A stretch of 64,000 nucleotides of DNA from Crocinitomicaceae bacterium. GTDB lineage: Bacteria; Bacteroidota; Bacteroidia; Flavobacteriales_D; Crocinitomicaceae. Positions 1-64,000 of this stretch are shown piece by piece (position 1 is the first letter of the stretch; each line of letters starts with the position of its first letter). The position numbers were made by a program, and so were the translations under genes. A model generated the notes under the pieces. The model was not told where the DNA came from, did not search any database, and saw only the letters and a list, made by a program, of their open reading frames with translations. The stretch covers positions 1-64,000 of the forward strand of contig JAKVAQ010000025.1 in NCBI GenBank assembly GCA_022447665.1. The letters run 5' to 3'.

Positions 1-1
1 A

Positions 2-349
2 GATGGCTGGGAATTTTTCGACACGAAAATAAAACCTAACCATATTTACTGGCAACAAATCAACGACAGAAGGGTAATTGGGTTATTAATGGAAAAAGGA
101 AGTAATCCAGACAAAGAACACACAATAGAGCATTCTTTTATCGGTGAAAAAGATAAATTACAATCATTGAGTGACCAACTGACTTCAGATGGGTTTACTT
201 TATGCTCATTAAATGATAACCAATTAACCCTAACTAAACCGTCAAAATTAGTTGGAGGAGAATTATCTAACTTAACCCAAAGACTTGCGGACTACACCGC
301 TAGTATAGGAATCAAATATGATGGATGGGGCGCAAAGGTTGAAAAATAA
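2..349 (+). CDS. RraB-like protein, 5' end outside the window (cassette 1)
   Basis: The reading frame is open from base 2, so the true start lies upstream and only about 115 C-terminal residues are present. The segment around ANPD-like 'SNPDKEHTIEH' followed by a helical middle and the C-terminal 'YDGWGAKVE' matches the pattern of the regulator of ribonuclease E activity B (RraB) fold, where a conserved YDGWG ends the domain. In Proteobacteria RraB binds RNase E; stand-alone RraB-like domains in Bacteroidota have no proven partner, so function is inferred from family resemblance only. The gene is the cargo of the first cassette-like unit and is followed within 10 bases by attC-like site 1. 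An internal ATG at 89 exists but would cut into the domain, so it is unlikely to be the start. Confidence 0.6.
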   Translation, partial: DGWEFFDTKIKPNHIYWQQINDRRVIGLLMEKGSNPDKEHTIEHSFIGEKDKLQSLSDQLTSDGFTLCSLNDNQLTLTKPSKLVGGELSNLTQRLADYTASIGIKYDGWGAKVEK

Positions 350-358
350 TATTCAAAC

Positions 359-414
359 GTGTGGTAACACTGTGTGAAAATGCATTAAAACTCATTTTAC
401 ACTAACCGTTGGCA
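359..414 (+). repeat. attC-like site 1
   Basis: A folded site between two cargo genes. The outer left part is GGTAAC and the right end is CGTTGGC (G at 408), matching the integron right core GTTRRRY. The centre is a stem of GTGTGAAAATG (left) with CATTTTACAC (right) around the loop element GCATTAAAAC; the left arm carries one unpaired extra base, as extrahelical bases do in attC. The unit that begins here (GTTGGC at 408) ends with GCTAAC at 1085. Confidence 0.6.
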
Positions 415-432
415 ATAATAAACCAATACACA

Positions 433-1089
433 ATGAATTCAAATGAAAAATACGTCCATGATATAATCAATACCCAAATCAAAATGGGATTCAAATCAGT
501 TGAAGAACTTTTAGAATATGTTACTGAACTTATTCAAGACGAACAACTGGAAAAAGATGTTGATGAATCTTGGGCCAAAGAATTAATTGAACAGGAATAT
601 GCCAAGCGTATGAATGCTGCTACAAATGATTGGGGATATCCTACAGGTCCTTTTTTACTCGCGGATGCATTCAATGAACTCCGTGGGCTGGGTATCATTG
701 CAATTCATAATGCAGGATACACAACATCTGATGGTGAAGCTGATGTAGTTGAAATAGAAAATGCTCTTCGCGAACATGGAATACGATCTGAGGGCTATTG
801 TTTCTATCATGAACAAGATTTAGAAAGAGCGCTAGATGAGAATAATCCAATGCTTCCTTTGTCTTTTCAAAAAGTAGATAATTCAGACCCTGCCATCACT
901 GAAAAAATTGGTCAACTAATCATAGAAGTTCTCCGAAAAAATAAGCTGAACGCTACTTGGAGTGGAAACGTGAATGAAAAGATATTGATTTCTCCAATTC
1001 TTTGGAATAAAGTTTATGAGAAGGACTTTGGCCCTAATTTCAATTTTGGTGAATCATATTATATCATAAAGGAAAAATATAGTAGCTAA
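433..1089 (+). CDS. DUF6891-like protein (cassette 2)
   Basis: A soluble protein of 218 residues with no signal peptide or membrane segment. The ATG at 433 is preferred; an in-frame TTG at 409 lies inside attC-like site 1. The first 60 residues are acidic and helical. Residues about 68-100 carry 'WGYPTGPFLLADAFNELRG', then 'GIIAIHNAGYTTSDG', which resembles the DUF6891 domain pattern (tryptophan-aspartate region, then a GI-A--N-G stretch followed by SDG). No enzymatic function is known for that family and none can be read here. It stands alone in its unit, with site 1 before it and site 2 immediately after its stop. Family assignment is from memory of the motif pattern and needs a profile search. 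Confidence 0.7.
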   Translation: MNSNEKYVHDIINTQIKMGFKSVEELLEYVTELIQDEQLEKDVDESWAKELIEQEYAKRMNAATNDWGYPTGPFLLADAFNELRGLGIIAIHNAGYTTSDGEADVVEIENALREHGIRSEGYCFYHEQDLERALDENNPMLPLSFQKVDNSDPAITEKIGQLIIEVLRKNKLNATWSGNVNEKILISPILWNKVYEKDFGPNFNFGESYYIIKEKYSS

Positions 1090-1138
1090 CAAAACCTAAA
1101 CTGCATTGAAACGCAGTTTAGCCTAACCGTTACAAGCC
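1084..1138 (+). repeat. attC-like site 2
   Basis: GCTAAC on the left and CGTTACAAGCC on the right (GTTACAAGCC at 1129-1138). The centre is a perfect 9-bp stem, CTAAACTGC (1096-1104) with GCAGTTTAG (1113-1121), around ATTGAAAC. GTTACAAGCC is the exact reverse complement of GGCTTGTAAC at 2766-2775, marking both ends of the next unit. Confidence 0.65.
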
Positions 1139-1164
1139 ATTCTAAGAAACAGACCGAGCATAAA

Positions 1165-2085
1165 ATGAAAGACTATTTTGAATTACAATATGTACTGACA
1201 AACCGAAAGATTAAGGAAGCAGGACTTACCCCCCTTTTAGGTTCTATTTTGGGCTTAACTGCATTCGTTTTGCTTTCAGAATATTTTTTTCATAAGATTG
1301 AATTTGCTAAATATTTGGTCATCTTAGTTTGTCTTAGTTTTCAATTCAGACTTTCTGAAAAAGACAGAACGGATTTCTTGTTATCAACATATGGAGATAA
1401 GTTAAAAAATAAAATAAGGGTTTTAGAAAACTTAATTATATCCACTCCATTTGTATTTATCATTGTATATAAGAGTTTGTTCCCTGAAGCCATCATCTTG
1501 CTTTTTTGTTCGATTATTATTGCGCTATTCTCTTTTCGTACTAGCCTAAATTTTACAATCCCCACACCCTTTTCTAAAAATCCATTTGAATTTACCACAG
1601 GCTTTAGAAAGACCTTTTTAATACTCCCCTTGGCTTATGCATTATCTGTTATTGCAATCAATGTAGACAATTTTAACTTAGGGATATTCTCAATATTACT
1701 TATGTTTCTAATCACTTTGAGCTATTATTCAAAACCTGAAGAAGAGTTTTATGTATGGGTTAATGTGGATACTCCAAAATCATTTTTGATGAAGAAAATG
1801 ATGATTGCAACAAAAAATTCTACCCTATTGACGATCCCAATTTCTCTTGGGTTATTGATTTGTTATCCAGCTGAGTATAATTTGATACTACTCTTTTTTT
1901 TCATTGGTATTCTGTTTTTATGGGCAATGGTTTTGGCCAAGTACTCTGCATACCCGTCAGAGATTAGTTTGCCAGAGGGAATTATAATTGCTTTTGCTTT
2001 ATCTTTTCCTCCATTGATTTTATTGGTAATTCCATATTTCTACCCAAAATCTATTAAGAACCTTCGATTGATATTGAATGATTAA
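1165..2085 (+). CDS. ABC exporter membrane subunit, ABC-2-like (cassette 3)
   Basis: A 306-residue polytopic membrane protein with about eight hydrophobic segments (near 25-42, 50-62, 89-124, 153-168, 174-189, 222-236, 241-259, 273-294). It has no recognised motif of its own, but its last codons overlap the start of an ABC ATPase gene by 8 bp, so the two are almost certainly translated together as permease and ATPase of one transporter. The substrate is unknown; small two-gene exporters of this layout often handle peptides or antibiotics, which is inference. Start is ATG at 1165, 27 bases after the unit boundary. The pair makes this a two-gene cassette. Confidence 0.7.
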   Translation: MKDYFELQYVLTNRKIKEAGLTPLLGSILGLTAFVLLSEYFFHKIEFAKYLVILVCLSFQFRLSEKDRTDFLLSTYGDKLKNKIRVLENLIISTPFVFIIVYKSLFPEAIILLFCSIIIALFSFRTSLNFTIPTPFSKNPFEFTTGFRKTFLILPLAYALSVIAINVDNFNLGIFSILLMFLITLSYYSKPEEEFYVWVNVDTPKSFLMKKMMIATKNSTLLTIPISLGLLICYPAEYNLILLFFFIGILFLWAMVLAKYSAYPSEISLPEGIIIAFALSFPPLILLVIPYFYPKSIKNLRLILND

Positions 2086-2758
2086 AATTAAAGAACTTAA
2101 TAAGCACTATGGAAATAATGAAGTGTTAAAAGAGATTAACATGGAATTTTTAAGAGGCAAGATTTATGGCGTTGTTGGTGAGAATGGTGCAGGAAAAACC
2201 ACCTTATTTAGATGCATTGCAGGTTTAGAAAACTACAAAGGAGAAATAATTTCCCAAATTTCACCTTTAAAAAATCATTTAGGATTACTACTGACAGACC
2301 CTTTCTTTTTCTCGAAGATAACAGGCAAAGAGTACATTAGGCTTTTATGTAATGCTCGGAATAAAAAAAATATCAATATCGACCAAAAGAATATTTTTGA
2401 CTTACCACTAAATCAATATGCTTCGACCTACTCAACAGGGATGAAAAAGAAGTTAGCAATAACAGCAATTCTACTTCAAGAAAATGAGTGCTTTATTCTT
2501 GATGAACCTTTCAATGGTGTTGATATTCAAAGTAACATTATTTTGACTGAAATAATATTGAAGCTGAAAGCATTGAATAAAACAGTTCTAGTTTCATCTC
2601 ATATTTTTTCAACCCTGAGTGACACTTGTGATGAAATACATCTTTTAAGAAAAGGAGAGCAAATCAAATCAGTTCAAAAGGAGGACTTTAAATTATTAGA
2701 GCAAGAAATGAAAGATTTTACCATAGGAAACCGAATTGAAAAACTTGAACTTAAATAA
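2078..2758 (+). CDS. ABC transporter ATP-binding protein (cassette 3)
   Basis: A 226-residue nucleotide-binding domain. Visible motifs: Walker A 'GENGAGKTT' at residues 34-42, a signature-like 'YSTGMKKK' in place of LSGGQ, Walker B 'CFILDEPF' with the catalytic Glu, and the H-loop His in 'VSSHIF'. The YSTGMKKK form is common in ABC-2 type export ATPases (CcmA/NatA-like). The start overlaps the permease gene at 2078-2085, implying coupled translation and a dedicated two-subunit exporter at the inner membrane. attC-like site 3 begins 8 bases after the stop. Confidence 0.92.
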   Translation: MIKIKELNKHYGNNEVLKEINMEFLRGKIYGVVGENGAGKTTLFRCIAGLENYKGEIISQISPLKNHLGLLLTDPFFFSKITGKEYIRLLCNARNKKNINIDQKNIFDLPLNQYASTYSTGMKKKLAITAILLQENECFILDEPFNGVDIQSNIILTEIILKLKALNKTVLVSSHIFSTLSDTCDEIHLLRKGEQIKSVQKEDFKLLEQEMKDFTIGNRIEKLELK

Positions 2759-2765
2759 GAAAAAC

Positions 2766-2829
2766 GGCTTGTAACAAGGTGTATAGCGCATACCCCTCGG
2801 GATACGCAACATACAAAGAACGTTAGGCC
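2766..2829 (+). repeat. attC-like site 3
   Basis: Left end GGCTTGTAAC (2766-2775), exact reverse complement of the start of this unit at 1129-1138. Right end CGTTAGGCC with GTTAGGC, a full match to the integron core GTTRRRY. The centre folds as TGTATAGCG/ CGCAACATACA-type arms around a CCCCTCGGG turn. Confidence 0.68.
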
Positions 2830-2869
2830 GAATTAAAGAAAATAATCTAAGTAAATCGAGATAAAGAAT

Positions 2870-2877
2870 TAACTTTG
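2870..2877 (+). promoter_or_regulatory. -7 promoter box of the fic cassette gene
   Basis: TAACTTTG, a perfect match to the Bacteroidota -7 consensus TAnnTTTG, 21 bases before the fic ATG. It means this cassette gene does not depend on an external promoter. Its last base is the first base of the palindrome at 2877-2898. Confidence 0.6.
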
Positions 2878-2898
2878 ATAGTATCAAATGATACTATC
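2877..2898 (+). promoter_or_regulatory. perfect palindrome, candidate operator for fic autoregulation
   Basis: Two 10-bp arms, GATAGTATCA and TGATACTATC, are perfect inverted repeats separated by AA. The element begins at the last base of the -7 box and ends directly before the ATG at 2899, so a protein bound here would cover the transcription start. The Fic protein has a C-terminal winged-helix-like region, which makes autorepression a reasonable inference. Confidence 0.55.
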
Positions 2899-3852
2899 AT
2901 GAAGCCTCCTTACGATATTACTCCTGCTATTCTAAAGCTGATAACTCAGATATCAGAGAATCTAGGAGAGGTAAATGCCAATTTTTTAGATAAGCCTTCT
3001 CCTCAACTGAGGAAGCAGAATAAAATCAAAACGATTCATTCTTCATTGAGTATTGAGGGTAATACTTTAACCGAAGAACAAATCACAGCCCTTCTGGAAG
3101 AAAAGAGAGTTATTGGTCCTAAAAAGGATATTGAAGAAGTTCTAAATGCGATTTCAATTTATGAGAATCTAGAGAACTACTCTCCTTTTTCGATTGATTC
3201 GTTTTTAGAGGCACATCTTGATTTGATGAAAGGCCTTGTAAAAGGAGCTGGTGAATTTAGAAAGCAAGGTGTAGGAATAGTTAAAGGCGAGCAAGTTCAG
3301 CATTTGGCACCGCCCTTTGAAAATGTTCCAGGACTAATGAAAGACTTGTTTGAGTATCTTGAAGACCCCGATGAGCTTTGCTTAATAAAGAGCTGTGTTT
3401 TTCATTATGAAATGGAGTTCATACATCCTTTTCTAGATGGAAACGGAAGAATGGGTAGGTTATGGCAAACATTAATCTTGAAGGAAGAATATCCAGTTTT
3501 TGAGTTTCTTCCATTTGAAACTTTGATTAGCGAAACACAAGAGGATTATTACAAAGCTTTGGCAATAAGTGATAAGACAGGAAAGTCGACGGTTTTCATT
3601 GAATACATGTTAGGGCTAATCAATGAATCATTAGATGTTTTACTTGTGTTCAATAATCGAACATTGAGTGACGTGGAACGATTAGAGTATTTCATTAGTC
3701 AGAGTTTGAATACATTTTCTAGAAAGGATTATATGAGCGTCTTTAAGGATATTTCATCAGCCACGGCAAGTAGGGATTTAAAAAAGGGGATTGAGCTAGC
3801 TTTATTTACAAAGGAAGGAGAGAAGAATAAGACAGTTTACGTACTTAAATAA
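2899..3852 (+). CDS. Fic family protein (cassette 4)
   Basis: Fic-fold protein of 317 residues, predicted to transfer AMP (or another nucleotide part) to a target side chain. The complete catalytic motif 'HPFLDGNGRMGR' is at residues 176-187, with the catalytic His and the phosphate-binding GNGR. An N-terminal inhibitory motif 'SIEGN' at 51-55 fits the class II autoinhibited arrangement. The last 70 residues look like the winged-helix domain of Fic-wHTH proteins, which suggests DNA binding. The ATG at 2899 is chosen over the TTG at 2875 because the latter overlaps the -7 box. Unit boundaries GTTAGGCCGA (2822) and TCGGCCTAAC (3854) match 10 of 10. Target protein unknown. Confidence 0.92.
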   Translation: MKPPYDITPAILKLITQISENLGEVNANFLDKPSPQLRKQNKIKTIHSSLSIEGNTLTEEQITALLEEKRVIGPKKDIEEVLNAISIYENLENYSPFSIDSFLEAHLDLMKGLVKGAGEFRKQGVGIVKGEQVQHLAPPFENVPGLMKDLFEYLEDPDELCLIKSCVFHYEMEFIHPFLDGNGRMGRLWQTLILKEEYPVFEFLPFETLISETQEDYYKALAISDKTGKSTVFIEYMLGLINESLDVLLVFNNRTLSDVERLEYFISQSLNTFSRKDYMSVFKDISSATASRDLKKGIELALFTKEGEKNKTVYVLK

Positions 3853-3853
3853 C

Positions 3854-4039
3854 TCGGCCTAACACGGTGTATAAGCAATGCTGACCTCTCTAGTTAGGAA
3901 GCGAAGCAAGAACTTGCAGAGCTAAACAAAAGAAGCCCATCAAAACGGTTGCGTTTTCTTGGGCTTTTTCTATTTTTATCGGAAAGTGTTAGAGTTTGTG
4001 GCGGTTAAACGCACTGACTCATACACAAACGTTATAGCC
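3854..4039 (+). repeat. attC-like site 4, long form containing a terminator
   Basis: Left end TCGGCCTAAC, then ACGGTGTATAAGCAATGCTGAC; right part CACTGACTCATACACAAACGTTATAGCC. The inner arms GTGTATAAGC and the reverse of CTCATACAC pair imperfectly. GTTATAGCC at 4031-4039 pairs exactly with GGCTATAAC at 4817-4825 at the end of the next unit. The middle 100 bases hold the hairpin at 3931-3969. Confidence 0.6.
3931..3969 (+). terminator. intrinsic terminator after fic
   Basis: Stem AAGCCCA (3933-3939) with TGGGCTT (3960-3966), extended inside by AAAACG with CGTTTT, followed by TTTTT. It would end transcripts of the fic cassette inside its own attC-like site. Confidence 0.75.
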
Positions 4040-4056
4040 AATTGAAATAAACAATT

Positions 4057-4812
4057 ATGAAATCAACTTTTATCATATTTGCTCTTCTATTATGTATAAA
4101 CTCTATTGCTCAAACAATTTCTTTACCTACTTATGTGGAAGGTCAATATGAAAATGATACCGTTTATACATACTATGGGTCATTACCATCTACAGGGATG
4201 GGAAGTGTTGATCTCGGAGGCTCGATAGCATCTGGGTTTATAACGGGGGTCGACTTTAAAATAGTTGTTGATAGTACAAATCAAGGAGCCTCCCCAACAC
4301 ATGCTGCTTATAGGGACTCTTTAGGAACATTGGTTCCAGTTTATCAAGGTGATACTTTAGATCTACCAGCGTCATTCCAATTATATGCAGGAGATATTGG
4401 TTTTCATATCATTATCGAAGGAACTCCACAAATAGCAGGTGAATCATACTTGTGTGATTTAGGTTACACATTTTCAACAGGTTCTGATTGGGGGATGCTT
4501 ATCCTAGAAAATACGCAAGATTCTTGTCTTGTAGATGAATTTAACGGCTTAAATGATAATACTCAAAATCACTACATCAAAGTATTTCCAAACCCATTTA
4601 ACCAAAACACTACAATTGAAATTGAAAATTATCCAAACGAATTGTATAACTGTATAATGTATGACTTTCTCGGAAAAAAAGTCAAGTCAATTAAGAATAT
4701 TAGTTCAAATAAATTCATAATTTATAAAGAAGGATTGCCGACAGGAACCTACGTTTTTCAATTGCAAAATAAACATGGTATAATAGCCACTGGTAAGTTA
4801 ATAATAGAATAA
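4057..4812 (+). CDS. secreted protein with T9SS sorting domain (cassette 5)
   Basis: 251 residues. An N-terminal signal peptide (about 1-19, ending NSIAQ) sends it through Sec, and residues about 173-251 form a type A T9SS C-terminal sorting domain: 'IKVFPNPFNQNTTIEI' opens it, then 'YDFLGKKVKSI', 'LPTGTYVFQL' and a final 'GKLIIE'. The 150 residues between are beta-rich with no recognised catalytic motif. It should be exported to the cell surface or medium. The unit ends GTTATAGCC and GGCTATAAC match 9 of 9. A chromosomally encoded T9SS is required for its export, so this cargo only works in a T9SS-bearing host. Confidence 0.85.
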   Translation: MKSTFIIFALLLCINSIAQTISLPTYVEGQYENDTVYTYYGSLPSTGMGSVDLGGSIASGFITGVDFKIVVDSTNQGASPTHAAYRDSLGTLVPVYQGDTLDLPASFQLYAGDIGFHIIIEGTPQIAGESYLCDLGYTFSTGSDWGMLILENTQDSCLVDEFNGLNDNTQNHYIKVFPNPFNQNTTIEIENYPNELYNCIMYDFLGKKVKSIKNISSNKFIIYKEGLPTGTYVFQLQNKHGIIATGKLIIE

Positions 4813-4816
4813 AAAA

Positions 4817-4871
4817 GGCTATAACTTGGTATAAAGCGCATTAAAACGCCTTATTCAAAACGTTGTAAAAC
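4817..4871 (+). repeat. attC-like site 5
   Basis: Left end GGCTATAAC; centre GTATAAAGC-GCATTAAAACGC-CTTATTC with two unpaired bases on the left arm; right end CGTTGTAAAAC. GTTGTAAAAC (4862-4871) pairs 10 of 10 with GTTTTACAAC at 5351-5360. Confidence 0.62.
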
Positions 4872-4891
4872 ATTAAATTAAAGCAAAAAGG

Positions 4892-5371
4892 GTGAATCTT
4901 AAAAATTCCATATCAGCAAAAGAAACATACAATAGAGATATTAAATGGTTATTTGATTTTACTCAAGACTTCAACAATCGAAAGAAATGGGATAAACAGA
5001 CTTTGGAAATTGATTTTATTGATGAATGTAAAGAGCTAAAAAAAGGAGCTAGAGTTTTTACAAAATCAATAGAAGGTGTTTTTATGGAAACAGAGTATTT
5101 GACTTTTAAATCCCCAAATGAAATCTCAATCAAAATGCTTAACAAATCAGAGATTTTCAATGACTTTATTGGAACTTGGAATTATTCTTCAATTGATGGG
5201 AATATGACTGACTTAAAAATCACTTACTCTTTCAATTTGAAATTTCCTTACAATATAATTAAAAACAAAGTCTCGCAAAAGATCAGATGGAATATGACTA
5301 AAAAATTAGTATTCCTCAAAGAATATCTAACCGAATTAGAAAATAAAAACGTTTTACAACATAGTTTATAG
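4892..5371 (+). CDS. SRPBCC family protein (cassette 6)
   Basis: 159-residue soluble protein starting at GTG 4892, preceded by AAAAGG. The pattern (Asn-Arg---WLFDFTQDFNNRKKWDKQ near the start, central beta strands, a long C-terminal helix 'NIIKNKVSQKIRWNMTKKLVFLKEYL') is that of the START/Bet v1-like SRPBCC fold, which binds hydrophobic ligands in a cavity. Ligand and role are not visible. The last codons (NVLQHSL) are encoded inside the left end of attC-like site 6, so the cassette boundary and the C terminus overlap. Confidence 0.8.
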   Translation: MNLKNSISAKETYNRDIKWLFDFTQDFNNRKKWDKQTLEIDFIDECKELKKGARVFTKSIEGVFMETEYLTFKSPNEISIKMLNKSEIFNDFIGTWNYSSIDGNMTDLKITYSFNLKFPYNIIKNKVSQKIRWNMTKKLVFLKEYLTELENKNVLQHSL

Positions 5372-5413
5372 AGCATACCCTTTGGGGAACGCGCCATACA
5401 CAAACCGTTAGCA
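5351..5413 (+). repeat. attC-like site 6
   Basis: Left end GTTTTACAAC, overlapping the end of the SRPBCC gene. Centre ATAGAGCATACCC/GGGGAACGCGCCATAC resembles site 3 (ATACCC...GGGATACGC). Right end CCGTTAGC, with GTTAGC a match to GTTRRRY. Confidence 0.6.
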
Positions 5414-5430
5414 TTCATTAAAAACGAAAA

Positions 5431-5886
5431 ATGGAACACTTAGTTAGAGGTACAAATGGAATGATTCATTTAATTGCCTCAATAATTGCATTGATAACAG
5501 GTAGTTTAGTTTTGATATTGAAGAAAGGAACTAAAATTCACAAGCAAATCGGATATGTTTATGTGGTCAGTATGGGGATTTTAATATTGACCGCATTTAT
5601 GATTTATCGACTTTTCGGAGGTTGGGGAATTTTCCATTATACAACAATAGTGAGTCTTTTAACTGTTGGATTGGGGATGATTTCGATTTGGACTAAAAGA
5701 CCAACAAAAAAATGGAAATACCTTCATTTTTCATTTATGTATTGGTCAGTAATGGGATTGTATGCCGCTTTTGCAGCGGAAGTGCTAACAAGAATTCCTG
5801 AAACACCTTTTTTCGGAATGGTAGGAATTGCAACAGGAATTATAATGTTAGTGGGCGGAATATTTTTTAGAAATACTAGGGAGTAA
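5431..5886 (+). CDS. DUF2306-like membrane protein (cassette 7)
   Basis: 151-residue integral membrane protein with four hydrophobic segments. It begins 'GMIHLIASIIALITGSLVLILKKGTKIHKQIGYVYV', where the paired His residues and the KGT--H---G-YVY pattern match the DUF2306 family of four-helix membrane proteins. Role unknown. ATG at 5431 lies 24 bases after the unit boundary at 5407. The unit ends with GCCTAAC at 5894, which pairs only partly with its start GTTAGC, so the boundary match here is weaker than in neighbours. Confidence 0.78.
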   Translation: MEHLVRGTNGMIHLIASIIALITGSLVLILKKGTKIHKQIGYVYVVSMGILILTAFMIYRLFGGWGIFHYTTIVSLLTVGLGMISIWTKRPTKKWKYLHFSFMYWSVMGLYAAFAAEVLTRIPETPFFGMVGIATGIIMLVGGIFFRNTRE

Positions 5887-5891
5887 AAACG

Positions 5892-6129
5892 TCGCCTAAC
5901 ACAGTAGCTAAAGCCAACGCCTCCGCTTTTTGGCCAGCACGATCTCTCCCGTTTGCGTGCTCATTGGCGGGGTAAGCCGGCACCTACGCATAAAGCTTCG
6001 GCGCTCACGCTCGGGCGGACGCGCCCAGTGTCCGGGGTTTGGCCCGCGCACCTCGCACGGTAATTTAGGCCATCGCACTTTTTTCCATCTTCTTCTAAAT
6101 TCCCTAACTTTAGCCAAACGTTATGCAAT
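5892..6129 (+). repeat. attC-like site 7, long GC-rich form
   Basis: TCGCCTAAC at the left and ACGTTATGCAAT at the right, with about 220 bp of strongly GC-rich sequence inside, in contrast to the AT-rich surroundings. It contains AGCTAAAGCCAACGCC, GGCCAGCACG and TCTCTCCCGTTTGCGTG, all found in modified form in site 12 (10871-11060), so the two are diverged copies. Open frames on both strands here are by-products of the GC content. GTTATGCAAT (6120-6129) pairs 9 of 10 with ATTGCCTAAC at 7008-7017. Confidence 0.55.
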
Positions 6130-6141
6130 ATTGAAAACGAA

Positions 6142-7026
6142 GTGAATAAAATTGATCAACACATAATACTAAAGTATGGGAGAAAGTTAGGGTTTGCCGA
6201 ATACGGGAGCCTTGATGGATTTCCGATTATCTACTGTCATGGCTCACAAAGCTCTAGACTTGAAATGCATTATGACCTCACCTTTGCAACTGAAAACAAT
6301 TTAAGAATAATTGCTGTCGACCGACCTGGACACGGGATTTCAGATTTTAATCCAACAGGTTCAATCCTGGGATTTGCAAAAGATGTCAAAGAACTAGCAG
6401 AGCATTTGAATATTAATGAATTTTCTGTCGCTGGAATGTCTGCAGGCTCTCCTTTTGCATTAGGGATAGCCTATGCTTTTCCTGAGAATATTTACAAAAC
6501 TTCAATCATTAGTGGATTTGCACCTTTCAATCAAGAAAACAAAAAGCACCTTTCTAAGGAAGTGAAAATGATGCTTAATCTTGCTAAATACTTTCCTTTT
6601 TTATTAAAAATGTTACTTAAAGTTCAGGTTAATAAATTGAACAAAAACCCTAAAAAAGCACTGAAAGGTTTCTTGAAAATCATGGGGCAACCAGATCAAG
6701 AAATTCTAAAAAATGAATCCGTAATTAAGGTTATTGAAAATATGTTTAAGGAAGCATTTAGAAATGGAAGTAAAGGAGTTGCTTACGAGATTTCTAATCT
6801 ATTAGTAAGAGAATGGGGCTTTAAATTAGATGAAATTCAAGTACCTGTTACATTTTGGCAAGGAGAAAAAGACAACAATGTTCCTTTTGAATGGGCGAAA
6901 TTTATGTCGAATAAAATCAAAGGAGCAAACTTGATAAAATATCCAGAGGAAGGCCATTTGATAATATTTCAGCATGCTGAAGAAACATTTACAGATTTAA
7001 AACAAACATTGCCTAACAATGTATAA
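6142..7026 (+). CDS. alpha/beta hydrolase (cassette 8)
   Basis: 294-residue cytoplasmic alpha/beta hydrolase starting at GTG 6142. The oxyanion loop is 'CHGSQSS' (32-38), followed by 'DRPGHGISD' (60-68); the nucleophile Ser100 sits in 'GMSAGS'; an acidic residue in 'GEKDNNVP' and the His in 'EEGHL' near the C terminus complete the triad. A lid insertion of about 80 residues is present between strands. Substrate cannot be told. The final codons run into attC-like site 8 (ATTGCCTAAC). Confidence 0.92.
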   Translation: MNKIDQHIILKYGRKLGFAEYGSLDGFPIIYCHGSQSSRLEMHYDLTFATENNLRIIAVDRPGHGISDFNPTGSILGFAKDVKELAEHLNINEFSVAGMSAGSPFALGIAYAFPENIYKTSIISGFAPFNQENKKHLSKEVKMMLNLAKYFPFLLKMLLKVQVNKLNKNPKKALKGFLKIMGQPDQEILKNESVIKVIENMFKEAFRNGSKGVAYEISNLLVREWGFKLDEIQVPVTFWQGEKDNNVPFEWAKFMSNKIKGANLIKYPEEGHLIIFQHAEETFTDLKQTLPNNV

Positions 7027-7065
7027 ACGGCATTAAAACGTCCGTTTATACTAGCCGTTGGCGTT
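7008..7065 (+). repeat. attC-like site 8
   Basis: Left end ATTGCCTAAC; central stem GTATAAACGG with CCGTTTATAC around CATTAAAACGT; right end GCCGTTGGCG. GTTGGCG (7057-7063) pairs 7 of 7 with CGCCAAC at 8911-8917. Confidence 0.65.
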
Positions 7066-7081
7066 AATTAAAACTAAGTAA

Positions 7082-8935
7082 ATGAAAAGATTAATATTAT
7101 CAATAGTATTCTTAACGTTCAGTTTCTGTTTATTTGCTCAAACAGGGCCCGGAGGTATTGGTGCAAATAATGGAACATCAAATCTTATTTTATGGCTTGA
7201 CGCAAATTCAGGTACTTTTTCAGACGCAGGAATTACCCTATGTATCAATGGCGGTTCATTGCAACAATGGAATGATATGTCAGGATATAATAACCATTCT
7301 ACTCAAACTATAGTGGCTAGACAACCTACTTGGAATACATCTATTTTAAATGGTTCTCCTGCAGTTAATTTTTCTTCTTCAAGTCAAAACTATATTTTAC
7401 ATCAAATCACAACTAATCCATCTACCAGTGATTATTGTTTTTTTGCAGTTTTTAACTCATCAACTATTGGACAAAATAATCTATTACAGCAAGCAAATGG
7501 TACAGGATTAGGGAGAACGCATTTTATACTCAATGGTTCAACTCCAGCATCATCATTTATTGGAGGTGTTACACAAAGCTCAACCATTAATTATGCAGCA
7601 AGTTCATGGGCAATAAGTGGTACAAATTATGATGCTAATGGAGCGGCATCATCTATTTCTTTTTATCAAGATGGGAGCTTTGGCGGAAATGTAGGAAGCA
7701 TTACACCAGAATCAGCAACAGGAAATTGGATTACAGGTGTAAATAAAAATCTTTCTGCTCAATGGTTAGATGCAGATGTTACAGAAATAATCTTCTTTAA
7801 TTCCCTTTTAAATGATGCTCAATTAATAATAATACAAAATTACTTAGCTGCTAAATATGGTCTATCATTGACAGTAAATGACATATATGATGAAGATAAT
7901 GCTGGAAACGGAAATTATGATTATGACGTTGCAGGTATTGGCAGAGTGGATGCCTCAAATATCCACAATGATGCTCAAGGAACGGGCATAGTAAGAATAT
8001 TAAACCCTACAGAATTAGGAGATGATGAATTCTTAATCTGGGGACATGATAATGGGGTACAGCAAGCTATTGAAACTACGGACGTTCCTGCCTCTGTTCA
8101 AGCAAGATTTGATCGCACTTGGCGCGTTAGCGAGAGAAATGCGGCAAATACATCTAATGTAAATGTAGGAGCTATTGATATGCTGTGGGATTTAAATGGT
8201 TTGGGCCCTGTAACAGCTTCTGATTTAAGACTCTTAATTGACACTGATAATGATGGTTTATTTAATGATGAAACCACAATTTCTGGTGCAACCGATTTAG
8301 GTGGTGGAATATTTGAGTTTGCCTCTGTACCTGGAGGAGCAGCAGGAATAAGAAATAACAGAAGGTTTACACTTGGTACAATTAATCCAAGCCAAACACC
8401 ATTGCCTATTGAGTTAGTTTACTTCAATGCAACTTTAGAAAATGAACTTACAGTAAAACTAGAATGGCAAACTGCCTCAGAAATAAATAATGGTTTTTTT
8501 ACAATTGAACGTTCAAAAAATGGATTAGACTGGGAAGAAGTGTCCAAAATTGATGGAGCAGGAAATTCAACTGCTTTATTGAGCTATTCAACAATTGATG
8601 AAAATCCATATTGGGGAATATCTTATTATCGTTTAAAACAAACAGATTTTGATGGACAATTTGAGTATTCAGATATTAGATCAGTAACTATTAAGCAAAA
8701 CACAGCTGAAGTAGTTATTTACCCCAACCCAGCCAACAACCAAATAACCATACAGGCAAATGAGCAGGAATTACAAGGGATTAAAATTTTCAACACCATT
8801 GGGCAGGATGTAACCAACCTAACAAAACAACTCTCAAAAACAGACAACAGTGTAATAATAGACTTAAGCAATTTAGCCAATGGAATATACAAAGTAAAAA
8901 CAGTAACTACCGCCAACATTGTGTATAAGCAATAG
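7082..8935 (+). CDS. LamG-like secreted protein with T9SS sorting domain (cassette 9)
   Basis: 617 residues. Signal peptide 1-19 (ending LFAQ). Residues about 30-260 form a concanavalin/LamG-like region ('LILWLDANSGTFSD', 'WNDMSGYNNH'), followed by a Bacteroidota module 'GIGRVDASNIHNDAQGTG...ELGDDEFLIWGHDNG' and a fibronectin-like stretch from 'PLPIELVYFNATLEN'. The C terminus from 'VVIYPNPANNQITIQ' to 'GIYKVKTVTTANIVYKQ' is a type A T9SS sorting domain. It is probably an adhesin or surface protein. The last eight codons lie inside the left end of attC-like site 9, so the sorting signal and the cassette end coincide. It is a long cargo for a single cassette. Confidence 0.85.
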   Translation: MKRLILSIVFLTFSFCLFAQTGPGGIGANNGTSNLILWLDANSGTFSDAGITLCINGGSLQQWNDMSGYNNHSTQTIVARQPTWNTSILNGSPAVNFSSSSQNYILHQITTNPSTSDYCFFAVFNSSTIGQNNLLQQANGTGLGRTHFILNGSTPASSFIGGVTQSSTINYAASSWAISGTNYDANGAASSISFYQDGSFGGNVGSITPESATGNWITGVNKNLSAQWLDADVTEIIFFNSLLNDAQLIIIQNYLAAKYGLSLTVNDIYDEDNAGNGNYDYDVAGIGRVDASNIHNDAQGTGIVRILNPTELGDDEFLIWGHDNGVQQAIETTDVPASVQARFDRTWRVSERNAANTSNVNVGAIDMLWDLNGLGPVTASDLRLLIDTDNDGLFNDETTISGATDLGGGIFEFASVPGGAAGIRNNRRFTLGTINPSQTPLPIELVYFNATLENELTVKLEWQTASEINNGFFTIERSKNGLDWEEVSKIDGAGNSTALLSYSTIDENPYWGISYYRLKQTDFDGQFEYSDIRSVTIKQNTAEVVIYPNPANNQITIQANEQELQGIKIFNTIGQDVTNLTKQLSKTDNSVIIDLSNLANGIYKVKTVTTANIVYKQ

Positions 8936-9045
8936 CGGGTTTAGTGCTAATTTGAAAGGTAAAAATATAAATCAAAGGTCGGTGCTATCTAAGAGTTTAG
9001 CGGGTTGAAATTTGCTACTGCTCATACACTGAGCCGGTAGCTTTC
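8909..9045 (+). repeat. attC-like site 9
   Basis: Left end ACCGCCAAC inside the preceding gene; arms GTGTATAAGCAATAGC and GCTACTGCTCATACAC pair 14 of 16; right end CCGGTAGCTTTC. GGTAGCTTTC (9036-9045) pairs 9 of 10 with GAAAGCTAAC at 9839-9848. The core GGTAGC departs from GTTRRRY at one base. Confidence 0.58.
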
Positions 9046-9064
9046 ATTAAAAAACGCAACAGAA

Positions 9065-9829
9065 TTGAATAATAGAATTGCTATAGTTACTGGAGTGAGC
9101 CGATTGAAAGGAATAGGACGTGCTATTTGCTATGAATTGGCGAGTAAAGGATTTGATATATTTTTCACCTATTGGTTACCCTATGACAAAAGTATGCCTT
9201 GGAATGTAAACGAAGATGAACCTGAAATAATCCTAAAAGAAATTTTAGATACAGGAGTTAGATGTGAAAAATTGGAATTAGACTTATCAAGCGAAAAAGC
9301 ATATGAAAAGCTATTTAGTGCAGTTAAGAATAAGTTAGGTAGTCCTTTAGTACTCGTAAATAATGCGACATACAGTACCGAAACAACAATTAATAATTTG
9401 ACTGAATCAGAATTGGATAAGCACTATTCAATAAATTTAAAGGCAACGACTTTATTGTGCTTGGAATTTATTAAGCAATTTGAATTCAATAAAAATGGTA
9501 GGATAATAAACTTATCGTCTGGACAATCGTTAGGTCAAATGCCAAACGAAATAGCATATGCAATTACGAAAGGAGCAATTGAAACATTGACTTATACTTT
9601 AAGTCAGGAAATTGCTTCAAAAGGAATTACAATTAATGCTGTAAACCCAGGTCCGAATGACACAGGTTGGATCAACGAAGAATTAAGAAATAGTCTAATC
9701 AAACAATTCCCAATGAAACGAATTGGTAAACCAAAAGACACAGCAAAACTAGTTGGTTTTTTAACAAGTAAAGATGCTGATTGGATTACTGGACAAATAA
9801 TTCATTCAGAAGGTGGATTTAAACGATAA
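9065..9829 (+). CDS. short-chain dehydrogenase/reductase (cassette 10)
   Basis: 254-residue classical SDR starting at TTG 9065. The NAD(P) site is 'TGVSRLKGIGRA' (9-20), a longer form of TGxxxGIG; 'LVNNAT' (about 97-102) is the NNAG-equivalent; the catalytic set is Ser151/152, Tyr165 and Lys169 ('YAITK'). The C-terminal part 'ITINAVNPGPNDTGW' and 'DADWITGQIIHSEGG' are the usual PG motif and substrate-loop end. The insert 'TYWLPYDKSMPWN' marks a subgroup also seen in Firmicutes. Substrate unknown. It is the only cargo of its unit. Confidence 0.92.
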   Translation: MNNRIAIVTGVSRLKGIGRAICYELASKGFDIFFTYWLPYDKSMPWNVNEDEPEIILKEILDTGVRCEKLELDLSSEKAYEKLFSAVKNKLGSPLVLVNNATYSTETTINNLTESELDKHYSINLKATTLLCLEFIKQFEFNKNGRIINLSSGQSLGQMPNEIAYAITKGAIETLTYTLSQEIASKGITINAVNPGPNDTGWINEELRNSLIKQFPMKRIGKPKDTAKLVGFLTSKDADWITGQIIHSEGGFKR

Positions 9830-9838
9830 ATGAAAAAC

Positions 9839-9911
9839 GAAAAGCTAACAATGTATATGAAATCCTAACACCTTGCAGGATGTTCCGCTTCATATACTCA
9901 CCGTATAGGTA
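9839..9911 (+). repeat. attC-like site 10
   Basis: Left end GAAAGCTAAC; arms TGTATATGAAATCC and the region GCTTCATATAC around CTAACACCTTGCAGGATG; right end CCGTATAGGTA. GTATAGGTA (9903-9911) pairs with TACCTATAAC at 10443-10452 with one base missing. Confidence 0.58.
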
Positions 9912-9921
9912 ATAGACAATT

Positions 9922-10437
9922 ATGCGCGTAGGAATTGTAAAAGAAAAATACAGTAAGTCTTTTAGGTGGATATTTTACATTGGTGTCCCTCTTTTGCTTT
10001 TGTCGACGTACCTATTGTTGATGCTAGTAAATATAGACCTTGGATTTACTTGGCTTGTGCTTGCTATCATCTGTATTGCTGGTTTTGTCTTTATTGATAA
10101 GGTCGTTGATGATATAATTATACTGGGTGAAGTAGCCATTCGTGAAGATTCGTTTGTATTTGACTTAAAAGAAAACGTGATTACAATTCCATTCAATGAA
10201 ATTAGAATGATTTTGTTAAAACCAATGCTTGGTGTGAGTAGAGTTGCAGACACATTCAAAGTATATAATTGTCAAATAAAGACTAACGACAATCTTTATA
10301 TATATCAGATAACACGGGAAGAAATTAAAAGCGGTAAATTGATTGCAAAGAACCTAATGAATCCTAGAGCATTTGATTTTATAAGATTCCTTGAAAAACA
10401 AAAGATTAACCATCGTTTTGGGAAGCGCATATATTAA
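9922..10437 (+). CDS. small membrane protein with PH-like domain (cassette 11)
   Basis: 171 residues. Two adjacent hydrophobic helices (about 16-38 and 40-60) anchor it in the membrane. Residues about 70-171 ('DSFVFDLKENVITIPFNEIRMILLKPMLG...') have the strand pattern of a bacterial PH/EbsA-like domain and end with a basic helix. No catalytic motif. Function unknown. The ATG at 9922 is 19 bases after the unit boundary, and attC-like site 11 follows the stop directly. Confidence 0.72.
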   Translation: MRVGIVKEKYSKSFRWIFYIGVPLLLLSTYLLLMLVNIDLGFTWLVLAIICIAGFVFIDKVVDDIIILGEVAIREDSFVFDLKENVITIPFNEIRMILLKPMLGVSRVADTFKVYNCQIKTNDNLYIYQITREEIKSGKLIAKNLMNPRAFDFIRFLEKQKINHRFGKRIY

Positions 10438-10442
10438 AAAGC

Positions 10443-10501
10443 TACCTATAACACTATGTAAAAATGCATTAAAACGCATTTTACATTAAACTTTGGCTTT
10501 C
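10443..10501 (+). repeat. attC-like site 11
   Basis: Left end TACCTATAAC; central stem TGTAAAAATGC with GCATTTTACA around ATTAAAAC, with one extra A on the left arm (extrahelical); right end ACTTTGGCTTTC, whose core CTTTGGC departs from GTTRRRY in its first base. Confidence 0.62.
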
Positions 10502-10505
10502 ATAA

Positions 10506-10862
10506 ATGAAAACGTTCTTTTTCATATTCAGTTTTTCCGTTCTTCTATTTTCGTGCAAGAAAAAAACTGTAGTAACGTTTAATGCGTGTCGTGAATCCGC
10601 TTGTACGGACCTAAGACTATATGAAAATGGAACCTTTGATTTAGAATGGAGTTTTCCATCGAGCAACGGTCCTAAAAAATATTATTCCGGAAAATTTCTC
10701 GTACTTGAAGAAAAAGTTCTTCTATATACTGACTCGTCCTTTGATGCATCTGGACAACTTAATAGCTTGACGGAAATTTTAAAAAGTAAGTACGTTTCAG
10801 TTGAAGCTCGTGGTTTTAGGTGGTTTTCATATGCACTTGAACCAAAGTTAATAGAGGAGTAA
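10506..10862 (+). CDS. small lipoprotein, unknown function (cassette 12)
   Basis: 118 residues. The lipobox 'LLFSC' with Cys17 marks a lipoprotein exported by Sec and lipidated. The mature part has the pattern 'FDLEWSFPSSNGPKKYYSGKF', a short beta-sandwich-like sequence often seen in small Bacteroidota lipoproteins that begin with a Cys-rich 'ACRESACTDLRLYENG'. No family could be named with confidence. It begins five bases after the boundary CTTTGGCTTTC. Confidence 0.75.
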   Translation: MKTFFFIFSFSVLLFSCKKKTVVTFNACRESACTDLRLYENGTFDLEWSFPSSNGPKKYYSGKFLVLEEKVLLYTDSSFDASGQLNSLTEILKSKYVSVEARGFRWFSYALEPKLIEE

Positions 10863-10870
10863 AAAACTGC

Positions 10871-11060
10871 ACCTAACATAATAGCTAAAGCTAACGCCCT
10901 CCCTTTTTAGCCAGCACGCTCTCTCCCATTTACGTGTACTTGGCGAGGTAGTCCCTTTCGAACGGGAGCGAGCGGACACACCCAAGGTCCTTAGACTTGT
11001 AACTATTCCGTATATTGAATTGATGAACTGTTGAGTTACTAAAACACTTTCGGCACATTC
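10871..11060 (+). repeat. attC-like site 12, long form, diverged copy of site 7
   Basis: Begins CACCTAACATAATAGCTAAAGCTAACGCC and continues with TTTTTAGCCAGCACG, TCTCTCCCATTTACGTG, GGCGAGGTAG and GCGGACACACCCAAGGTCC, each a variant of the corresponding stretch in site 7. It ends near ACACTTTCGGCAC. Compared with site 7 it has lost GC content and symmetry, which suggests decay. Confidence 0.5.
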
Positions 11061-11066
11061 AAAATT

Positions 11067-11749
11067 ATGCGAAGTTTATTTTTGATTTTACTTTTTCTAC
11101 CTTTTACAAATCTCTCCCAAGAAATTTATTCAGATTCTACGGCGAGAGCCTCTTGGGTAAGTCACAAATACTTTTGGTCTGCCGAATACGGCTTGGCATA
11201 TGATGACGGCAAGTCTAAACTAAATGAGGCTATGTTCAATACATATGGTGTTAACATCCTTGATCGCACCTATTTTCAAGCAGGGTTTAAAGGACCAATT
11301 AGCATAAGTGGTAATTCAACTAAACTCAATACCTATGACGGAGAAATTGGATTTTCGTTTTGGCCGAAAGAAATGAGAAACTCTGGAAACACTATAAACT
11401 TAAGCATGTCTGGATTTGCGTTCAATTATGCTATGGGTAAAGACTTTTTTTACTTTTTGGACTGGGTTGATTTATCCACCAAAATTGGATTTAACTGGGG
11501 AATGGACTTTTTCAGACAAGGAGATAGAAAATTCAGAAACCCGTATTTTGCGCGGAAAGTAAATTCTGAACTTCGCTTACGGCACGTGCGGAATATATTT
11601 ATGATGTAACGAAGTTTAAGTGGAAACCTGACCCACTTTATCCAGCCGACAATTTCGCATTTAAGCATCAATATTTTTCGTTTTCATTTGGATTGGGCTA
11701 TTGTTTATTTCCGAATGATAATCCCGAAGAGCTAGAACCGAAAGAATAA
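11067..11749 (+). pseudogene. outer-membrane beta-barrel-like protein, frameshifted (last cassette)
   Basis: Frame 1 encodes 180 residues with a signal peptide ('MRSLFLILLFLPFTNLSQ') and alternating aromatic strands, then stops at 11609 after an unnatural 'LRLRHVRNIFMM'. A second frame, open from about 11568 to the TAA at 11747-11749, continues the barrel with 'ARAEYIYDVTKFKWKPD' and ends on a strand-like 'YFSFSFGLGYCLF'. The two parts join naturally near 11560-11580, so a one- or two-base indel has broken a single gene of about 225 codons. Either it is a real pseudogene at the far end of the array or an assembly error. Family not recognised. Confidence 0.7.
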
Positions 11750-11796
11750 GACTATCTAACAGGAATTAAAAAACGCAGGCAAGAAAATTTCGGTTT

Positions 11797-11832
11797 GTTC
11801 GAGTACGTGACGAAGGGACGTCTATCGAGAAC
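11797..11832. repeat. stem-loop intergenic repeat (flavobacterial REP-like)
   Basis: GTTCGAGTACGTGAC and GACGTCTATCGAGAAC face each other as imperfect arms (GTTC---GTACGT against ACGTCTAT--GAAC). The GTTCGAG ... TATCGAGAAC layout resembles interspersed palindromic elements common between genes in Flavobacteriia. It sits at the right edge of the cassette array. Confidence 0.45.
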
Positions 11833-11935
11833 GTACCTCCTTAGACTCTTGGCTAATATCCGATGATCTTCTCAATATAATTCCACTCCGGCGAAATCAC
11901 TCGAAAAAACCTCTACGGCCTCTAATCAATTATAG

Positions 11936-11978
11936 AAATAAAAAAGCGAACAAAGGCCCCCACCCTTGTTCGCTTACC
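11936..11978 (-). terminator. strong hairpin with T-run on the minus strand
   Basis: AAGCGAACAA (11944-11953) pairs perfectly with TTGTTCGCTT (11966-11975) around a C-rich loop. A run of A before the left arm becomes a T-run when read on the minus strand, so it works as a terminator only in that direction, although no minus-strand gene precedes it. On the plus strand it may instead be a leader hairpin. Confidence 0.5.
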
Positions 11979-12135
11979 CTCATATATTCTTAACCATGAA
12001 GAAACAAGAATATATTTACTAAGTGTAGTTATACTATATATGTCAAAAAAACAAAAAGGTCACCTAGAACAAGATATTTTTTTTACTAAACGTTGCCCAT
12101 TCGCCAAACTTGTTAGTTTTAACCTTTATTAAGAA

Positions 12136-12705
12136 ATGAGTATAGAGGAAGTTCTAAATGATTTTGACGCTTTTTCTCAAGAAGATATTCAGAGAGGAAT
12201 GGATATCATAAAAAGGAAAGCGATTAGAAAAAATGAAATTTTAATCCATAATGGGGAATCGTGTAATTGGGTCGCCTTTCTTAACTCTGGTATAGTTCGC
12301 AATTTCTATTATAACAATCAAAGCGAAGAAGTAACTTACTGTTTTACATTTCCAGGTACTTTTTTCTGTGCTTATTCCTCATTTATTTCTGGTAAACCTT
12401 CATTCGAAAATATCCAAGCGTTAACAGACCTTGATCTAATGATATTGGCACGAGAAGATTTAAATGAACTAATTGAATCAAATCATAATTGGCTAAAATT
12501 TGCGTACTCATTCTCTCAAAACTCCTATCTATATATGGAAGAAAGACTGCTGACATTGCAAAAAGAAACAGCGGAAGAGCGATACACAAACCTAGTTAAA
12601 AATAATCCTGAAATTCTTCAAAGTGTTCCTTTAAAATACATATCCTCTTACCTGGGCATTTCTCAACGTCATTTAAGCAGATTAAGAAAGAACATATTAT
12701 TATAG
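12136..12705 (+). CDS. Crp/Fnr family transcriptional regulator
   Basis: 189-residue one-component regulator. Residues about 20-115 form the cyclic-nucleotide-binding beta-roll ('IKRKAIRKNEILIHNGESCNWVAFLNSGIVRNFY'), and the C terminus holds a helix-turn-helix ('PLKYISSYLGISQRHLSRLRKNI'). The effector pocket lacks the cAMP-binding Arg-Ser pair, as is normal for Bacteroidota members, whose ligands are unknown. It lies 60 bases upstream of a flavodoxin-fold reductase gene on the same strand, a frequent pairing in this phylum that suggests local control. Confidence 0.9.
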   Translation: MSIEEVLNDFDAFSQEDIQRGMDIIKRKAIRKNEILIHNGESCNWVAFLNSGIVRNFYYNNQSEEVTYCFTFPGTFFCAYSSFISGKPSFENIQALTDLDLMILAREDLNELIESNHNWLKFAYSFSQNSYLYMEERLLTLQKETAEERYTNLVKNNPEILQSVPLKYISSYLGISQRHLSRLRKNILL

Positions 12706-12764
12706 GACAAATGTCCTTTTTTTCTTACTCCACCACACCTACTTTTGACCCATAAATCATAAAT

Positions 12765-13349
12765 ATGAACGGGAAAAAAGTATTAGTAATTAATGGGCAC
12801 CCTGATGCTGAAAGTTTCAATGCAGGATTAACTGAAGCTTATCTAAATGGGGCAAAGAAACAGAGTTTCGAAACGGAGATAATTAACATCCGAGATTTAA
12901 ATTTCAACCCTAACCTTGAAAGTGGTTATAGAAAAAGAACCGAACTCGAACCTGATCTTGTTGAAGCGATAGAAAAAATTAAAAAAGCGGATCACTTGGT
13001 TTGGATTTTTCCCATGTGGTGGTATAGTTTTCCTGCAATTTTGAAAGGGTTTATTGACAGAACTTTTTTACCTGGAATTACATACGAAATAGAACCGGGT
13101 AAGGGCTTTCCAAAGAAATTATTAAAAGGAAAAACAGGAAGAATTATTATCACAGCTGATACTCCTAACTGGTATAACAAAATTTTCATGAAAAATCCTG
13201 CAATTAACCAAATGAAAAAAGGGATTTTAAAATTTTGCGGGGTAAACCCAGTTAAAGTCACATACATTTCACCAATCAAAAACTCAACAGACAAGTTCAG
13301 ATTGAAATGGCTAAATAAAATTGAATCCTTAGGGTCTAAAGCGCTATGA
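12765..13349 (+). CDS. NAD(P)H-dependent flavin oxidoreductase / quinone reductase
   Basis: 194-residue flavodoxin-fold protein. 'VLVINGHPDAESFNAGLTEAY' (5-25) is the FMN phosphate loop and 'ADHLVWIFPMWWYSFPAIL' followed by 'GFIDRTFLPG' is the signature of the NQO1/MdaB/KefF-type family, which reduces quinones or other acceptors with two electrons. It acts in the cytoplasm, probably in redox stress defence. The preceding Crp/Fnr gene, 60 bases away and co-oriented, may regulate it. The gene ends in TGA, showing that TGA is a stop codon here. Confidence 0.9.
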   Translation: MNGKKVLVINGHPDAESFNAGLTEAYLNGAKKQSFETEIINIRDLNFNPNLESGYRKRTELEPDLVEAIEKIKKADHLVWIFPMWWYSFPAILKGFIDRTFLPGITYEIEPGKGFPKKLLKGKTGRIIITADTPNWYNKIFMKNPAINQMKKGILKFCGVNPVKVTYISPIKNSTDKFRLKWLNKIESLGSKAL

Positions 13350-13377
13350 TTTTTAAAATAAGACGAAGATTCTTGCT

Positions 13378-13524
13378 TTAACCTGCGATATTTTTTTTTG
13401 CGTAGACATAGTTTGGACCAATAAAACCAAAGACTTCACCTTTTTCGATTTCTAGACTAACATCTTTAATTCCAACATATTCCCCATAATACTTGGTGAG
13501 TTTATTTGTTTCAATCGCCAGCAT
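13378..13524 (-). pseudogene. N-terminal remnant of an ABC transporter ATPase
   Basis: On the minus strand an ATG at 13524 opens 48 codons beginning 'MLAIETNKLTKYYGEYVG' and continuing 'IKDVSLEIEKGEVFGFIGPN'. This is the standard first 38 residues of an ABC ATPase, ending exactly where Walker A (GPNGAGKS) should follow. Instead the frame reads 'YVYAKKNIAG' and stops. The rest of the gene, including Walker A, signature and Walker B, is missing, so it is a deletion relic. A run of nine T sits near the breakpoint (13391-13399). Confidence 0.75.
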
Positions 13525-13589
13525 GTCATTTTCTAAATTAGTTGTACTTTATCATCAAGTAAATGTAAAATATTAGTAATAAAGTAATT

Positions 13590-13976
13590 ATGATATTAAT
13601 CAGTTGCATCATTCGTATTGAACAGTTTCTTAAATTAGTTAAAGTGAAAGAAGAAGGAAAAAACCTAACCTTAGCCAAAGTGCTGCTCGTATTTCTTGCA
13701 GCAACACTCTCCACTTTAGTATTTGGATTATGTGTTCCTTTTTTATTAATCGCATTAAACATCATTCCGAACTTAGGCTTAGGAAGTTTAACGTACGTCA
13801 TTTTGGGAGGCTTAGGGGGACTACTTTTCGGAAGTATAGCGTCATCAATAAGCCTATTTAGAAGTGATAAACTTTTTACACATTTTTACATTCGCTTTCT
13901 TGTTTTCTTAGCGGCATTAATCATCACTTATTTTATTTTTTTCTTGAGCATGCCCGAGGCGTTTGCTAGTATTTAA
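13590..13976 (+). CDS. hypothetical membrane protein
   Basis: 128 residues with three strong hydrophobic segments (about 29-55, 66-88 rich in Gly, 100-122). A short positively charged stretch precedes the first ('EQFLKLVKVKEEGKNLTLAK'). The true start is uncertain: ATG 13590 gives an odd N terminus 'MILISCIIRIEQ', and a later GTG near 13643 is possible. No family recognised. It is flanked by the ABC ATPase remnant and by an independent secreted-protein gene. Confidence 0.55.
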   Translation: MILISCIIRIEQFLKLVKVKEEGKNLTLAKVLLVFLAATLSTLVFGLCVPFLLIALNIIPNLGLGSLTYVILGGLGGLLFGSIASSISLFRSDKLFTHFYIRFLVFLAALIITYFIFFLSMPEAFASI

Positions 13977-14051
13977 TTCGGGGAATGTCTTGAAGACATG
14001 GAGCATCAAAAGTTTGCGCTTTACTTTGTATATTAGAATCAAAGAATAGCT

Positions 14052-14630
14052 ATGAAAAACCTATTTATTACTTCAGTATTACTGACTTTTTGTTTCAGTG
14101 GAATTAGTCAAACAACATATACGCTTGAGGCTTATGATCACTATTTCTCTCCAGACACCCTGTACGTTCAAGTTGGTGATACAATTGAACTTGACGTAAT
14201 TACTGGCTATCATAACGCTGTTGAAGTTGATTCAATTGACTGGGTAAATGAGGTGAACAATCCTAATGGAGGATTTAATGCAGGCTTAGGCGAACCCGTA
14301 AAATTTACCATTTCTACTCCGGGAACTTATTATAATATCTGCGGTCCTCATGTTGGTATGGGGATGAAAAGTATCATCATTGTCAACCCGGGACCATTAA
14401 GTGTTGAAAATGAAAAACCAGCCCAAGAAATAAGATTTTTTCCAAATCCAGCATCAGAAACGATAACCACGAACAACGCCAATAAAATTTCTATTTACTC
14501 GATTACAGGAGAGTTAGTATTTGCTAAAATGAATTTGAAGAGTTCAGAAGTCATTGATATTTCATCGTTAACAAAAGGAGTATACTTTATTGTACTTGAT
14601 AACAGGACCGAAAAACTCATTGTAAACTAA
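14052..14630 (+). CDS. plastocyanin-like cupredoxin with T9SS sorting domain
   Basis: 192 residues: signal peptide 1-20 (ending GISQ), cupredoxin domain about 21-112, and a T9SS sorting domain about 125-192 ('IRFFPNPASETITT', 'KISIYSITGELVF', 'SLTKGVYFIVL'). The type 1 copper ligands are visible: His54 in 'YHNAVEV', then Cys97, His100 and Met105 in C-x2-H-x4-M. So it is likely a copper protein displayed on or released from the cell surface, where it could carry electrons or bind copper. It appears to be a single-gene unit. Confidence 0.85.
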   Translation: MKNLFITSVLLTFCFSGISQTTYTLEAYDHYFSPDTLYVQVGDTIELDVITGYHNAVEVDSIDWVNEVNNPNGGFNAGLGEPVKFTISTPGTYYNICGPHVGMGMKSIIIVNPGPLSVENEKPAQEIRFFPNPASETITTNNANKISIYSITGELVFAKMNLKSSEVIDISSLTKGVYFIVLDNRTEKLIVN

Positions 14631-14691
14631 TACTGTCGAGACTCAATTTAGATTTAGGTAATAAGATTTCAGTTTTTAAGTTTACTTCAAT

Positions 14692-15426
14692 ATGAAAGCG
14701 CTTTTAAGTCTTCTTCTCTTATTACCGACTGTATTTTTTGGTCAAAATGATTCCACTGGAGTCGATGAAGAAGTGCCACAAAAACTTCCACCGATGCGTA
14801 TGCTAAGTGGAGAAGGCGAAGCTCAAAATTTCTTTGAGTTGGAATATGAAGCCGATTACCAAGTATTTGACCAAATGGGAGCTCTAGTAGAAGAGGGACA
14901 TGGGGAGTTCATTGATTATACCGATTATGAAGGAGGAACCTACTTCGTAAGTTACGATGATAAAACACAATTTTTTAAGCATACTCCGCCAGAAAAAAGT
15001 TACTTTATTTACTTTATGATTGGGGGGATTATTCTTGTCCTCATAATTGGTGTACTAATTCTTAGAGAAGTTCGGTTTAGAGCGATTCACAATAATCTTG
15101 TTCTTGAACTTGAGGCTCAAAAAAAGAAAATATCAGAGGTGAACTTAAGTGAATTGGAAGAGAAAAATCAACCAACGCTAGACAAAAAGCGCATTGAATT
15201 AGCCATGGAATCGCAGTTAAACGAAAGTGATTGGAGAATTTTAAATGCTTTGGTAGAAGAACCTTCGTTATCAAATAAAGCATTGGCTGTTGAAGTGGCT
15301 TTGAGTATTGAAGGAACACGTTCATCACTCAAAAAAATGTATCGTTTGTTAGAAATTCCTTCATCAAGAAATATGCGTCTTAATCTTGTGATGGCCGTGC
15401 TTCGAATTTCAAAAAACATCAGCTAA
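14692..15426 (+). CDS. membrane-anchored HTH regulator with extracytoplasmic domain
   Basis: 244 residues. Signal-like segment 1-18, an extracytoplasmic domain about 19-100 beginning at the conserved 'PQKLPPMRML', one transmembrane helix about 104-124, a charged coiled region 130-160, and a C-terminal helix-turn-helix about 178-240 ('SDWRILNALVEEPSLSNKALAVEVALSIEGTRSSLKKMYRLL' in layout). It could therefore pass an outside signal straight to DNA. Its outer domain is repeated in the next gene, 77 bases on. The HTH assignment is by pattern; no family was named. Confidence 0.7.
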   Translation: MKALLSLLLLLPTVFFGQNDSTGVDEEVPQKLPPMRMLSGEGEAQNFFELEYEADYQVFDQMGALVEEGHGEFIDYTDYEGGTYFVSYDDKTQFFKHTPPEKSYFIYFMIGGIILVLIIGVLILREVRFRAIHNNLVLELEAQKKKISEVNLSELEEKNQPTLDKKRIELAMESQLNESDWRILNALVEEPSLSNKALAVEVALSIEGTRSSLKKMYRLLEIPSSRNMRLNLVMAVLRISKNIS

Positions 15427-15503
15427 AAATACTTCACCCGATGTGGTGATGACTGTATTCATTGGTTTTCGGAAGTTTGAGAAAACTTTTAAAAAATACG
15501 TTT

Positions 15504-15785
15504 ATGTACAAAATCATTTTCGTCCTTACAGGACTATTAGTTGGAGTTTCTTACGGACAAGAGGAAAAAGAACAGCAAAAATTACCACCTCTAGAAATGC
15601 TGCCTAAAAATGGAGAAGTAAAAATAATCTACGAGCTTCCTGAAAAAGTAGATTATGAAGTCTTCAATCAAAATGGTGAATTGGTGACTTCTGGAAACGG
15701 AGAATTTATTGACGTGACCGATTTTAAAAGCGGCAACTACTTTATTAAGTTTAACGATCAAACTAGACTCTACGAGAAGAAATAA
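15504..15785 (+). CDS. small secreted protein, paralogue of the preceding sensor domain
   Basis: 93 residues from ATG 15504 (an upstream in-frame start at 15462 would spoil the signal peptide). Signal peptide 'MYKIIFVLTGLLVGVSYGQ'. The mature part repeats the outer domain of the upstream gene in order: 'QQKLPPLEMLP' for 'PQKLPPMRMLS', 'VDYEVFNQNGELVTSGNGEFID' motif for 'ADYQVFDQMGALVEEGHGEFID' motif, then 'GNYFIKFNDQT' for 'GGTYFVSYDDKT'. It lacks the membrane helix and HTH. It probably arose by tandem duplication and could compete for or deliver the same ligand. Confidence 0.75.
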   Translation: MYKIIFVLTGLLVGVSYGQEEKEQQKLPPLEMLPKNGEVKIIYELPEKVDYEVFNQNGELVTSGNGEFIDVTDFKSGNYFIKFNDQTRLYEKK

Positions 15786-15790
15786 ATCAA

Positions 15791-15831
15791 AAAAAACACC
15801 CTCAACTTACTTGAGGGTGTTTCAATTTTTT
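15791..15831. terminator. bidirectional intrinsic terminator
   Basis: ACACCCTCAA (15796-15805) pairs perfectly with TTGAGGGTGT (15811-15820); A-run before and T-run after make it work for the plus gene ending at 15785 and for the minus gene ending at 15830. Confidence 0.88.
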
Positions 15832-16639
15832 AGAATAAAGCTTGAAAGGCCCGATAGCGATCCTTATACATTTCTTTCCCGGGGCAGTTCATTTCTTTTG
15901 CCCACTTGTGGTAATTCTCAATTCTATTATCTGGAGAAGGGTGCGTACTTAAAAACTCTGGCGGACTTCCAGCGCCTTCAGCCTGAATTTTCTCGAAAAA
16001 ACCTGCTCCACCATCGGCAGCATAATCGGTAGCACATAAATAGTCTACACTTTTATGATCTGCTTCCGTCTCATGATTACGACTAAATTTTAAATTAACC
16101 AGCCCTGTTGTAACTTGAGCCAGAGCTGAACTATCACCCAATAAAACGTTCATCAATACTTGAACACCATAAACCTTTGTCATTTGGCGTGTTGAATGTC
16201 TTAAATCGGCATGCGCCATTTCATGTCCCATAACCCCAGCAAATTGTGACTCATCTTCTAAATACTTAATTATTCCAGTATAGAAATAAATGTATCCACC
16301 TGGAGTACAAAATGCGTTCAATACATCATCATTATCGACAATTCTCACTCTCCAAACAAAATCATTTTTATGAATTACCTGTCCGGAATTTAAGACTTTA
16401 TCACGCACTTCATACACGTACTTATAAGCCGCAACATTACTAGCTGAATCTAAAATAGGATACTCCGCAGGATTGCTCTCAATTTCTTGCGCCACCTGTA
16501 AACCAAGATCTCTATCTTGTTGAACAGTAAATAAGTTAAAGCCTCCATCAGGAACTTTATCCGGCTTATCGCCTCCCAGTCCACAGCTAGCCATTACAAA
16601 GCCAACCATCCCTGTTAAGATTAATATTCTTTTGTGCAT
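15830..16639 (-). CDS. M48 family metalloprotease, lipoprotein
   Basis: 269 residues. Lipobox 'VMASC' with Cys19 makes it a lipoprotein facing the periplasm. The zinc motif HExxH is 'HEMAH' at 139-143 and the third ligand lies in 'NHETEADHKSVDY' near 190. The layout (LNAFCTPGGYIYFYTGI before the motif, 'FLSTHPSPDNRI' after it) is that of BepA/LoiP-type M48 enzymes that survey outer-membrane proteins. Substrates not known here. It ends against a shared terminator. Confidence 0.93.
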   Translation of the reverse strand: MHKRILILTGMVGFVMASCGLGGDKPDKVPDGGFNLFTVQQDRDLGLQVAQEIESNPAEYPILDSASNVAAYKYVYEVRDKVLNSGQVIHKNDFVWRVRIVDNDDVLNAFCTPGGYIYFYTGIIKYLEDESQFAGVMGHEMAHADLRHSTRQMTKVYGVQVLMNVLLGDSSALAQVTTGLVNLKFSRNHETEADHKSVDYLCATDYAADGGAGFFEKIQAEGAGSPPEFLSTHPSPDNRIENYHKWAKEMNCPGKEMYKDRYRAFQALF

Positions 16640-16732
16640 GTCAAGTTTTTTTCAAAATTATGTTTTTACTGATAATCTTCGATTACCATAATGTAAAAAC
16701 TATGCCGTTTTCAAAGAATGCTAGATTCGAGA

Positions 16733-17413
16733 CTAAAAATAAACGCCATATTTAACGGTGAAGAACATGATCGAAAAGCCGATTAAGCAACCTAAGATAT
16801 ATTCTCTTAGAGTATGAGCTTTTAAATAAAGACGAGCAAACCCTATAAAACCTGAAAGTATAATCAAACCTATAATCCAATTAAAATTAGGCACGATCCC
16901 TAACGCATCAAAAGGTGGAAGTTGTGTTTGACTGTATCCAATTAATGTTCCAATTAAGGCGAAGATTCCTACTGCGTGCAGAGAGATCTTCATCCAAAAA
17001 CTATTAATAAAAATACACACAATAAACACCACAACCATACCAAACAAATAGCCGAGTAATGAAGGATGGTTGAGTGGATCCTCCAATTGACCCCTCAAAA
17101 AAATGAAGATTAATGCATAATAAAGTGAGGTAATTACTAAAGGGTAAGTACGTTCTTTTCTCTCCTCCATTTCTAGTGAGGTAATCATTCGATTAAAACG
17201 CATAATTAGGATACTGAAAAGAGGGGCTACAAAAAGTAAAATCGCACAAATTTGATAAAGTTTGGATTTTATCTCATCAGGGAAATAAAAAAGAGCATCA
17301 AGCTTATAGAAAGATGCCGGAACGGTTTCCAATTCCAACAATAAAACCAAACCCAAAAAAGGCATGAATAAGGGATGTGTAATGTAAGAGATTCCTTTGG
17401 CGACCAGCTTCAT
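16733..17413 (-). CDS. PAP2-like integral membrane protein
   Basis: 226 residues with about six hydrophobic helices. Traces of the three PAP2 phosphatase motifs can be read: 'RKERTYPL' for the first, 'SLHA' for PSGH, and 'ARLYLKAHTLREYILG' for SRxxxxxHxxxD. Several residues deviate, so activity is doubtful; a lipid phosphate substrate would be expected for a working enzyme. Its ATG overlaps the TAA of rpoN by one base (TAATG), so it should be translated with rpoN. Confidence 0.72.
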   Translation of the reverse strand: MKLVAKGISYITHPLFMPFLGLVLLLELETVPASFYKLDALFYFPDEIKSKLYQICAILLFVAPLFSILIMRFNRMITSLEMEERKERTYPLVITSLYYALIFIFLRGQLEDPLNHPSLLGYLFGMVVVFIVCIFINSFWMKISLHAVGIFALIGTLIGYSQTQLPPFDALGIVPNFNWIIGLIILSGFIGFARLYLKAHTLREYILGCLIGFSIMFFTVKYGVYF

Positions 17414-18861
17414 TAAAGTTCTTTACGTAAACGGGCTACCGGTATATTCAATTGCTCTCTGTATTTGGCAACTGTTCTACGCGCAATGTTGTAGCCTTTG
17501 CTTTTTAGTAACTCAGTTAACTTTTGGTCAGTTAGTGGTTTTTTCTTTTCCTCATTGTCCACTGCTTCTTGAAGAATCTTCTTCACTTCTCGTGTAGAAA
17601 CCTCTTCCCCACTTGAAGTGGAAAGCGATTCTGAGAAAAAGAATTTCAGTGACATGATTCCAAAATCGGTTTGAACATACTTTGAATTCGCTACACGCGA
17701 AATAGTACTAATGTCCATTTCTACAATATCTGCGATATCCTTTAATATCATAGGACGAAGGTTTGTTTCGTCACCGGTTAAGAAATATTCTTTTTGATAA
17801 TCAACAATGGCTTGCATTGTATACAACAATGTTTGCTGACGTTGTTGAATAGCATCAATAAACCATTTTGCTCCGTCAAGCTTTTGCTTAACAAATTGCA
17901 AAGCCTCTTTATCTGCCTTTGAAGTTTTTGCCCCTTCAGCATAATTACGAAGCATATTTTCGTACGATTTGCTCACCTTTAATTGTGGTGCATTTCGTGC
18001 ATTCAACGAAAGTCGTAAATCACCATCCTCTTCTGAAAGAATAAAGTCTGGAATGATCTGTTGTATATTCTTAGTATTGGTACTCTCTTTAAGTGAGTTT
18101 CCTGGTTTAGGATTCAGCTTAAGAATTACCGCTATAGCTTCTTTTAAGTCATCGTCTGAAATTTCAAACTTGGCCTTTATCTTATCATAATGCTTCTTGG
18201 TAAATTCCTCAAAGCTCTTTTCTAAAATCTTCTTCGCTGTGTAAACTGCGATATCACCGTGATGTAAACGTTCTAGCTGCAGCAACAAACATTCTCTTAA
18301 ATCTCTTGCTCCTACCCCAGCAGGTTCAAAATCTTGAATGGTAAAAAGAACATCTTCTACCTCCTCCTCTTCACAAGGTATATTGAACGAGAAGGCCAAA
18401 TCATCAACGATATCTTCGATATCCCTTCTTAGATAACCATCGTCATCTATATTCCCGATAATGTTTTCAGCTATGGCTTTCTCCTTAGATTGAAGTTTTC
18501 TCAAACTAAGTTGGCTCACTAAAATTTCATGGAACGACTTTCCTCCTGAGAGTGGAATTGCCTTTTCCTCATCATCCGCACTATGGTTAGAAACTGAGGT
18601 TTTATAGGTCGGTAAATCGTCGTCGAGATAATCGTTAATGTCAAAATTTTCTTCTGCCTCCGTTACTTCCCCATCACCATAATCGTCCTGCTCAAATTCG
18701 TCTACCTCTTCTTTACCTTCTTCAAGTGCAGGGTTCTCTTCAATCTCCTCCTTTATTCGTTGCTCAAGCTCCATAGTAGGCACCTGCAACAATTTCATCA
18801 ATTGAATTTGTTGCGGCGATAGCTTTTGAAGCATCTTTTGCGAAAGCGACTGTTTTAACAT
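17413..18861 (-). CDS. rpoN: RNA polymerase sigma-54 factor
   Basis: 482 residues with the complete sigma-54 layout: region I 'MLKQSLSQKMLQKLSPQQIQLMKLLQ', rich in Gln and Leu, which contacts activators; an acidic region II about 48-80; the core-binding domain; the -12 HTH; and the RpoN box 'ARRTVAKYRE' at about 460-469, which reads the -24 element. It directs polymerase to -24/-12 promoters that need AAA+ activators. It is the first gene of a two-gene unit with the PAP2-like gene. No activator gene is in the window. Confidence 0.97.
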   Translation of the reverse strand: MLKQSLSQKMLQKLSPQQIQLMKLLQVPTMELEQRIKEEIEENPALEEGKEEVDEFEQDDYGDGEVTEAEENFDINDYLDDDLPTYKTSVSNHSADDEEKAIPLSGGKSFHEILVSQLSLRKLQSKEKAIAENIIGNIDDDGYLRRDIEDIVDDLAFSFNIPCEEEEVEDVLFTIQDFEPAGVGARDLRECLLLQLERLHHGDIAVYTAKKILEKSFEEFTKKHYDKIKAKFEISDDDLKEAIAVILKLNPKPGNSLKESTNTKNIQQIIPDFILSEEDGDLRLSLNARNAPQLKVSKSYENMLRNYAEGAKTSKADKEALQFVKQKLDGAKWFIDAIQQRQQTLLYTMQAIVDYQKEYFLTGDETNLRPMILKDIADIVEMDISTISRVANSKYVQTDFGIMSLKFFFSESLSTSSGEEVSTREVKKILQEAVDNEEKKKPLTDQKLTELLKSKGYNIARRTVAKYREQLNIPVARLRKEL

Positions 18862-19002
18862 ATCTCAAAAATAACAAAACCCTCCATACTAAGACCAATA
18901 AAAATGTCAAGTCCGGCAATAAAGTGCAATTCCAAGCATAGTTTTTTGACTTTTTAAGAAAAAAGGCTTTGAAATCATTTTAAAAAGCATGAATTTTAGG
19001 AA

Positions 19003-19341
19003 ATGAAATACTTGGCAATTTTACTTCTCGCAGGACTAGGCTTTCAATCGTGTAATCGTGATGGTATTGCACCGGGAACTCCAAAATGTATTGAAGATAA
19101 AATACTTGAATTTGAGACCAATAAGCTCTGTGCTGAAGGTGCTAAAGTTGACCTTTACACATTCCAAGGAGAGTTTGTATATGCCTTTGAGCAAGGAAAT
19201 TGTGGCGCCGATTTAACTACCGAGATTGTGAGCGAAGATTGCCAAACACTAGGTTTCTTAGGAGGAATTTCTGGAAATACAGAAATCAACGGCGAAAGCT
19301 TCGAAAATGCCATTTTCCAAAATAACGTTTGGTTGGATTAA
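19003..19341 (+). CDS. DUF6970-like small lipoprotein
   Basis: 112 residues. Lipobox 'GFQSC' with Cys17. The mature part reads 'PKCIEDKILEFE', 'AKVDLYTFQGEFVYAFEQGNCGADL', 'EDCQTLGFLGGISGNTEINGESF' and a final Trp, matching the DUF6970 family of small Bacteroidota lipoproteins with conserved cysteines. Role unknown. Its TAA overlaps the stop of the converging glycosyltransferase gene in TTAA (19338-19341). Confidence 0.8.
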   Translation: MKYLAILLLAGLGFQSCNRDGIAPGTPKCIEDKILEFETNKLCAEGAKVDLYTFQGEFVYAFEQGNCGADLTTEIVSEDCQTLGFLGGISGNTEINGESFENAIFQNNVWLD

Positions 19342-20450
19342 ATCAATTCCAAAATCTTACTAGCGTTGGCTAGATTATTGAAGTTCTTCCGCATAAAGGC
19401 GTCTCTAAATTCAATTTCATTATCAGAATAATCTCGCGTCAACAGCTCTTGGACTTCCTGCAGGAGTTCTTGTTTTTCTGTGACCTTGCACACCTCAGAA
19501 AACATTCCTTGGTCATTTAAAGCATCGTTTATTACTGCATGTCCTCCTAAATTCAAGGCGTGAATTAGCTTTAGTTTAACGCCTGCACTTTTCTCTGCAT
19601 ACAAGACATTCACTTTAGCAGTTTGAATGAGTTCCTTCATCATTATTTCGTCAGGATTTTCCTTCAACTCAGTATTTGAAAAAGATGTGATGAACCCTCG
19701 GAGCTTTTGACTAGGATTTGCGCCCGCAACTATGAGTTTTGATTTGAGTTTGTTTCCAAGCTCACCCAAAATTACTCTCACTGCGTTTTCATTTTCCTCA
19801 ACACCTAGATTACCATGAAAAAGAACATAGTTGCCAGTTTCTGCCACCTCACCTCTTTTCTCATCATTATAAAAAGCAGGAATAAAAATTGTTTTAGTGT
19901 GATTTTGAAAATGCTCTACTTCAGCTTTTGATATGGATAAAATCACATCTGCATTTTTTAAGACAGCCTCATACTTTTGCAATCGTGATGTTTCTGTTTT
20001 GTAATAACGCTCTTTTAAACCCGAAGCATTTCTTCCCAACTCGGCATAATATTCATGCTCAATATTATGAGCACGCACGAGGGTAGTTCGCTGTTTTAAT
20101 TCAGGATTATTTAGAAAAGCGGTGGTATGCAATCCTTCGAAAAGAATTGGGTAATCATCTTTTTTCAAGTTTTTAAGTAACTCCTTATCGGCCCGAGAAG
20201 AAACAATATAAGGATCTTTCCTAGTGAGGAATTTTAAGAATCCTGTTGATCTTTTATAGTAAGAAACCTCATCGCAGTAATTTTCAAGTTCCTTCGTTGG
20301 TTGGTTTTTGCCCTCATAGTAGAAAGCATGTAGGTGTACCTTTACTCCTAATTCATGAAGAGCCTTTAACTTGTAGAATACATCAATTATACCACCATAG
20401 TTGGCTGGTAATGGAACATCAAAACTTATGATGTGGAGGTGCTTATCCAT
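19338..20450 (-). CDS. glycosyltransferase (GT-B, family 4-like)
   Basis: 370 residues with the two-Rossmann GT-B layout. N-terminal 'HIISFDVPLPANYGGIIDVFYKLKAL' is the acceptor-side glycine loop, 'RAHNIEHEYY' is common in Bacteroidota GT4-like enzymes, and 'NYVLFHGNLGVEENENAV' opens the donor domain. It probably adds a sugar to a surface polysaccharide or glycan. The start overlaps the end of the upstream glycosyltransferase gene by 8 bp, so both are one transcript. Sugar and acceptor cannot be told. Confidence 0.85.
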   Translation of the reverse strand: MDKHLHIISFDVPLPANYGGIIDVFYKLKALHELGVKVHLHAFYYEGKNQPTKELENYCDEVSYYKRSTGFLKFLTRKDPYIVSSRADKELLKNLKKDDYPILFEGLHTTAFLNNPELKQRTTLVRAHNIEHEYYAELGRNASGLKERYYKTETSRLQKYEAVLKNADVILSISKAEVEHFQNHTKTIFIPAFYNDEKRGEVAETGNYVLFHGNLGVEENENAVRVILGELGNKLKSKLIVAGANPSQKLRGFITSFSNTELKENPDEIMMKELIQTAKVNVLYAEKSAGVKLKLIHALNLGGHAVINDALNDQGMFSEVCKVTEKQELLQEVQELLTRDYSDNEIEFRDAFMRKNFNNLANASKILELI

Positions 20451-21555
20451 AAATTGATTTCAATACTTTTTTCTCATTTTCCCAGGTAAGAATCTCACTT
20501 GCCGTTTTCGTATTCTCAACCAAAGCCGAATAAAGTTTTTTATCCTGAATAAGGCGTTCAACTTTTTCTTTAATCGTTGTTGGTTCCAAATCTTCTAAAA
20601 CTATCCCTACCCTATGTTCTTCTACAATTCTTTTTACTTCAACCAAATCAGTTACCATTACCGGAGTAGCCGCATGTATGTAATCAAAGAGTTTATTGGG
20701 TAAAGAAAAGCGGTAGTTCACGTTCGTGTCTTTATCCAATGAAACACCTAAATCAGCAGCAGATGTGTATTTCATCATTTCCGAATAAGGTAATTTACCT
20801 TTAAATATTACCCGTTCACTTATCTCTAAAAGTTCAACTTGTGTTTTTAGAATATCAATTACATCTCCGGATCCAACAATTAGGAATACTGCATCAGGAA
20901 TTTCCTTTATGGCCTCAAGCATTTCTTCTGCTCCTCTATCAATATTAATCCCGGCTCCTTGCATGATTATGGTGAACTTACTTGGCAATCCTAATTCCTC
21001 TTTGGAAACAGGAACTACCTCTCCTCTATAATCTGAAATATTCCTTACCACCTTCATTTCAACCCCGTATTCATCCCTGTAAAGCTTCGCTATAGAATCA
21101 TTTACGGTATACATTTCATCCACCTTAGGTAAATGCTTTCGCTCTATTTTCTTCCAAAACTGTTGAACTTTCGGACGCTGCACTAATTCAGGAACTCCTG
21201 TAAAATATTCATGACTATCATAAATCAACTTACATTTCGATTTAAACTTTCGCGCCCATGCATTCGCATGAAGTGTGTCTAGGTCGTTGGCCAATAGTAC
21301 ATCAGCCTTTTTAAAGAGGAGAAAGAAAAAAAGTCGCAAGTTGAAGAAGGCATAAAAAGCAGCGCCTTTAGTAAAAATAAGTTTCATTCTTTTCGTTGCG
21401 TACTCCGTTTCAGGCATGGGCATAGAAGTCTTTAATTTTCTTCCCACTAAAAGAACGTCGTAATCAAACTCAACCAATGCCTCGCACACTTTACGCACCC
21501 TTTGATCTGTTGCCAAATCATTAATTACAGATACAATTATGCGTTTTTTACTCAC
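20443..21555 (-). CDS. glycosyltransferase family 4 protein
   Basis: About 370 residues. GT-B fold: 'VSVINDLATDQRVRKVCEALVEFDYDVLLVGRK' at the N terminus, 'LLANDLDTL' and 'KLIYDSHEYFTGVPEL' in the middle, and the donor-domain 'IMQGAGINIDRGAEEMLEAI' with 'PNKLFDYIHAATPV' near the end, where the E of the usual EX7E region is replaced by surrounding Asp/Asn. The GTG at 21555 is preferred to the upstream ATG at 21597, because a -7 box (TACATTTG) lies at 21560-21567. Works with the overlapping downstream transferase in glycan synthesis. Confidence 0.87.
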   Translation of the reverse strand: MSKKRIIVSVINDLATDQRVRKVCEALVEFDYDVLLVGRKLKTSMPMPETEYATKRMKLIFTKGAAFYAFFNLRLFFFLLFKKADVLLANDLDTLHANAWARKFKSKCKLIYDSHEYFTGVPELVQRPKVQQFWKKIERKHLPKVDEMYTVNDSIAKLYRDEYGVEMKVVRNISDYRGEVVPVSKEELGLPSKFTIIMQGAGINIDRGAEEMLEAIKEIPDAVFLIVGSGDVIDILKTQVELLEISERVIFKGKLPYSEMMKYTSAADLGVSLDKDTNVNYRFSLPNKLFDYIHAATPVMVTDLVEVKRIVEEHRVGIVLEDLEPTTIKEKVERLIQDKKLYSALVENTKTASEILTWENEKKVLKSIYG

Positions 21556-21559
21556 TGTA

Positions 21560-21567
21560 CAAATGTA
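21560..21567 (-). promoter_or_regulatory. -7 box directly before a glycosyltransferase start
   Basis: TACATTTG on the minus strand, a perfect TAnnTTTG, four bases before the GTG at 21555. The transcript would have little or no leader. Confidence 0.5.
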
Positions 21568-21669
21568 ATAATTCCAACAGGGGCTACCACTGATCATTCA
21601 TTTTAGAATATCCAACCTCCACCGGGAGGTATTTAAGTAATATAACCTTGTCAAACCATTGATTACTAT

Positions 21670-21677
21670 TAACTTTG
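21670..21677 (+). promoter_or_regulatory. -7 box of sppA
   Basis: TAACTTTG, 24 bases before the sppA ATG at 21702. Confidence 0.6.
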
Positions 21678-21701
21678 ATTTTCAACTAAAATTGTAACGC
21701 T

Positions 21702-23486
21702 ATGACATTTTGGAAAACCTTTTGGGCCAGCGTATTAGGCTTTGTAGCTTCGGGTGTAATTTTGATGATTGTATTCTTCACTATTTTGAACTTTATGATC
21801 TCTGGTTTTTCGAAACCGGTTACGCTACAAGTAGAGGATGATACCGTTCTTCACCTCACTCTGGATAAAAGCATTGGTGATTACACGGCTGCTAATTTCA
21901 ATGCTAGTTCATTCAGTTTTCAAGAACAAGTTGGGCTATACGATTTAATTGAAGGATTGAAAATTGCTGAGGAAGATGACAAAATCAAAGGGATTTTCAT
22001 GAATACTAGCGGCGTACCTGCAGGCTATGCTACCACAAAAGAATTACGCGATGCTTTAGCTAAATTCCAAGCGTCTGGAAAATTCATTATGTCTTACAGC
22101 GACAACTATTCTGTGAAAGGGTATTACCTATCGTCCGTTGCTGATGAGTTATATGTTCATCCTGCTGGAATGTTAGAATTTTTAGGAATAGGAGGAGAAT
22201 TAATGTTCTTTAAAAATGCACTTGAAAAGTTGGATGTTGAAGTCCAAATTATACGTGGTTCAAATAACAAGTTCAAAAGTGCAGTTGAACCATTCATGTA
22301 TGAGCAAATGTCCGATGCTAACCGCGAACAAACAATGAAATATTTGAATTCGATTTGGGGCCAGATGCTCGATGATATCGGCGAAAAAAGAGGTTTAACA
22401 CCGGATAAGCTAAATGAGATTGCAGATAGTGTTTATGTTAGAAATTCTGACGACGCAATTGAATACAAGATGGCCGATGGGGCTTTATTCTACGATGAAG
22501 TATTATTGAAACTAGCCGCGAAAGTAGGTACATCAGACCCGGATAGTTTGAATTTCATGTCATTCACCAAATACTGCATGCGTAAAACGAAAGAAGAACG
22601 CGTTCTTGCCAAATTAGATAATAAGAACATGGCATTGATTTTTGCCGAAGGCGAGATTGTAGACGGATATGGAGAAGCAGGTCAAATTGGCGGTGATCGT
22701 TTTGCTGAGTACGTTCGTGAAGCCCGCATGGATGAGAATATTAAAGCGGTTGTTTTAAGAGTAAACTCGCCAGGAGGAAGTGCATTAGCCTCTGATCATA
22801 TTTGGAGAGAAGTTCTACTGACGAAGGAGCAAAAACCTGTGATTGTTTCTATGGGAGATGTTGCTGCAAGTGGTGGATATTATATTTCATGCGGGGCTGA
22901 TAAAATTTATGCTCAACCAAATACTATTACAGGATCAATTGGTGTATTTGGTATGATACCTTATACGGGTAAAATGTTCGAAGAAAAACTAGGTATTACA
23001 TTTAGCCACGTACAAACCAATAAGCACAGTTTACTCTCATTTAATAAGAAGCTTACTGAGGAAGAGATGGGCATATTCCAAGAAGGTGTTGACGAAATTT
23101 ATGATGATTTCATTACAAAAGTGAGCGAAGGAAGAGGTATTAGCAAAGCTATGGTTGATAGCATTGGGCAAGGCCGTGTATGGGCTGGAACTGACGCATT
23201 AGAGATTGGTTTAATAGATGAATATGGTTCTATGGATGATGCGATAAACTATGCTGCTGAAATGGCAAATATTGGCTTGGATACTTTACGCATCAAGACT
23301 CTCCCTGCATCTAAAGGAAATGAGTTTATGGAGTTCATAGAAATGATTGAGGAGCAAGACGCGATGGCTTCCATTGAAACGAGCGCAATTGAAGAAAAAT
23401 TCAATGAAATTTATGGGGCTGTGAAGATGTTGGGTAATAGAGCGACTTACCAAGCACGTCTCCCTTATTTAATTTGGATTGAGTAA
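21702..23486 (+). CDS. sppA: signal peptide peptidase SppA, 67K type
   Basis: 594-residue membrane-anchored serine protease that degrades cleaved signal peptides. One N-terminal transmembrane helix (about 7-35) is followed by two ClpP-like repeats, the long 67K form. The catalytic dyad is visible: Lys192 in 'NKFKSAVEPF' in the first repeat and Ser390 in 'DVAASGGYYIS' in the second. 'TITGSIGVFG' follows the Ser as in other members. It faces the outer side of the inner membrane. Stands alone, with its own -7 box. Confidence 0.96.
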   Translation: MTFWKTFWASVLGFVASGVILMIVFFTILNFMISGFSKPVTLQVEDDTVLHLTLDKSIGDYTAANFNASSFSFQEQVGLYDLIEGLKIAEEDDKIKGIFMNTSGVPAGYATTKELRDALAKFQASGKFIMSYSDNYSVKGYYLSSVADELYVHPAGMLEFLGIGGELMFFKNALEKLDVEVQIIRGSNNKFKSAVEPFMYEQMSDANREQTMKYLNSIWGQMLDDIGEKRGLTPDKLNEIADSVYVRNSDDAIEYKMADGALFYDEVLLKLAAKVGTSDPDSLNFMSFTKYCMRKTKEERVLAKLDNKNMALIFAEGEIVDGYGEAGQIGGDRFAEYVREARMDENIKAVVLRVNSPGGSALASDHIWREVLLTKEQKPVIVSMGDVAASGGYYISCGADKIYAQPNTITGSIGVFGMIPYTGKMFEEKLGITFSHVQTNKHSLLSFNKKLTEEEMGIFQEGVDEIYDDFITKVSEGRGISKAMVDSIGQGRVWAGTDALEIGLIDEYGSMDDAINYAAEMANIGLDTLRIKTLPASKGNEFMEFIEMIEEQDAMASIETSAIEEKFNEIYGAVKMLGNRATYQARLPYLIWIE

Positions 23487-23491
23487 GAAGT

Positions 23492-25135
23492 TTATCTCAG
23501 AATTTTACGAGCAAAAGCTACAGTAAAATAACTCATCATAAATACTCCCATCAAGCCTTCAAAAGGTGCAATTACTTTGAATATTCCAGTTGGCGTGCAA
23601 TCGCCATAACCGATGGTAAGGAAAGTTACTGCGCTGAAGTAAAAACTATCAATGACTTTTTCGAAAATGGATAGGTCGGGCGTGATACACGATATTTCGC
23701 CGTGTCCTGAAAGTTCAAAAAGAACATAGAGCACAGAATAGGCACCGTAGATTAAGAAAATACTAAAGAGCACTCTTGCTGGACTTGTTGCATATAAGCC
23801 TACCCAATCAAAAATGCTTTTCTTTAAACCATAACCTACAAAATCAATAAAGCTCTGAAGACAGCCATTCTCTTTTCTTTCCTTCAGCTTGGCCAATAAT
23901 TCATTTCGTTTAAACTCTACATAAGCACGATCTTCATCTTCGTATTGCCCAGTAGAATGGAATACCTCCTTTAATATTCGGTATTGGTCCATCTTCTGTA
24001 CATAGGAGGTCTCGTATTGTTCGCCTATGATTTGCTTAATGTTATTGTCTTCCCATGAAATGAATATCTTTCCCAAGATTCGAACTCCATAGATGTACAG
24101 TCGATCCAAGTAAACCGGATTATTGCCACGTTCTAGATCCACGAGGTTCTGAACAATTGAGTCTGAAAGATCAATAATTCTGCAGGTATGAACCCTTAAA
24201 TCAAGGTAGTTGGATAGTATGTAGTTTTTTAAACTTATTCTACTACATTTTGCTCCATTAAAAGTTAATGAACCATCACCAAATTCTGCTTTGTTAAAAG
24301 AAATCTTTCGGTTTCCGAATCGTGCTCTTTTAAACAGTAGTCTATTGTTTTTATGATCAATCTCTTCAAAACTTACTTCTGAATTCTTAAAGTCGCAATG
24401 CCTAAAATCAACTTTTCCTTCTCCAAAATTGACCTTCGAAAAATCTACCAGTCCTGCATTAAACTTCGAGCGATGAAATATGACATCTCCATCACCAAAT
24501 TCAGAATAGTGAAAAGAGACATCTCCGTCCCCAAAATCGACACTTTTAAAGTTGATAAGACCATCGTTAAAAAATGCATTTAGAAAAGAAATATCACCAT
24601 TTCTAAATACCGCATTCTCAAAACTCACCACCCCATTTCAAAAATTGGTATACTTGAACGATACAGCGCCTTCGCTGAAAGAACTCTTAGAAAAACTTAC
24701 AATTTTCGTTTCAAAATTCGTTCGGTCAAAAATTACATTTCCGGTACCAAAATGAGTATTCCTAAACGTAGCCTCTTTACCCAAAAAATTCACTGAAGAA
24801 AAATCAACCGCTTCGCTAGCTTCGAAAACGGTGAAATCAGCTTTGAAATTTTGGATACTTTATCTTTCTTCTGGCTCTAATCCATTTTCTTCACGATATT
24901 CTACCAGTGAGAAATTCTGAATGAAGTAACCTGAAATATCTATATCCAAGCCTTGGTGGATCGCCTTATAAATTTGAGTTCTAGGAAGCACTGGTAGTCT
25001 TCTTGTATCTACAAGATTTCCATTTATATCAATCAATGAAACAATGGCAATCTCGGTTAATTGATCTTCAAAGAAGAAATTTACTCCTGGTATGAACTCT
25101 ACCTTATAACTATAAACCGCCCGAGTATAACTCAT
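23492..25135 (-). pseudogene. pentapeptide-repeat ion channel broken by two in-frame stops
   Basis: A single reading frame runs from ATG 25135 to the TAA before 23492, interrupted by TAA at 24860-24862 and TGA at 24638-24640 without any frameshift. Part 1 is a 91-residue soluble domain starting 'MSYTRAVYSYKVEFIPG'. Part 2, between the stops, and the start of part 3 are pentapeptide-like repeats of the type 'FGDGDVSFHYSEF'. Part 3 ends with two transmembrane helices around the K+ selectivity filter 'TIGYGD'. At the second stop the repeat expects Gly ('NFGNGVVSF'), so GGA to TGA fits; the first fits GAA to TAA. Fragments 24860-25135 and 23492-24631 remain as separate open frames; the latter could restart at GTG 24631. 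Confidence 0.72.
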
Positions 25136-25232
25136 AAGGCTAAAGTATATATTAAAAAAGCGCTTAAACTAAGCTAGATCAGTTCTCCTAATGTCGCTCG
25201 TCAAGTGGATCTGACTAATTCATAAGAGTTAA

Positions 25233-25706
25233 TTATTCGTGATGATAGGGTTCATTATTCAAGATAGTAAATGCTCGATATAACTGTTCGGTAAAGAACA
25301 AGCGCACCATTTGATGAGAAAACGTCATTCTGGAGAGTGATATTTTACCATTCGCTTTCGCGTACACCTCATCCGAAAAACCATAAGCCCCTCCTACTAT
25401 AAAGGTTATGTGTTTATACCCTCTATTCATTTGTTCTTGAATCCAAAAAGCCCATTTCTTTGAAGAAAAATCCTTGCCTTTGTCATCTAATAAAATAATT
25501 GTACCGTGAGGCTCAATCTTCTCTAGGATCAATTTCCCTTCAGCTATTTTTATCTGGTCGTGGGTAAGTTTTTTTGCATTCTTTAAATCTGGAATTTCCA
25601 TCTTCTCAAATTTGATATACTTCCCCAAACGCTTAGCATATTCGGCCTCGCCATCTTGAAGAAAACGTTCATTTGTTTTACCTACAACAATCAGTTTAAT
25701 CTTCAT
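25233..25706 (-). CDS. rlmH: 23S rRNA (pseudouridine1915-N3) methyltransferase RlmH
   Basis: 157-residue SPOUT-class methyltransferase, full family length. It methylates pseudouridine 1915 in helix 69 of 23S rRNA on the 70S ribosome using SAM. Visible: N-terminal 'MKIKLIVVGKT', 'ILLDDKGKDFSSKKWA', the knot SAM site 'TFIVGGAYGFSDEVY', 'ISLSRMTFSHQMVRLFFTEQLYRA' in layout and the invariant C terminus 'YHHE'. Single gene. Confidence 0.97.
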   Translation of the reverse strand: MKIKLIVVGKTNERFLQDGEAEYAKRLGKYIKFEKMEIPDLKNAKKLTHDQIKIAEGKLILEKIEPHGTIILLDDKGKDFSSKKWAFWIQEQMNRGYKHITFIVGGAYGFSDEVYAKANGKISLSRMTFSHQMVRLFFTEQLYRAFTILNNEPYHHE

Positions 25707-25855
25707 ATCTCGAATTTATGGCTGGCGTACTTCTTTTTATTAGCTTTACCTGAAGTACAATAATACATGTTTTTATTGATTCAATTTATGGCTTGGTATT
25801 TGTACGTAACGAGGAAAAAATACTCCTTTTTTGGAGGTGTTATGATAATTAGATC

Positions 25856-26317
25856 ATGAAGAAATTACTTTTAGTAGTATTTGTTTTAAGCGGTTTAGGA
25901 GCTTTAGCACAGCCTTCTCCTCCATCGGCATTAGAGGAGCAAGAGAAATTCCAAAAAGTTGGTGAATATACTCCTGCACCTATCAAAGAAGCAGTGACCT
26001 TTAAAACGACTATTGTGGCCGCCTTTAAGGACGGTGATGCAGAAACAATTGCAAAGTTCTTCGCTGAAAATATTGATCTTAAGATTTTAGATAAAGAGAA
26101 CCTTTACTCTAAGTCTCAATCAGAACATATTTTGAAGGATTTTTTCGAAAACCACAAGCCGACAGATTTTGAAATTGTTCACGAAGGTAAATCAGGCCAA
26201 ACGGATTACCTTATTGGAGACTTAAGTTCTGGTAAAGAAAAATTCCGTGTAAAAATCAATACGAAAACTACAAACAAGGTTCAGTATATTACTTCCTTGT
26301 CGATTACTGCGAGCTAA
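25856..26317 (+). CDS. DUF4783 domain protein, secreted
   Basis: 153 residues with a signal peptide (1-18, ending ALAQ). The mature domain 'FKTTIVAAFKDGDAETIAKFFAENIDLKILDKENLYSKSQ' and 'FFENHKPTDFEIVHEGKS' match DUF4783, an NTF2-like fold found in Bacteroidota. Function not known. Its stop overlaps that of the converging gene in CTAA (26314-26317). Confidence 0.82.
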   Translation: MKKLLLVVFVLSGLGALAQPSPPSALEEQEKFQKVGEYTPAPIKEAVTFKTTIVAAFKDGDAETIAKFFAENIDLKILDKENLYSKSQSEHILKDFFENHKPTDFEIVHEGKSGQTDYLIGDLSSGKEKFRVKINTKTTNKVQYITSLSITAS

Positions 26318-27048
26318 TCTTTTAACTCTCCTCCTGCATAGATCATTCTTGTAATTCCGTCTATTTCTCTAAAAAGTGGATAAACAGAGATTGATTTTCC
26401 CTCGTATAAATCAGGCTGCGTATACAAGTTATCCAAGAATGGGTCGCTATTAATAATCATGAAAGCCGTATTCCATCCACTTTCATCATTTTCAAGAATC
26501 AGATAAGTCTGCTCTGGCATTTCCATGAACTCACCGAACTTCATATCAAATTCCTCTTCTTGATTTATAGCTCTCTTATAATATCCATCGAAGTCAAAAT
26601 CTTCTAGCTCAAACTCCGCTTTAGCATACTCTACATCATCTAAACCTGTAGCCCAGCCAGCAAGTCTTTCGTAACCTGAGTTCACCTCTTGATTATGGAT
26701 GTAAATCTTTCTCTCGCGGTAAGGCTCCTCAATATCCGCCATATCCTCAAAATATTCATCACAATAAATAGGCTCATTATTTTTGAAGAAAATAGATCTA
26801 TAACGATAATACTCTGCCGTTGTTTTCTCTTCAGAAACCATCACAACAGAATCATTCTGCTCATAGAGCACAACTTGTAGAATCTCATCATTCCGAGAAT
26901 AAGTTGGGCTAACAGATATATCGTAAACTTGATCTGGTTGCATTTTGTCGAGCACGTAATCGTCTACCTCCTCTTCTGTCATGGGCTTTGAACAAGCAAA
27001 GAAGAACAATGGAAAAGCCAAGAACCAATATTTTTTGAATAGAATCAT
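26314..27048 (-). CDS. hypothetical lipoprotein
   Basis: 244 residues. Signal peptide with lipobox 'FFFAC' (Cys19). The mature part is acidic (many Asp/Glu, 'MTEEEVDDYVLDKMQPD') and rich in Tyr, without a recognised domain. It lies downstream of a terminator that ends the OmpA-type gene, so it has its own promoter. No functional hint. Confidence 0.8.
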   Translation of the reverse strand: MILFKKYWFLAFPLFFFACSKPMTEEEVDDYVLDKMQPDQVYDISVSPTYSRNDEILQVVLYEQNDSVVMVSEEKTTAEYYRYRSIFFKNNEPIYCDEYFEDMADIEEPYRERKIYIHNQEVNSGYERLAGWATGLDDVEYAKAEFELEDFDFDGYYKRAINQEEEFDMKFGEFMEMPEQTYLILENDESGWNTAFMIINSDPFLDNLYTQPDLYEGKSISVYPLFREIDGITRMIYAGGELKD

Positions 27049-27073
27049 ACTTCAAATTTAGCGAATCGTAGCC

Positions 27074-27117
27074 AAAAAAAAACCTTCTCAATCACAAAGG
27101 ACTGAGAAGGCTTTTTA
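27074..27117 (-). terminator. intrinsic terminator after the DUF5723-OmpA gene
   Basis: CCTTCTCA (27083-27090) with TGAGAAGG (27103-27110), T-run on the minus strand. Confidence 0.85.
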
Positions 27118-27132
27118 CTTCGTTTATATTTC

Positions 27133-29739
27133 TTATTCGAAGATTACTTCCATTTCAACACGTCTGTTGTTCTCACGTCCTTCTGGCGTGTCGTTCGTGT
27201 CAATTGGTTTCTCTTCTCCGAAGAATTGTACAATCATTCGGTCTGTATTAACTCCTCTTGATTCTAAGAAGTCTCTCACCGCTTCGGCACGTTTCTTAGA
27301 TAAGATTAAGTTAGTTTGAGCAGCACCTTGGCTATCCGTGTGACCTGCAATTCTTAATCTAAAGTCAGGATTATCTACTAAGTACTGAGCAAGATCTTCT
27401 AGAGATTCTTTAGACTCATCCTTAATAATCGCTTTCGACGTTTCGAATTGTAAGTTATCGAATGCACGTTTAAGGATTTCTACATCAACTACCGGACATC
27501 CGTTGTTTTCAACTGGACCAGGCGTGTTAACACATTCATCATCCTTATCAAGTACACCGTCATTATCAGTATCGATGTAAGGACAACCTTGGTTCTTAAC
27601 AGGACCTGCGTTGTAAGGACACTTATCATCTTTATCTAATAATCCGTCACCGTCTGTATCTGGCCAAGGACATCCATTATTTTCAGATGGACCAGCTTCA
27701 GTAGGACAACCATCAAGGTAATCGAAGATTCCATCGTTATCCGTATCAGGACATCCTTCATTTTCTTTAGGACCTGCGTTTTCAGGACAAAGGTCATCAG
27801 AATCTTTAATTCCGTCACCATCTGTATCAGGACATCCTTTGAAGATTTGAAGACCAGGAACATCCGGACAATCATCTTCTTTATCCATAATACCATCACC
27901 ATCTGAGTCTGGACAACCTTTGAATTCAGGTAAGCCTGGCTCGTCTGGACAATTATCGTCTTTATCAATAATCTTATCTCCATCACGGTCTGGACAACCT
28001 TGGAACTCAGGTAAACCAGCATCGGTAGGACAAGCATCTTCAGAATCTTGGATACCATCACCATCTGTATCAGGACAACCCATGAATTCCCAAACACCCG
28101 GAGTTTCAACACAAAGGTCAAGTTTGTCAGAAACCTTATCACCATCAATATCACTTGGATGACCGTATAAGATTGGAACTTTAATTGCTGCGTAGATATC
28201 AGCTCCTCTAATTTGCTTATCCTTTCCAGGAGCAAACACCCATCTTAAATCTCCAGTACCTAAAATGATAGGTCCCATTCTTAAACCTAATCCAGCTCTG
28301 AAGCCCATTAAACCACTATAAGACATTGGCGCTGATAAACCAGCCCATTTAAAATCATATCTCGGAGTTAAAGAGAATGCTGTTGGGTAGCGTACATCAT
28401 TCGCATCTTTTTTACTACTTACCCCAATCATTGCATTGAAGTTCAAGTAAAAGTCTTTCCAAATATTGTAATCAATACCTGCATTAATGTGTGTAGGCAA
28501 GTTCATGTAGAATGTGCGCTTATCATCGATTAATGAAGCTTTCCCATCTGCGATTAGCGTATCAACGTTTTGGTTGAAGCTTTCTAAACCATCAGAATCA
28601 TCGAAATCAAATAAGCTTAGTACGTCTGTACCAGTTACATTAACATTGAAGTTTCTTGAGTTATCTGACTTAAGGTAGCGCATACCTCCAATATCATTAA
28701 CTGCAAAACTTAACTTTAATTTGTATTTGTTTTCATCTCTTCTCCATAGATTGGTCTCTCCATCCATGTCATATTTGTAATCTTGCCAATCAGGTCTCCA
28801 TTCATAAATGAAACCAAGATCAAGACCTAAACCAAGTTTGGATTCAAGTTGATAGATATCGTTAAACGTCAATTCTCCGTTCGTTCCTGAACCTCCAATA
28901 TATTGAGAGTTATTTGCATCGAAATACTGATCGATGTTTGATGAATATCCATAATCAAAGTCACCAGTTAGGTAAGATAAAGTATCATCATTTAAGAAAT
29001 CGTATTCTACCTCATCAGTGTAGATGTAAAAAGCTCCAAGCCCTTGCAAGAATTTCACTTTAGCTCCCGCCTTCATAAAATGCTCCTCTTCGTCGTAAAC
29101 AACCATACCAAATCCTAAATTGTATTCCATCCAGCTATTGAATGATACATTTAGTAGCTGGTTACTTAATTGAATATTCCATAAATCAGGATAATCTAAT
29201 GAGTTTTGTGCTAGCGTTAATAATTCAGGAGCTAGGTTATCAACATTTAAAAATGTTCTATTCTTAACCTGAACCGTTATACCCATTGTTCTATTTATAG
29301 AAACCATTACATTTAAAATGTCTACATCTGTAGCAGAAAATGCTGCTCTATTTTTATTTTGAGGGTTTGCAAATTCAAAGAAGTTACCTTGATTTCTTGA
29401 CTGGTAATAATCAGCTGAATCTGAACTAATTATTTCTCCCCAACCTGGTCCTGAAGTTGGATTTTGCCAAGCGTCAACTGCTGGATCATTACTATCAAAA
29501 GACTGTGTCCACCAATATGGCATTAAGCTAGTGTTAAAGTAAAGGTGGTTATTGTAAGTAGAGTTAGAAAAACCAAATAAGGTTACGTCTACAATAAACC
29601 TGTTATCGGCAACAGAGGCAATGTTTAAATCAGTACCTGTCACTCCGGAGTAATTACTTTGTCTATACCCCATGAAATCTTGAGCAAATAATGCCGAAGA
29701 TGATAGTACAACCATTAGTGCTAAGAGCGTCTTCTTCAT
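27133..29739 (-). CDS. DUF5723-TSP3-OmpA outer membrane protein
   Basis: 868 residues. Signal peptide 1-19. Residues about 20-530 are a DUF5723-type barrel-like region ('YRQSNYSGVTGTDLNIASVADNRFIVDV' layout at its start). About nine thrombospondin type 3 Asp repeats follow (540-760; 'DTDGDGIKDSDDLCP' style), which bind calcium. Residues about 765-868 are an OmpA/MotB domain ('AGHTDSQGAAQTNLILSKKRA') that holds peptidoglycan. It therefore probably links the outer membrane to the cell wall. The stop of the upstream 763-residue gene lies two bases away, so the two are one operon. Confidence 0.9.
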   Translation of the reverse strand: MKKTLLALMVVLSSSALFAQDFMGYRQSNYSGVTGTDLNIASVADNRFIVDVTLFGFSNSTYNNHLYFNTSLMPYWWTQSFDSNDPAVDAWQNPTSGPGWGEIISSDSADYYQSRNQGNFFEFANPQNKNRAAFSATDVDILNVMVSINRTMGITVQVKNRTFLNVDNLAPELLTLAQNSLDYPDLWNIQLSNQLLNVSFNSWMEYNLGFGMVVYDEEEHFMKAGAKVKFLQGLGAFYIYTDEVEYDFLNDDTLSYLTGDFDYGYSSNIDQYFDANNSQYIGGSGTNGELTFNDIYQLESKLGLGLDLGFIYEWRPDWQDYKYDMDGETNLWRRDENKYKLKLSFAVNDIGGMRYLKSDNSRNFNVNVTGTDVLSLFDFDDSDGLESFNQNVDTLIADGKASLIDDKRTFYMNLPTHINAGIDYNIWKDFYLNFNAMIGVSSKKDANDVRYPTAFSLTPRYDFKWAGLSAPMSYSGLMGFRAGLGLRMGPIILGTGDLRWVFAPGKDKQIRGADIYAAIKVPILYGHPSDIDGDKVSDKLDLCVETPGVWEFMGCPDTDGDGIQDSEDACPTDAGLPEFQGCPDRDGDKIIDKDDNCPDEPGLPEFKGCPDSDGDGIMDKEDDCPDVPGLQIFKGCPDTDGDGIKDSDDLCPENAGPKENEGCPDTDNDGIFDYLDGCPTEAGPSENNGCPWPDTDGDGLLDKDDKCPYNAGPVKNQGCPYIDTDNDGVLDKDDECVNTPGPVENNGCPVVDVEILKRAFDNLQFETSKAIIKDESKESLEDLAQYLVDNPDFRLRIAGHTDSQGAAQTNLILSKKRAEAVRDFLESRGVNTDRMIVQFFGEEKPIDTNDTPEGRENNRRVEMEVIFE

Positions 29740-29740
29740 A

Positions 29741-32014
29741 TCATTTTAATTCGTAAGCAATCAATTTGGAACCAGCACTTGTAAAAAGAATACCATCCTT
29801 CGTTGTCCAAGCACTTGATCCTGAGAGTGCGTTTGGCGTAATAAGGGCGCCTCTCTCATCGAGCAAATATAGTTTATTATTCCGATTATCTGCAAAGATT
29901 GCAGTATTAGAAGCCGTTGTTAAATAGCCTGCAAACTCAGAAAGAGCAGAAGGTTTTATGATTTCATCTTTCACAAAACCAAATTCATCGTAGTGCATAA
30001 ATAGATTCGTCGACTCCTGCCAGAATTCATTATTGGATTCCTTATAGATCCAGCCTTGATTAATCGCTTGAATTTCACCATCTAGTTCTGTTGAATCCAC
30101 CACATTATTGTTCAAAAAGTAACGATATAAATATCCTTTATTGTAGCCTTGAATGTATAGGCTATTTTCATTTGACCCCATAATTCGATCATCCATACTT
30201 TCTACTATAAAAGCAGACTTTCCTTTTAATCGTTGTTCACCACGCCTGTTCACTACCTGAATTTCGTTTAACATATTCTGGATTAGTAAATAATCTTTTC
30301 CCTGTACTTGACGATATAAGAACTGATTTAATGGAGCGCTCATCACTGGAAAAACCCATCCTTGAACTTTTGCTAAACCGTCTCCTGGCTGATAACAAAC
30401 AACAGAATTACCTTCTCCAACAAAAACCCTTAATTGATTATTATCGCTATATACCAATGCCTTTCCACCATATGTTTTAGATGGAAGAGCTTTTGGAAGT
30501 CCGTAAAAACCTTTATTGTCAAGAGAGAATCTGTCAAGACCATTTTTAGTAAAGACAAGGAAATCAGGCTCTGCACCCTGTTTCACCACTTGAATATCTG
30601 TTATATTACTTGCCCACTTTCGAGTAAACAGCAACTCCCCATCTGAACTGCACACTGCTGCCATATTGCCTCCGTATGCAAGAACATAATTTAAACCAGC
30701 TTTCGAAACGACAAACATTTTTTCTGGAGCAAATTCCAAATCAATTTCAAAGTAGTTTTGTATACCTTCGACATTCCCGCCTTCCAATTCCACCAACACA
30801 TTTGCGGCAAGCATTTGATTTTCAGTATTCACATTTCCTGTTATTGACCACCCGGTATTTGTTCGTTCCATTAATAGTCGATTCATGCGGTGGGGCATAT
30901 AATTATTAAGTAGATTCTCAATTTCTGCTGACTTAGCAGCAACATTACCCAATTGCCAAGAAGATAGCACCCAATTCATCGCCTCTTTCGAAGTAGCAAT
31001 TAAATTATAGTTTCCGAGTTGAGTAAAGTGAGACACCTCTTTTGTTAGGCCGGGTATAATTTCAGACCAATCGTACTTGCTGTGGATCTCAAGAACGTCA
31101 TAACTTGAAAGGTTTTGAACAGGAATTTGACTTGAATCTCCCAGATAATCAAGGGTTTCTTCCTCAAGAATTAATCTTAAATCTCTAGTAAAACTGACTG
31201 GAGCAATGACAATCTCCAACGAGTCCTTTTTCAAGACAGAGAGATAGGTGTCACACCACTCAAAACCTTCGTTCGAATTAAACAAATATTGCTTATCCTT
31301 TGAAAATCTTTTACTACCAAAAAACAATCCTTCATCAAAATCTGCTGGTATTAAATTAAACGCATCCTTATAACCTACGGGAGCACCCTTAATCGAATCT
31401 ACAAATGAAGAAGCTGAGTATAATATTCCTGGAGCAGTCAAATAACGCTCCACCTTACCCTCTATTAGTTTTAAATAATCAGAATTCCCGTAACGCAACT
31501 CGTCGTATTCTCCTGGATAGTATTGTATCTCTTGATCCGAAACCACAAGAAAGTCATTGTAAACTTTAAAGAAATAAGCATCGGATTCTATGGTTATTTT
31601 CGATTCATTTTTCGCCGTTGCCACATGCAACTCTTCTTCCAACACCTGCAAAACATCTCCGATTCCAAGGTTAGGGTACTGAAGAACCACAACAAAACTC
31701 CCTTCAGAGTAACTCATCATTAAGCGTTCTCCAATAATATCGTTGTATGATTTAGTTTTGGAATTCAAAACCCGATCATATCCTTGAGCAAGAGCATAAT
31801 TGGTTATTCCTAGCTCTACTGAAGTGATTCTCTTATTGGCCACGCGATCAATATCGTTTAATATAATAGAACCAGAATGTTGATCGGAAATAAACGATTG
31901 AAATGAGTATGGTTTATTCTGTTTGCCTATTAGAACAAGAGACATGTACGTAAAAAGCGCTACAAAAACGAGCCCAAGTACAACTTGAAAAACCTTACCC
32001 TTATTCAAACTCAT
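29741..32014 (-). CDS. hypothetical membrane-anchored protein with propeller-like C terminus
   Basis: About 757 residues from ATG 32014 (the upstream ATG 32032 is in frame). One transmembrane helix at about 10-30 ('VFQVVLGLVFVALFTYMSLVLIG' layout), then a large outer domain. The first half has no recognised family; the second half (after about 480) shows repeated beta-strand blocks with 'LVYSDNNQLRVFVGEGNSVVC' and 'LYLLDERGALITP' that resemble a PQQ-type propeller. The gene ends one base before the OmpA-type gene, implying translation coupling and a joint envelope role. Confidence 0.8.
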   Translation of the reverse strand: MSLNKGKVFQVVLGLVFVALFTYMSLVLIGKQNKPYSFQSFISDQHSGSIILNDIDRVANKRITSVELGITNYALAQGYDRVLNSKTKSYNDIIGERLMMSYSEGSFVVVLQYPNLGIGDVLQVLEEELHVATAKNESKITIESDAYFFKVYNDFLVVSDQEIQYYPGEYDELRYGNSDYLKLIEGKVERYLTAPGILYSASSFVDSIKGAPVGYKDAFNLIPADFDEGLFFGSKRFSKDKQYLFNSNEGFEWCDTYLSVLKKDSLEIVIAPVSFTRDLRLILEEETLDYLGDSSQIPVQNLSSYDVLEIHSKYDWSEIIPGLTKEVSHFTQLGNYNLIATSKEAMNWVLSSWQLGNVAAKSAEIENLLNNYMPHRMNRLLMERTNTGWSITGNVNTENQMLAANVLVELEGGNVEGIQNYFEIDLEFAPEKMFVVSKAGLNYVLAYGGNMAAVCSSDGELLFTRKWASNITDIQVVKQGAEPDFLVFTKNGLDRFSLDNKGFYGLPKALPSKTYGGKALVYSDNNQLRVFVGEGNSVVCYQPGDGLAKVQGWVFPVMSAPLNQFLYRQVQGKDYLLIQNMLNEIQVVNRRGEQRLKGKSAFIVESMDDRIMGSNENSLYIQGYNKGYLYRYFLNNNVVDSTELDGEIQAINQGWIYKESNNEFWQESTNLFMHYDEFGFVKDEIIKPSALSEFAGYLTTASNTAIFADNRNNKLYLLDERGALITPNALSGSSAWTTKDGILFTSAGSKLIAYELK

Positions 32015-32102
32015 AAGCAAATACTCAAACAAAAATAAGTAAGACTAAGCGAAGAAAACAGACTAGTCAATAAGGATATGCACAGAAAACTGTGAAGACA
32101 GA

Positions 32103-32705
32103 TTACAAGTTTAAACTTAATTGCTCTTCAGGCAGCAACTTGAATGATTGACGATGGTGTTCGGTTGTCCCGAATTCTTTGATGGCAGCCCTATGTTTAA
32201 CCGTCGGATAGCCTTTATTCTTTTTCCAATCATAAACAGGAAATTGCAGATCTAGTTCTTCCATCAAACGATCACGTGTTACTTTTGCCAAGATTGAGGC
32301 AGCAGCAATGCTAAGATACTTTCCATCACCTTTTATTACGCATTCGTGAGTAATTTCTTTGTACGGTATAAATCTATTTCCATCAACCAAAATATAACTT
32401 GGAACTTGATCTAGTTTATCAATAGCGCGATGCATAGAATAAAATGAAGCATTCAGAATATTTACTTCATCGATTTCCTTAGGCGAATACATTCCCACTC
32501 CCCAAGCAATGGCCTTTTCTTTGATCTGAGGAAAAAGCTCATTCCTCATCTTCTCAGTTAGTTTCTTTGAGTCATTAAGGCCTTTTAATTTGAATTTTGG
32601 TGGCAAAATAACAGCTGCTGCAACAACAGGACCTGCCAAACAACCCCGACCTGCTTCATCGCATCCTGCTAATAATCCGCTATGTTTATATTGTTTAAGA
32701 CTCAT
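32103..32705 (-). CDS. rnhB: ribonuclease HII
   Basis: 200 residues, normal length. RNase HII removes misincorporated ribonucleotides and RNA from RNA-DNA hybrids in the cytoplasm. Motif 'GCDEAGRGCLAGPVVAAAV' near residue 14 contains the first two metal-binding acids; 'LVDGNRF' holds the third and 'IAAASILAKVTRD' the fourth. A single gene. Confidence 0.97.
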   Translation of the reverse strand: MSLKQYKHSGLLAGCDEAGRGCLAGPVVAAAVILPPKFKLKGLNDSKKLTEKMRNELFPQIKEKAIAWGVGMYSPKEIDEVNILNASFYSMHRAIDKLDQVPSYILVDGNRFIPYKEITHECVIKGDGKYLSIAAASILAKVTRDRLMEELDLQFPVYDWKKNKGYPTVKHRAAIKEFGTTEHHRQSFKLLPEEQLSLNL

Positions 32706-32731
32706 TTCTTTCGCAACTGCAATGAATTTCT

Positions 32732-32739
32732 TAACTTTG
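32732..32739 (+). promoter_or_regulatory. -7 box of the small secreted protein gene
   Basis: TAACTTTG, 72 bases before ATG 32812, on the plus strand; the divergent rnhB gene starts at 32705. Confidence 0.4.
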
Positions 32740-32811
32740 GTTCAACACGATTAAGGTGCAACGTTTGGCATATTAATTGTGTCTATTAGTATACAAGAAA
32801 GTACCAAAATT

Positions 32812-33183
32812 ATGAAAAAGCTGTTAGGATTATTCATTGGTTTAGTAATATCGATAAGCGCTACTGCTCAAAGTGTCGAGTTTACAGATGCTGGTGAATC
32901 TTACAATAAAAAAGAAACGTTAAGTTTTAATTTTCATTTCGACAATACTTATGCTGCTCAGGATTTAACTGAAACTGGAACGTATTACACGAATTATTTC
33001 ACAACTGAAGTAATGGAAAATGAAGATAAATCGCACAACGTAAAAATCACCCTTACCGAGGAGAGTGAAATGGGAAGAAGAGTAATTATGCGTTATTTTG
33101 TGAGCTTAGAAGTAGGTAAAATAAAGGCTGGAGTAACAGAATATTCTACGGAAGATTTCATGATTCAATTCATACAACTTTAG
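32812..33183 (+). CDS. small secreted protein, unknown
   Basis: About 123 residues from ATG 32812, which opens a clear signal peptide 'MKKLLGLFIGLVISISATAQ'; the in-frame start 33 bases earlier would lengthen it unnaturally. The mature part is beta-rich with Thr- and Tyr-rich strands ('TYAAQDLTETGTYYTNYF', 'HNVKITLTEESEMGRRV'). No family named. Ends in a strong terminator. Confidence 0.75.
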   Translation: MKKLLGLFIGLVISISATAQSVEFTDAGESYNKKETLSFNFHFDNTYAAQDLTETGTYYTNYFTTEVMENEDKSHNVKITLTEESEMGRRVIMRYFVSLEVGKIKAGVTEYSTEDFMIQFIQL

Positions 33184-33202
33184 AAAGAATTAAACACATT
33201 AT

Positions 33203-33234
33203 AAAGCCGCTAGCAAAACGTTAGCGGCTTTTTT
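33203..33234 (+). terminator. intrinsic terminator
   Basis: AGCCGCTA (33205-33212) with TAGCGGCT (33222-33229) followed by TTTTTT. Confidence 0.88.
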
Positions 33235-33330
33235 CATGCGCAATTTTTGCTTTTCACATTGAAATTCTGTAACTTCTTCATCTCAAAAACAAAAATTACA
33301 AATTAAGTAGAACAAAAAAACCTCAAAAGC

Positions 33331-33615
33331 ATGGAAAACAACACCCCAACTCAACTAGTCGAAAAAGAAAACATTCCTCAATTATCATTTTCAAAGACTT
33401 CCCAACGTAAACTAAATCCAAGCATCCTTAAAGAGCTAGATCTAGCTATGCGCGGAGGGAATACTGACAAAATAAAATACAGAATCGAATTCTCTACAAA
33501 TACAGGCGTTAAACAAGTAGAAACTACTGTTTGGGCTGCAGGAGAAAAATATGTATGTCTTAAAGGAGGAGTTTGGATTCCAATAGCCAACATTTTAAGT
33601 ATAAGATCGCTATAA
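33331..33615 (+). CDS. hypothetical small protein
   Basis: 94 residues, soluble. The first half is polar and Pro/Lys-rich; the second half 'KYRIEFSTNTGVKQVETTVWAAGEKYVCLKGGVWIP' looks like a short beta-barrel of Sm/OB size. Not assigned to a family. Lies alone between a terminator and the DsbD-type gene, so it should have its own promoter. Confidence 0.65.
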   Translation: MENNTPTQLVEKENIPQLSFSKTSQRKLNPSILKELDLAMRGGNTDKIKYRIEFSTNTGVKQVETTVWAAGEKYVCLKGGVWIPIANILSIRSL

Positions 33616-33721
33616 TAGCGCATTTATTTCATCATTAATAAAGAGATTGAATCCAATTTCAATCAATTTAGAATTCCAAGAATATATTGGTATTAAGAAT
33701 TTTTCTGAGCTAGTTTTCTCT

Positions 33722-33729
33722 TAACTTTG
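33722..33729 (+). promoter_or_regulatory. -7 box of the DsbD-type gene
   Basis: TAACTTTG, 22 bases before the ATG at 33751. It excludes the in-frame TTG at 33727 as start, because that codon is part of the box. Confidence 0.6.
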
Positions 33730-33750
33730 AAAACTACAAATGTTACCACT

Positions 33751-36240
33751 ATGTTCAAGAAATTCCTTTTTCTACTTCCTTTATTTTTCACTTTCGTCGG
33801 TTTTACTCAAGACGACCACGAAGAAATGCCTTCTTCAGTCGATGAAGTAATTACTTGGCGTTTTTCAGTTGAATGTGACGGAGACGGTGAAGCCACCATC
33901 GTCATGAAAATAGACCAAAGGAATCATTGGCATATTTATGCTCAAGAACAACCAGCAGGAGGAGTTTCTCTTCCAACAACATTTACTTGGCCAGAAAGTC
34001 CGAACTATAAATTAGTTGGACCTACTAAAGAATATGGTGCTGAAGAAAAAACGTTAGATGGTTTCCCTGAAAAGGCATTCTATGGCGAACAAGCTAAATT
34101 CAAACAAAAAATCAAATTCTTAACAGACGAACCATTCGAATTAACATTAGGGTATGAATTTATGGCATGTAAAATTGCTTGTTTCCCACCCGATTATAGA
34201 GAAGAAACATTCAAATTCAACCCAAAAGACTGTGGCGCCTCCGGAGCAATTGAAACAGAAGAAGGAACTGAAGATGAAATGGCTGAAGAGAATATAATGG
34301 AAGATTCTAGCCTTGATTCTGCACTTATCCTCATGGCAAGTAGTTGTGAAGGCTGGAGTTATTCTGAAAAATTTGATCCTGTAACAGTAAAAGTTTTTAA
34401 AGCTCAAAGAACGGATAAATTAAGTTATTCTTTGACCACTACCATCGAAATCGATTCCATATTTGCAATGTATGCTTTCGACAATGAACAAGGATTAAAA
34501 TCTACATTTACACTTGATGAGAACCCGAAAGTAGACGCTCCAGAACCTTACGAACTAACAATCGAAAAGACATTAACAGAAGGAGCCAAGGGCTATAAGT
34601 ATATGGCTACAGTAAAGCAAAACATTGAGCTTACTGACACCAATGATATCCCTACAGTAACTGGAGCACTTGATATATTTTTAATGGGATGTGATGCTAA
34701 TCTTCATAATACCGAAAGTGTTGCTCTTTCGTTTGATTTGAAAGAAGCTTTAGATAATGGAACCAGAACTGAGACCGATTCTCTTTGGCTGATTTTCTTC
34801 CTTGCCTTCGCTTCAGGATTCATTGCACTTTTAACTCCTTGTGTTTTCCCGATGATTCCTATGACGGTAACCTTCTTTACCAAACAGTCTAAAACTAAAG
34901 CAGAGGGTATTCGAAAAGCGACCATTTATGCCATTTCGATTATTGTTATTTATATGCTACTCGGTGTAGCTGTAGCATCCATATTCGGAGGACCTGCATT
35001 GAATGCTATGGCAACTAACCCTATTGTGAATATCATATTCTTCGCAATGTTCGTAGTGTTTGCAATTTCGTTCTTAGGGGCTTTTGAAATTACACTTCCT
35101 AACTCATGGGTGAATAAAGCGGACAAGCAAGCAGACAGAGGAGGATTGATTGGAATCTTCTTTATGGCCTTCACACTTGCTTTGGTTTCATTCTCTTGTA
35201 CTGGACCAATTGTAGGTACTGTATTGGTGCAATCTGCTCAGGGAGGATTTTCAGGACCAATTGTAGCGATGTTTGGATTTGCACTTGCATTAGCACTTCC
35301 TTTTTGGTTATTTGCTGCTTTCCCAGGATGGCTAAACTCAATGCCTCAATCTGGTGGTTGGTTAAACACAGTAAAAGTGACTCTAGGCTTCTTAGAACTA
35401 GCATTTGCGCTTAAATTCTTATCGAATGCAGATTTGGTAGAGCAATGGCACTTCTTAGAACGAGAAATGTTCCTTGCAATTTGGATAGGAATCTTCTTGA
35501 TGCTCGTTATTTATCTCCTCGGAAAAATCAGGTTCCCTCATGATAGTCCTTTGGAAAAATTGTCCGTCGGAAGAGGACTCTTTGCGATGGTAGTATTATG
35601 CTTTGTTATTTACCTAATTCCAGGTTTATGGGGAGCGCCATTAAAAGCGATTGCAGGATTCCCTCCTCCAGCAACATACTCTGAAGCTCCATTTGGAATT
35701 CATGGTCATGCTCCTGAGGTAGAAGATGGTTGGCCTCCTTCAACAAAAGCACATGGTCACGGAATCAATGTGATCACAGATTACGAAGAAGCGCTCGCTT
35801 ATGCTCAAGAGACAGGCAAACCTTTATTAATTGACTTTACAGGTTGGGCTTGTGTAAACTGTCGTAAGATGGAAGAAAATGTTTGGGCAGAAGAGCATGT
35901 AGCACCAATAATGGCTGAAGACTTTATTATTGCTTCACTCTATGTAGATGACCGTACAGAAATTAGCGAAAAGTACAAAGGTCAAAAAGGAACTGACGGA
36001 AATGAGTTTGTAACCATTGGTGACAAATGGATGGACTTCCAAATCGCCGCTTACCAAGAAGTAACACAACCAATGTACGTAGTTGTTGACCATAATGAGA
36101 ACAACATTTCAGGTAAAGCGAACTACCAAACACATTCAAATCCTGAAGATTTCAAAAACTGGTTAGAGTTTGCTTTATCTCAATTTGATGCAACAAAAGA
36201 TGCAGCTACTTATTACCCAGAATTTGAGGTAGTGAAATAG
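33751..36240 (+). CDS. DsbD-type thiol:disulfide interchange protein
   Basis: 829 residues from ATG 33751. Order: signal peptide; one or two DsbD alpha-like N-terminal domains (about 30-340; 'EFMACKIACFPPDYREE' has the CxxxCxPP cysteines of that domain); an eight-helix CcdA/DsbD membrane domain with 'TPCVFPMIPMTVTFF' and 'FSCTGPIVGT' carrying the two central cysteines; and a C-terminal thioredoxin domain with 'WACVNC' (Cys701, Cys704). Electrons pass from cytoplasmic thioredoxin through the membrane cysteines to periplasmic partners. It is longer than E. coli DsbD because of the extended N-terminal part. Confidence 0.93.
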   Translation: MFKKFLFLLPLFFTFVGFTQDDHEEMPSSVDEVITWRFSVECDGDGEATIVMKIDQRNHWHIYAQEQPAGGVSLPTTFTWPESPNYKLVGPTKEYGAEEKTLDGFPEKAFYGEQAKFKQKIKFLTDEPFELTLGYEFMACKIACFPPDYREETFKFNPKDCGASGAIETEEGTEDEMAEENIMEDSSLDSALILMASSCEGWSYSEKFDPVTVKVFKAQRTDKLSYSLTTTIEIDSIFAMYAFDNEQGLKSTFTLDENPKVDAPEPYELTIEKTLTEGAKGYKYMATVKQNIELTDTNDIPTVTGALDIFLMGCDANLHNTESVALSFDLKEALDNGTRTETDSLWLIFFLAFASGFIALLTPCVFPMIPMTVTFFTKQSKTKAEGIRKATIYAISIIVIYMLLGVAVASIFGGPALNAMATNPIVNIIFFAMFVVFAISFLGAFEITLPNSWVNKADKQADRGGLIGIFFMAFTLALVSFSCTGPIVGTVLVQSAQGGFSGPIVAMFGFALALALPFWLFAAFPGWLNSMPQSGGWLNTVKVTLGFLELAFALKFLSNADLVEQWHFLEREMFLAIWIGIFLMLVIYLLGKIRFPHDSPLEKLSVGRGLFAMVVLCFVIYLIPGLWGAPLKAIAGFPPPATYSEAPFGIHGHAPEVEDGWPPSTKAHGHGINVITDYEEALAYAQETGKPLLIDFTGWACVNCRKMEENVWAEEHVAPIMAEDFIIASLYVDDRTEISEKYKGQKGTDGNEFVTIGDKWMDFQIAAYQEVTQPMYVVVDHNENNISGKANYQTHSNPEDFKNWLEFALSQFDATKDAATYYPEFEVVK

Positions 36241-36265
36241 TAGTTTGATATTTGATATAATAAGA

Positions 36266-36298
36266 GAAAGCCCTACCTTTATTGGATAGGGCTTTTTT
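36266..36298 (+). terminator. intrinsic terminator after the DsbD-type gene
   Basis: AAGCCCTA (36268-36275) with TAGGGCTT (36287-36294) and TTTTTT. The next start codon follows at 36300. Confidence 0.85.
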
Positions 36299-36299
36299 A

Positions 36300-36701
36300 A
36301 TGATCAAGAATCTAAATGCGTATCATATTTTGAATACTATTATTATACTAACTGGGATAGTAATCATTTTGAAATTCATGCGACTTGTGCCAATTCTTGG
36401 CTATGGCGCCACTTGGTATTACGTTCTTCCTATTGGGCTAGCATTTGTAATTAAAAGCCAACTTCAACCTGCAAACCAATCCATTAAAGACCCCTTGTTT
36501 TTTCATCCTTGGGCGAGAAGACTAATCTATTCTGCACTAGGTATACTTTCGCTGGCAATTGTTGTAAAAATCATGCGATGGCCTTATTCTTATTATTTAT
36601 TCCTGATTAGTGGTCTTTTACAAATTGGCGCATTAATTGCATCATTTACGTTCAAAACAGCTGTATTTGATGATGATAGTGAATTATTGGATCAGTTTTA
36701 A
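36300..36701 (+). CDS. small membrane protein with GldL-like helix motif
   Basis: 133 residues from ATG 36300; the earlier in-frame TTG at 36282 is inside the terminator stem. Four hydrophobic helices. 'VVKIMRWPYSYYLFLISGL' resembles the 'KIMHWPGA' helix of GldL, the motor subunit of gliding/T9SS, but length and context do not support a true gldL. Role unknown. Its TAA overlaps the following ATG (TAATG at 36699-36703), so the next gene is coupled. Confidence 0.7.
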   Translation: MIKNLNAYHILNTIIILTGIVIILKFMRLVPILGYGATWYYVLPIGLAFVIKSQLQPANQSIKDPLFFHPWARRLIYSALGILSLAIVVKIMRWPYSYYLFLISGLLQIGALIASFTFKTAVFDDDSELLDQF

Positions 36702-37222
36702 TGAAGAATTTTGTTCGATTAAATATCACCGACAATAATATACTTGATGAAGTTTCTTTTTTTGTTAAGTGTCATGTAGATTTTATTTGGCTAGTTATTC
36801 CTGATGATTTTTCAAAATCACATTTAATTGACGACATCATTTCCATATGCGAAGGCGAAACGGCCGTTTGGATAGACTCAAATCAAACGTTCGATAACCA
36901 TTTTATTACTGGAGTAATTAAGTACGGCCTTCCAAAAGACAGTTCGCATGTGTGGGCTGGAGTAGCTAAGAACCTTGCAGATTTCAAAAATATGGAACTT
37001 GCCGGAGCTCAGTTTGTTTTGATCGAATACTTCGATGTTTTTGGTCAATCAAAAGATGGAATTTTAGGAGACGAAGGACTTCACACCATATTTGAAGACG
37101 AAAGTTATGGCTGGAGCATTCTTACGATAAACACTCCTGTTTATGTTTACGGTAAACTAAATAAAGCGCAAACCATAAAACTCCATGAATCAACCTTTGT
37201 TGAAGGTTACGAAATCAATTAG
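36701..37222 (+). CDS. hypothetical protein coupled to the preceding membrane gene
   Basis: 173 residues, soluble, acidic. No signal peptide. Contains 'CEGETAVWIDSNQTFDNHF' and 'GDEGLHTIFEDESYGWSILT' but no known motif. Start overlaps the stop of the membrane gene by one base, so the products may work together. The stop overlaps that of the convergent receptor gene (TTAG, 37219-37222). Confidence 0.7.
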   Translation: MKNFVRLNITDNNILDEVSFFVKCHVDFIWLVIPDDFSKSHLIDDIISICEGETAVWIDSNQTFDNHFITGVIKYGLPKDSSHVWAGVAKNLADFKNMELAGAQFVLIEYFDVFGQSKDGILGDEGLHTIFEDESYGWSILTINTPVYVYGKLNKAQTIKLHESTFVEGYEIN

Positions 37223-39570
37223 AAATAAATTCGATACTGGAAAATTGGCAGCCTCCCTGTTTGATAGGTTGTTTTTGTTTGTTGAAGGATAGGATCGTAT
37301 TCCTGAATAAATATGTTCTTGTAGGCGGTAATATTTTGAACATCTAGCGCCCATTCCTGCGTTATGTTTTTTCCCACCATTTTGAAAGCTACCCGTACAT
37401 CTCCGCGTACATAGTCTTTATACTTTGAGGTATAGGATTGATTAACATCTCTAATCTCTGTGCCGTAGAGTACACTTAAATCATACAATATGGGAGTAAA
37501 TCTTCTACCTCCATTGTACATAAATTTTCCATCTAGCGTTAACGAGTTTTGAAACTTCTTTCCAGGTTTAAATCGAAATTCATATCCTCCTAAAGCATTG
37601 AAAGTAAAGTTTCCATTAAATGCCGTATTGAATTTCTCTCCACTGTAGGAAGTATAAAAAGACTCATAAATAGAAGAGTTTACCATAAAATAAAAGCCTT
37701 TATCTAAATACTTTTCAATGGTAATCTCAACCCCATAGTTCTCTCCCTCTCCTTCATTCACCATTACGTCTGGTAGAATTGTGGTAAAATCAGCTCCAAA
37801 ATTCAAAATAGAGAAATTACTAGAGTCTGGAGCCACAGGAACATCATATAACTTTTGATAATAGGATTCTATCTTCAAATTAATTCCATAATTGAAGCGG
37901 TGCTGGTATGCCATTACGAAGTGATGACTCTTGGTCATTTCTAGTTCCGTATTGGGAGTACTTGACGCTCCAAATTCGTCTTGCACTTCATTAAAATACA
38001 ATTCCAAAGGCTGAAGCTGACTATGTAATCCATAAGCAAAAGAAAGCCTGTCCTTCTCAGTGAAATTATAAGAAACACCGGCTCTTGGTTCAATCATTAA
38101 TTCGTTGTTCAATCCTACGTATTGTCCATGCACCCCTCCGTTAAAAGTAAGGTTTGGCAGTGGTCTATATTGATAAGCAACATACGGTTGAAGCACAGGT
38201 ACATTTCCTTTAAAGTCATGCAGAATATCAAATCCCGATAATTGGGTACGATAGAGACTATCGTTAAGGTTAAGTAAAAAATAATCTGAATGCAGCCCAA
38301 CCTTGTAAGTGTGTTTTGCCGAAAGTTTATGATTAACAAAAATATCACCGGTCCATTTTGCCACCGTTGAATTACTTCGATAAGTCGTAAATGGATTATT
38401 AAAAGCAAGATCCACTGTATCATTTGTAATTCTATTTAAGTTGCCTTGCATACCCGTTGAAATATTGAAATAAGCACTTTTTCCTAATCGCTGTTTATGG
38501 GCAACACCAACTACACCTACCCTACTATCAAAAGAAGTATTGCTGTAATCTAGAGCAAACAAATCTGTACTGTCAGCATTTTCGGCAAGTATCTCGATAT
38601 AACTATACCCTCCTATTCCAAAAACACTGGTCACACCCTTTTTTGAAGGAAAATTAAGCTTAAAACTAAGGTCTTGGTAGTTGGGCAAAGAAGTGGTGCC
38701 AATATTAATACCTAGCGCCGAAAATAATTCTAAAGTGGAATAACGATAGTTCACCAAATATGACGCCCCCGTTTTTCTCGAGATCGGACCTTCAGCCATG
38801 AGTTCTGCCCCATTAAAACCAATCTGAAACATAAACTCATGTTTCTCATTATTCCCTGTTCTCATTTTCAAATCAAAAACACCAGCAATAGCATTACCGT
38901 ATTCTGAAGGAAAGGCACCCGTCATAAAATCTGAATTTGCCAGGACGTTGTTGTTCAAAATAGAGATTGGGCCACCGGTAGTTCCGAAACGTGCAAAATG
39001 GTTCGGGTTCGGAATATCAACACCTTCCATTCTAAACAATACTCCTGTTGGTGAATTACCACGAATTACAATATCATTTCTCGAATCATCTGCTCCTTGC
39101 ACACCTGCATAGTTCTGTGCCATTCGAGCAACGTCATTTTTTGTTCCTGCATACCTATTGGATTCCTCAACGGAAAAGGTTCTCGTACTTAAGGTAGCCA
39201 TTTTATTAATACTTTCTCCTTGTTCATTGGCCACAACTTCTACAGCATTCATCATGGTAACAGCCTCCACCATCTCTATATTTAAAACTACTTCTTTAGA
39301 GACCACATCAATATTGGGAAGAGTAACAGGCTCATAACCCACAAAAGTGATTTGAATCGCTTGACGACCAACGGGAACACCTTCTAACCTAAATTTCCCA
39401 TCAATATCGGTTACCGAACCTTTAATCGGATCAGAATTCAACAGAATTACTTTGGCTCCGATAATTGGCTGAAAGGTCTCCTTATCCTTTACAGTCCCAC
39501 GAATAGTCTGGGTGTTTTGGGCATAGAGACCAGTTGAGAAGAATAGAAAAAAGAAGGCAATTAGTCGCAT
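37219..39570 (-). CDS. TonB-dependent receptor-like outer membrane protein with carboxypeptidase-like domain
   Basis: 783 residues. Signal peptide 1-17 (ending LYAQ); CarboxypepD_reg-like domain about 20-110 ('IRGTVKDKETFQPIIGAKVILL', 'GSVTDIDGKFRLEGVPVGRQ'); a plug domain around 'RMAQNYAGVQGADDSRNDIVIRGNSPTGVLFRMEGVDIPNP' in layout; then a beta-barrel ending 'FQYRIYF' with terminal Phe. It resembles the 61057-63408 receptor over its whole length. No SusD partner is adjacent, so the substrate is not indicated. Confidence 0.9.
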   Translation of the reverse strand: MRLIAFFFLFFSTGLYAQNTQTIRGTVKDKETFQPIIGAKVILLNSDPIKGSVTDIDGKFRLEGVPVGRQAIQITFVGYEPVTLPNIDVVSKEVVLNIEMVEAVTMMNAVEVVANEQGESINKMATLSTRTFSVEESNRYAGTKNDVARMAQNYAGVQGADDSRNDIVIRGNSPTGVLFRMEGVDIPNPNHFARFGTTGGPISILNNNVLANSDFMTGAFPSEYGNAIAGVFDLKMRTGNNEKHEFMFQIGFNGAELMAEGPISRKTGASYLVNYRYSTLELFSALGINIGTTSLPNYQDLSFKLNFPSKKGVTSVFGIGGYSYIEILAENADSTDLFALDYSNTSFDSRVGVVGVAHKQRLGKSAYFNISTGMQGNLNRITNDTVDLAFNNPFTTYRSNSTVAKWTGDIFVNHKLSAKHTYKVGLHSDYFLLNLNDSLYRTQLSGFDILHDFKGNVPVLQPYVAYQYRPLPNLTFNGGVHGQYVGLNNELMIEPRAGVSYNFTEKDRLSFAYGLHSQLQPLELYFNEVQDEFGASSTPNTELEMTKSHHFVMAYQHRFNYGINLKIESYYQKLYDVPVAPDSSNFSILNFGADFTTILPDVMVNEGEGENYGVEITIEKYLDKGFYFMVNSSIYESFYTSYSGEKFNTAFNGNFTFNALGGYEFRFKPGKKFQNSLTLDGKFMYNGGRRFTPILYDLSVLYGTEIRDVNQSYTSKYKDYVRGDVRVAFKMVGKNITQEWALDVQNITAYKNIFIQEYDPILQQTKTTYQTGRLPIFQYRIYF

Positions 39571-39755
39571 TTATTCTGATTTTCAGGGCAAAGATAGCTT
39601 ATAACTACCCTGCACTTAAACAAAATCAACAAAAAGAGGTTTTACATCTACTAGATAGTAGCTTCAAAAAAGAAACTACTTCAATGATAAAAGTCTTTAC
39701 TTGGGGTTAATTTTATACTCCTTAAAAGTCAAGTAGAAAATCTACTCAAAACAAA

Positions 39756-40559
39756 ATGGTTAAAGACAGAGACAAAACACTGATTAAACTCATACAACTC
39801 GCTTGTGTTTGTCTATTTCTTGGAAGAGGAGTTACTTTTTTAATGGAGTTTGACCAAACTTTTATTGACCACACCCCATTAATAGCTGTTAAAATTTGCG
39901 GTATTATCTTGATCGCCGCAGCTATAATTCTCCTGGTTTATAAGCACGTGAAAAGAACATTTGTAGTGCCAGCAATAATTATTGCCTCAGCTGTACTCTC
40001 CCTTCATTCCATTATTGCCGCTTGGTATTCCTCATTTCCATTTGCTCAAATGATTGAGCACAGTTTACAGCTGGGAACTCCAATTGTCTTAATTCGTTTG
40101 ATTTATACTCCGGATAGAATTGATTCCAGCTACAAAGTATTACTCTGTCTATCTGTATTAACATTTGTTGGTCACGGTTTATTTGCCCTAGGAATACCAG
40201 AAATTCCGCATTCATTTCTTAAGCTAACATCGAGTATAATAGGTTTGAACCCTGAGTATTCATCTTACTTTTTAGCTGTTTTTGGAATTCTAGATCTGAT
40301 TATGCTTGCGCTCCTCTTTAAAATCCCAAACATCCCTATCAAAAGGATTTTAATTGGTTACATGATAATTTGGGGAGGAATAACCACCTTATCGAGAGTG
40401 ACAAGCGGAATGATAAGTTACAATCTCTTTTCTGAAGATCTCCTAAAGATGTTTACTCATACTCTGTATCGTATTGTTCATTTCATAATCCCGATGGTTC
40501 TATTTCTGATTTTGAAGCGGGTTCATTTGAAAGAATTTCAGCACAAAGTATCAAATTAA
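39756..40559 (+). CDS. hypothetical membrane protein
   Basis: 267 residues with about eight hydrophobic helices, short polar loops and a basic C terminus ('LKRVHLKEFQHKVSN'). No motif recognised. About 185 bases upstream contain no gene. It precedes gpsA by 89 bases, but gpsA has its own -7 box, so the two are probably separate units. Confidence 0.75.
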   Translation: MVKDRDKTLIKLIQLACVCLFLGRGVTFLMEFDQTFIDHTPLIAVKICGIILIAAAIILLVYKHVKRTFVVPAIIIASAVLSLHSIIAAWYSSFPFAQMIEHSLQLGTPIVLIRLIYTPDRIDSSYKVLLCLSVLTFVGHGLFALGIPEIPHSFLKLTSSIIGLNPEYSSYFLAVFGILDLIMLALLFKIPNIPIKRILIGYMIIWGGITTLSRVTSGMISYNLFSEDLLKMFTHTLYRIVHFIIPMVLFLILKRVHLKEFQHKVSN

Positions 40560-40627
40560 CTCATCTGGAATACAGGTTCTAACAGTACAGTATAGTAGTA
40601 CTATAGCCAGAATGTGGGGATTTTTTT

Positions 40628-40635
40628 TACCTTTG
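40628..40635 (+). promoter_or_regulatory. -7 box of gpsA
   Basis: TACCTTTG, 13 bases before ATG 40649, giving a very short leader. Confidence 0.6.
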
Positions 40636-40648
40636 CCCCTACCCCTAA

Positions 40649-41650
40649 ATGGACGGCGAACATAAGAAAATAGCGGTAATAGGTGGTGGTAGCTGGGCAA
40701 CAGCTATCATGAAAATCCTCTCAAGTCATAAACATCCTGTGAATTGGTGGATGCATAACGAACAGTCCGCACGTCATATTCTTAAGTATCGCCACAATCC
40801 TAAATACCTTCAGTCGGTTGAGTTTGATTTGAACAAGATCAATATTAGTACTGATCTCAAAGAGATTATCGATCCAGCTGATATTGTAATTATTGCAACA
40901 CCTTCTGCCTATCTTTACGAGCTTTTTAAGGATACCCCTAAAACTTTATTTAAAGACAAGTTTGTATTCTCGGCGGTAAAAGGTATTGTGCCGGAAGTAA
41001 ATGAACTTCCAGGTCATTTCTTTCATGAGAAACTAGATGTACCATTCGATAATATCGGAATCATATGTGGGCCATGTCATGCTGAAGAGGTAGCATTAGA
41101 AAGGCTCTCCTATTTAACCGTTGCGTGTCAAGAGGAAGACATGGCCGAATACATGGCTGAAAGACTTGAAACAAGATTTATAAAAACGACTGTTTCTGAC
41201 GATATTTTTGGAACTGAATATTCAGCGGTTCTGAAGAATGTTTATTCCATTGCAAGTGGAATTTGTGCAGGATTAGGGTATGGAGATAATTTCCAATCAG
41301 TACTAATCGCAAATGCAATTCAAGAAATTGAAAATTTCATTGACGAAGTGAATCCAATTCACCGTGATGTAAAATCATCTGCCTATTTAGGCGATTTATT
41401 AGTAACTGCTTATTCCAAATTCTCCAGAAATAGAACTTTCGGTTATATGATTGGAAAAGGATATTCTGTTAAGATTGCTCAAATGGAAATGGACATGGTG
41501 GCAGAAGGATACTATGCCACTAAATGTTTGATCGAAATCAACAAAAAATATTGTGTAGAAATGCCAATTCTAGAAGCTGTGAACAACATCATTTACGAAA
41601 GAATTTCTCCTTTAATTGAAATTCGCATTTTGAGCGAGAAGCTTAGTTAG
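40649..41650 (+). CDS. gpsA: glycerol-3-phosphate dehydrogenase (NAD(P)+)
   Basis: 333 residues, family length. Makes sn-glycerol 3-phosphate from dihydroxyacetone phosphate for phospholipid synthesis. NAD site 'IGGGSWATAIMKIL' (11-24); 'VFSAVKGI' and 'GPCHAEEVALER' in the middle match the GpsA pattern (GPSFAxE elsewhere, here GPCHAEE); catalytic Lys in 'EYSAVLKNVYSIASG'; 'SRNRTFGYMIGKG' near the C terminus. Cytoplasmic. Confidence 0.95.
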   Translation: MDGEHKKIAVIGGGSWATAIMKILSSHKHPVNWWMHNEQSARHILKYRHNPKYLQSVEFDLNKINISTDLKEIIDPADIVIIATPSAYLYELFKDTPKTLFKDKFVFSAVKGIVPEVNELPGHFFHEKLDVPFDNIGIICGPCHAEEVALERLSYLTVACQEEDMAEYMAERLETRFIKTTVSDDIFGTEYSAVLKNVYSIASGICAGLGYGDNFQSVLIANAIQEIENFIDEVNPIHRDVKSSAYLGDLLVTAYSKFSRNRTFGYMIGKGYSVKIAQMEMDMVAEGYYATKCLIEINKKYCVEMPILEAVNNIIYERISPLIEIRILSEKLS

Positions 41651-42170
41651 GATCCGGTATTGACTCTACGTCGATTTGTTTCTGACGTTTTTTAAATCTT
41701 ACGAAAGTAATTCTATAACCCACTTTAACGGAAAAATAGGCCGCCCAAGCTCCTTGATCAATGGCATCTCCGAAATCGTTAAAATAAGAAGGGCCTGCAT
41801 CCATTGAAACGTTCCATCTTCGGTTTGTGAACCATGTAAAACCAATGGGGAAATAAACGTTATAATCGCGACTTGCAATATTGAATAATCGAGTGTCAAA
41901 TATTCCCGCTACACCTAAATAAGGCATTGCTTTGCCACGCTCTATTTGCCAAGGATAAAAATATGTTTTAACCCCTGCTTTTGGGACACCGACACCGAAT
42001 TCCGTTCCCCAATGCGCATTAATGTAATGTGTAAAATGAATACCTCCAAAGGCCGATGTACCCCAAAACTGAGGACCTATTTCATTTTTAAAAAGTCCAT
42101 TGATTTGAAAGTTCTTAATGGGTACCTCATCATCTTGAGCAATAGTAATACCGCCCAAAATCATTAACAA
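41643..42170 (-). CDS. hypothetical outer-membrane-like protein
   Basis: 175 residues or slightly more. The start is uncertain: TTG 42170 gives only a short leader ('MLMILGGITIAQ'), and the frame upstream reads 'KHSFLILL', which would complete a signal peptide but has no ATG or GTG. The mature part has alternating aromatic strands ('YFPIGFTWFTNRRWNVSMDAGPSYF') typical of a small beta-barrel. It follows the thioredoxin gene closely (stop at 42191) and probably shares its transcript. Its stop overlaps gpsA by 8 bp. Confidence 0.72.
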   Translation of the reverse strand: MLMILGGITIAQDDEVPIKNFQINGLFKNEIGPQFWGTSAFGGIHFTHYINAHWGTEFGVGVPKAGVKTYFYPWQIERGKAMPYLGVAGIFDTRLFNIASRDYNVYFPIGFTWFTNRRWNVSMDAGPSYFNDFGDAIDQGAWAAYFSVKVGYRITFVRFKKRQKQIDVESIPDPN

Positions 42171-42190
42171 TATTAGAAATGAGTGTTTGA

Positions 42191-42685
42191 CTATTTCTCT
42201 TTTCCTAGAATCTTATTCGCCTCCTTAATGAAAACAGTTTCATTTTTCATGTACCCTAATTTTCCAAGAGCACTCAAATTCATTTTTCCTGTAGACTCAT
42301 CTTTCTCAGAATTAAAAATCCAAATAGTTGGATATCCTCTTACCCCAAAAGCAGCCTGAAGATCTCTGTTTTGCTGTTTTAACTCATCTGATTGTGCTGT
42401 TCTTTTAGGAAAATCTAGCTCCAATAAAATCACATTTTCATTGGCCCAAGTAATAAAATCAGGTTTAGCAAAAACATCTTTCTGTAATCTAATACACCAT
42501 CCACACCAATCACTTCCAGTAAAGAATCCGAAAATCGGCTTGCCTTGTTCCTTAGAAAGTTCGTGTGCTTCCTCCAAACTTGTATACCAAGTCAATTCCT
42601 CAGTTTCTTCGTTAACACTTGAAACGAAAGAGCTAATTAAGAACCCTAATCCTAAAATAACTCCAAAAAATGCTGTCTTTTTCAT
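42191..42685 (-). CDS. thioredoxin family protein, exported
   Basis: 164 residues with an N-terminal signal segment ('MKKTAFFGVILGLGFLISSFV') and a thioredoxin fold bearing the redox motif 'WCGWC' in 'FTGSDWCGWCIRLQKDVF'. 'GVRGYPTIWIFN' contains the cis-Pro loop. Likely a periplasmic thiol reductase or oxidase; it could be served by the DsbD-type protein encoded at 33751. Heads a transcript with the barrel-like gene at 41643. Confidence 0.88.
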   Translation of the reverse strand: MKKTAFFGVILGLGFLISSFVSSVNEETEELTWYTSLEEAHELSKEQGKPIFGFFTGSDWCGWCIRLQKDVFAKPDFITWANENVILLELDFPKRTAQSDELKQQNRDLQAAFGVRGYPTIWIFNSEKDESTGKMNLSALGKLGYMKNETVFIKEANKILGKEK

Positions 42686-42750
42686 ATCTAAAATGCTTAA
42701 GTGCGTATTCTATAGACGTTCAAAACTCTGGTAGAATAGAGATTTTAACA

Positions 42751-43722
42751 CTATTTTAACACAAAATCGTCTGAGCCCATTAGCGCTCCTTCACAATAGA
42801 GTTGTGTCTTGTAATTTCCTTTCTCAATTTCAGTGCCAAGTTCATAGAAGATACAAACATCGACTGCTTCATTCTGGTAATTGATTGATTTTTTGTCGGA
42901 ATAAAGCATGTTAGTTCCGTTGTCAGCTTTGAACGTATTCGAGGTACTCGATGTTAACACACTTCCATTTGGACCTATGACACGGAGATAAATCGTTTTA
43001 TTCCCTTTATTGGCTATAGCATTAGACCCCACCCTAAAACATGCTCTAATATGAGTACAGCTTCTTGCCTTTGTTGTCTCTTTATACGAACCTGAACTCT
43101 TCTCTTTAATTCCCTCCGAAACGATAGATGAAGCAACAAGTTTAGATCCTTTATTGACTTTATCTGTCAATTCATTCGTTGTGTTCTGAAGCTCATCACG
43201 CTCAGTTGTGACATTGTTAAGATTATTTGTTGCTTCCTCTAAGTCTACAACTAAGCCTTGATTTACTGTATTTAATGAATCAATAGTTCTTAAATAATCT
43301 TTCATGATGTTTCGTAAAGTTTCTGCTTCTTTTTGAAGCTCATATACTTTACTCACGTAATGACGTTTGTCACCTTTCGCGTCTTCAAGCTCCACTAAGA
43401 GATTACTTATCTTCTCTTTCTGAGCAGCAATACTGTCTTGCATATCAGCGTTACTTGCTTCCATGTTGTTATACATTGAAAGCATGTTCTCTAAATTCTC
43501 CTTTACATTTTCTCCCATTGCAACACCTTCATCTTCCATCATCAGGTTCAGCTCTTCAAGTTGCAATTCCAAATCGGCTCGATTATTTGAGCAATCATTT
43601 AGGCTTTTATTCTTTTCTGAAAGGAGGTAAATCATATACCCTCCACCCAAAATTAAAAGCAGAATAATAATGATATAAACTCCATCTCTCTTCTTCCCTT
43701 GATCTTTATTTTCTTCGCTCAT
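42751..43722 (-). CDS. membrane-anchored coiled-coil protein
   Basis: 323 residues. A charged N terminus, one transmembrane helix (about 14-35), a long coiled coil about 38-190 with heptads and many Asn/Glu, and a C-terminal beta domain of about 110 residues with Cys pairs ('ARSCTHIRACFRVGS'). No MCE domain. It starts 11 bases downstream of the mlaF-like gene, in the same operon. Function unknown; position suggests a link with lipid transport. Confidence 0.8.
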   Translation of the reverse strand: MSEENKDQGKKRDGVYIIIILLLILGGGYMIYLLSEKNKSLNDCSNNRADLELQLEELNLMMEDEGVAMGENVKENLENMLSMYNNMEASNADMQDSIAAQKEKISNLLVELEDAKGDKRHYVSKVYELQKEAETLRNIMKDYLRTIDSLNTVNQGLVVDLEEATNNLNNVTTERDELQNTTNELTDKVNKGSKLVASSIVSEGIKEKSSGSYKETTKARSCTHIRACFRVGSNAIANKGNKTIYLRVIGPNGSVLTSSTSNTFKADNGTNMLYSDKKSINYQNEAVDVCIFYELGTEIEKGNYKTQLYCEGALMGSDDFVLK

Positions 43723-43733
43723 AATAGGTTAAA

Positions 43734-44492
43734 TTAGATTAGTTTTTCTCTCAAGTTCTTCATAAACGAAGATGCGTAAACAAAGTCTACCACCTCCTGA
43801 TTATCTGTCTTAATGATATCTTTATTGGATCCTTCCCACCAATTTCTTCCTGCATTGATAAACATAATATGATCACCAATTTCCATCACTGAATTCATAT
43901 CATGGGTAATTACCACCGTAGTGATATTATACTCGTAAGTAATCTCTTTAATTAGGTTATCGATGACAATTGAAGTTTTAGGATCTAGTCCAGAATTTGG
44001 TTCATCACAAAACAAATACTTAGGATTCATGGCAATAGCTCGTGCTATTCCAATACGTTTTTGCATACCTCCTGAAGTCTCGGCTGGTTTCAAATCGTTT
44101 TTTCCATTCAGATTTACTCGATCCAAACATTCATTCACCCTATCCTTCATTTCTGCTTCACTCATATCAGTAAACATGCGCAAAGGAAACTTCACATTTT
44201 CCTCTACCGAAAGAGAATCAAATAAGGCAGAACCTTGAAATAACATTCCAATTTCTTGCCTCACAACTGACCTTTCTCTTTGAGTCATAGCAGAGAAATT
44301 TCTACCATCATACAATATAGCTCCTCCCTCGTCTACTTCATGCAGTCCCACAATACATTTGGTAAGTACCGATTTACCTTGCCCCGAAGCACCAATTATT
44401 AAATTAACCCTTCCAGGAACAAACTCGGTTGTAATATCAAATAGAATTTGAGTATCGCCAAACATCTTATTAACTCCTTTTACCTCAATCAT
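43734..44492 (-). CDS. ABC transporter ATPase, MlaF-like
   Basis: 252 residues. Walker A 'GASGQGKSV' (34-42), signature 'TSGGMQKR' (unusual SGGM, characteristic of MlaF), Walker B 'YLFCDEPNSGLDP' and H-loop 'VITHDM'. With the MlaE-like permease whose stop overlaps its start (TAATG at 44490-44494), it forms the inner-membrane engine that moves phospholipids between membranes. Confidence 0.92.
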   Translation of the reverse strand: MIEVKGVNKMFGDTQILFDITTEFVPGRVNLIIGASGQGKSVLTKCIVGLHEVDEGGAILYDGRNFSAMTQRERSVVRQEIGMLFQGSALFDSLSVEENVKFPLRMFTDMSEAEMKDRVNECLDRVNLNGKNDLKPAETSGGMQKRIGIARAIAMNPKYLFCDEPNSGLDPKTSIVIDNLIKEITYEYNITTVVITHDMNSVMEIGDHIMFINAGRNWWEGSNKDIIKTDNQEVVDFVYASSFMKNLREKLI

Positions 44493-45238
44493 TAAATAAG
44501 GATTAATTGAGTAAGTACGTAGTTTGCTAATAGTATTGCTACTGAAGAAGCCACAACGGCTTGAGTACTCGAACGACCAACTTCCAATGCCCCACCTTTT
44601 GTGTAATATCCAAAATAGCTAGCAATTGAAGTAATCAAGAAAGCGAATACCATGGTTTTGGAAAGCGCATAATATAGACCGTTCGCATCTGTGGCCCAGA
44701 AAGCCCTTACGCCCAATACGTAGGTTTCAGTAGAATACAATCCACTCTGAACACCTGCTATCCATCCTCCGATCAAACTCAACACCATTGATAGGATAAT
44801 AACGAAAGGAAAGAAAATGGTTGCAGCTAAAATTTTAGGAAGCATTAAATAACCAATAGAATTAACACCCATTATATCGAGCGCATCTATTTGTTCAGTA
44901 ACACGCATTGAACCTATTTCAGAAGCGATATTCGATCCTACTTTACCCGCAATAATCAAGGAGATAATTGTGGGAGAAAACTCTAGAATTGTAGACTGAC
45001 GCGTAATGTATCCTATTGTGTAGTTCGGTAATAGGGGTGAACTCATGTTGGAAGCAGTTTGTAAACTAATTACAGCCCCCATAAATATCGATAAGAATCC
45101 AACCAGTGGGATTGAGTTAATTACAATAGCCTCTATTTCCTTAAAAAACATTGGCCAAAAGACCTTCATCTTCTCAGGCTTAGAAAAAGCAAATCGAAGC
45201 ATGATGAAGTAACGCCCTATGTGTTCAAACAGGTTCAT
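44492..45238 (-). CDS. MlaE-family permease
   Basis: 248 residues with five or six helices. The conserved MlaE pattern is readable: 'GFLSIFMGAVISLQTA' near 45-60, 'AGKVGSNIASEIGSMRVTEQIDALDIMG' in layout (the EQIDAL amphipathic region) and 'IASYFGYYTKGGALEVGRSSTQAVVAS' in layout near the C terminus. Membrane subunit of a phospholipid transporter; partner of the following ATPase gene. Confidence 0.94.
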   Translation of the reverse strand: MNLFEHIGRYFIMLRFAFSKPEKMKVFWPMFFKEIEAIVINSIPLVGFLSIFMGAVISLQTASNMSSPLLPNYTIGYITRQSTILEFSPTIISLIIAGKVGSNIASEIGSMRVTEQIDALDIMGVNSIGYLMLPKILAATIFFPFVIILSMVLSLIGGWIAGVQSGLYSTETYVLGVRAFWATDANGLYYALSKTMVFAFLITSIASYFGYYTKGGALEVGRSSTQAVVASSVAILLANYVLTQLILI

Positions 45239-45340
45239 TCTAAACTGCTAAAATAGTTAATATTTTTGGTGCTTCTCGTTAAGAAATCATAAGATAAGTC
45301 AAAATATTTCAACGGTCCAAAAACTTCATTTAAAAAGCGA

Positions 45341-45348
45341 TACTTTTG
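45341..45348 (+). promoter_or_regulatory. -7 box of the DUF2797 gene
   Basis: TACTTTTG, four bases before ATG 45353 and 25 before ATG 45374. It favours either a nearly leaderless message or the later start. Confidence 0.5.
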
Positions 45349-45352
45349 TAGT

Positions 45353-46141
45353 ATGAAATTACGGTTCAAAAAAATGCGTACAAAACTCGAGGAAAAGGTT
45401 CAATACAACCTTGTTTCAGACGAAGTTGATATTGATATGAACGCGTTAATTGGAAGTAAAATCAAACTCAAATATGAGGGTGTTACGCAGTGCATGAGCT
45501 GCAATAAATACAAGAAACTCTTTGCTCAAGGTATTTGTTTTGACTGTTTTAACACTTCCGCAATGGCTAGCCCATGTATCTTAAGACCAGAACTTTGCGA
45601 GGGACACTTAGGTAAAGGAAGAGATATTGAATGGGAAAAAGCCAACCATGTACAGCCACATGTCGTTTACTTTGCCGTAGCCTCTGGCCTAAAGGTTGGA
45701 GTTACAAGAGAAACGCAGGTTCCAACACGTTGGATTGATCAAGGTGCTAGTTATGCGATTAAAATTGCTGAAACGCCTTACAGACAGTTGGCGGGAGAAC
45801 TAGAGGTAGCACTTAAAGGATCTTTTACAGACAAAACAAATTGGCAAAGAATGTTGAAAAACGAAATTGCCGATTACGATTTGGTTGAAGAGAAATGGGA
45901 ATTAGAAGGTCTTTTACCAATGGACTTGGTGGATTATATGTCAGAAGACGACGAGATCACTGAAATAAACTATCCAGTTTTAGCGTTTCCAGATAAAGTT
46001 AAATCGGTTAACCTTGACAAGGTGCCGGAAGTTGAGCAACAACTATTAGGAATTAAAGGACAGTACTTGATTTTTGATGATAATAAAGTATTGAACGTAA
46101 GAAAGTTTGAAGGATATCATGTGGAGATTGATATGGATTAA
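45353..46141 (+). CDS. DUF2797 protein
   Basis: 262 residues. Cys47, Cys50, Cys62 and Cys65 form a four-cysteine zinc site ('CMSCNKYKKLFAQGICFDC' layout), followed by 'SPCILRPELCEGHLGKGRDIEWE', 'HVVYFAVASGLKVGVTRETQVPTRWIDQGA' in layout, and 'YRQLAGELEVALKGSFTDKTNWQRML' in layout, the DUF2797 pattern; that region resembles a GIY-YIG-like core. Function not established. ATG 45374 is an alternative start. The 3' end overlaps the kelch gene start. Confidence 0.88.
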   Translation: MKLRFKKMRTKLEEKVQYNLVSDEVDIDMNALIGSKIKLKYEGVTQCMSCNKYKKLFAQGICFDCFNTSAMASPCILRPELCEGHLGKGRDIEWEKANHVQPHVVYFAVASGLKVGVTRETQVPTRWIDQGASYAIKIAETPYRQLAGELEVALKGSFTDKTNWQRMLKNEIADYDLVEEKWELEGLLPMDLVDYMSEDDEITEINYPVLAFPDKVKSVNLDKVPEVEQQLLGIKGQYLIFDDNKVLNVRKFEGYHVEIDMD

Positions 46142-47405
46142 GTTAATTTTTGTTTTACTGAGTTTTATCGGTAAACAAAATACTTATGCCCAATTCGGCT
46201 GGACTTGGACCGAAATGGAAGAAATGCCCATCCCTATTTCGAACAATGCCGTTACTACAGGTTCAGTTGCCGGTGAAATCTACCTTTATTCGTTTGGCGG
46301 AATAGACTCTACAAAAATATTTAGCGGAATTACTCAAAACTCTTTTAGGTACCGCGTTTCTGATGATACTTGGGAAGAAATAGCACCGCTACCAACAGAT
46401 TTACCATTAATCGCTTCGGCAGCCAGCAATGTGAAAAATAGAATTTACATTATTGGTGGTTACAATGTTGACGCAAGTGGTCACGAAATATCGAGCAACG
46501 AGGTAATTATTTATGACCCGGAATCAAACTTATATGTTTCGGGAGGTGAAAGTATTCCCGTTCCTATTGATGATCACGTACAATGCGTGTGGAGAGATAG
46601 TTTGATTTACGTAATCACTGGATGGAGTAATACCACGAATATAAACAACGTACAGATCTACAATCCTTCGCTTAACACTTGGTCTGAAGGTACTGAAGTT
46701 CCTAACCATGTAAACTACAAAGTATTTGGAGGATCTGGGACAATTATTGGCGATACAATTTACTACTACAGCGGCGCTACAACGAGTACATCATTCAGTG
46801 GTAATAAAAAAATTAGAATGGGAATCATTAACCCGGATGATCCAACTGAAATCGAATGGTCGTTATTAGAAGATGGACCTAATAAAAAGTACCGCGCAGC
46901 TTGCGTAAATTATGGCGAAAAACTCTTTTGGATAGGTGGTAGCGAAAGAACTTATAATTACGACGGATTAGGGTATGATGATGGTACAGGAGTGCCTCCA
47001 CACCAGCAAATACTAACCTTTAATACTGCCGACTCTACATGGGAAGCAAGTGATGAAGGACCAATTGGCGTGATGGATCTTCGCGGGATAGGACAAATTG
47101 CTAGCAGTATTTGGATAATCTGTGGCGGTATGACTTTTGACCAAGAAGTGAGCAACAAGACCTATATGATTCAATACGACCCGGTGGTTGTTGGGATCGA
47201 AGAAAATAAGAATACATTTAATATTATTGATAGAACAATTCAGTTCTCTGGACCAGTAGAGCAAGTTAAAATTTATGGATTAGATGGAAGCCTGTTGAGT
47301 CTTTCTAATAGTCCTATTATTCCTGAAGAAATTTATGGGATGATCATCGTGGAATTGACACCTGTAAGCGGCCCTTCAATTTTTAAGAAGGCTGTTCTTT
47401 TTTAA
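46119..47405 (+). CDS. secreted kelch-repeat protein
   Basis: 428 residues from ATG 46119, which overlaps the end of the DUF2797 gene by 23 bases. Signal peptide ends 'NTYAQ'. Residues about 30-360 are kelch repeats ('IYIIGGYN', 'NTWSEG', 'LFWIGGSERTYNYDG') forming a propeller. The last 65 residues ('VEQVKIYGLDGSLLSLSNSP') look like a short or degenerate T9SS sorting domain. Ligand unknown. Translation is probably coupled to the DUF2797 gene. Stops of this gene and the convergent DUF5916 gene share TTAA (47402-47405). Confidence 0.82.
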   Translation: MWRLIWIKLIFVLLSFIGKQNTYAQFGWTWTEMEEMPIPISNNAVTTGSVAGEIYLYSFGGIDSTKIFSGITQNSFRYRVSDDTWEEIAPLPTDLPLIASAASNVKNRIYIIGGYNVDASGHEISSNEVIIYDPESNLYVSGGESIPVPIDDHVQCVWRDSLIYVITGWSNTTNINNVQIYNPSLNTWSEGTEVPNHVNYKVFGGSGTIIGDTIYYYSGATTSTSFSGNKKIRMGIINPDDPTEIEWSLLEDGPNKKYRAACVNYGEKLFWIGGSERTYNYDGLGYDDGTGVPPHQQILTFNTADSTWEASDEGPIGVMDLRGIGQIASSIWIICGGMTFDQEVSNKTYMIQYDPVVVGIEENKNTFNIIDRTIQFSGPVEQVKIYGLDGSLLSLSNSPIIPEEIYGMIIVELTPVSGPSIFKKAVLF

Positions 47406-49864
47406 ATTCTTCTTTTCTTTCGAGCCCTCTCTTGAATCATAAAATAATCAATGTAATAGAGAATTTTGATGGAGAGACTATTCGTTGCGGGACCACTTGC
47501 TAAAACACCTAAATTTTCGAAATAATTATTCTCAACTTCCTGCGTGAAACTGAAAATGGAATTCTTCCAAACCAAGGTCATTTCACTACCTGGCAAAAAG
47601 ATCCAACGATAAACCATATCAATTGTAAAGGCATCATAACTATTATCGTGAAGCGATTGCCCATCGATATCCAGCCCGGTATATTCCGATGGGTCCATTA
47701 TTCCATCCTCGTTGAGCACATAAAAACTATTATAATCCAGCTTAGACCAGTAATGTCTTAAACGGAATGTAATTCCCATGGTATTGTTAAAGATATACGA
47801 AAGGTCTATTGTATTTGTAATAGTCGTTCTATCTCTTTTGGCAAAGATCGGATCATCGCCAATATAAGGAACTCTAAAATCTGTTGTTAACGCGACTCCT
47901 TCTTCATTGTACTCGTTATTTTGATTGTAACGGTAAACTAGAAACCATTTGTCATTGAATCTAATTCGCGGACTTATGTTTAAGTCGAAACCATCTCTTC
48001 CGTCCTCAAAATAATGTAAACATCCTCCGCGAACATCCAAGGCAAAAGGCTTACTATAATCCGTAGAAATCCAGGCACCAGTAAATGTCATAGCATCCCC
48101 CAAATAGAAACGGCCAGGAGTTCTTGGTTCAAAATAATCTTTTGGGCGTACTGGTACTATTTCTAAATCAAAACCACCTGAAGTAAAGTTTCTGAAGTTT
48201 GCACCTGAACTCGCAGAGATTTGAAAATTAAAGAAATCATCTGGATTAATAAAACGCTGATAATTCAACGTCAAGGATGACCATGTTCTAAAAATTCGCC
48301 AAAATGGTTTGTACGTATTATAACGCACAAAGGCATTTGTATTTCTTAAGTTTGTTTGTGTGTTGAAGCCAAGATCATTTGGGTCATAATTTTCGCCTAT
48401 TTCGTTATAATTAATTCCTCCTTGTAGGTTACCCGCAGACTTTTCAGCCCCAACCCAATACATATGTCCCAAATCCGTATTTCCTTCGAAGAATTTCTGA
48501 GATAAATTTCCGATGCCCCAAAAGTTAAAAGTTTGGCCTTTTGTGTAGGTATCAATCACGAATGAGGTGACATTCGCGTCATAGGTTTCCCCCTCTCGCC
48601 ACACATTGGTATTGGTTAAGGCAACGCTGGAATTATTTTTTAAGTTTTGATCAATAACAAAGACATTATAATTTGACAATGGGCCTGTTTGAACTTCTCT
48701 ATCGGCTCCGGTCACAGTATCTAAAACTGTGGCCGTCATCCTTCCAGTAACCCCATTAAATATTCCTATTCCAGTTCCTTTTTTCGTTCTTCCAGAAAGT
48801 TTTGTAGCATTCAGTAATTGTGAAGTCGCAGGGTTACTTTCCACTATTTCCGTAGAATCTAAATCTCCATATACAGCGCTAGCATTCACAGGCGCTCCTC
48901 CAATTCTTCGGGAATAAAAAATGCTTCCGGGCTTATTAAATAGCTCCGTTCCTTCGGTAAAAAACTGACGTCTTTCATTAAAGTAAACTTCAAATGGAGA
49001 AGTATTTAACACTTGGTTATCGAACTGTACTTGACCAAAATCTGGAATTAGAGTCATATCCAATGTAAAGGCCTCATTCACTCCCCACTTAATGTCCGCA
49101 CCTCCGTTTCCACTGTATGAGTTTGTACCATCGTAATTTTCGATGTAGCCAGAAACATAAGGCGTCAAGGCTAAACGCAAGGGTGAGTCAACATCTTTAA
49201 TTCCTTTAAGAGTGCCTAATTGAGAAATAAGATTTAAGCCTGCAGGGTCGAAAAAGTTCCAGTTTGAGATTTCACGATTTCTTCTAATATTTCGAGCGAA
49301 GTTTATTCCCCAATCATTGGTAGCCTCTTTTGAAAATCGAATTGCTGCAAAGGGAATTTTTAACTCCGCTACCCAGCTATCGTTATTCACTTGAACAGCG
49401 CTCCACCAAACAGCATTCCAGTTTTCATCTACATTTTCTACGTTATGTAGCTCATCAACTTGAACTCCAGCAGAAGTAACCATAAAAGTAAACCCTATGG
49501 TACCTGCATTATAAGGATCTATAATTACACCAAACCAATCAGCGTTTCCTAAATCGTCACGTTGAGACAAGGTAAGAGTCATTGAGTCCGGTTGCTCATA
49601 CATGGTTGCTCCAACATAAATAGCACCGTCATCATAAGCAATCTTTACTTCAGTTTTTCCTATTGAGGGTGCACCTGCCACAGGTGTATTCTGAATAAAA
49701 TCGTTAGCTACTTCCAAATCTTTCCAAAACTCCTCATCTAATACGCCATCGACATCTACTTCCGCATTGATTCTTGTGATCCCCATTTCTTTTCGCTCAA
49801 TGGCTTCTTGAGCCAGAGCAAAATGCGCTAAAAATAATATGTGAAAGAGCCAGATTTTTTTCAC
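47402..49864 (-). CDS. DUF5916 outer membrane protein with CBM9-like domain
   Basis: 820 residues. Signal peptide 1-18 (ALAQ). N-terminal CBM9-like domain about 25-215: 'DGVLDEEFWKDLEVANDFIQNTPVAG', 'IAYDDGAIYVGATMYEQP', 'WVAELKIPFAAIRF'. The rest is a DUF5916 barrel with 'YFNERRQFFTEGTELF' and 'SRRIGGAPVNA'. Likely an outer membrane protein that binds or passes carbohydrates; substrate unknown. Single gene. Confidence 0.9.
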   Translation of the reverse strand: MKKIWLFHILFLAHFALAQEAIERKEMGITRINAEVDVDGVLDEEFWKDLEVANDFIQNTPVAGAPSIGKTEVKIAYDDGAIYVGATMYEQPDSMTLTLSQRDDLGNADWFGVIIDPYNAGTIGFTFMVTSAGVQVDELHNVENVDENWNAVWWSAVQVNNDSWVAELKIPFAAIRFSKEATNDWGINFARNIRRNREISNWNFFDPAGLNLISQLGTLKGIKDVDSPLRLALTPYVSGYIENYDGTNSYSGNGGADIKWGVNEAFTLDMTLIPDFGQVQFDNQVLNTSPFEVYFNERRQFFTEGTELFNKPGSIFYSRRIGGAPVNASAVYGDLDSTEIVESNPATSQLLNATKLSGRTKKGTGIGIFNGVTGRMTATVLDTVTGADREVQTGPLSNYNVFVIDQNLKNNSSVALTNTNVWREGETYDANVTSFVIDTYTKGQTFNFWGIGNLSQKFFEGNTDLGHMYWVGAEKSAGNLQGGINYNEIGENYDPNDLGFNTQTNLRNTNAFVRYNTYKPFWRIFRTWSSLTLNYQRFINPDDFFNFQISASSGANFRNFTSGGFDLEIVPVRPKDYFEPRTPGRFYLGDAMTFTGAWISTDYSKPFALDVRGGCLHYFEDGRDGFDLNISPRIRFNDKWFLVYRYNQNNEYNEEGVALTTDFRVPYIGDDPIFAKRDRTTITNTIDLSYIFNNTMGITFRLRHYWSKLDYNSFYVLNEDGIMDPSEYTGLDIDGQSLHDNSYDAFTIDMVYRWIFLPGSEMTLVWKNSIFSFTQEVENNYFENLGVLASGPATNSLSIKILYYIDYFMIQERARKKRRI

Positions 49865-49930
49865 CGTACAAAAGTAGCTGAGATTGCTTGATTTTCTTTC
49901 TAAGATTGGGTTGAAGGGTTATAATACTGG

Positions 49931-49966
49931 ATAAAAAAACCCTGCTTCAAAAAAAGCAGGGTTTTC
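49931..49966 (-). terminator. intrinsic terminator of the acyl-CoA dehydrogenase gene
   Basis: AAACCCTGCTT (49937-49947) with AAGCAGGGTTT (49954-49964); T-run on the minus strand, also usable on the plus strand. Confidence 0.86.
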
Positions 49967-49983
49967 ATTATAGTAGATAATAT

Positions 49984-51192
49984 TTATTTCATCTTACTCA
50001 AGTCTGGAGCCTCACGTGTAAATGAAGGTATACCAGTAACATCCATACCTGTGATTAGTAAGTGAATATCATGTGTTCCTTCATAAGTAACTACAGATTC
50101 TAAGTTCGCCATATGACGCATGATGGAGTACTCATTAGTAATACCCATTCCACCAAGAATTTGTCTTGCTTCTCGTGCTATATTCAATGCGATTTCCACG
50201 TTATTGCGCTTAGCCATTGATATTTGAGCCGAAGTAGCTTTTCCATCGTTTCTTAATTGGCCTAAACGGAACGTCAACAATTGCGCTTTTGTGATTTCTG
50301 TAATCATCTCAGCTAATTTCTTTTGCGTTAACTGAAATGCTCCAATTGGAACACCAAATTGAATACGCTCTTTTGAATATCTCAACGCCTGATCATAACA
50401 GTCCATAGCAGCACCTAACGCACCCCACGCAATTCCGTAACGAGCAGAATCAAGACAGCTTAAAGGAGCTCCCAATCCTGATCTTCCAGGAAGTAAATTC
50501 TCTTTAGGCACTTTAACGTCATTAAAAATCAACTCACCAGTAATCGATGCTCTTAACGATAGTTTTCCATGCATTTCAGGAGCAGAAAATCCTTCCATTC
50601 CTTTCTCTACTAATAAACCGTGAATTCTTCCTTCTTCGTTCTTTGCCCAAACTACAGCTACATCCGAAAGAGGAGCGTTAGAAATCCACATTTTAGCACC
50701 ATTCAGCAAATAATGATCACCCATATCTTTAAAATTGGTAATCATTCCGCCGGGGTTTGATCCGTGGTCAGGTTCTGTTAGACCGAAGCATCCTAAAAAT
50801 TCACCCGAAGCAAGCTTTGGAAGGAATTTTTGCTTCTGTTCCTCTGAACCATATTTCCATATCGGATACATCACTAATGAACTTTGTACCGAGGAAGTAG
50901 ATCTTAAACCAGAATCACATCTTTCTAACTCCTGCATGATTAAACCATATGAAATCTGATCCAATCCTGGTCCACCATACTCTGTTGGAATATAAGGTCC
51001 GAATGCTCCGATTTCTCCTAATCCAGGAATAATCTGCTTAGGGAAGTCAGCTCTTTCATAATAGTCCTCGATGATAGGAGAAACATTTTGCTTTACCCAC
51101 GCGCGCGCCGTGTCGCGAATTAACTTGTGCTCGTCTGAGAGCAAATCATCCATGTTGTAATAATCTGGATGTGTATATAAATCTGTTGACAT
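49984..51192 (-). CDS. acyl-CoA dehydrogenase, glutaryl-CoA dehydrogenase type
   Basis: 402 residues. FAD enzyme; the glutaryl-CoA type oxidises and decarboxylates glutaryl-CoA to crotonyl-CoA in lysine and tryptophan breakdown. Visible: 'GLRSTSSVQSSLVMYPIWKYGSEEQK' layout with the substrate-binding Arg, 'CFGLTEPDHGSNPGGM' FAD site, 'KMWISNAPLSDVAVVWAK', and the catalytic base Glu371 in 'TYEGTHDIHLL'. The RS-x-SVQSSLVM stretch is the mark that separates this type from other acyl-CoA dehydrogenases. Single gene. Confidence 0.9.
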   Translation of the reverse strand: MSTDLYTHPDYYNMDDLLSDEHKLIRDTARAWVKQNVSPIIEDYYERADFPKQIIPGLGEIGAFGPYIPTEYGGPGLDQISYGLIMQELERCDSGLRSTSSVQSSLVMYPIWKYGSEEQKQKFLPKLASGEFLGCFGLTEPDHGSNPGGMITNFKDMGDHYLLNGAKMWISNAPLSDVAVVWAKNEEGRIHGLLVEKGMEGFSAPEMHGKLSLRASITGELIFNDVKVPKENLLPGRSGLGAPLSCLDSARYGIAWGALGAAMDCYDQALRYSKERIQFGVPIGAFQLTQKKLAEMITEITKAQLLTFRLGQLRNDGKATSAQISMAKRNNVEIALNIAREARQILGGMGITNEYSIMRHMANLESVVTYEGTHDIHLLITGMDVTGIPSFTREAPDLSKMK

Positions 51193-51313
51193 ATTTAATA
51201 CAAATTTGACTACAAAAGTAAATATTTTAACAAGATGAATACTGAGTTGTTCATTATTTTAATCAACAATGTAAAAGATAAAACCTTAAACTCATAAATT
51301 AGTATCCATTATT

Positions 51314-51985
51314 ATGCTGGGTGATGGTTTTGCAATAGGAACAACTATTTCTGATAATAGTTCAATCTTATTTTGGGGATTATTGATCTTCAACCTGATA
51401 ATCTATGCCATTGTACTAACGAACAATCGCGAATATTTTAGAACCTTATTCAGCACAGTTGTCTTTAATCGCTATCTCCTATACAACAGCCAAGAGGTAA
51501 TGAAGATGGAAAATATTAGATCAAGACTACTTTCATTTACCTATTTCACATCATTAGCCGCTTGCGCATTACGTTTTATCTCAGGGGATGACCTTAGTAT
51601 TGTACTAGCTGCTTTAGTTCTCTTGGGCGGAACCTTATTAAAGTTTAGTGTAATGTGGGGCTTGGGCTTTATCTCAAAAACTAAGGATGGTATTATTGAA
51701 CACCAACTTAATCATCAAATCTATTTTCAAACTTCGAGTCTCTTACTAAGTGTTGTATTAATTTTCACATTCGCTCTCGATAATGAGCAGTCATTTATTG
51801 TTCTCTGGGTGATTCTTGGCATTCTAATTCTTGGGCTTGTTATTCGGGAGATTCAAAGTCTGATTAGAGCCGTAACTGCCAAAGTTTCTGTTTTGTATAT
51901 TATTTTATATCTTTGCACCCTCGAAATTGTACCTCTATTGGTAATCTTAAGGGTTTTCACCAGTAATGAGGCGGTTTTGAGCTGA
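51314..51985 (+). CDS. DUF4271 membrane protein
   Basis: 223 residues with six or seven hydrophobic helices. Matches the Bacteroidota DUF4271 pattern, including the early 'NREYFRTLFSTVVFNRYL' and the C-terminal 'LYIILYLCTLEIVPLLVI'. Members are generally found directly before hemD, as here (17 bases), but no function is known. Confidence 0.88.
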   Translation: MLGDGFAIGTTISDNSSILFWGLLIFNLIIYAIVLTNNREYFRTLFSTVVFNRYLLYNSQEVMKMENIRSRLLSFTYFTSLAACALRFISGDDLSIVLAALVLLGGTLLKFSVMWGLGFISKTKDGIIEHQLNHQIYFQTSSLLLSVVLIFTFALDNEQSFIVLWVILGILILGLVIREIQSLIRAVTAKVSVLYIILYLCTLEIVPLLVILRVFTSNEAVLS

Positions 51986-52001
51986 AAAACTACTGGAGAG
52001 A

Positions 52002-52748
52002 ATGAGTGTAAAGACGATTTTGGTTTCGCAACCTAAACCCGAAGGCGATAAGTCCCCTTATTTTGACTTGGCTAAAAAGTACAAGTTAAAAATTGATTTT
52101 CGCAGATTCATAAATGTTGAGGGCGTTACCACAAGAGAATTCAGAGAGCAAAAGATTGATTTATCAATGTACTCTGCTGTTATTCTTACTAGTAAAACAG
52201 CCATTGATCATTTCTTTAGAATTGCCGAAGAAACAAGATTTAAAGTTCCCGACGCAATGAAATACTTCTGTGTTTCTGAAGCAGTGGCTTATTATCTTCA
52301 AAAATATGTGGTTTATCGTAAGCGTAAAATCTTTTACGGAAAACAACGTATAGCTGACATGATTGATGTTTTAAAGAAACACAAAGACGAGCGCATGTTA
52401 TTGCCTTGTTCAGATATCTTAAGGGCATCTATCCCAAATACACTTGATGAAGCAGGGATTAATTATTCTAAAGCAGTTCTTTACAGAACAGTTGCTTCAG
52501 ACTTATCAGATTTAGAAGATGTAAAATACGACTGTTTGGTTTTCTATAGTCCTTCAGGAATTGAATCATTATTGAAGAACTTCCCTGACTTTAAGCAAAA
52601 CGAAACTAAAATTGCTGCTTTTGGACCGACTACAGCGAACGCAGTAAAAAACAACAATCTTCGTTTAGATATTCATGCGCCGCAACCGAATGCGCCGAGT
52701 ATGTCTATGGCACTTGAAAATTATATCAAGGGACTTAAAAAGAAGTAA
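52002..52748 (+). CDS. hemD: uroporphyrinogen-III synthase
   Basis: 248 residues. Cyclises hydroxymethylbilane to uroporphyrinogen III in haem synthesis. Sequence conservation in this family is low; readable parts are 'TILVSQPKPEGDKSPYFDLAKKY', 'AVILTSKTAIDHFFR', 'DCLVFYSPSGIESLLKNF' and 'KIAAFGPTTANAVKNN'. Cytoplasmic. Co-transcribed with the DUF4271 gene. Confidence 0.9.
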   Translation: MSVKTILVSQPKPEGDKSPYFDLAKKYKLKIDFRRFINVEGVTTREFREQKIDLSMYSAVILTSKTAIDHFFRIAEETRFKVPDAMKYFCVSEAVAYYLQKYVVYRKRKIFYGKQRIADMIDVLKKHKDERMLLPCSDILRASIPNTLDEAGINYSKAVLYRTVASDLSDLEDVKYDCLVFYSPSGIESLLKNFPDFKQNETKIAAFGPTTANAVKNNNLRLDIHAPQPNAPSMSMALENYIKGLKKK

Positions 52749-52753
52749 CCTTC

Positions 52754-55700
52754 TTATTTATTGAACTTTGCATAGAGTTGATCAACATCAACTTCAAACT
52801 GTCCGTGGAAGATATTCCCGTCATATTCACAGATCGATCCTATTCCTAATAAGCCTAGATTCTTAACATTGGTGTAAGTCACACTGTTAAGAACCAAAGA
52901 TGCAGGGCCGTACTCTGGCTTTTTCTGAAATCCTGTCACTCCAAATTTCACTCCGTCAACATTAGCGGTTGTAATAGTCAATATTGATTTGTCTTTAGCA
53001 GCAAAAGCAATTTCAGCGTTCTTGATATTTAAATCTGAAAAAGTAACGGTAGACATTTCCCCGGCAGAAATAGCTTTATCTCCCGAATTTTCCACCTCAA
53101 TCTTCGAACCGTTTATTACTGATCCTGAAAAATCAATGCAGTCATTCCCTGTATTTTGAAATCTCGAGTTATTAAGTGTCCCTGTACAAAAATCAGCATC
53201 AAAACCATCACTAAATGTTCCGTCTATAAGCAACTGATCAATAGAAAAATCACAACGAATTAAGTTTAACGCATCTTCTCCTTGAGCATTGTAAATAGAA
53301 AGCGAAACAATGTTAACCTCTGATTCATAAACGTTAACTCCTCCTGTCAATATCCATCCATCTCTATTCAATGTGTTTAAATTGGATACTTCCACATTTT
53401 GAATAATGGTTTCATCAGCATTCAAAATGGTTATTCCAGAAGAAGTACTATCGGATGAAGTAATTCTGATTTTACGATCTACCTCCCCAATCAGGTAAGT
53501 ACTGTTATTGGTTATTAATCCACCCTCATTGGTGAAATCTATTTCTACACCAGCTTCAACATAAACCTTATAGTCTTTCGGCACATAAATTAGGTCCGAA
53601 CATTTGTATTTACCAGCAGAAATTTTTAACCCTCCTTCTATCACTTGAAAAAATGAGTTTGATAATTTGAATTTCTTTACAAGTCGTTCTCTTGTAACTT
53701 CAACTGGTGGTTCTTCCCATTTAAAGACTTTTTTTCTCATCAGGGTATCACCCATATTATTCGCTTTGAAGTAAAGTGCATGAGGCTTTGAACCTACATT
53801 AATAATGGTTTTTTCAGCCTCACCAACATTTAACGAAGGGAGAAGATAAGTAGACTCAAATAGAATTACCGAATCTTTATTATCCTTATTTGAAAAGCCC
53901 AAAACTTCAATATTTGACAAATGATAATTTCGGACAGAAACCTCATAATGGATAGAGTCTATTTCCCTGACATAAGCATTCAAAGAAACCTCCTTTACAA
54001 AAAAGTTTTCTTCAATATTATTAAGAGCCCCTAAGGTTCTACTCCAGGTTTTAGATTTATAGGTATTCAACTCTTCCAGTCTCAAGAGTGCCGTATCAAG
54101 CTCTGCTCTAACAAACTCGTTATGTTCGTAATAAAACTGCTTATCGAATGAATATTCGGGAATTGACAATCTTAAAAGCTCTACAGTCGACTTTATTTCC
54201 CCTTCCAGTAAATTGAATATGCTATCCAAATAATTATCCGAAGAATAATATTTTAAATATCGAATGTATTCTTCTCTGAACTCCTCATGCTCAAACAAAT
54301 CTTCATTCAACCTAAGCTCTCGTGGCACTAGGCTTTCATTTTCACTCCTTAGCATTTCTGTATTCAATCGAATAGGATTATGCGGCAAAACAGCACTCTG
54401 CAAATCATAGGCAATGTGCTCAAGTTTCTGTGTTATCGGGTTAAAATAAAACCTTCTATTATGCCAAGCCAAACCATGCATTATATTCCCTACTTCCATT
54501 AACGCATAAAACTTCGCTTCTTTTTTAATATCGAATAAATTCTCTGGGTTATAATCGCAAGATTTAAAATCTTCTAACAGGCTAGCTCCATTGAGAAACT
54601 GCGCTAAAAGGACTGGATTCTTTCTCGTTCTATTTGATTTAAAAACACTCGGATAAGAGGCTTCATAATAAGGAATACCCCCTGTGAATCCATATTTATT
54701 CCCTTCGAATAAGGCTGACCAAAACCCACTTTCATCAAGTTTTAAAATTGGTCCTTCTCTCCTATTTCTACTCTCTAAAAGTTGCTTGTCAAAATGTTCT
54801 TCTAAGGCATAAACCCCTTGAAATCTTTGATTAATAACAACTGGAACAAAGTCGTAGGTAGTTGTAAGTATATCCTCCTCTTCTAATAAGCGATGAAAAA
54901 ACCATTCATGCATGTAATTTCTTGTACGCGGATGCTGGATGGAAAAACTTCTTAAACCATTATAGGCAAAATCATCATCTGTTTTTATTCTAAATGAAGA
55001 GAATCCGGTTTTAATATGGTCTGTCCAGTCTCCCTTTAAACGCATTTCAATTTTATGCGAATCAGAACCATCTATTAGATCGGCTTTCACATATTCCTTC
55101 ATTTCATCTGGAATAATCTCAGCATCCACACAATATTCCAAATAATCACTCAAAATAGAATCTGATTTAATAGGGATATGCAGTGTTAAAGCATTCTGAA
55201 AAACTGTATCAACTATAGGAACTTCTGCATATCGTTTTATTTGAAAATCATCAAATATTGCTGGTTTAGCTCCAGAGTGAATAAAAAATTCCGCCGTATC
55301 AATCTTCTTTAAAACTTTAAAATTTAAGGCGTGTGTAGTCCAGCCGTCTTGATCTGGAGTGGTGAAATATTTATCTGAAGCCAGATTAAACTTAGCTCCA
55401 CCAGAAAACTTTACAACTATAGCTCCGTGACCTTTAGCTTTTTTTTCTTTGATTCGCACTTCAAAATACTCCCCAACTTGCAGATCCTTCAAGGTGATAT
55501 TAAAACCATAAACGTTCAACGAGTCCAGTTTTATTCCCGCAGAATTATTTATACCACAATCTTCGCATCTAGCCTCAGCGCCCAAGAAAGCAATACTATC
55601 GTTACTTAAAAAGACTAGTGAACCATTTCGATTCTCGCTTAATTCTGCATCACATTCGTAAACCAATAAATCGTTTTCGGATAGTGACGAAACATCCCCT

Positions 55701-55780
55701 TCCTTGCATGATGAAAAACTCAGTAATACAGCAACAACTGCGGCGAAAACCCGAAAAATATGAGCAGATAATAAATTCAC
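52754..55780 (-). CDS. CotH kinase family lipoprotein with beta-helix domain
   Basis: About 1008 residues from GTG 55780; the longer frame to 55990 adds a region without coding character. The leader ends in lipobox 'LSFSSC', so it is a lipoprotein. Order: a beta-sandwich (CBM-like) domain about 30-200; a CotH kinase core about 200-560 with 'GVYALEEHFDKQLLESR' and 'WHNRRFYFNPITQKLEHIAYDLQSAV'; a linker; and a right-handed beta-helix with repeated strand-turns about 720-970. CotH proteins are atypical secreted kinases. A -7 box sits directly upstream. Confidence 0.88.
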   Translation of the reverse strand: MNLLSAHIFRVFAAVVAVLLSFSSCKEGDVSSLSENDLLVYECDAELSENRNGSLVFLSNDSIAFLGAEARCEDCGINNSAGIKLDSLNVYGFNITLKDLQVGEYFEVRIKEKKAKGHGAIVVKFSGGAKFNLASDKYFTTPDQDGWTTHALNFKVLKKIDTAEFFIHSGAKPAIFDDFQIKRYAEVPIVDTVFQNALTLHIPIKSDSILSDYLEYCVDAEIIPDEMKEYVKADLIDGSDSHKIEMRLKGDWTDHIKTGFSSFRIKTDDDFAYNGLRSFSIQHPRTRNYMHEWFFHRLLEEEDILTTTYDFVPVVINQRFQGVYALEEHFDKQLLESRNRREGPILKLDESGFWSALFEGNKYGFTGGIPYYEASYPSVFKSNRTRKNPVLLAQFLNGASLLEDFKSCDYNPENLFDIKKEAKFYALMEVGNIMHGLAWHNRRFYFNPITQKLEHIAYDLQSAVLPHNPIRLNTEMLRSENESLVPRELRLNEDLFEHEEFREEYIRYLKYYSSDNYLDSIFNLLEGEIKSTVELLRLSIPEYSFDKQFYYEHNEFVRAELDTALLRLEELNTYKSKTWSRTLGALNNIEENFFVKEVSLNAYVREIDSIHYEVSVRNYHLSNIEVLGFSNKDNKDSVILFESTYLLPSLNVGEAEKTIINVGSKPHALYFKANNMGDTLMRKKVFKWEEPPVEVTRERLVKKFKLSNSFFQVIEGGLKISAGKYKCSDLIYVPKDYKVYVEAGVEIDFTNEGGLITNNSTYLIGEVDRKIRITSSDSTSSGITILNADETIIQNVEVSNLNTLNRDGWILTGGVNVYESEVNIVSLSIYNAQGEDALNLIRCDFSIDQLLIDGTFSDGFDADFCTGTLNNSRFQNTGNDCIDFSGSVINGSKIEVENSGDKAISAGEMSTVTFSDLNIKNAEIAFAAKDKSILTITTANVDGVKFGVTGFQKKPEYGPASLVLNSVTYTNVKNLGLLGIGSICEYDGNIFHGQFEVDVDQLYAKFNK

Positions 55781-55786
55781 AGAGGG

Positions 55787-55794
55787 CAAAAGTA
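55787..55794 (-). promoter_or_regulatory. -7 box directly before the CotH gene start
   Basis: TACTTTTG on the minus strand, six bases from GTG 55780. It supports that start over the ATG at 55990. Confidence 0.5.
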
Positions 55795-55867
55795 CGGAAA
55801 GATTTATTCGTTCACAGATTTTAAGGTAATTCGTAGAAGCAATACTTTTAATTGGATTCAAAATGAT

Positions 55868-55875
55868 TACCTTTA
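55868..55875 (+). promoter_or_regulatory. -7-like box of the class A PBP gene
   Basis: TACCTTTA, one base off TAnnTTTG, 17 bases before ATG 55893; it rules out the in-frame ATG at 55863, which overlaps it. Confidence 0.45.
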
Positions 55876-55892
55876 CGCCTACTATACCCACA

Positions 55893-58343
55893 ATGACCGA
55901 ACCGAAAAACAAGGAAAAATCTAAGTCAGAAAAATTAGGCAAACGAACGCGCCGAATTATATTGATTTTTATTTGGATTGGAGCATTCACACCTTTACTT
56001 GGAGTGCTTTATATGCTAAATAAAGCTGACGCCTCTGTTCCTGGGTTCGAAGCATTAGCAAATCCACCAGAAAAACAAGCCTCTATTATTTATTCGTCTG
56101 ATGGAATGGAAATGGGACGCTTTTGGTCGGTAAATAGAAAGAGTGTTCCGCACAGCGAAATTTCACCGTATATGTTCTCGGCGCTTATTGCAACTGAAGA
56201 TGAACGTTATCATGAACATTCTGGCGTAGACTTTTGGGGCATAGGACGTGCGTTAAGTGGAGCTTTAACTGGAGCTGATAAAGGTGGTGCCAGTACGATT
56301 TCTCAACAGCTAGCTAAGTTATTGTACACCCTTCAGGATACGGCAAACGGAGGTGTTTCTAAAGATAAATGGGGACGTTTGGAACAAAAATTCGGTGAAA
56401 ACATCTTGGCCGTTCGATTAGAAAAACAGTTTACCAAATCCGAGATCATTACCATGTACTTGAACAATTTCGATTTCTTGTACAATGCAGTTGGTATATC
56501 ATCGGCTTCTCAAGTTTACTTCAATAAAAAACCGATTGACCTTAAAATGGAAGAAGCAGCAATGCTTGTGGGAATGTGTAAAAATCCGGGAATGTACAAT
56601 CCACTTAAATTCCAATACAAGGACTATTCTAACATGGAGAATGGTGAGGAACAAAGAGAACTGGATAGTACTAGAGCATATAATCGTAGAAACACCGTTC
56701 TAAATCAATGGCTTAAAAACAGTGAAAATGGAAACGAAGCCTTGGCGGTAACCATTACAAAAGAACAATGTGATTCCTTGAAAGAATTACCTATTGTTGT
56801 AGATTACCAAATTGTTGACCATAAGGAAGGGATTGCACCTCACTTTAGAGAAGTTTTGCGTAAAGAACTTACAGAGAAATTCAATGAAAAAGATGGTGAA
56901 GGAAACTACGTAATTTCGAAACCAGGCAGTGATGGTAAGGAGAAATATGACATTTATAAAGATGGACTGAGAATCTATACAACTATTGATGCACGTATGC
57001 AGGTGTATGCTGAAGAGGCTGTTCAAGAACATATGGAATCGACGCTGCAATATGAGTTCGATAAGAATAATGCGAAGAATAAACGTCCTCCTTTTGCCAA
57101 TGATGCGAAAGATGAGCATATTGAGCAATTGATGAACAATGGTATGCGCTACTCTGACCGTTATAGAAATCTAGAGGCTAGAGGGAAATCGGAAGCAGAA
57201 ATCGAAGAGATTTTTAACAAACCTGTTCCGATGAAGATGTTCGCTTATGATGGTGATTTCGATACTGTTATGTCTCCTTTAGACTCTATCAAATATTATA
57301 AAAGTATTCTTCAATGTGGTTTAATGTCTATGGATCCAAGAACAGGTTTTGTAAAAGCTTGGGTTGGTGGACCAGACTTCACTCACTTTTCATATGATCA
57401 TGTTAAGCAAGCAAAAAGACAGGTAGGATCAACGATTAAACCATTTGTTTATGCCGCAGCAATTCGATTTGGTGTTATTGATCCGTGTACAGCTTTTTCG
57501 GATATGGATTATTGTATTGATGTTCCTGTATCTGATACTAAAATGAAATCATGGTGTCCTGCAACGGGTACTAAAAATACAGGAGATTTAATTACCGCTT
57601 CATGCGGATTGGCTGGTTCCCTAAATAATATTACGGTGGCAATTATGCGGGCAATGGGACCAACAGCCGGCCCGGCCGCCATGCAAAAATTGTTGCAAGA
57701 TGTTGGAATTAACCTACGCCAGGAAGATGTTGTACCTGCAATGTGCCTTGGACCAATGAACCTATCACTTTATGAAATGGTAGGCGCACAATCAACCTTT
57801 GCGAACAAAGGACTCTACATTAAGCCTATATACATAATGCGCGTTGAAGACAGAAATGGAAATGTGATTATTGATCTCAAGCCAGAAATGAAAGAGGCCA
57901 TGAGTGAAGAATTAGCCTATACCATGCTAGGAATGATGAAGGGTGCCGTGACAGGAGCTGCCAACCCTCATCAAGCAGGAAGAGTTTATGCCACTAGTTC
58001 AAGTTTAAGAAGCAGACAGCCATGGGGCGGAATAAAATATGTCACTGCAGGAAAAACAGGTACTACAAATGGTGCTACCGATGGTTGGTTTATGGGACTT
58101 ACTCCTGATCTAGTAACTGGTGTATGGGTTGGTGCCGACGATCCTCAAATTCACTTTAGGTCTTACCCTTGGGGGCAAGGTGCTAGAATGGCATTACCAA
58201 TTTATGGCTATTACATGCAAAGCGTGTATGAAGATGATAACATAGACATTAGTAAGAAAGATTTTGAGGCTCCACCTCAATTTGACCAATCAATATTTAA
58301 ATGTTCCCAAAGTGAGCAATTGCCTGACTTTGGTTTATTTTAG
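55893..58343 (+). CDS. class A penicillin-binding protein (PBP1A type)
   Basis: 816 residues. Bifunctional peptidoglycan polymerase. N-terminal cytoplasmic tail and one membrane helix (about 22-45); GT51 glycosyltransferase domain with the catalytic Glu102 in 'TEDERYHEHSGVDFWG' and 'GGASTISQQLAKLLY' at about 131; transpeptidase domain with Ser513-x-x-Lys516 in 'RQVGSTIKPF' and the KTG motif at Lys721 ('AGKTGTTNGATDGWF'). It acts on the outer side of the inner membrane. Followed by scoA after 6 bases, although the functions are unrelated. Confidence 0.96.
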   Translation: MTEPKNKEKSKSEKLGKRTRRIILIFIWIGAFTPLLGVLYMLNKADASVPGFEALANPPEKQASIIYSSDGMEMGRFWSVNRKSVPHSEISPYMFSALIATEDERYHEHSGVDFWGIGRALSGALTGADKGGASTISQQLAKLLYTLQDTANGGVSKDKWGRLEQKFGENILAVRLEKQFTKSEIITMYLNNFDFLYNAVGISSASQVYFNKKPIDLKMEEAAMLVGMCKNPGMYNPLKFQYKDYSNMENGEEQRELDSTRAYNRRNTVLNQWLKNSENGNEALAVTITKEQCDSLKELPIVVDYQIVDHKEGIAPHFREVLRKELTEKFNEKDGEGNYVISKPGSDGKEKYDIYKDGLRIYTTIDARMQVYAEEAVQEHMESTLQYEFDKNNAKNKRPPFANDAKDEHIEQLMNNGMRYSDRYRNLEARGKSEAEIEEIFNKPVPMKMFAYDGDFDTVMSPLDSIKYYKSILQCGLMSMDPRTGFVKAWVGGPDFTHFSYDHVKQAKRQVGSTIKPFVYAAAIRFGVIDPCTAFSDMDYCIDVPVSDTKMKSWCPATGTKNTGDLITASCGLAGSLNNITVAIMRAMGPTAGPAAMQKLLQDVGINLRQEDVVPAMCLGPMNLSLYEMVGAQSTFANKGLYIKPIYIMRVEDRNGNVIIDLKPEMKEAMSEELAYTMLGMMKGAVTGAANPHQAGRVYATSSSLRSRQPWGGIKYVTAGKTGTTNGATDGWFMGLTPDLVTGVWVGADDPQIHFRSYPWGQGARMALPIYGYYMQSVYEDDNIDISKKDFEAPPQFDQSIFKCSQSEQLPDFGLF

Positions 58344-58349
58344 AGAGTT

Positions 58350-59051
58350 ATGAATAAAGTTGTTGCAAACGTAGAAGAAGCATTAGAAGGAGTACAAAGT
58401 GGAATGACCCTTATGTTAGGTGGGTTCGGTTTATGTGGGATTCCAGAAAATAGTATTGCACAACTTGTTAAGCTTGGAGTAAAAGATTTAACCTGCATTT
58501 CTAACAACGCAGGGGTGGATGATTTCGGTTTGGGATTATTACTTCAAGGACGTCAAATCAAAAAAATGATTTCTTCTTACGTTGGTGAGAACGATGAGTT
58601 TGAGCGCCAAATGTTGAGCGGAGAATTAGAGGTTGATCTTATTCCACAAGGTTCTTTAGCTGAACGTTGCCGAGCTGGAGGAGCAGGAATTCCCGCATTT
58701 TACACTCCTGCAGGTTATGGAACAGAAGTAGCAGAAGGAAAAGAAGTAAAAGAATTCAATGGTAAACCTCATATTTTAGAATCTGCCCTTACCGCCGATT
58801 ACGCTATTGTTAAGGCTTGGAAAGGCGATACGGAAGGAAACTTAATTTTCAAGGCTACAGCGCGTAACTTCAACCCAATGATGGCCATGGCTGGAAAAAT
58901 TACTATTGCTGAAGTTGAAGAACTAGTACCAGCTGGTGAATTAGATCCTAACTTCGTGCATACTCCTGGCATTTTTGTTCAAAGAATTTTCCAAGGAGAT
59001 AAATTCGAAAAGCGCATTGAGCAACGTACAGTTCGAACTAAAGAAGGCTAA
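58350..59051 (+). CDS. scoA: 3-oxoacid CoA-transferase subunit A
   Basis: 233 residues, normal length. Alpha subunit of succinyl-CoA:3-ketoacid CoA-transferase, used in acetoacetate and butanoate metabolism. Visible: '[13 protein letters not shown]' near the N terminus, '[15 protein letters not shown]', '[12 protein letters not shown]', '[27 protein letters not shown]' in layout and '[26 protein letters not shown]' in layout. The active-site Glu is on subunit B, whose gene is not adjacent, unusual for this pair. Confidence 0.93.
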
Positions 59052-59114
59052 TCTTCTAAAACAATAATTCTCATTTATTCAAGTTATTAGACATGGATCG
59101 CTAAACACAATTTC

Positions 59115-59840
59115 ATGTCTAAAACAAGAGTACTTAGTTTTTTACTTTATCTATTCATAACTAGTTCATTTGCTCAAGCACAGAGTGATTTAGGTCTAAT
59201 CTTCTCACGAAATAATTACGGAAATATTGGACTTGAATATCGCCATGGGATTAACGAAAAGTCTATGGTAACGGCTGGGGTTTTCTATGGTAGCTACAAT
59301 TCTTATTTTTCAAGTTCTGGGAGCAAAGTCATCAGCGCCTCCGACTCAATAGTTATTCTGAGAAAATATCATTCAGCTCACGACGGTTTTTCTTTAAGGT
59401 TGGGGTATGCAAAAGAAGTAATAAATATGTTTTCATTAGGAGGTCATATATTGCTTGATTACCAAAGATCATACACTGGAAGTAATGATATTTTCACCAC
59501 TAAAGATATAGATGGTAGCTGGTCTCTTCCAACAACCTATAACCAATATACTGTTTATTCTGGATCGCCTGAGATTACACAAGACACAACTTGGGCAGGA
59601 GTCTATCATCATTATTTTAAGCCAGGAATTCAACTTTATGCTTCAATGAATATTCCTTTAGGAGATCGCTTTTTATTGAACCTGTCGGCGGCATGCGCCA
59701 TGCAATATTGGATTTATTTGGGCGAATCTCAACTTCATGATCCTAATAATGAATTTGCTTATGACCCTGGTAGCATTTTCAGTTTTGATACTAGGCTAAA
59801 TATTGGTCTAAGGTATAAATTTGGTGTTGGGAAAGAATAG
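59115..59840 (+). CDS. hypothetical outer membrane beta-barrel protein
   Basis: 241 residues, signal peptide 1-22 (SFAQAQ). Alternating strands with Tyr/Ser-rich turns ('GLIFSRNNYGNIGLEYRHG', 'FKPGIQLYASMNIPL', 'DTRLNIGLRYKFGVG') and an ending typical of small outer membrane barrels. No family named. Sits between scoA and a convergent LA_2272-like gene. Confidence 0.75.
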   Translation: MSKTRVLSFLLYLFITSSFAQAQSDLGLIFSRNNYGNIGLEYRHGINEKSMVTAGVFYGSYNSYFSSSGSKVISASDSIVILRKYHSAHDGFSLRLGYAKEVINMFSLGGHILLDYQRSYTGSNDIFTTKDIDGSWSLPTTYNQYTVYSGSPEITQDTTWAGVYHHYFKPGIQLYASMNIPLGDRFLLNLSAACAMQYWIYLGESQLHDPNNEFAYDPGSIFSFDTRLNIGLRYKFGVGKE

Positions 59841-59894
59841 AAATCCGCCCGCAGATTCCAACATTGTACGGACTGAAATCTTGATGAAGAAAAT

Positions 59895-61046
59895 TTAGAA
59901 ATTCACACTAATACCTGCTTGCCCACCAACCCATATTGAGGTGGACCCAGTTCCATTCCACCATGTTTCTTCCCACATTGTATAAGCGGGTGTTAATGCA
60001 GCATTCTCAGCATTGTTTTCAGTGACATAAACATTAATACTCGGTCCAGCGAAAACATCCAAGTGCTTACCTAGTTTATATCGAAAAGCAAAATCTGCCT
60101 TATTCAACAACTCTAGCTCCGCGTTGGTATTTGGTCGAACTAAATGGTTCGCCGATAGATCCAATGAAAGTCTTGCTCTTTCGCCTAACGGTATCATTGA
60201 TCCCATACCTATTCCATAAGTCAATAAATTATCGCCATTCCCTTGCGTAAAACCGACTTTGAAGACATTATAAAGCCGTTCAACGCCAAGTTTAAATTTT
60301 AAATTGGCATAGATCGATTCTTCAGCAGATAATTCTAATGCATGGTAGCCATCTTTCACGAAAGAGATTAAGCCCAGTGGAACTCCTCTGTCATATTTAT
60401 TCGCAATGTTTATTAATCCAACTTGAAGACCAGTTACATTTTTTGCCATATTAATTAAACTGAATTGTGCTCCAATTAAATTTCCAGTATTGACGTTAGT
60501 AATGCCCGCTGTTTGGAGTCCAACAAAATTTCCAGCGTTCGTATTTGAAATACCTGCTCCTTGAAAACCGAATGAATTTCCATTAGTGAAGTTTGATATT
60601 CCCGCGGTTTGGATCCCGGTAAACGAACCATTAATTGTATTGGTGATTCCAGCGGAATAAATACCATAAGCTTCACCTCCCACTACATTTGCTATTCCAG
60701 AGAACATCAGCGCTCTACTTGAATCTTTCACTACGTTGGCTATACCCGAAGCAATTATTCCATCAGAAGACCCTTTTGTTACGTTAGCAATTCCAGCTAC
60801 TTGAAACCCAAATACATCACCAACATTTGTATTCAATAATCCTCCAATCTCTACTCCATTCACTCCTCCATTTAGTCCTCCGAGGACATTAATCGAAAGA
60901 TTATTTACGTAAAGTGGCGCATCAATTCCCTTAGTGCCTAAAGGATAAAAGAACGACATTTGAAAAGCTCTATGAGCAGTAGAATCTTCATGGGCTTGCG
61001 CTCCAAATCCAATAAGTATCCCAAGTAATATTCCTATTTTTTTCAT
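59895..61046 (-). CDS. LA_2272-like surface repeat protein
   Basis: 383 residues. Signal peptide 1-18 (GAQA). Residues about 55-235 are about ten repeats of the type 'G-x-AGI-N-x-x-G-x-x-x-G' ('GIQTAGISNFTNGNSFGFQGAGISN' layout), the pattern of LA_2272 surface repeats, likely a beta-solenoid. The last 130 residues are barrel-like ('ARLSLDLSANHLV', 'KLGKHLDVFAGPSINVYV'). Begins 11 bases after the receptor gene end, so it is in the same operon. A second copy of the C-terminal half starts at 63477. Confidence 0.85.
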   Translation of the reverse strand: MKKIGILLGILIGFGAQAHEDSTAHRAFQMSFFYPLGTKGIDAPLYVNNLSINVLGGLNGGVNGVEIGGLLNTNVGDVFGFQVAGIANVTKGSSDGIIASGIANVVKDSSRALMFSGIANVVGGEAYGIYSAGITNTINGSFTGIQTAGISNFTNGNSFGFQGAGISNTNAGNFVGLQTAGITNVNTGNLIGAQFSLINMAKNVTGLQVGLINIANKYDRGVPLGLISFVKDGYHALELSAEESIYANLKFKLGVERLYNVFKVGFTQGNGDNLLTYGIGMGSMIPLGERARLSLDLSANHLVRPNTNAELELLNKADFAFRYKLGKHLDVFAGPSINVYVTENNAENAALTPAYTMWEETWWNGTGSTSIWVGGQAGISVNF

Positions 61047-61056
61047 TTTATATCTA

Positions 61057-63408
61057 TTAAAATTTAATCGTGTAAATGATGTTTGGTATCATAGAAAGCT
61101 GACGATCATATTCTATCGTATTCGTGCTTCCATTATACCATTCGGCTACTCTTGCCTGATTATTAGTTAAGTTCTGAACATCAATTTTAAATGAGTGACT
61201 CGCTCTTTTCATATCAACCCTGTAAGTAAGTCCTAGATTGAAAAAGAATAGATTATCGCCTTTTGCAGAAAAAGGATTATCGTGTTGAAGAACAGTATAG
61301 CCAGCATCTTGCGAAGCAGATAAATCGATTGGCGTATAACGATTACCGCCAATCAGCGACAGCTTTCCATTGATTCCAAAGGTCTTATTGTAATTCTTCT
61401 TTTTACCAAATTTGAACTCCTTACCCATGAGTATGTTAGTTGCGTAATTAGCATCGTATCGCGTATCTCTTTCTATTCCATCAGGCCCTGTATACTTTGA
61501 TTTGTACAGCGAAGCTGTAGCTAAGAAATAGAAGTCATTGTGAAAGAATCTTTCTAAGGTGAATTCCGCACCGTAATTTCTTCCCGTGCCTTCGTTAACT
61601 AGTGTGAAACCTGGAATGCCTGAAGAATAGTTTATCGCAGAAAAAGTACTTGTAGAATCAGTAGATATTGGAACGTTGTACAAATGCTGGTAATAAAGCT
61701 CCGTTTTAAAATGAAGGTGCTCGTTTACCCTGAAACCATATCCAATAACTGAATGCAAACTTTTAGTAAATCCTAAGTCTCTGTTAGGGTAAATAAAACT
61801 TCCATCTGGTTGAAGTTGATTGTATAAATAGGTCGTATTCGATTCTAATCTGCTATGCATCCCTAGCCCAGCCGACATATTATGTCTTGGATTTATTTGC
61901 CAACGCATTCCTAATCTTGGCTCTACAGCATAATTATCATTCAATAAAAAGTGAGTGTAATGCAGTCCGGAAACAAAAGTTAACTCATTACTTGGTCTGT
62001 ACTTCCAACTTATAAATGACTGCATCATGTCTGAATTCCCTTTGGAATCTACTCTTCTAGTCATCTCTCCATCCTCATCATCGTAATCATCTTCAATAAA
62101 AAAGTTGTATTCAAAATGCGTGTAAGTCGCACCCAACTGAAAAATGTTTTTTGAGTTCATTTTATAATTAGCAATAACCTGTGCTTTGTATTGCGAATCT
62201 CTCCAACCTTGTCTTTCTGAAGGCTGTAAAACACTATCCTTTTCAATAAAGTACCCTTCTCCTCCATTAAATTGAGTTGAGGCAGAAATGTAACTCTTGA
62301 GATATAGCTTTGGATTAACAATGTAGGTATGTTTTAAGCCTAACACGCCCATTTGAGCACCAAAATCATATTTACCCCACGCATTACCATCAGCATCCTC
62401 ATAGGTTTGATCAATATTGCTCATGCCGCCGAAACCTATCAAAGCAAAGTTTCCTGCTTTTTTAGTGGGTAGCATAACTTTGAAAGCCGCGTCCTGATAA
62501 ATTGGAATTCCATCAAAATCCAGAATCCCAGCTTTATCCAGTAATGCAATGGATGAATAACGATAATTCGCCAAGTACGAACCTCTATATCCTTTCTTAA
62601 AAGGACCTTCCAGTGTCGCATCCAAACCAATAACACCAGCAGAAAAACTATACTCTCTTTTCTCATTGTTTCCTTGACGCAGATTAACATCAAATACACC
62701 TGAAAGCGCATTACCATACTCTGGCGCAAAAGCGCCTGAAAAGAAGTCCGAATTAGCCAATACATTTCCATTTAATGCGGATATAGGGCCACCGGTGGCT
62801 CCATTGTTCGAAAAGTGATTCGGATTCGGAATATCAATTCCTTCCAATCGCCATAAAATTCCACGTGGTGAATTTCCTCTTACTACAATATCATTATCTC
62901 CTTCCGCATTTCCTGTTACGCCTGCAAATCCAGAAACCATTCTTGCCGGATCATTCAAGGAACCAGCATACCTATTCGTTTCTTCAACAGTGAATGTTTT
63001 CGCACTTACCGTTGCCATTTTATTAATGGATTCAGATTTGTCCTTGACCGCATTTACGGTTACTTTACTTAAGGTGGTAATGTCTTCAACCATTGCTATA
63101 TTCAAGACCTTTTCTTTTCCCGATTCTACCAGAACAGAAGGCATATTAATAGTCTTGTAATTCGCACTGGTGATTTGAATATCAACTCGACCAACATCAA
63201 CGTTTTCAATTTTAAAATCTCCATTAACGTCCGAAATTGCGCCTTGTAACGGATCTGTACCAACAAGAACCACTTTTGCACCAATAATTGGCACTTTCGT
63301 ATCAAAGTCTGCAATCGTTCCGCGAAGTGTTTGTTTTAACTCTTGAGCATTTAAAAAGGATGTTCCAAATAATGCCAGAATTAGAGGTAATAATTTTAGA
63401 TGTCTCAT
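61057..63408 (-). CDS. TonB-dependent receptor-like outer membrane protein, paralogue of 37219-39570
   Basis: 783 residues from ATG 63408, which opens the signal peptide 'MRHLKLLPLILALFGTSFLNAQ'; an ATG 21 bases earlier is in frame. CarboxypepD_reg domain about 25-110 ('LRGTIADFDTKVPIIGAKVVLVGTDPLQG' layout), plug region with 'VSAKTFTVEETNRYAGSLNDPARMVSGFAGV' and 'VVRGNSPRGILWRLEGIDIPNPNHFS' in layout, then barrel. Nearly the same architecture and many identical stretches as the receptor at 37219. Lies between two LA_2272-like genes on the same strand, which suggests a functional set. Confidence 0.9.
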   Translation of the reverse strand: MRHLKLLPLILALFGTSFLNAQELKQTLRGTIADFDTKVPIIGAKVVLVGTDPLQGAISDVNGDFKIENVDVGRVDIQITSANYKTINMPSVLVESGKEKVLNIAMVEDITTLSKVTVNAVKDKSESINKMATVSAKTFTVEETNRYAGSLNDPARMVSGFAGVTGNAEGDNDIVVRGNSPRGILWRLEGIDIPNPNHFSNNGATGGPISALNGNVLANSDFFSGAFAPEYGNALSGVFDVNLRQGNNEKREYSFSAGVIGLDATLEGPFKKGYRGSYLANYRYSSIALLDKAGILDFDGIPIYQDAAFKVMLPTKKAGNFALIGFGGMSNIDQTYEDADGNAWGKYDFGAQMGVLGLKHTYIVNPKLYLKSYISASTQFNGGEGYFIEKDSVLQPSERQGWRDSQYKAQVIANYKMNSKNIFQLGATYTHFEYNFFIEDDYDDEDGEMTRRVDSKGNSDMMQSFISWKYRPSNELTFVSGLHYTHFLLNDNYAVEPRLGMRWQINPRHNMSAGLGMHSRLESNTTYLYNQLQPDGSFIYPNRDLGFTKSLHSVIGYGFRVNEHLHFKTELYYQHLYNVPISTDSTSTFSAINYSSGIPGFTLVNEGTGRNYGAEFTLERFFHNDFYFLATASLYKSKYTGPDGIERDTRYDANYATNILMGKEFKFGKKKNYNKTFGINGKLSLIGGNRYTPIDLSASQDAGYTVLQHDNPFSAKGDNLFFFNLGLTYRVDMKRASHSFKIDVQNLTNNQARVAEWYNGSTNTIEYDRQLSMIPNIIYTIKF

Positions 63409-63476
63409 TTCTTTTATTGTTGTCCGCATTTATGACAACTCAAAAAAACTTTACCCCTATTAAAGAACTGAAAATT

Positions 63477-64000
63477 TTAGAAAAATCGAATACCCGCCTG
63501 AAAACCAAGCCAATAATTTAGCTTATGCGTTGACGTTTCCGTCGAACTAAAATCGTAAAAAGATCGATCTGCCCAATAAGATCCGTCAGATTTTTGATGC
63601 TGTAGATAATGGATGTTGAACTGCGGCCCTACATAAAGGAACATATACTTATTCAATTTGAAATCTATCGTTGGTGAAATAGAAACATTCTGAGAAGTTT
63701 GGTTCCAAATGAAAGCATCTTCAAAAATCAAAGAATAATCAATGTCAATGCTTGTTCTAAATCTTTCAGAAAGGTTAAAATAAGTTCCTAATCCTAAACT
63801 CGGAGCATACATATTGGTTTCACCTAAACGCACCCCAAATCCATAATTGTTATAGAGTCTTTGAGTTCCTGATTTGACTTTTAAATTGGCTTGTGTTAAA
63901 GAGTTTGTAGACAATTCACATGCGTGATGACCTTCTTTCACGAAATTGATTAAGCCTATTTGTACTCCTCTAGATTTTTTAGCAATGTTAATTAATCCCA
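63477..64000 (-). CDS. LA_2272-like protein, 5' part outside the window
   Basis: The frame is open to the window edge; it begins mid-gene with 'GLINIAKKSRGVQIGLINFVKEGHHACELSTNS' in layout, matching residues near 210-245 of the protein at 59895 ('GLINIANKYDRGVPLGLISFVKDGYHALELS' layout). The rest is the barrel-like C terminus, ending 'LGFQAGIRFF'. The expected repeats and signal peptide lie beyond 64000. Same strand and operon direction as the receptor at 61057 and its downstream homologue. Confidence 0.8.
   Translation of the reverse strand, partial: GLINIAKKSRGVQIGLINFVKEGHHACELSTNSLTQANLKVKSGTQRLYNNYGFGVRLGETNMYAPSLGLGTYFNLSERFRTSIDIDYSLIFEDAFIWNQTSQNVSISPTIDFKLNKYMFLYVGPQFNIHYLQHQKSDGSYWADRSFYDFSSTETSTHKLNYWLGFQAGIRFF

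Follow-up and report, generated by a model that had tools for sequence, protein, structure and literature searches.

The window, a 64,000-nucleotide stretch that starts at base 1 of its contig (G000:C18:1-64000), opens with what is very probably the 3' end of a chromosomal integron-type array served by a Xer-derived tyrosine recombinase without the I2 insert. The feature is best read as a new type of chromosomal integron, I2-less and mostly co-directional. The original prediction of an integron-like cassette array was borne out: cassettes pair at their own ends, the sites are predicted to fold like attC, the genome has independent sites outside the window, and contig C35 bears an array head made up of integrase, attI and cassettes. 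The finding stands and goes beyond the first claim, being a variant of the integron not seen before. Array anatomy, head organization, the missing I2, the phylum-wide association of such integrases with arrays and an exact-edged cassette duplication in a relative were all established at the level of sequence. We infer that excision and insertion of cassettes are catalysed by the I2-less enzyme and that its substrate is a folded single strand; as far as sequence can tell, the feature works like an integron.

A cassette would comprise one gene or gene pair and an attC-like site, the outer arms of which are split between the two cassette ends. In the free circular cassette the arms would pair, and one strand could fold to a two-stem hairpin (R stem, spacer, L stem). 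A tyrosine recombinase would cut it between G and TT (G/TT), and the hairpin would be joined to a further attC or to the attI that heads the array. The candidate recombinase in this genome is the 277-aa protein encoded at C35:2537-3367.

Organization of the array in the window

The array is cut at window base 1, which is base 1 of contig C18, and an integrase upstream of it is therefore not visible in the window. The predicted alternation of twelve attC-like sites with eleven plus-strand cargo units was recovered at every position. The array thus consists of tandem, co-oriented cassettes with one attC-type site each, and all features given below lie on the plus strand. Scores in bits refer to the covariance model R1; the long sites S4, S7 and S9 were delimited by boundaries and pairing.

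A partial cassette cut by the contig end (1..365) encodes an RraB-domain protein (ORF 2-346; PF06877, E 1e-13) and is followed by site S1 (366..410; 62.0 bits). Cassette 1 (409..1129) encodes a DUF6891 protein (PF21831, E 6e-45) and ends in S2 (1088..1131; 62.8 bits), while cassette 2 (1130..2822) carries a gene pair for a membrane protein and an ABC transporter ATPase (PF00005) with S3 at 2773..2824 (45.1 bits). The Fic-family protein of cassette 3 (2823..4031; PF02661, E 2e-18) precedes the long site S4 (3861..4033), and the secreted protein of cassette 4 (4032..4862), which has a type IX secretion tail (PF18962), precedes S5 (4823..4864; 52.8 bits). Cassette 5 (4863..5407) encodes an SRPBCC-like protein, the match to PF10604 being below its cut-off, and has S6 at 5358..5409 (47.9 bits). 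A DUF2306 membrane protein (PF10067) is found in cassette 6 (5408..6120) with the long site S7 (5898..6122), and an alpha/beta hydrolase (PF00561) in cassette 7 (6121..7057) with S8 (7015..7059; 60.4 bits).

Cassette 8 (7058..9036) encodes a large secreted protein, again with a type IX secretion tail (PF18962), and ends in the long site S9 (8915..9038). It is followed by a short-chain dehydrogenase in cassette 9 (9037..9903; PF13561, E 4e-41) with S10 (9847..9905; 41.7 bits), by a membrane protein without Pfam family in cassette 10 (9904..10492) with S11 (10450..10494; 59.7 bits), and by a small lipoprotein-like ORF (10506-10862) in cassette 11 (10493..11048) with the long, decayed site S12 (10875..11050), which is 83% like S7 over 75 nt. 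The right cores of S9 to S12 have decayed (GGTA, GTAT, TTTGG and TTTCG). The last unit (11049..11760; ORF 11067-11609) is apparently decayed and forms the array end; beyond it no further convincing site was found, and the chromosome backbone follows. The cargo, which includes three unknowns, is of mixed function, as it is in chromosomal integrons.

Complementarity of cassette ends

The strongest integron hallmark of the array is the complementarity of a cassette's start to its own end. When the pairing given in the original prediction was recomputed, 10 of 10 bases matched in cassettes 2, 3 and 5 (starting at 1129, 2822 and 4862) and 9 of 10 in cassette 7 (6120), as had been stated; the value for cassette 9 (9036) was 8 of 10 and not 9 of 10. 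The pairing claimed at 4031 (cassette 4) was likewise confirmed, with 9 of 10, and so was that at 7057 (cassette 8), where the first 7 bases match and 9 of 10 overall. The ends of cassette 10 (9903), described as one base short, match once one base is deleted. Wobble pairs aside, the units at 408, 5407 and 10492 (cassettes 1, 6 and 11) had no own-end match beyond the core; in cassette 1 the ends pair by wobble only.

For 14 units, 11 from the window and 3 from C35, 74 of 98 positions beyond GTT matched between own ends. Re-dealing the ends among these units gave 33.7 +- 5.5 matches, and none of 20,000 trials reached 74. The R'' and R' arms of one site in the array, which come from different cassettes, matched at 20 of 70 positions, which is chance level. 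In a set of 25 units from the window, C35 and the fragments on C4, C22, C63 and C64, own ends matched at 146 of 175 positions (permuted, 64 +- 7; 0 of 100,000 as high). At least 6 of the 7 positions beyond GTT matched in 20 of 25 own pairs vs 4 of 600 cross pairs among the array fragments of the genome. The attC arms are thus split between both ends of the same cassette. A unit start that pairs with the end of its own unit is the pattern expected of integron cassettes, and we know of no repeat family that would be expected to show it. Strict matching over 11 bases was tried as a cassette finder and rejected; it misses cassettes because the own-end match mostly stops after 10.

Folding of the sites and their distribution in the genome

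The short sites have the motif TAACaannGTnTAAAnnGCATTAAAACGCAnTTTAnACTAACCGTT in common. For sites closed into a circular cassette, the fold predicted for the bottom strand has two stems, an outer R stem of up to 11 bp and an inner L stem, which are separated by an unpaired spacer and capped by a terminal loop; L'' carries an extrahelical base in some of the sites but not in all. The predicted single-strand fold has the R and L stems, spacer and extrahelical bases of attC, and the circular-form sites are predicted to take the two-stem attC shape. The bottom-strand energy, summed over 16 cassettes, came to -265 when each was closed with its own ends; use of the neighbour's start gave -205, and use of the starts of other cassettes gave -198. 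The folding z of the short forms was -3.2 to -9.0 vs mononucleotide shuffles. The longer forms S4, S7, S9 and S12 are extended in the terminal part; known attC sites also vary in length by a longer terminal part.

An Rfam search returned no matching family for the sites. The covariance model R1 was built from nine sites and is narrow: it detects the short GCATTAAAACGC form but not the majority of the forms with 120-220 nt, so that site counts obtained with it are low estimates. A covariance-model search had been proposed as a check, and R1 found independent sites on C4, C22, C31, C63, C64 and C74 with up to 63.9 bits. These are small contigs or contig ends, as expected where repeats break assemblies. 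The pattern TAACA..GTATA was too noisy genome-wide for use as a site search.

Array heads and tails

On contig C35 a tyrosine recombinase adjoins an attI-like site and cassettes, and the array extends to the contig end. The integrase gene (2537-3367, plus strand, 277 aa) points away from the array, and a tRNA-Arg and a tRNA-Met lie on its other side. The first cassette starts at ...CTTGGCTTAACAACAAG/TTATC (...CAACAAG/TTATC) and is closed by its R'' GATAAC. The sequence is thus that of an attI beside an integrase gene, with the first cassette joined at G/TT. A second array head is present on C22, where the attI-like palindrome GGAATAAAACCCATTAATGGGTTTTATTCAATT/GTTAGC resembles other attI sites; no integrase was found at this head. 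Array tails are present on C18 (the window) and C31.

The genome therefore holds at least two arrays, with heads on C35 and C22 and tails on C18 and C31, and for this reason it is unproven that the window tail and the C35-headed array are the same; C18 and C35 are not joined in the assembly. The tail in the window could belong to the second array, headed on C22, and would then be served in trans at best. The two heads and two tails and the palindrome kept on C22 make this a serious possibility, which we place somewhat short of even. Against it, the sites of C35, C18, C4 and C22 are all of one sequence type, so a single enzyme could serve all of them. This is a question of linkage that is compatible with an integron-type array as the best explanation, and the C35 enzyme presumably serves the window tail.

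Characterization of the C35 integrase

The recombinase on C35 is a third enzyme beside XerD (C26) and XerC (C49). The original prediction had expected a tyrosine recombinase with the IntI patch; in this it failed, since both the C35 enzyme and its array-linked relatives in the phylum are without the patch. Compared with IntI4 and with IntI from four phyla, the I2 insert (the IntI patch) of about 42 residues is missing. In the alignment to IntI4 (2a3v) the latter skips from 178 to 249 while the C35 query runs from 179 to 207, and the spacing from Arg1 to HxLRH is 91 in I2-less enzymes vs 133 in IntI. Alignment with genuine IntI from Vibrio, Rubrivivax, a planctomycete, a verrucomicrobium and Rhodocyclaceae identified the missing block as I2, the catalytic residues and the C-terminal KSPLD tail being kept. 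The catalytic set of tyrosine recombinases is conserved (R136, K161/K164, H225, R228, H251 and Y260). The enzyme has no N-terminal extension of the common type.

With 204 bits the C35 integrase stayed below the cut-off of the IntI model TIGR02249 (265 bits), and with 171 and 174 bits it stayed below those of the XerC/XerD equivalogs TIGR02224 and TIGR02225 (335 and 330 bits). Its best NCBIfam match was NF040815, "site-specific tyrosine recombinase/integron integrase". No canonical IntI above the cut-off was found in this genome or in 10 relatives. In a phylogenetic tree the I2-bearing IntI formed one clade (100/100) among I2-less relatives, with the C35 integrase outside it, and a 99/98 branch parted nearly all these integrases, the C35 enzyme included, from the XerC and XerD of the genome; the root of the tree is not fixed, and the order of I2 gain is not given by it. 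The AlphaFold model of a relative from Winogradskyella ursingii (mean pLDDT 88.7) was tied between XerA (Z 23.7, rmsd 14.2) and IntI4 2a3v (Z 22.8, rmsd 2.7, 246 residues).

The domain layout without I2 is shared with XerA, XerC and XerD; unlike these, the enzyme has the separate branch, an IntI-like KSPLD tail and linkage to cassette arrays. The recombinase is assigned to a putatively Xer-derived family that has IntI among its relatives and lacks I2. The feature is not filed under IntI because I2, the defining domain, was tested for and is absent.

I2-less integrases and arrays in the Bacteroidota

Most genomes of the family and of the order contain a relative of the C35 integrase at 42-48% identity, and among 198 Bacteroidota genomes sampled, 70 encode such an integrase at E <= 1e-70. 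In the first sample (named loci and relatives) the cassette signatures numbered 63 over 395 kb on the downstream side of the integrase and 14 over 616 kb on the upstream side (shuffles 9 and 8), with many loci showing no signature. An independent sample of 20 loci was taken from the phylum scan, picked by integrase score and length of contig alone. It contained 44 signatures in 162 kb downstream vs 2 in 173 kb upstream (shuffles 5 and 2), and at 15 of these 20 loci with flanks at least one signature lay downstream. The I2-bearing IntI loci had the reverse layout, with 0 signatures downstream and 5 upstream. In the canonical IntI layout the integrase is divergent from the array, and the cassettes hence lie upstream.

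In 53 named loci all R1 matches (17 of 17) were downstream and on the integrase strand. The R1-positive loci include Rufibacter, Flavobacteriaceae S0862, Seonamhaeicola and Algibacter. Among 37 cases, the contig broke off within 2.5 kb of the integrase on its downstream side in 20 and on its upstream side in 6 (p 2.5e-4), and two closed genomes, G004 and G037, contained arrays of at least 18 and at least 15 cassettes. In relatives, an attI-like palindrome ending in G/TT directly follows the integrase stop codon; these sites have in common ATA, then an ATAAA...TTTAT palindrome, then GTT. From these patterns, I2-less integrases across the Bacteroidota appear usually to head arrays, mostly reading towards the cassettes, with an attI-like site after the stop codon. 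At the two loci nearest in identity to the C35 integrase among those listed, Pontibacter L142 and the MAG L086, no array was present in the stretch examined. These two loci, the divergent orientation of the C35 integrase, its missing N-terminal extension and the existence of family members that have no array weigh against the integron reading.

Cassette duplication in relatives and the origin of the arrays

In G037 a cassette of 461 bp is present twice, 99.6% identical, at a distance of 12.3 kb and with different neighbours, and the homology extends exactly from C/GTT to C/GTT. Another cassette of this genome occurs as a tandem duplicate, and G004 has similar cassette pairs at 96-98%. The breaks at G/TT suggest that cassettes of this relative have been duplicated as integron cassettes would be. 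Cargo common to Flavobacteriaceae S0862 and G108 (85% over 0.7 kb) was considered as a precise exchange and rejected; the homology does not end at G/TT, and the pair is read as shared cargo.

The arrays could also be attC clusters lacking an integrase, known as CALIN, laid by a canonical IntI in trans or long ago, with the patchless recombinase as an unrelated neighbour. The array pieces on C22 and on C18/C31 without integrase and the decayed last sites of the window would fit this, as would published accounts: the IntI clade is defined by I2, said to be necessary for activity (PMC9668308), and PMC2426708 cites Messier & Roy 2001 for the same necessity. We nevertheless consider this origin improbable, for patchless integrases head arrays in loci drawn by integrase alone, an attI-like site directly follows their stop codon, the array genomes tested have no canonical IntI, and the precise duplication in G037 is recent.

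That the repeats are a transposon or REP-like family, or Xer/dif modules alternating with genes by chance, is disfavoured and very hard to credit: they are palindromic and of several lengths, and the recombinase is Xer-related, but such repeats predict neither that a flank pairs with the other end of its own unit rather than with the neighbour nor that the units, with a single site each, all point strictly the same way, and Pfam annotation of the ORFs in the window array revealed no transposase. In a Chryseobacterium plasmid array an IS110 element and a group II intron lie inside attC-like sites, and attC-targeting elements are known to insert in this manner.

Comparison with known integrons

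An integron-type array served by an I2-less recombinase shares much with the superintegron of Vibrio cholerae (IntIA/VCR): a long co-oriented array, one attC per cassette, pairing of own-end arms, similar sites within the genome, mixed accessory functions and recombination at G/TT. It differs from sedentary chromosomal integrons in that the integrase is without I2 and outside the IntI clade, and in that at most loci it reads towards the array, with an attI-like palindrome after its stop codon. With CALIN, as defined by IntegronFinder, it shares arrays without recognizable IntI, and this is the best label that current tools could give it; unlike in CALIN, a recombinase is present at the array head, though scoring below the TIGR02249 cut-off.

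In the IntegronFinder account I2 is the feature that distinguishes IntI, and surveys of the Bacteroidetes yielded only In0 elements and, later, a single complete integron from Salinibacter ruber (PMC9024848). For the integron-like subgroup of tyrosine recombinases (YR), the excerpted text of Smyshlyaev et al. 2021 (PMC8138268) calls the insert essential for integron function and reports no arrays for I2-less members; here, arrays were found. The open-licence literature, a scope that excludes subscription papers and preprints, yielded no description of I2-less integrons.

Recombinases without the insert so far held to be essential for integrons appear to serve these arrays, and so platforms for gene collection have probably gone unnoticed in the Bacteroidota as an entire class. 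Surveys look for the IntI insert or rely on attC models derived from IntI systems, and they report the Bacteroidetes as nearly empty. Escudero et al. 2016 (PMC4792948) described a paradox, namely how attC could have been under selection when the domain that recognizes it was not yet there, and asked whether I2 or attC came first. Systems without I2 could be the intermediate that is missing, or could have solved the problem in parallel. We suggest tentatively, with a slight lean towards doubt, that integrons do not need I2, that Xer-like integrases of the Bacteroidota recombine folded attC, and that canonical IntI gained I2 later. If so, living intermediates would answer the paradox, the origin of attC recombination would become directly testable, and a large hidden system of gene exchange, plasmid copy included, would be added to a phylum that ranks among the most abundant in sea, soil and gut. 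The plasmid copies in Flagellimonas and Arenibacter had no array and lie in transposon or plasmid-maintenance surroundings; plasmid copies of the family adjoin a Tn3 transposase and a resolvase.

Array heads and long sites

The window sites at 5898-6122 and 10875-11050, both long attC-like forms, were 83% similar across 75 nt, and the cassettes to which they belong were not related to each other. The closed relative G004 (L212) also carries long sites, the ends of which resemble those of the window sites (TAGCTTTAGCCAAACGTTA).

The C35 integrase is immediately adjoined by genes for tRNA-Arg and tRNA-Met (L007:3548-3962), with repeated tRNA-end-like fragments between them. A second array head of the same genome lies on contig C22 (L079:9558-9640), where an attI-like palindrome is located immediately 5' of the first cassette. 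An integrase gene was absent at this C22 array head; possibly the head once had its own co-directional integrase, since lost, and is now served in trans by the enzyme of C35.

Relatives of the C35 integrase

Beyond Bacteroidota, relatives lacking the I2 insert of classical IntI were also present in archaeal MAGs (L104, L133 and L143), in Patescibacteria and other candidate phyla (L112, L123, L126, L131 and L136) and in a Spirochaetota MAG (L127), in which a single weak attC-like match (E 0.02) was found downstream of the gene. On the Chryseobacterium sp. SNU WT5 plasmid NZ_CP041688.1 (L280) a cassette array is located behind an I2-less integrase, and attC-like sites of this array carry insertions of an IS110 transposase as well as of a group II intron. 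Many Acinetobacter plasmids (matches H7-H20) encode a recombinase with 52% identity to the C35 integrase across 81% of its length; one of these matches is annotated as TnpF. NCBI already designates such proteins 'site-specific tyrosine recombinase/integron integrase'; the corresponding NCBIfam model, NF040815, is an archaeal XerA model, and its name does not tell the two functions apart.
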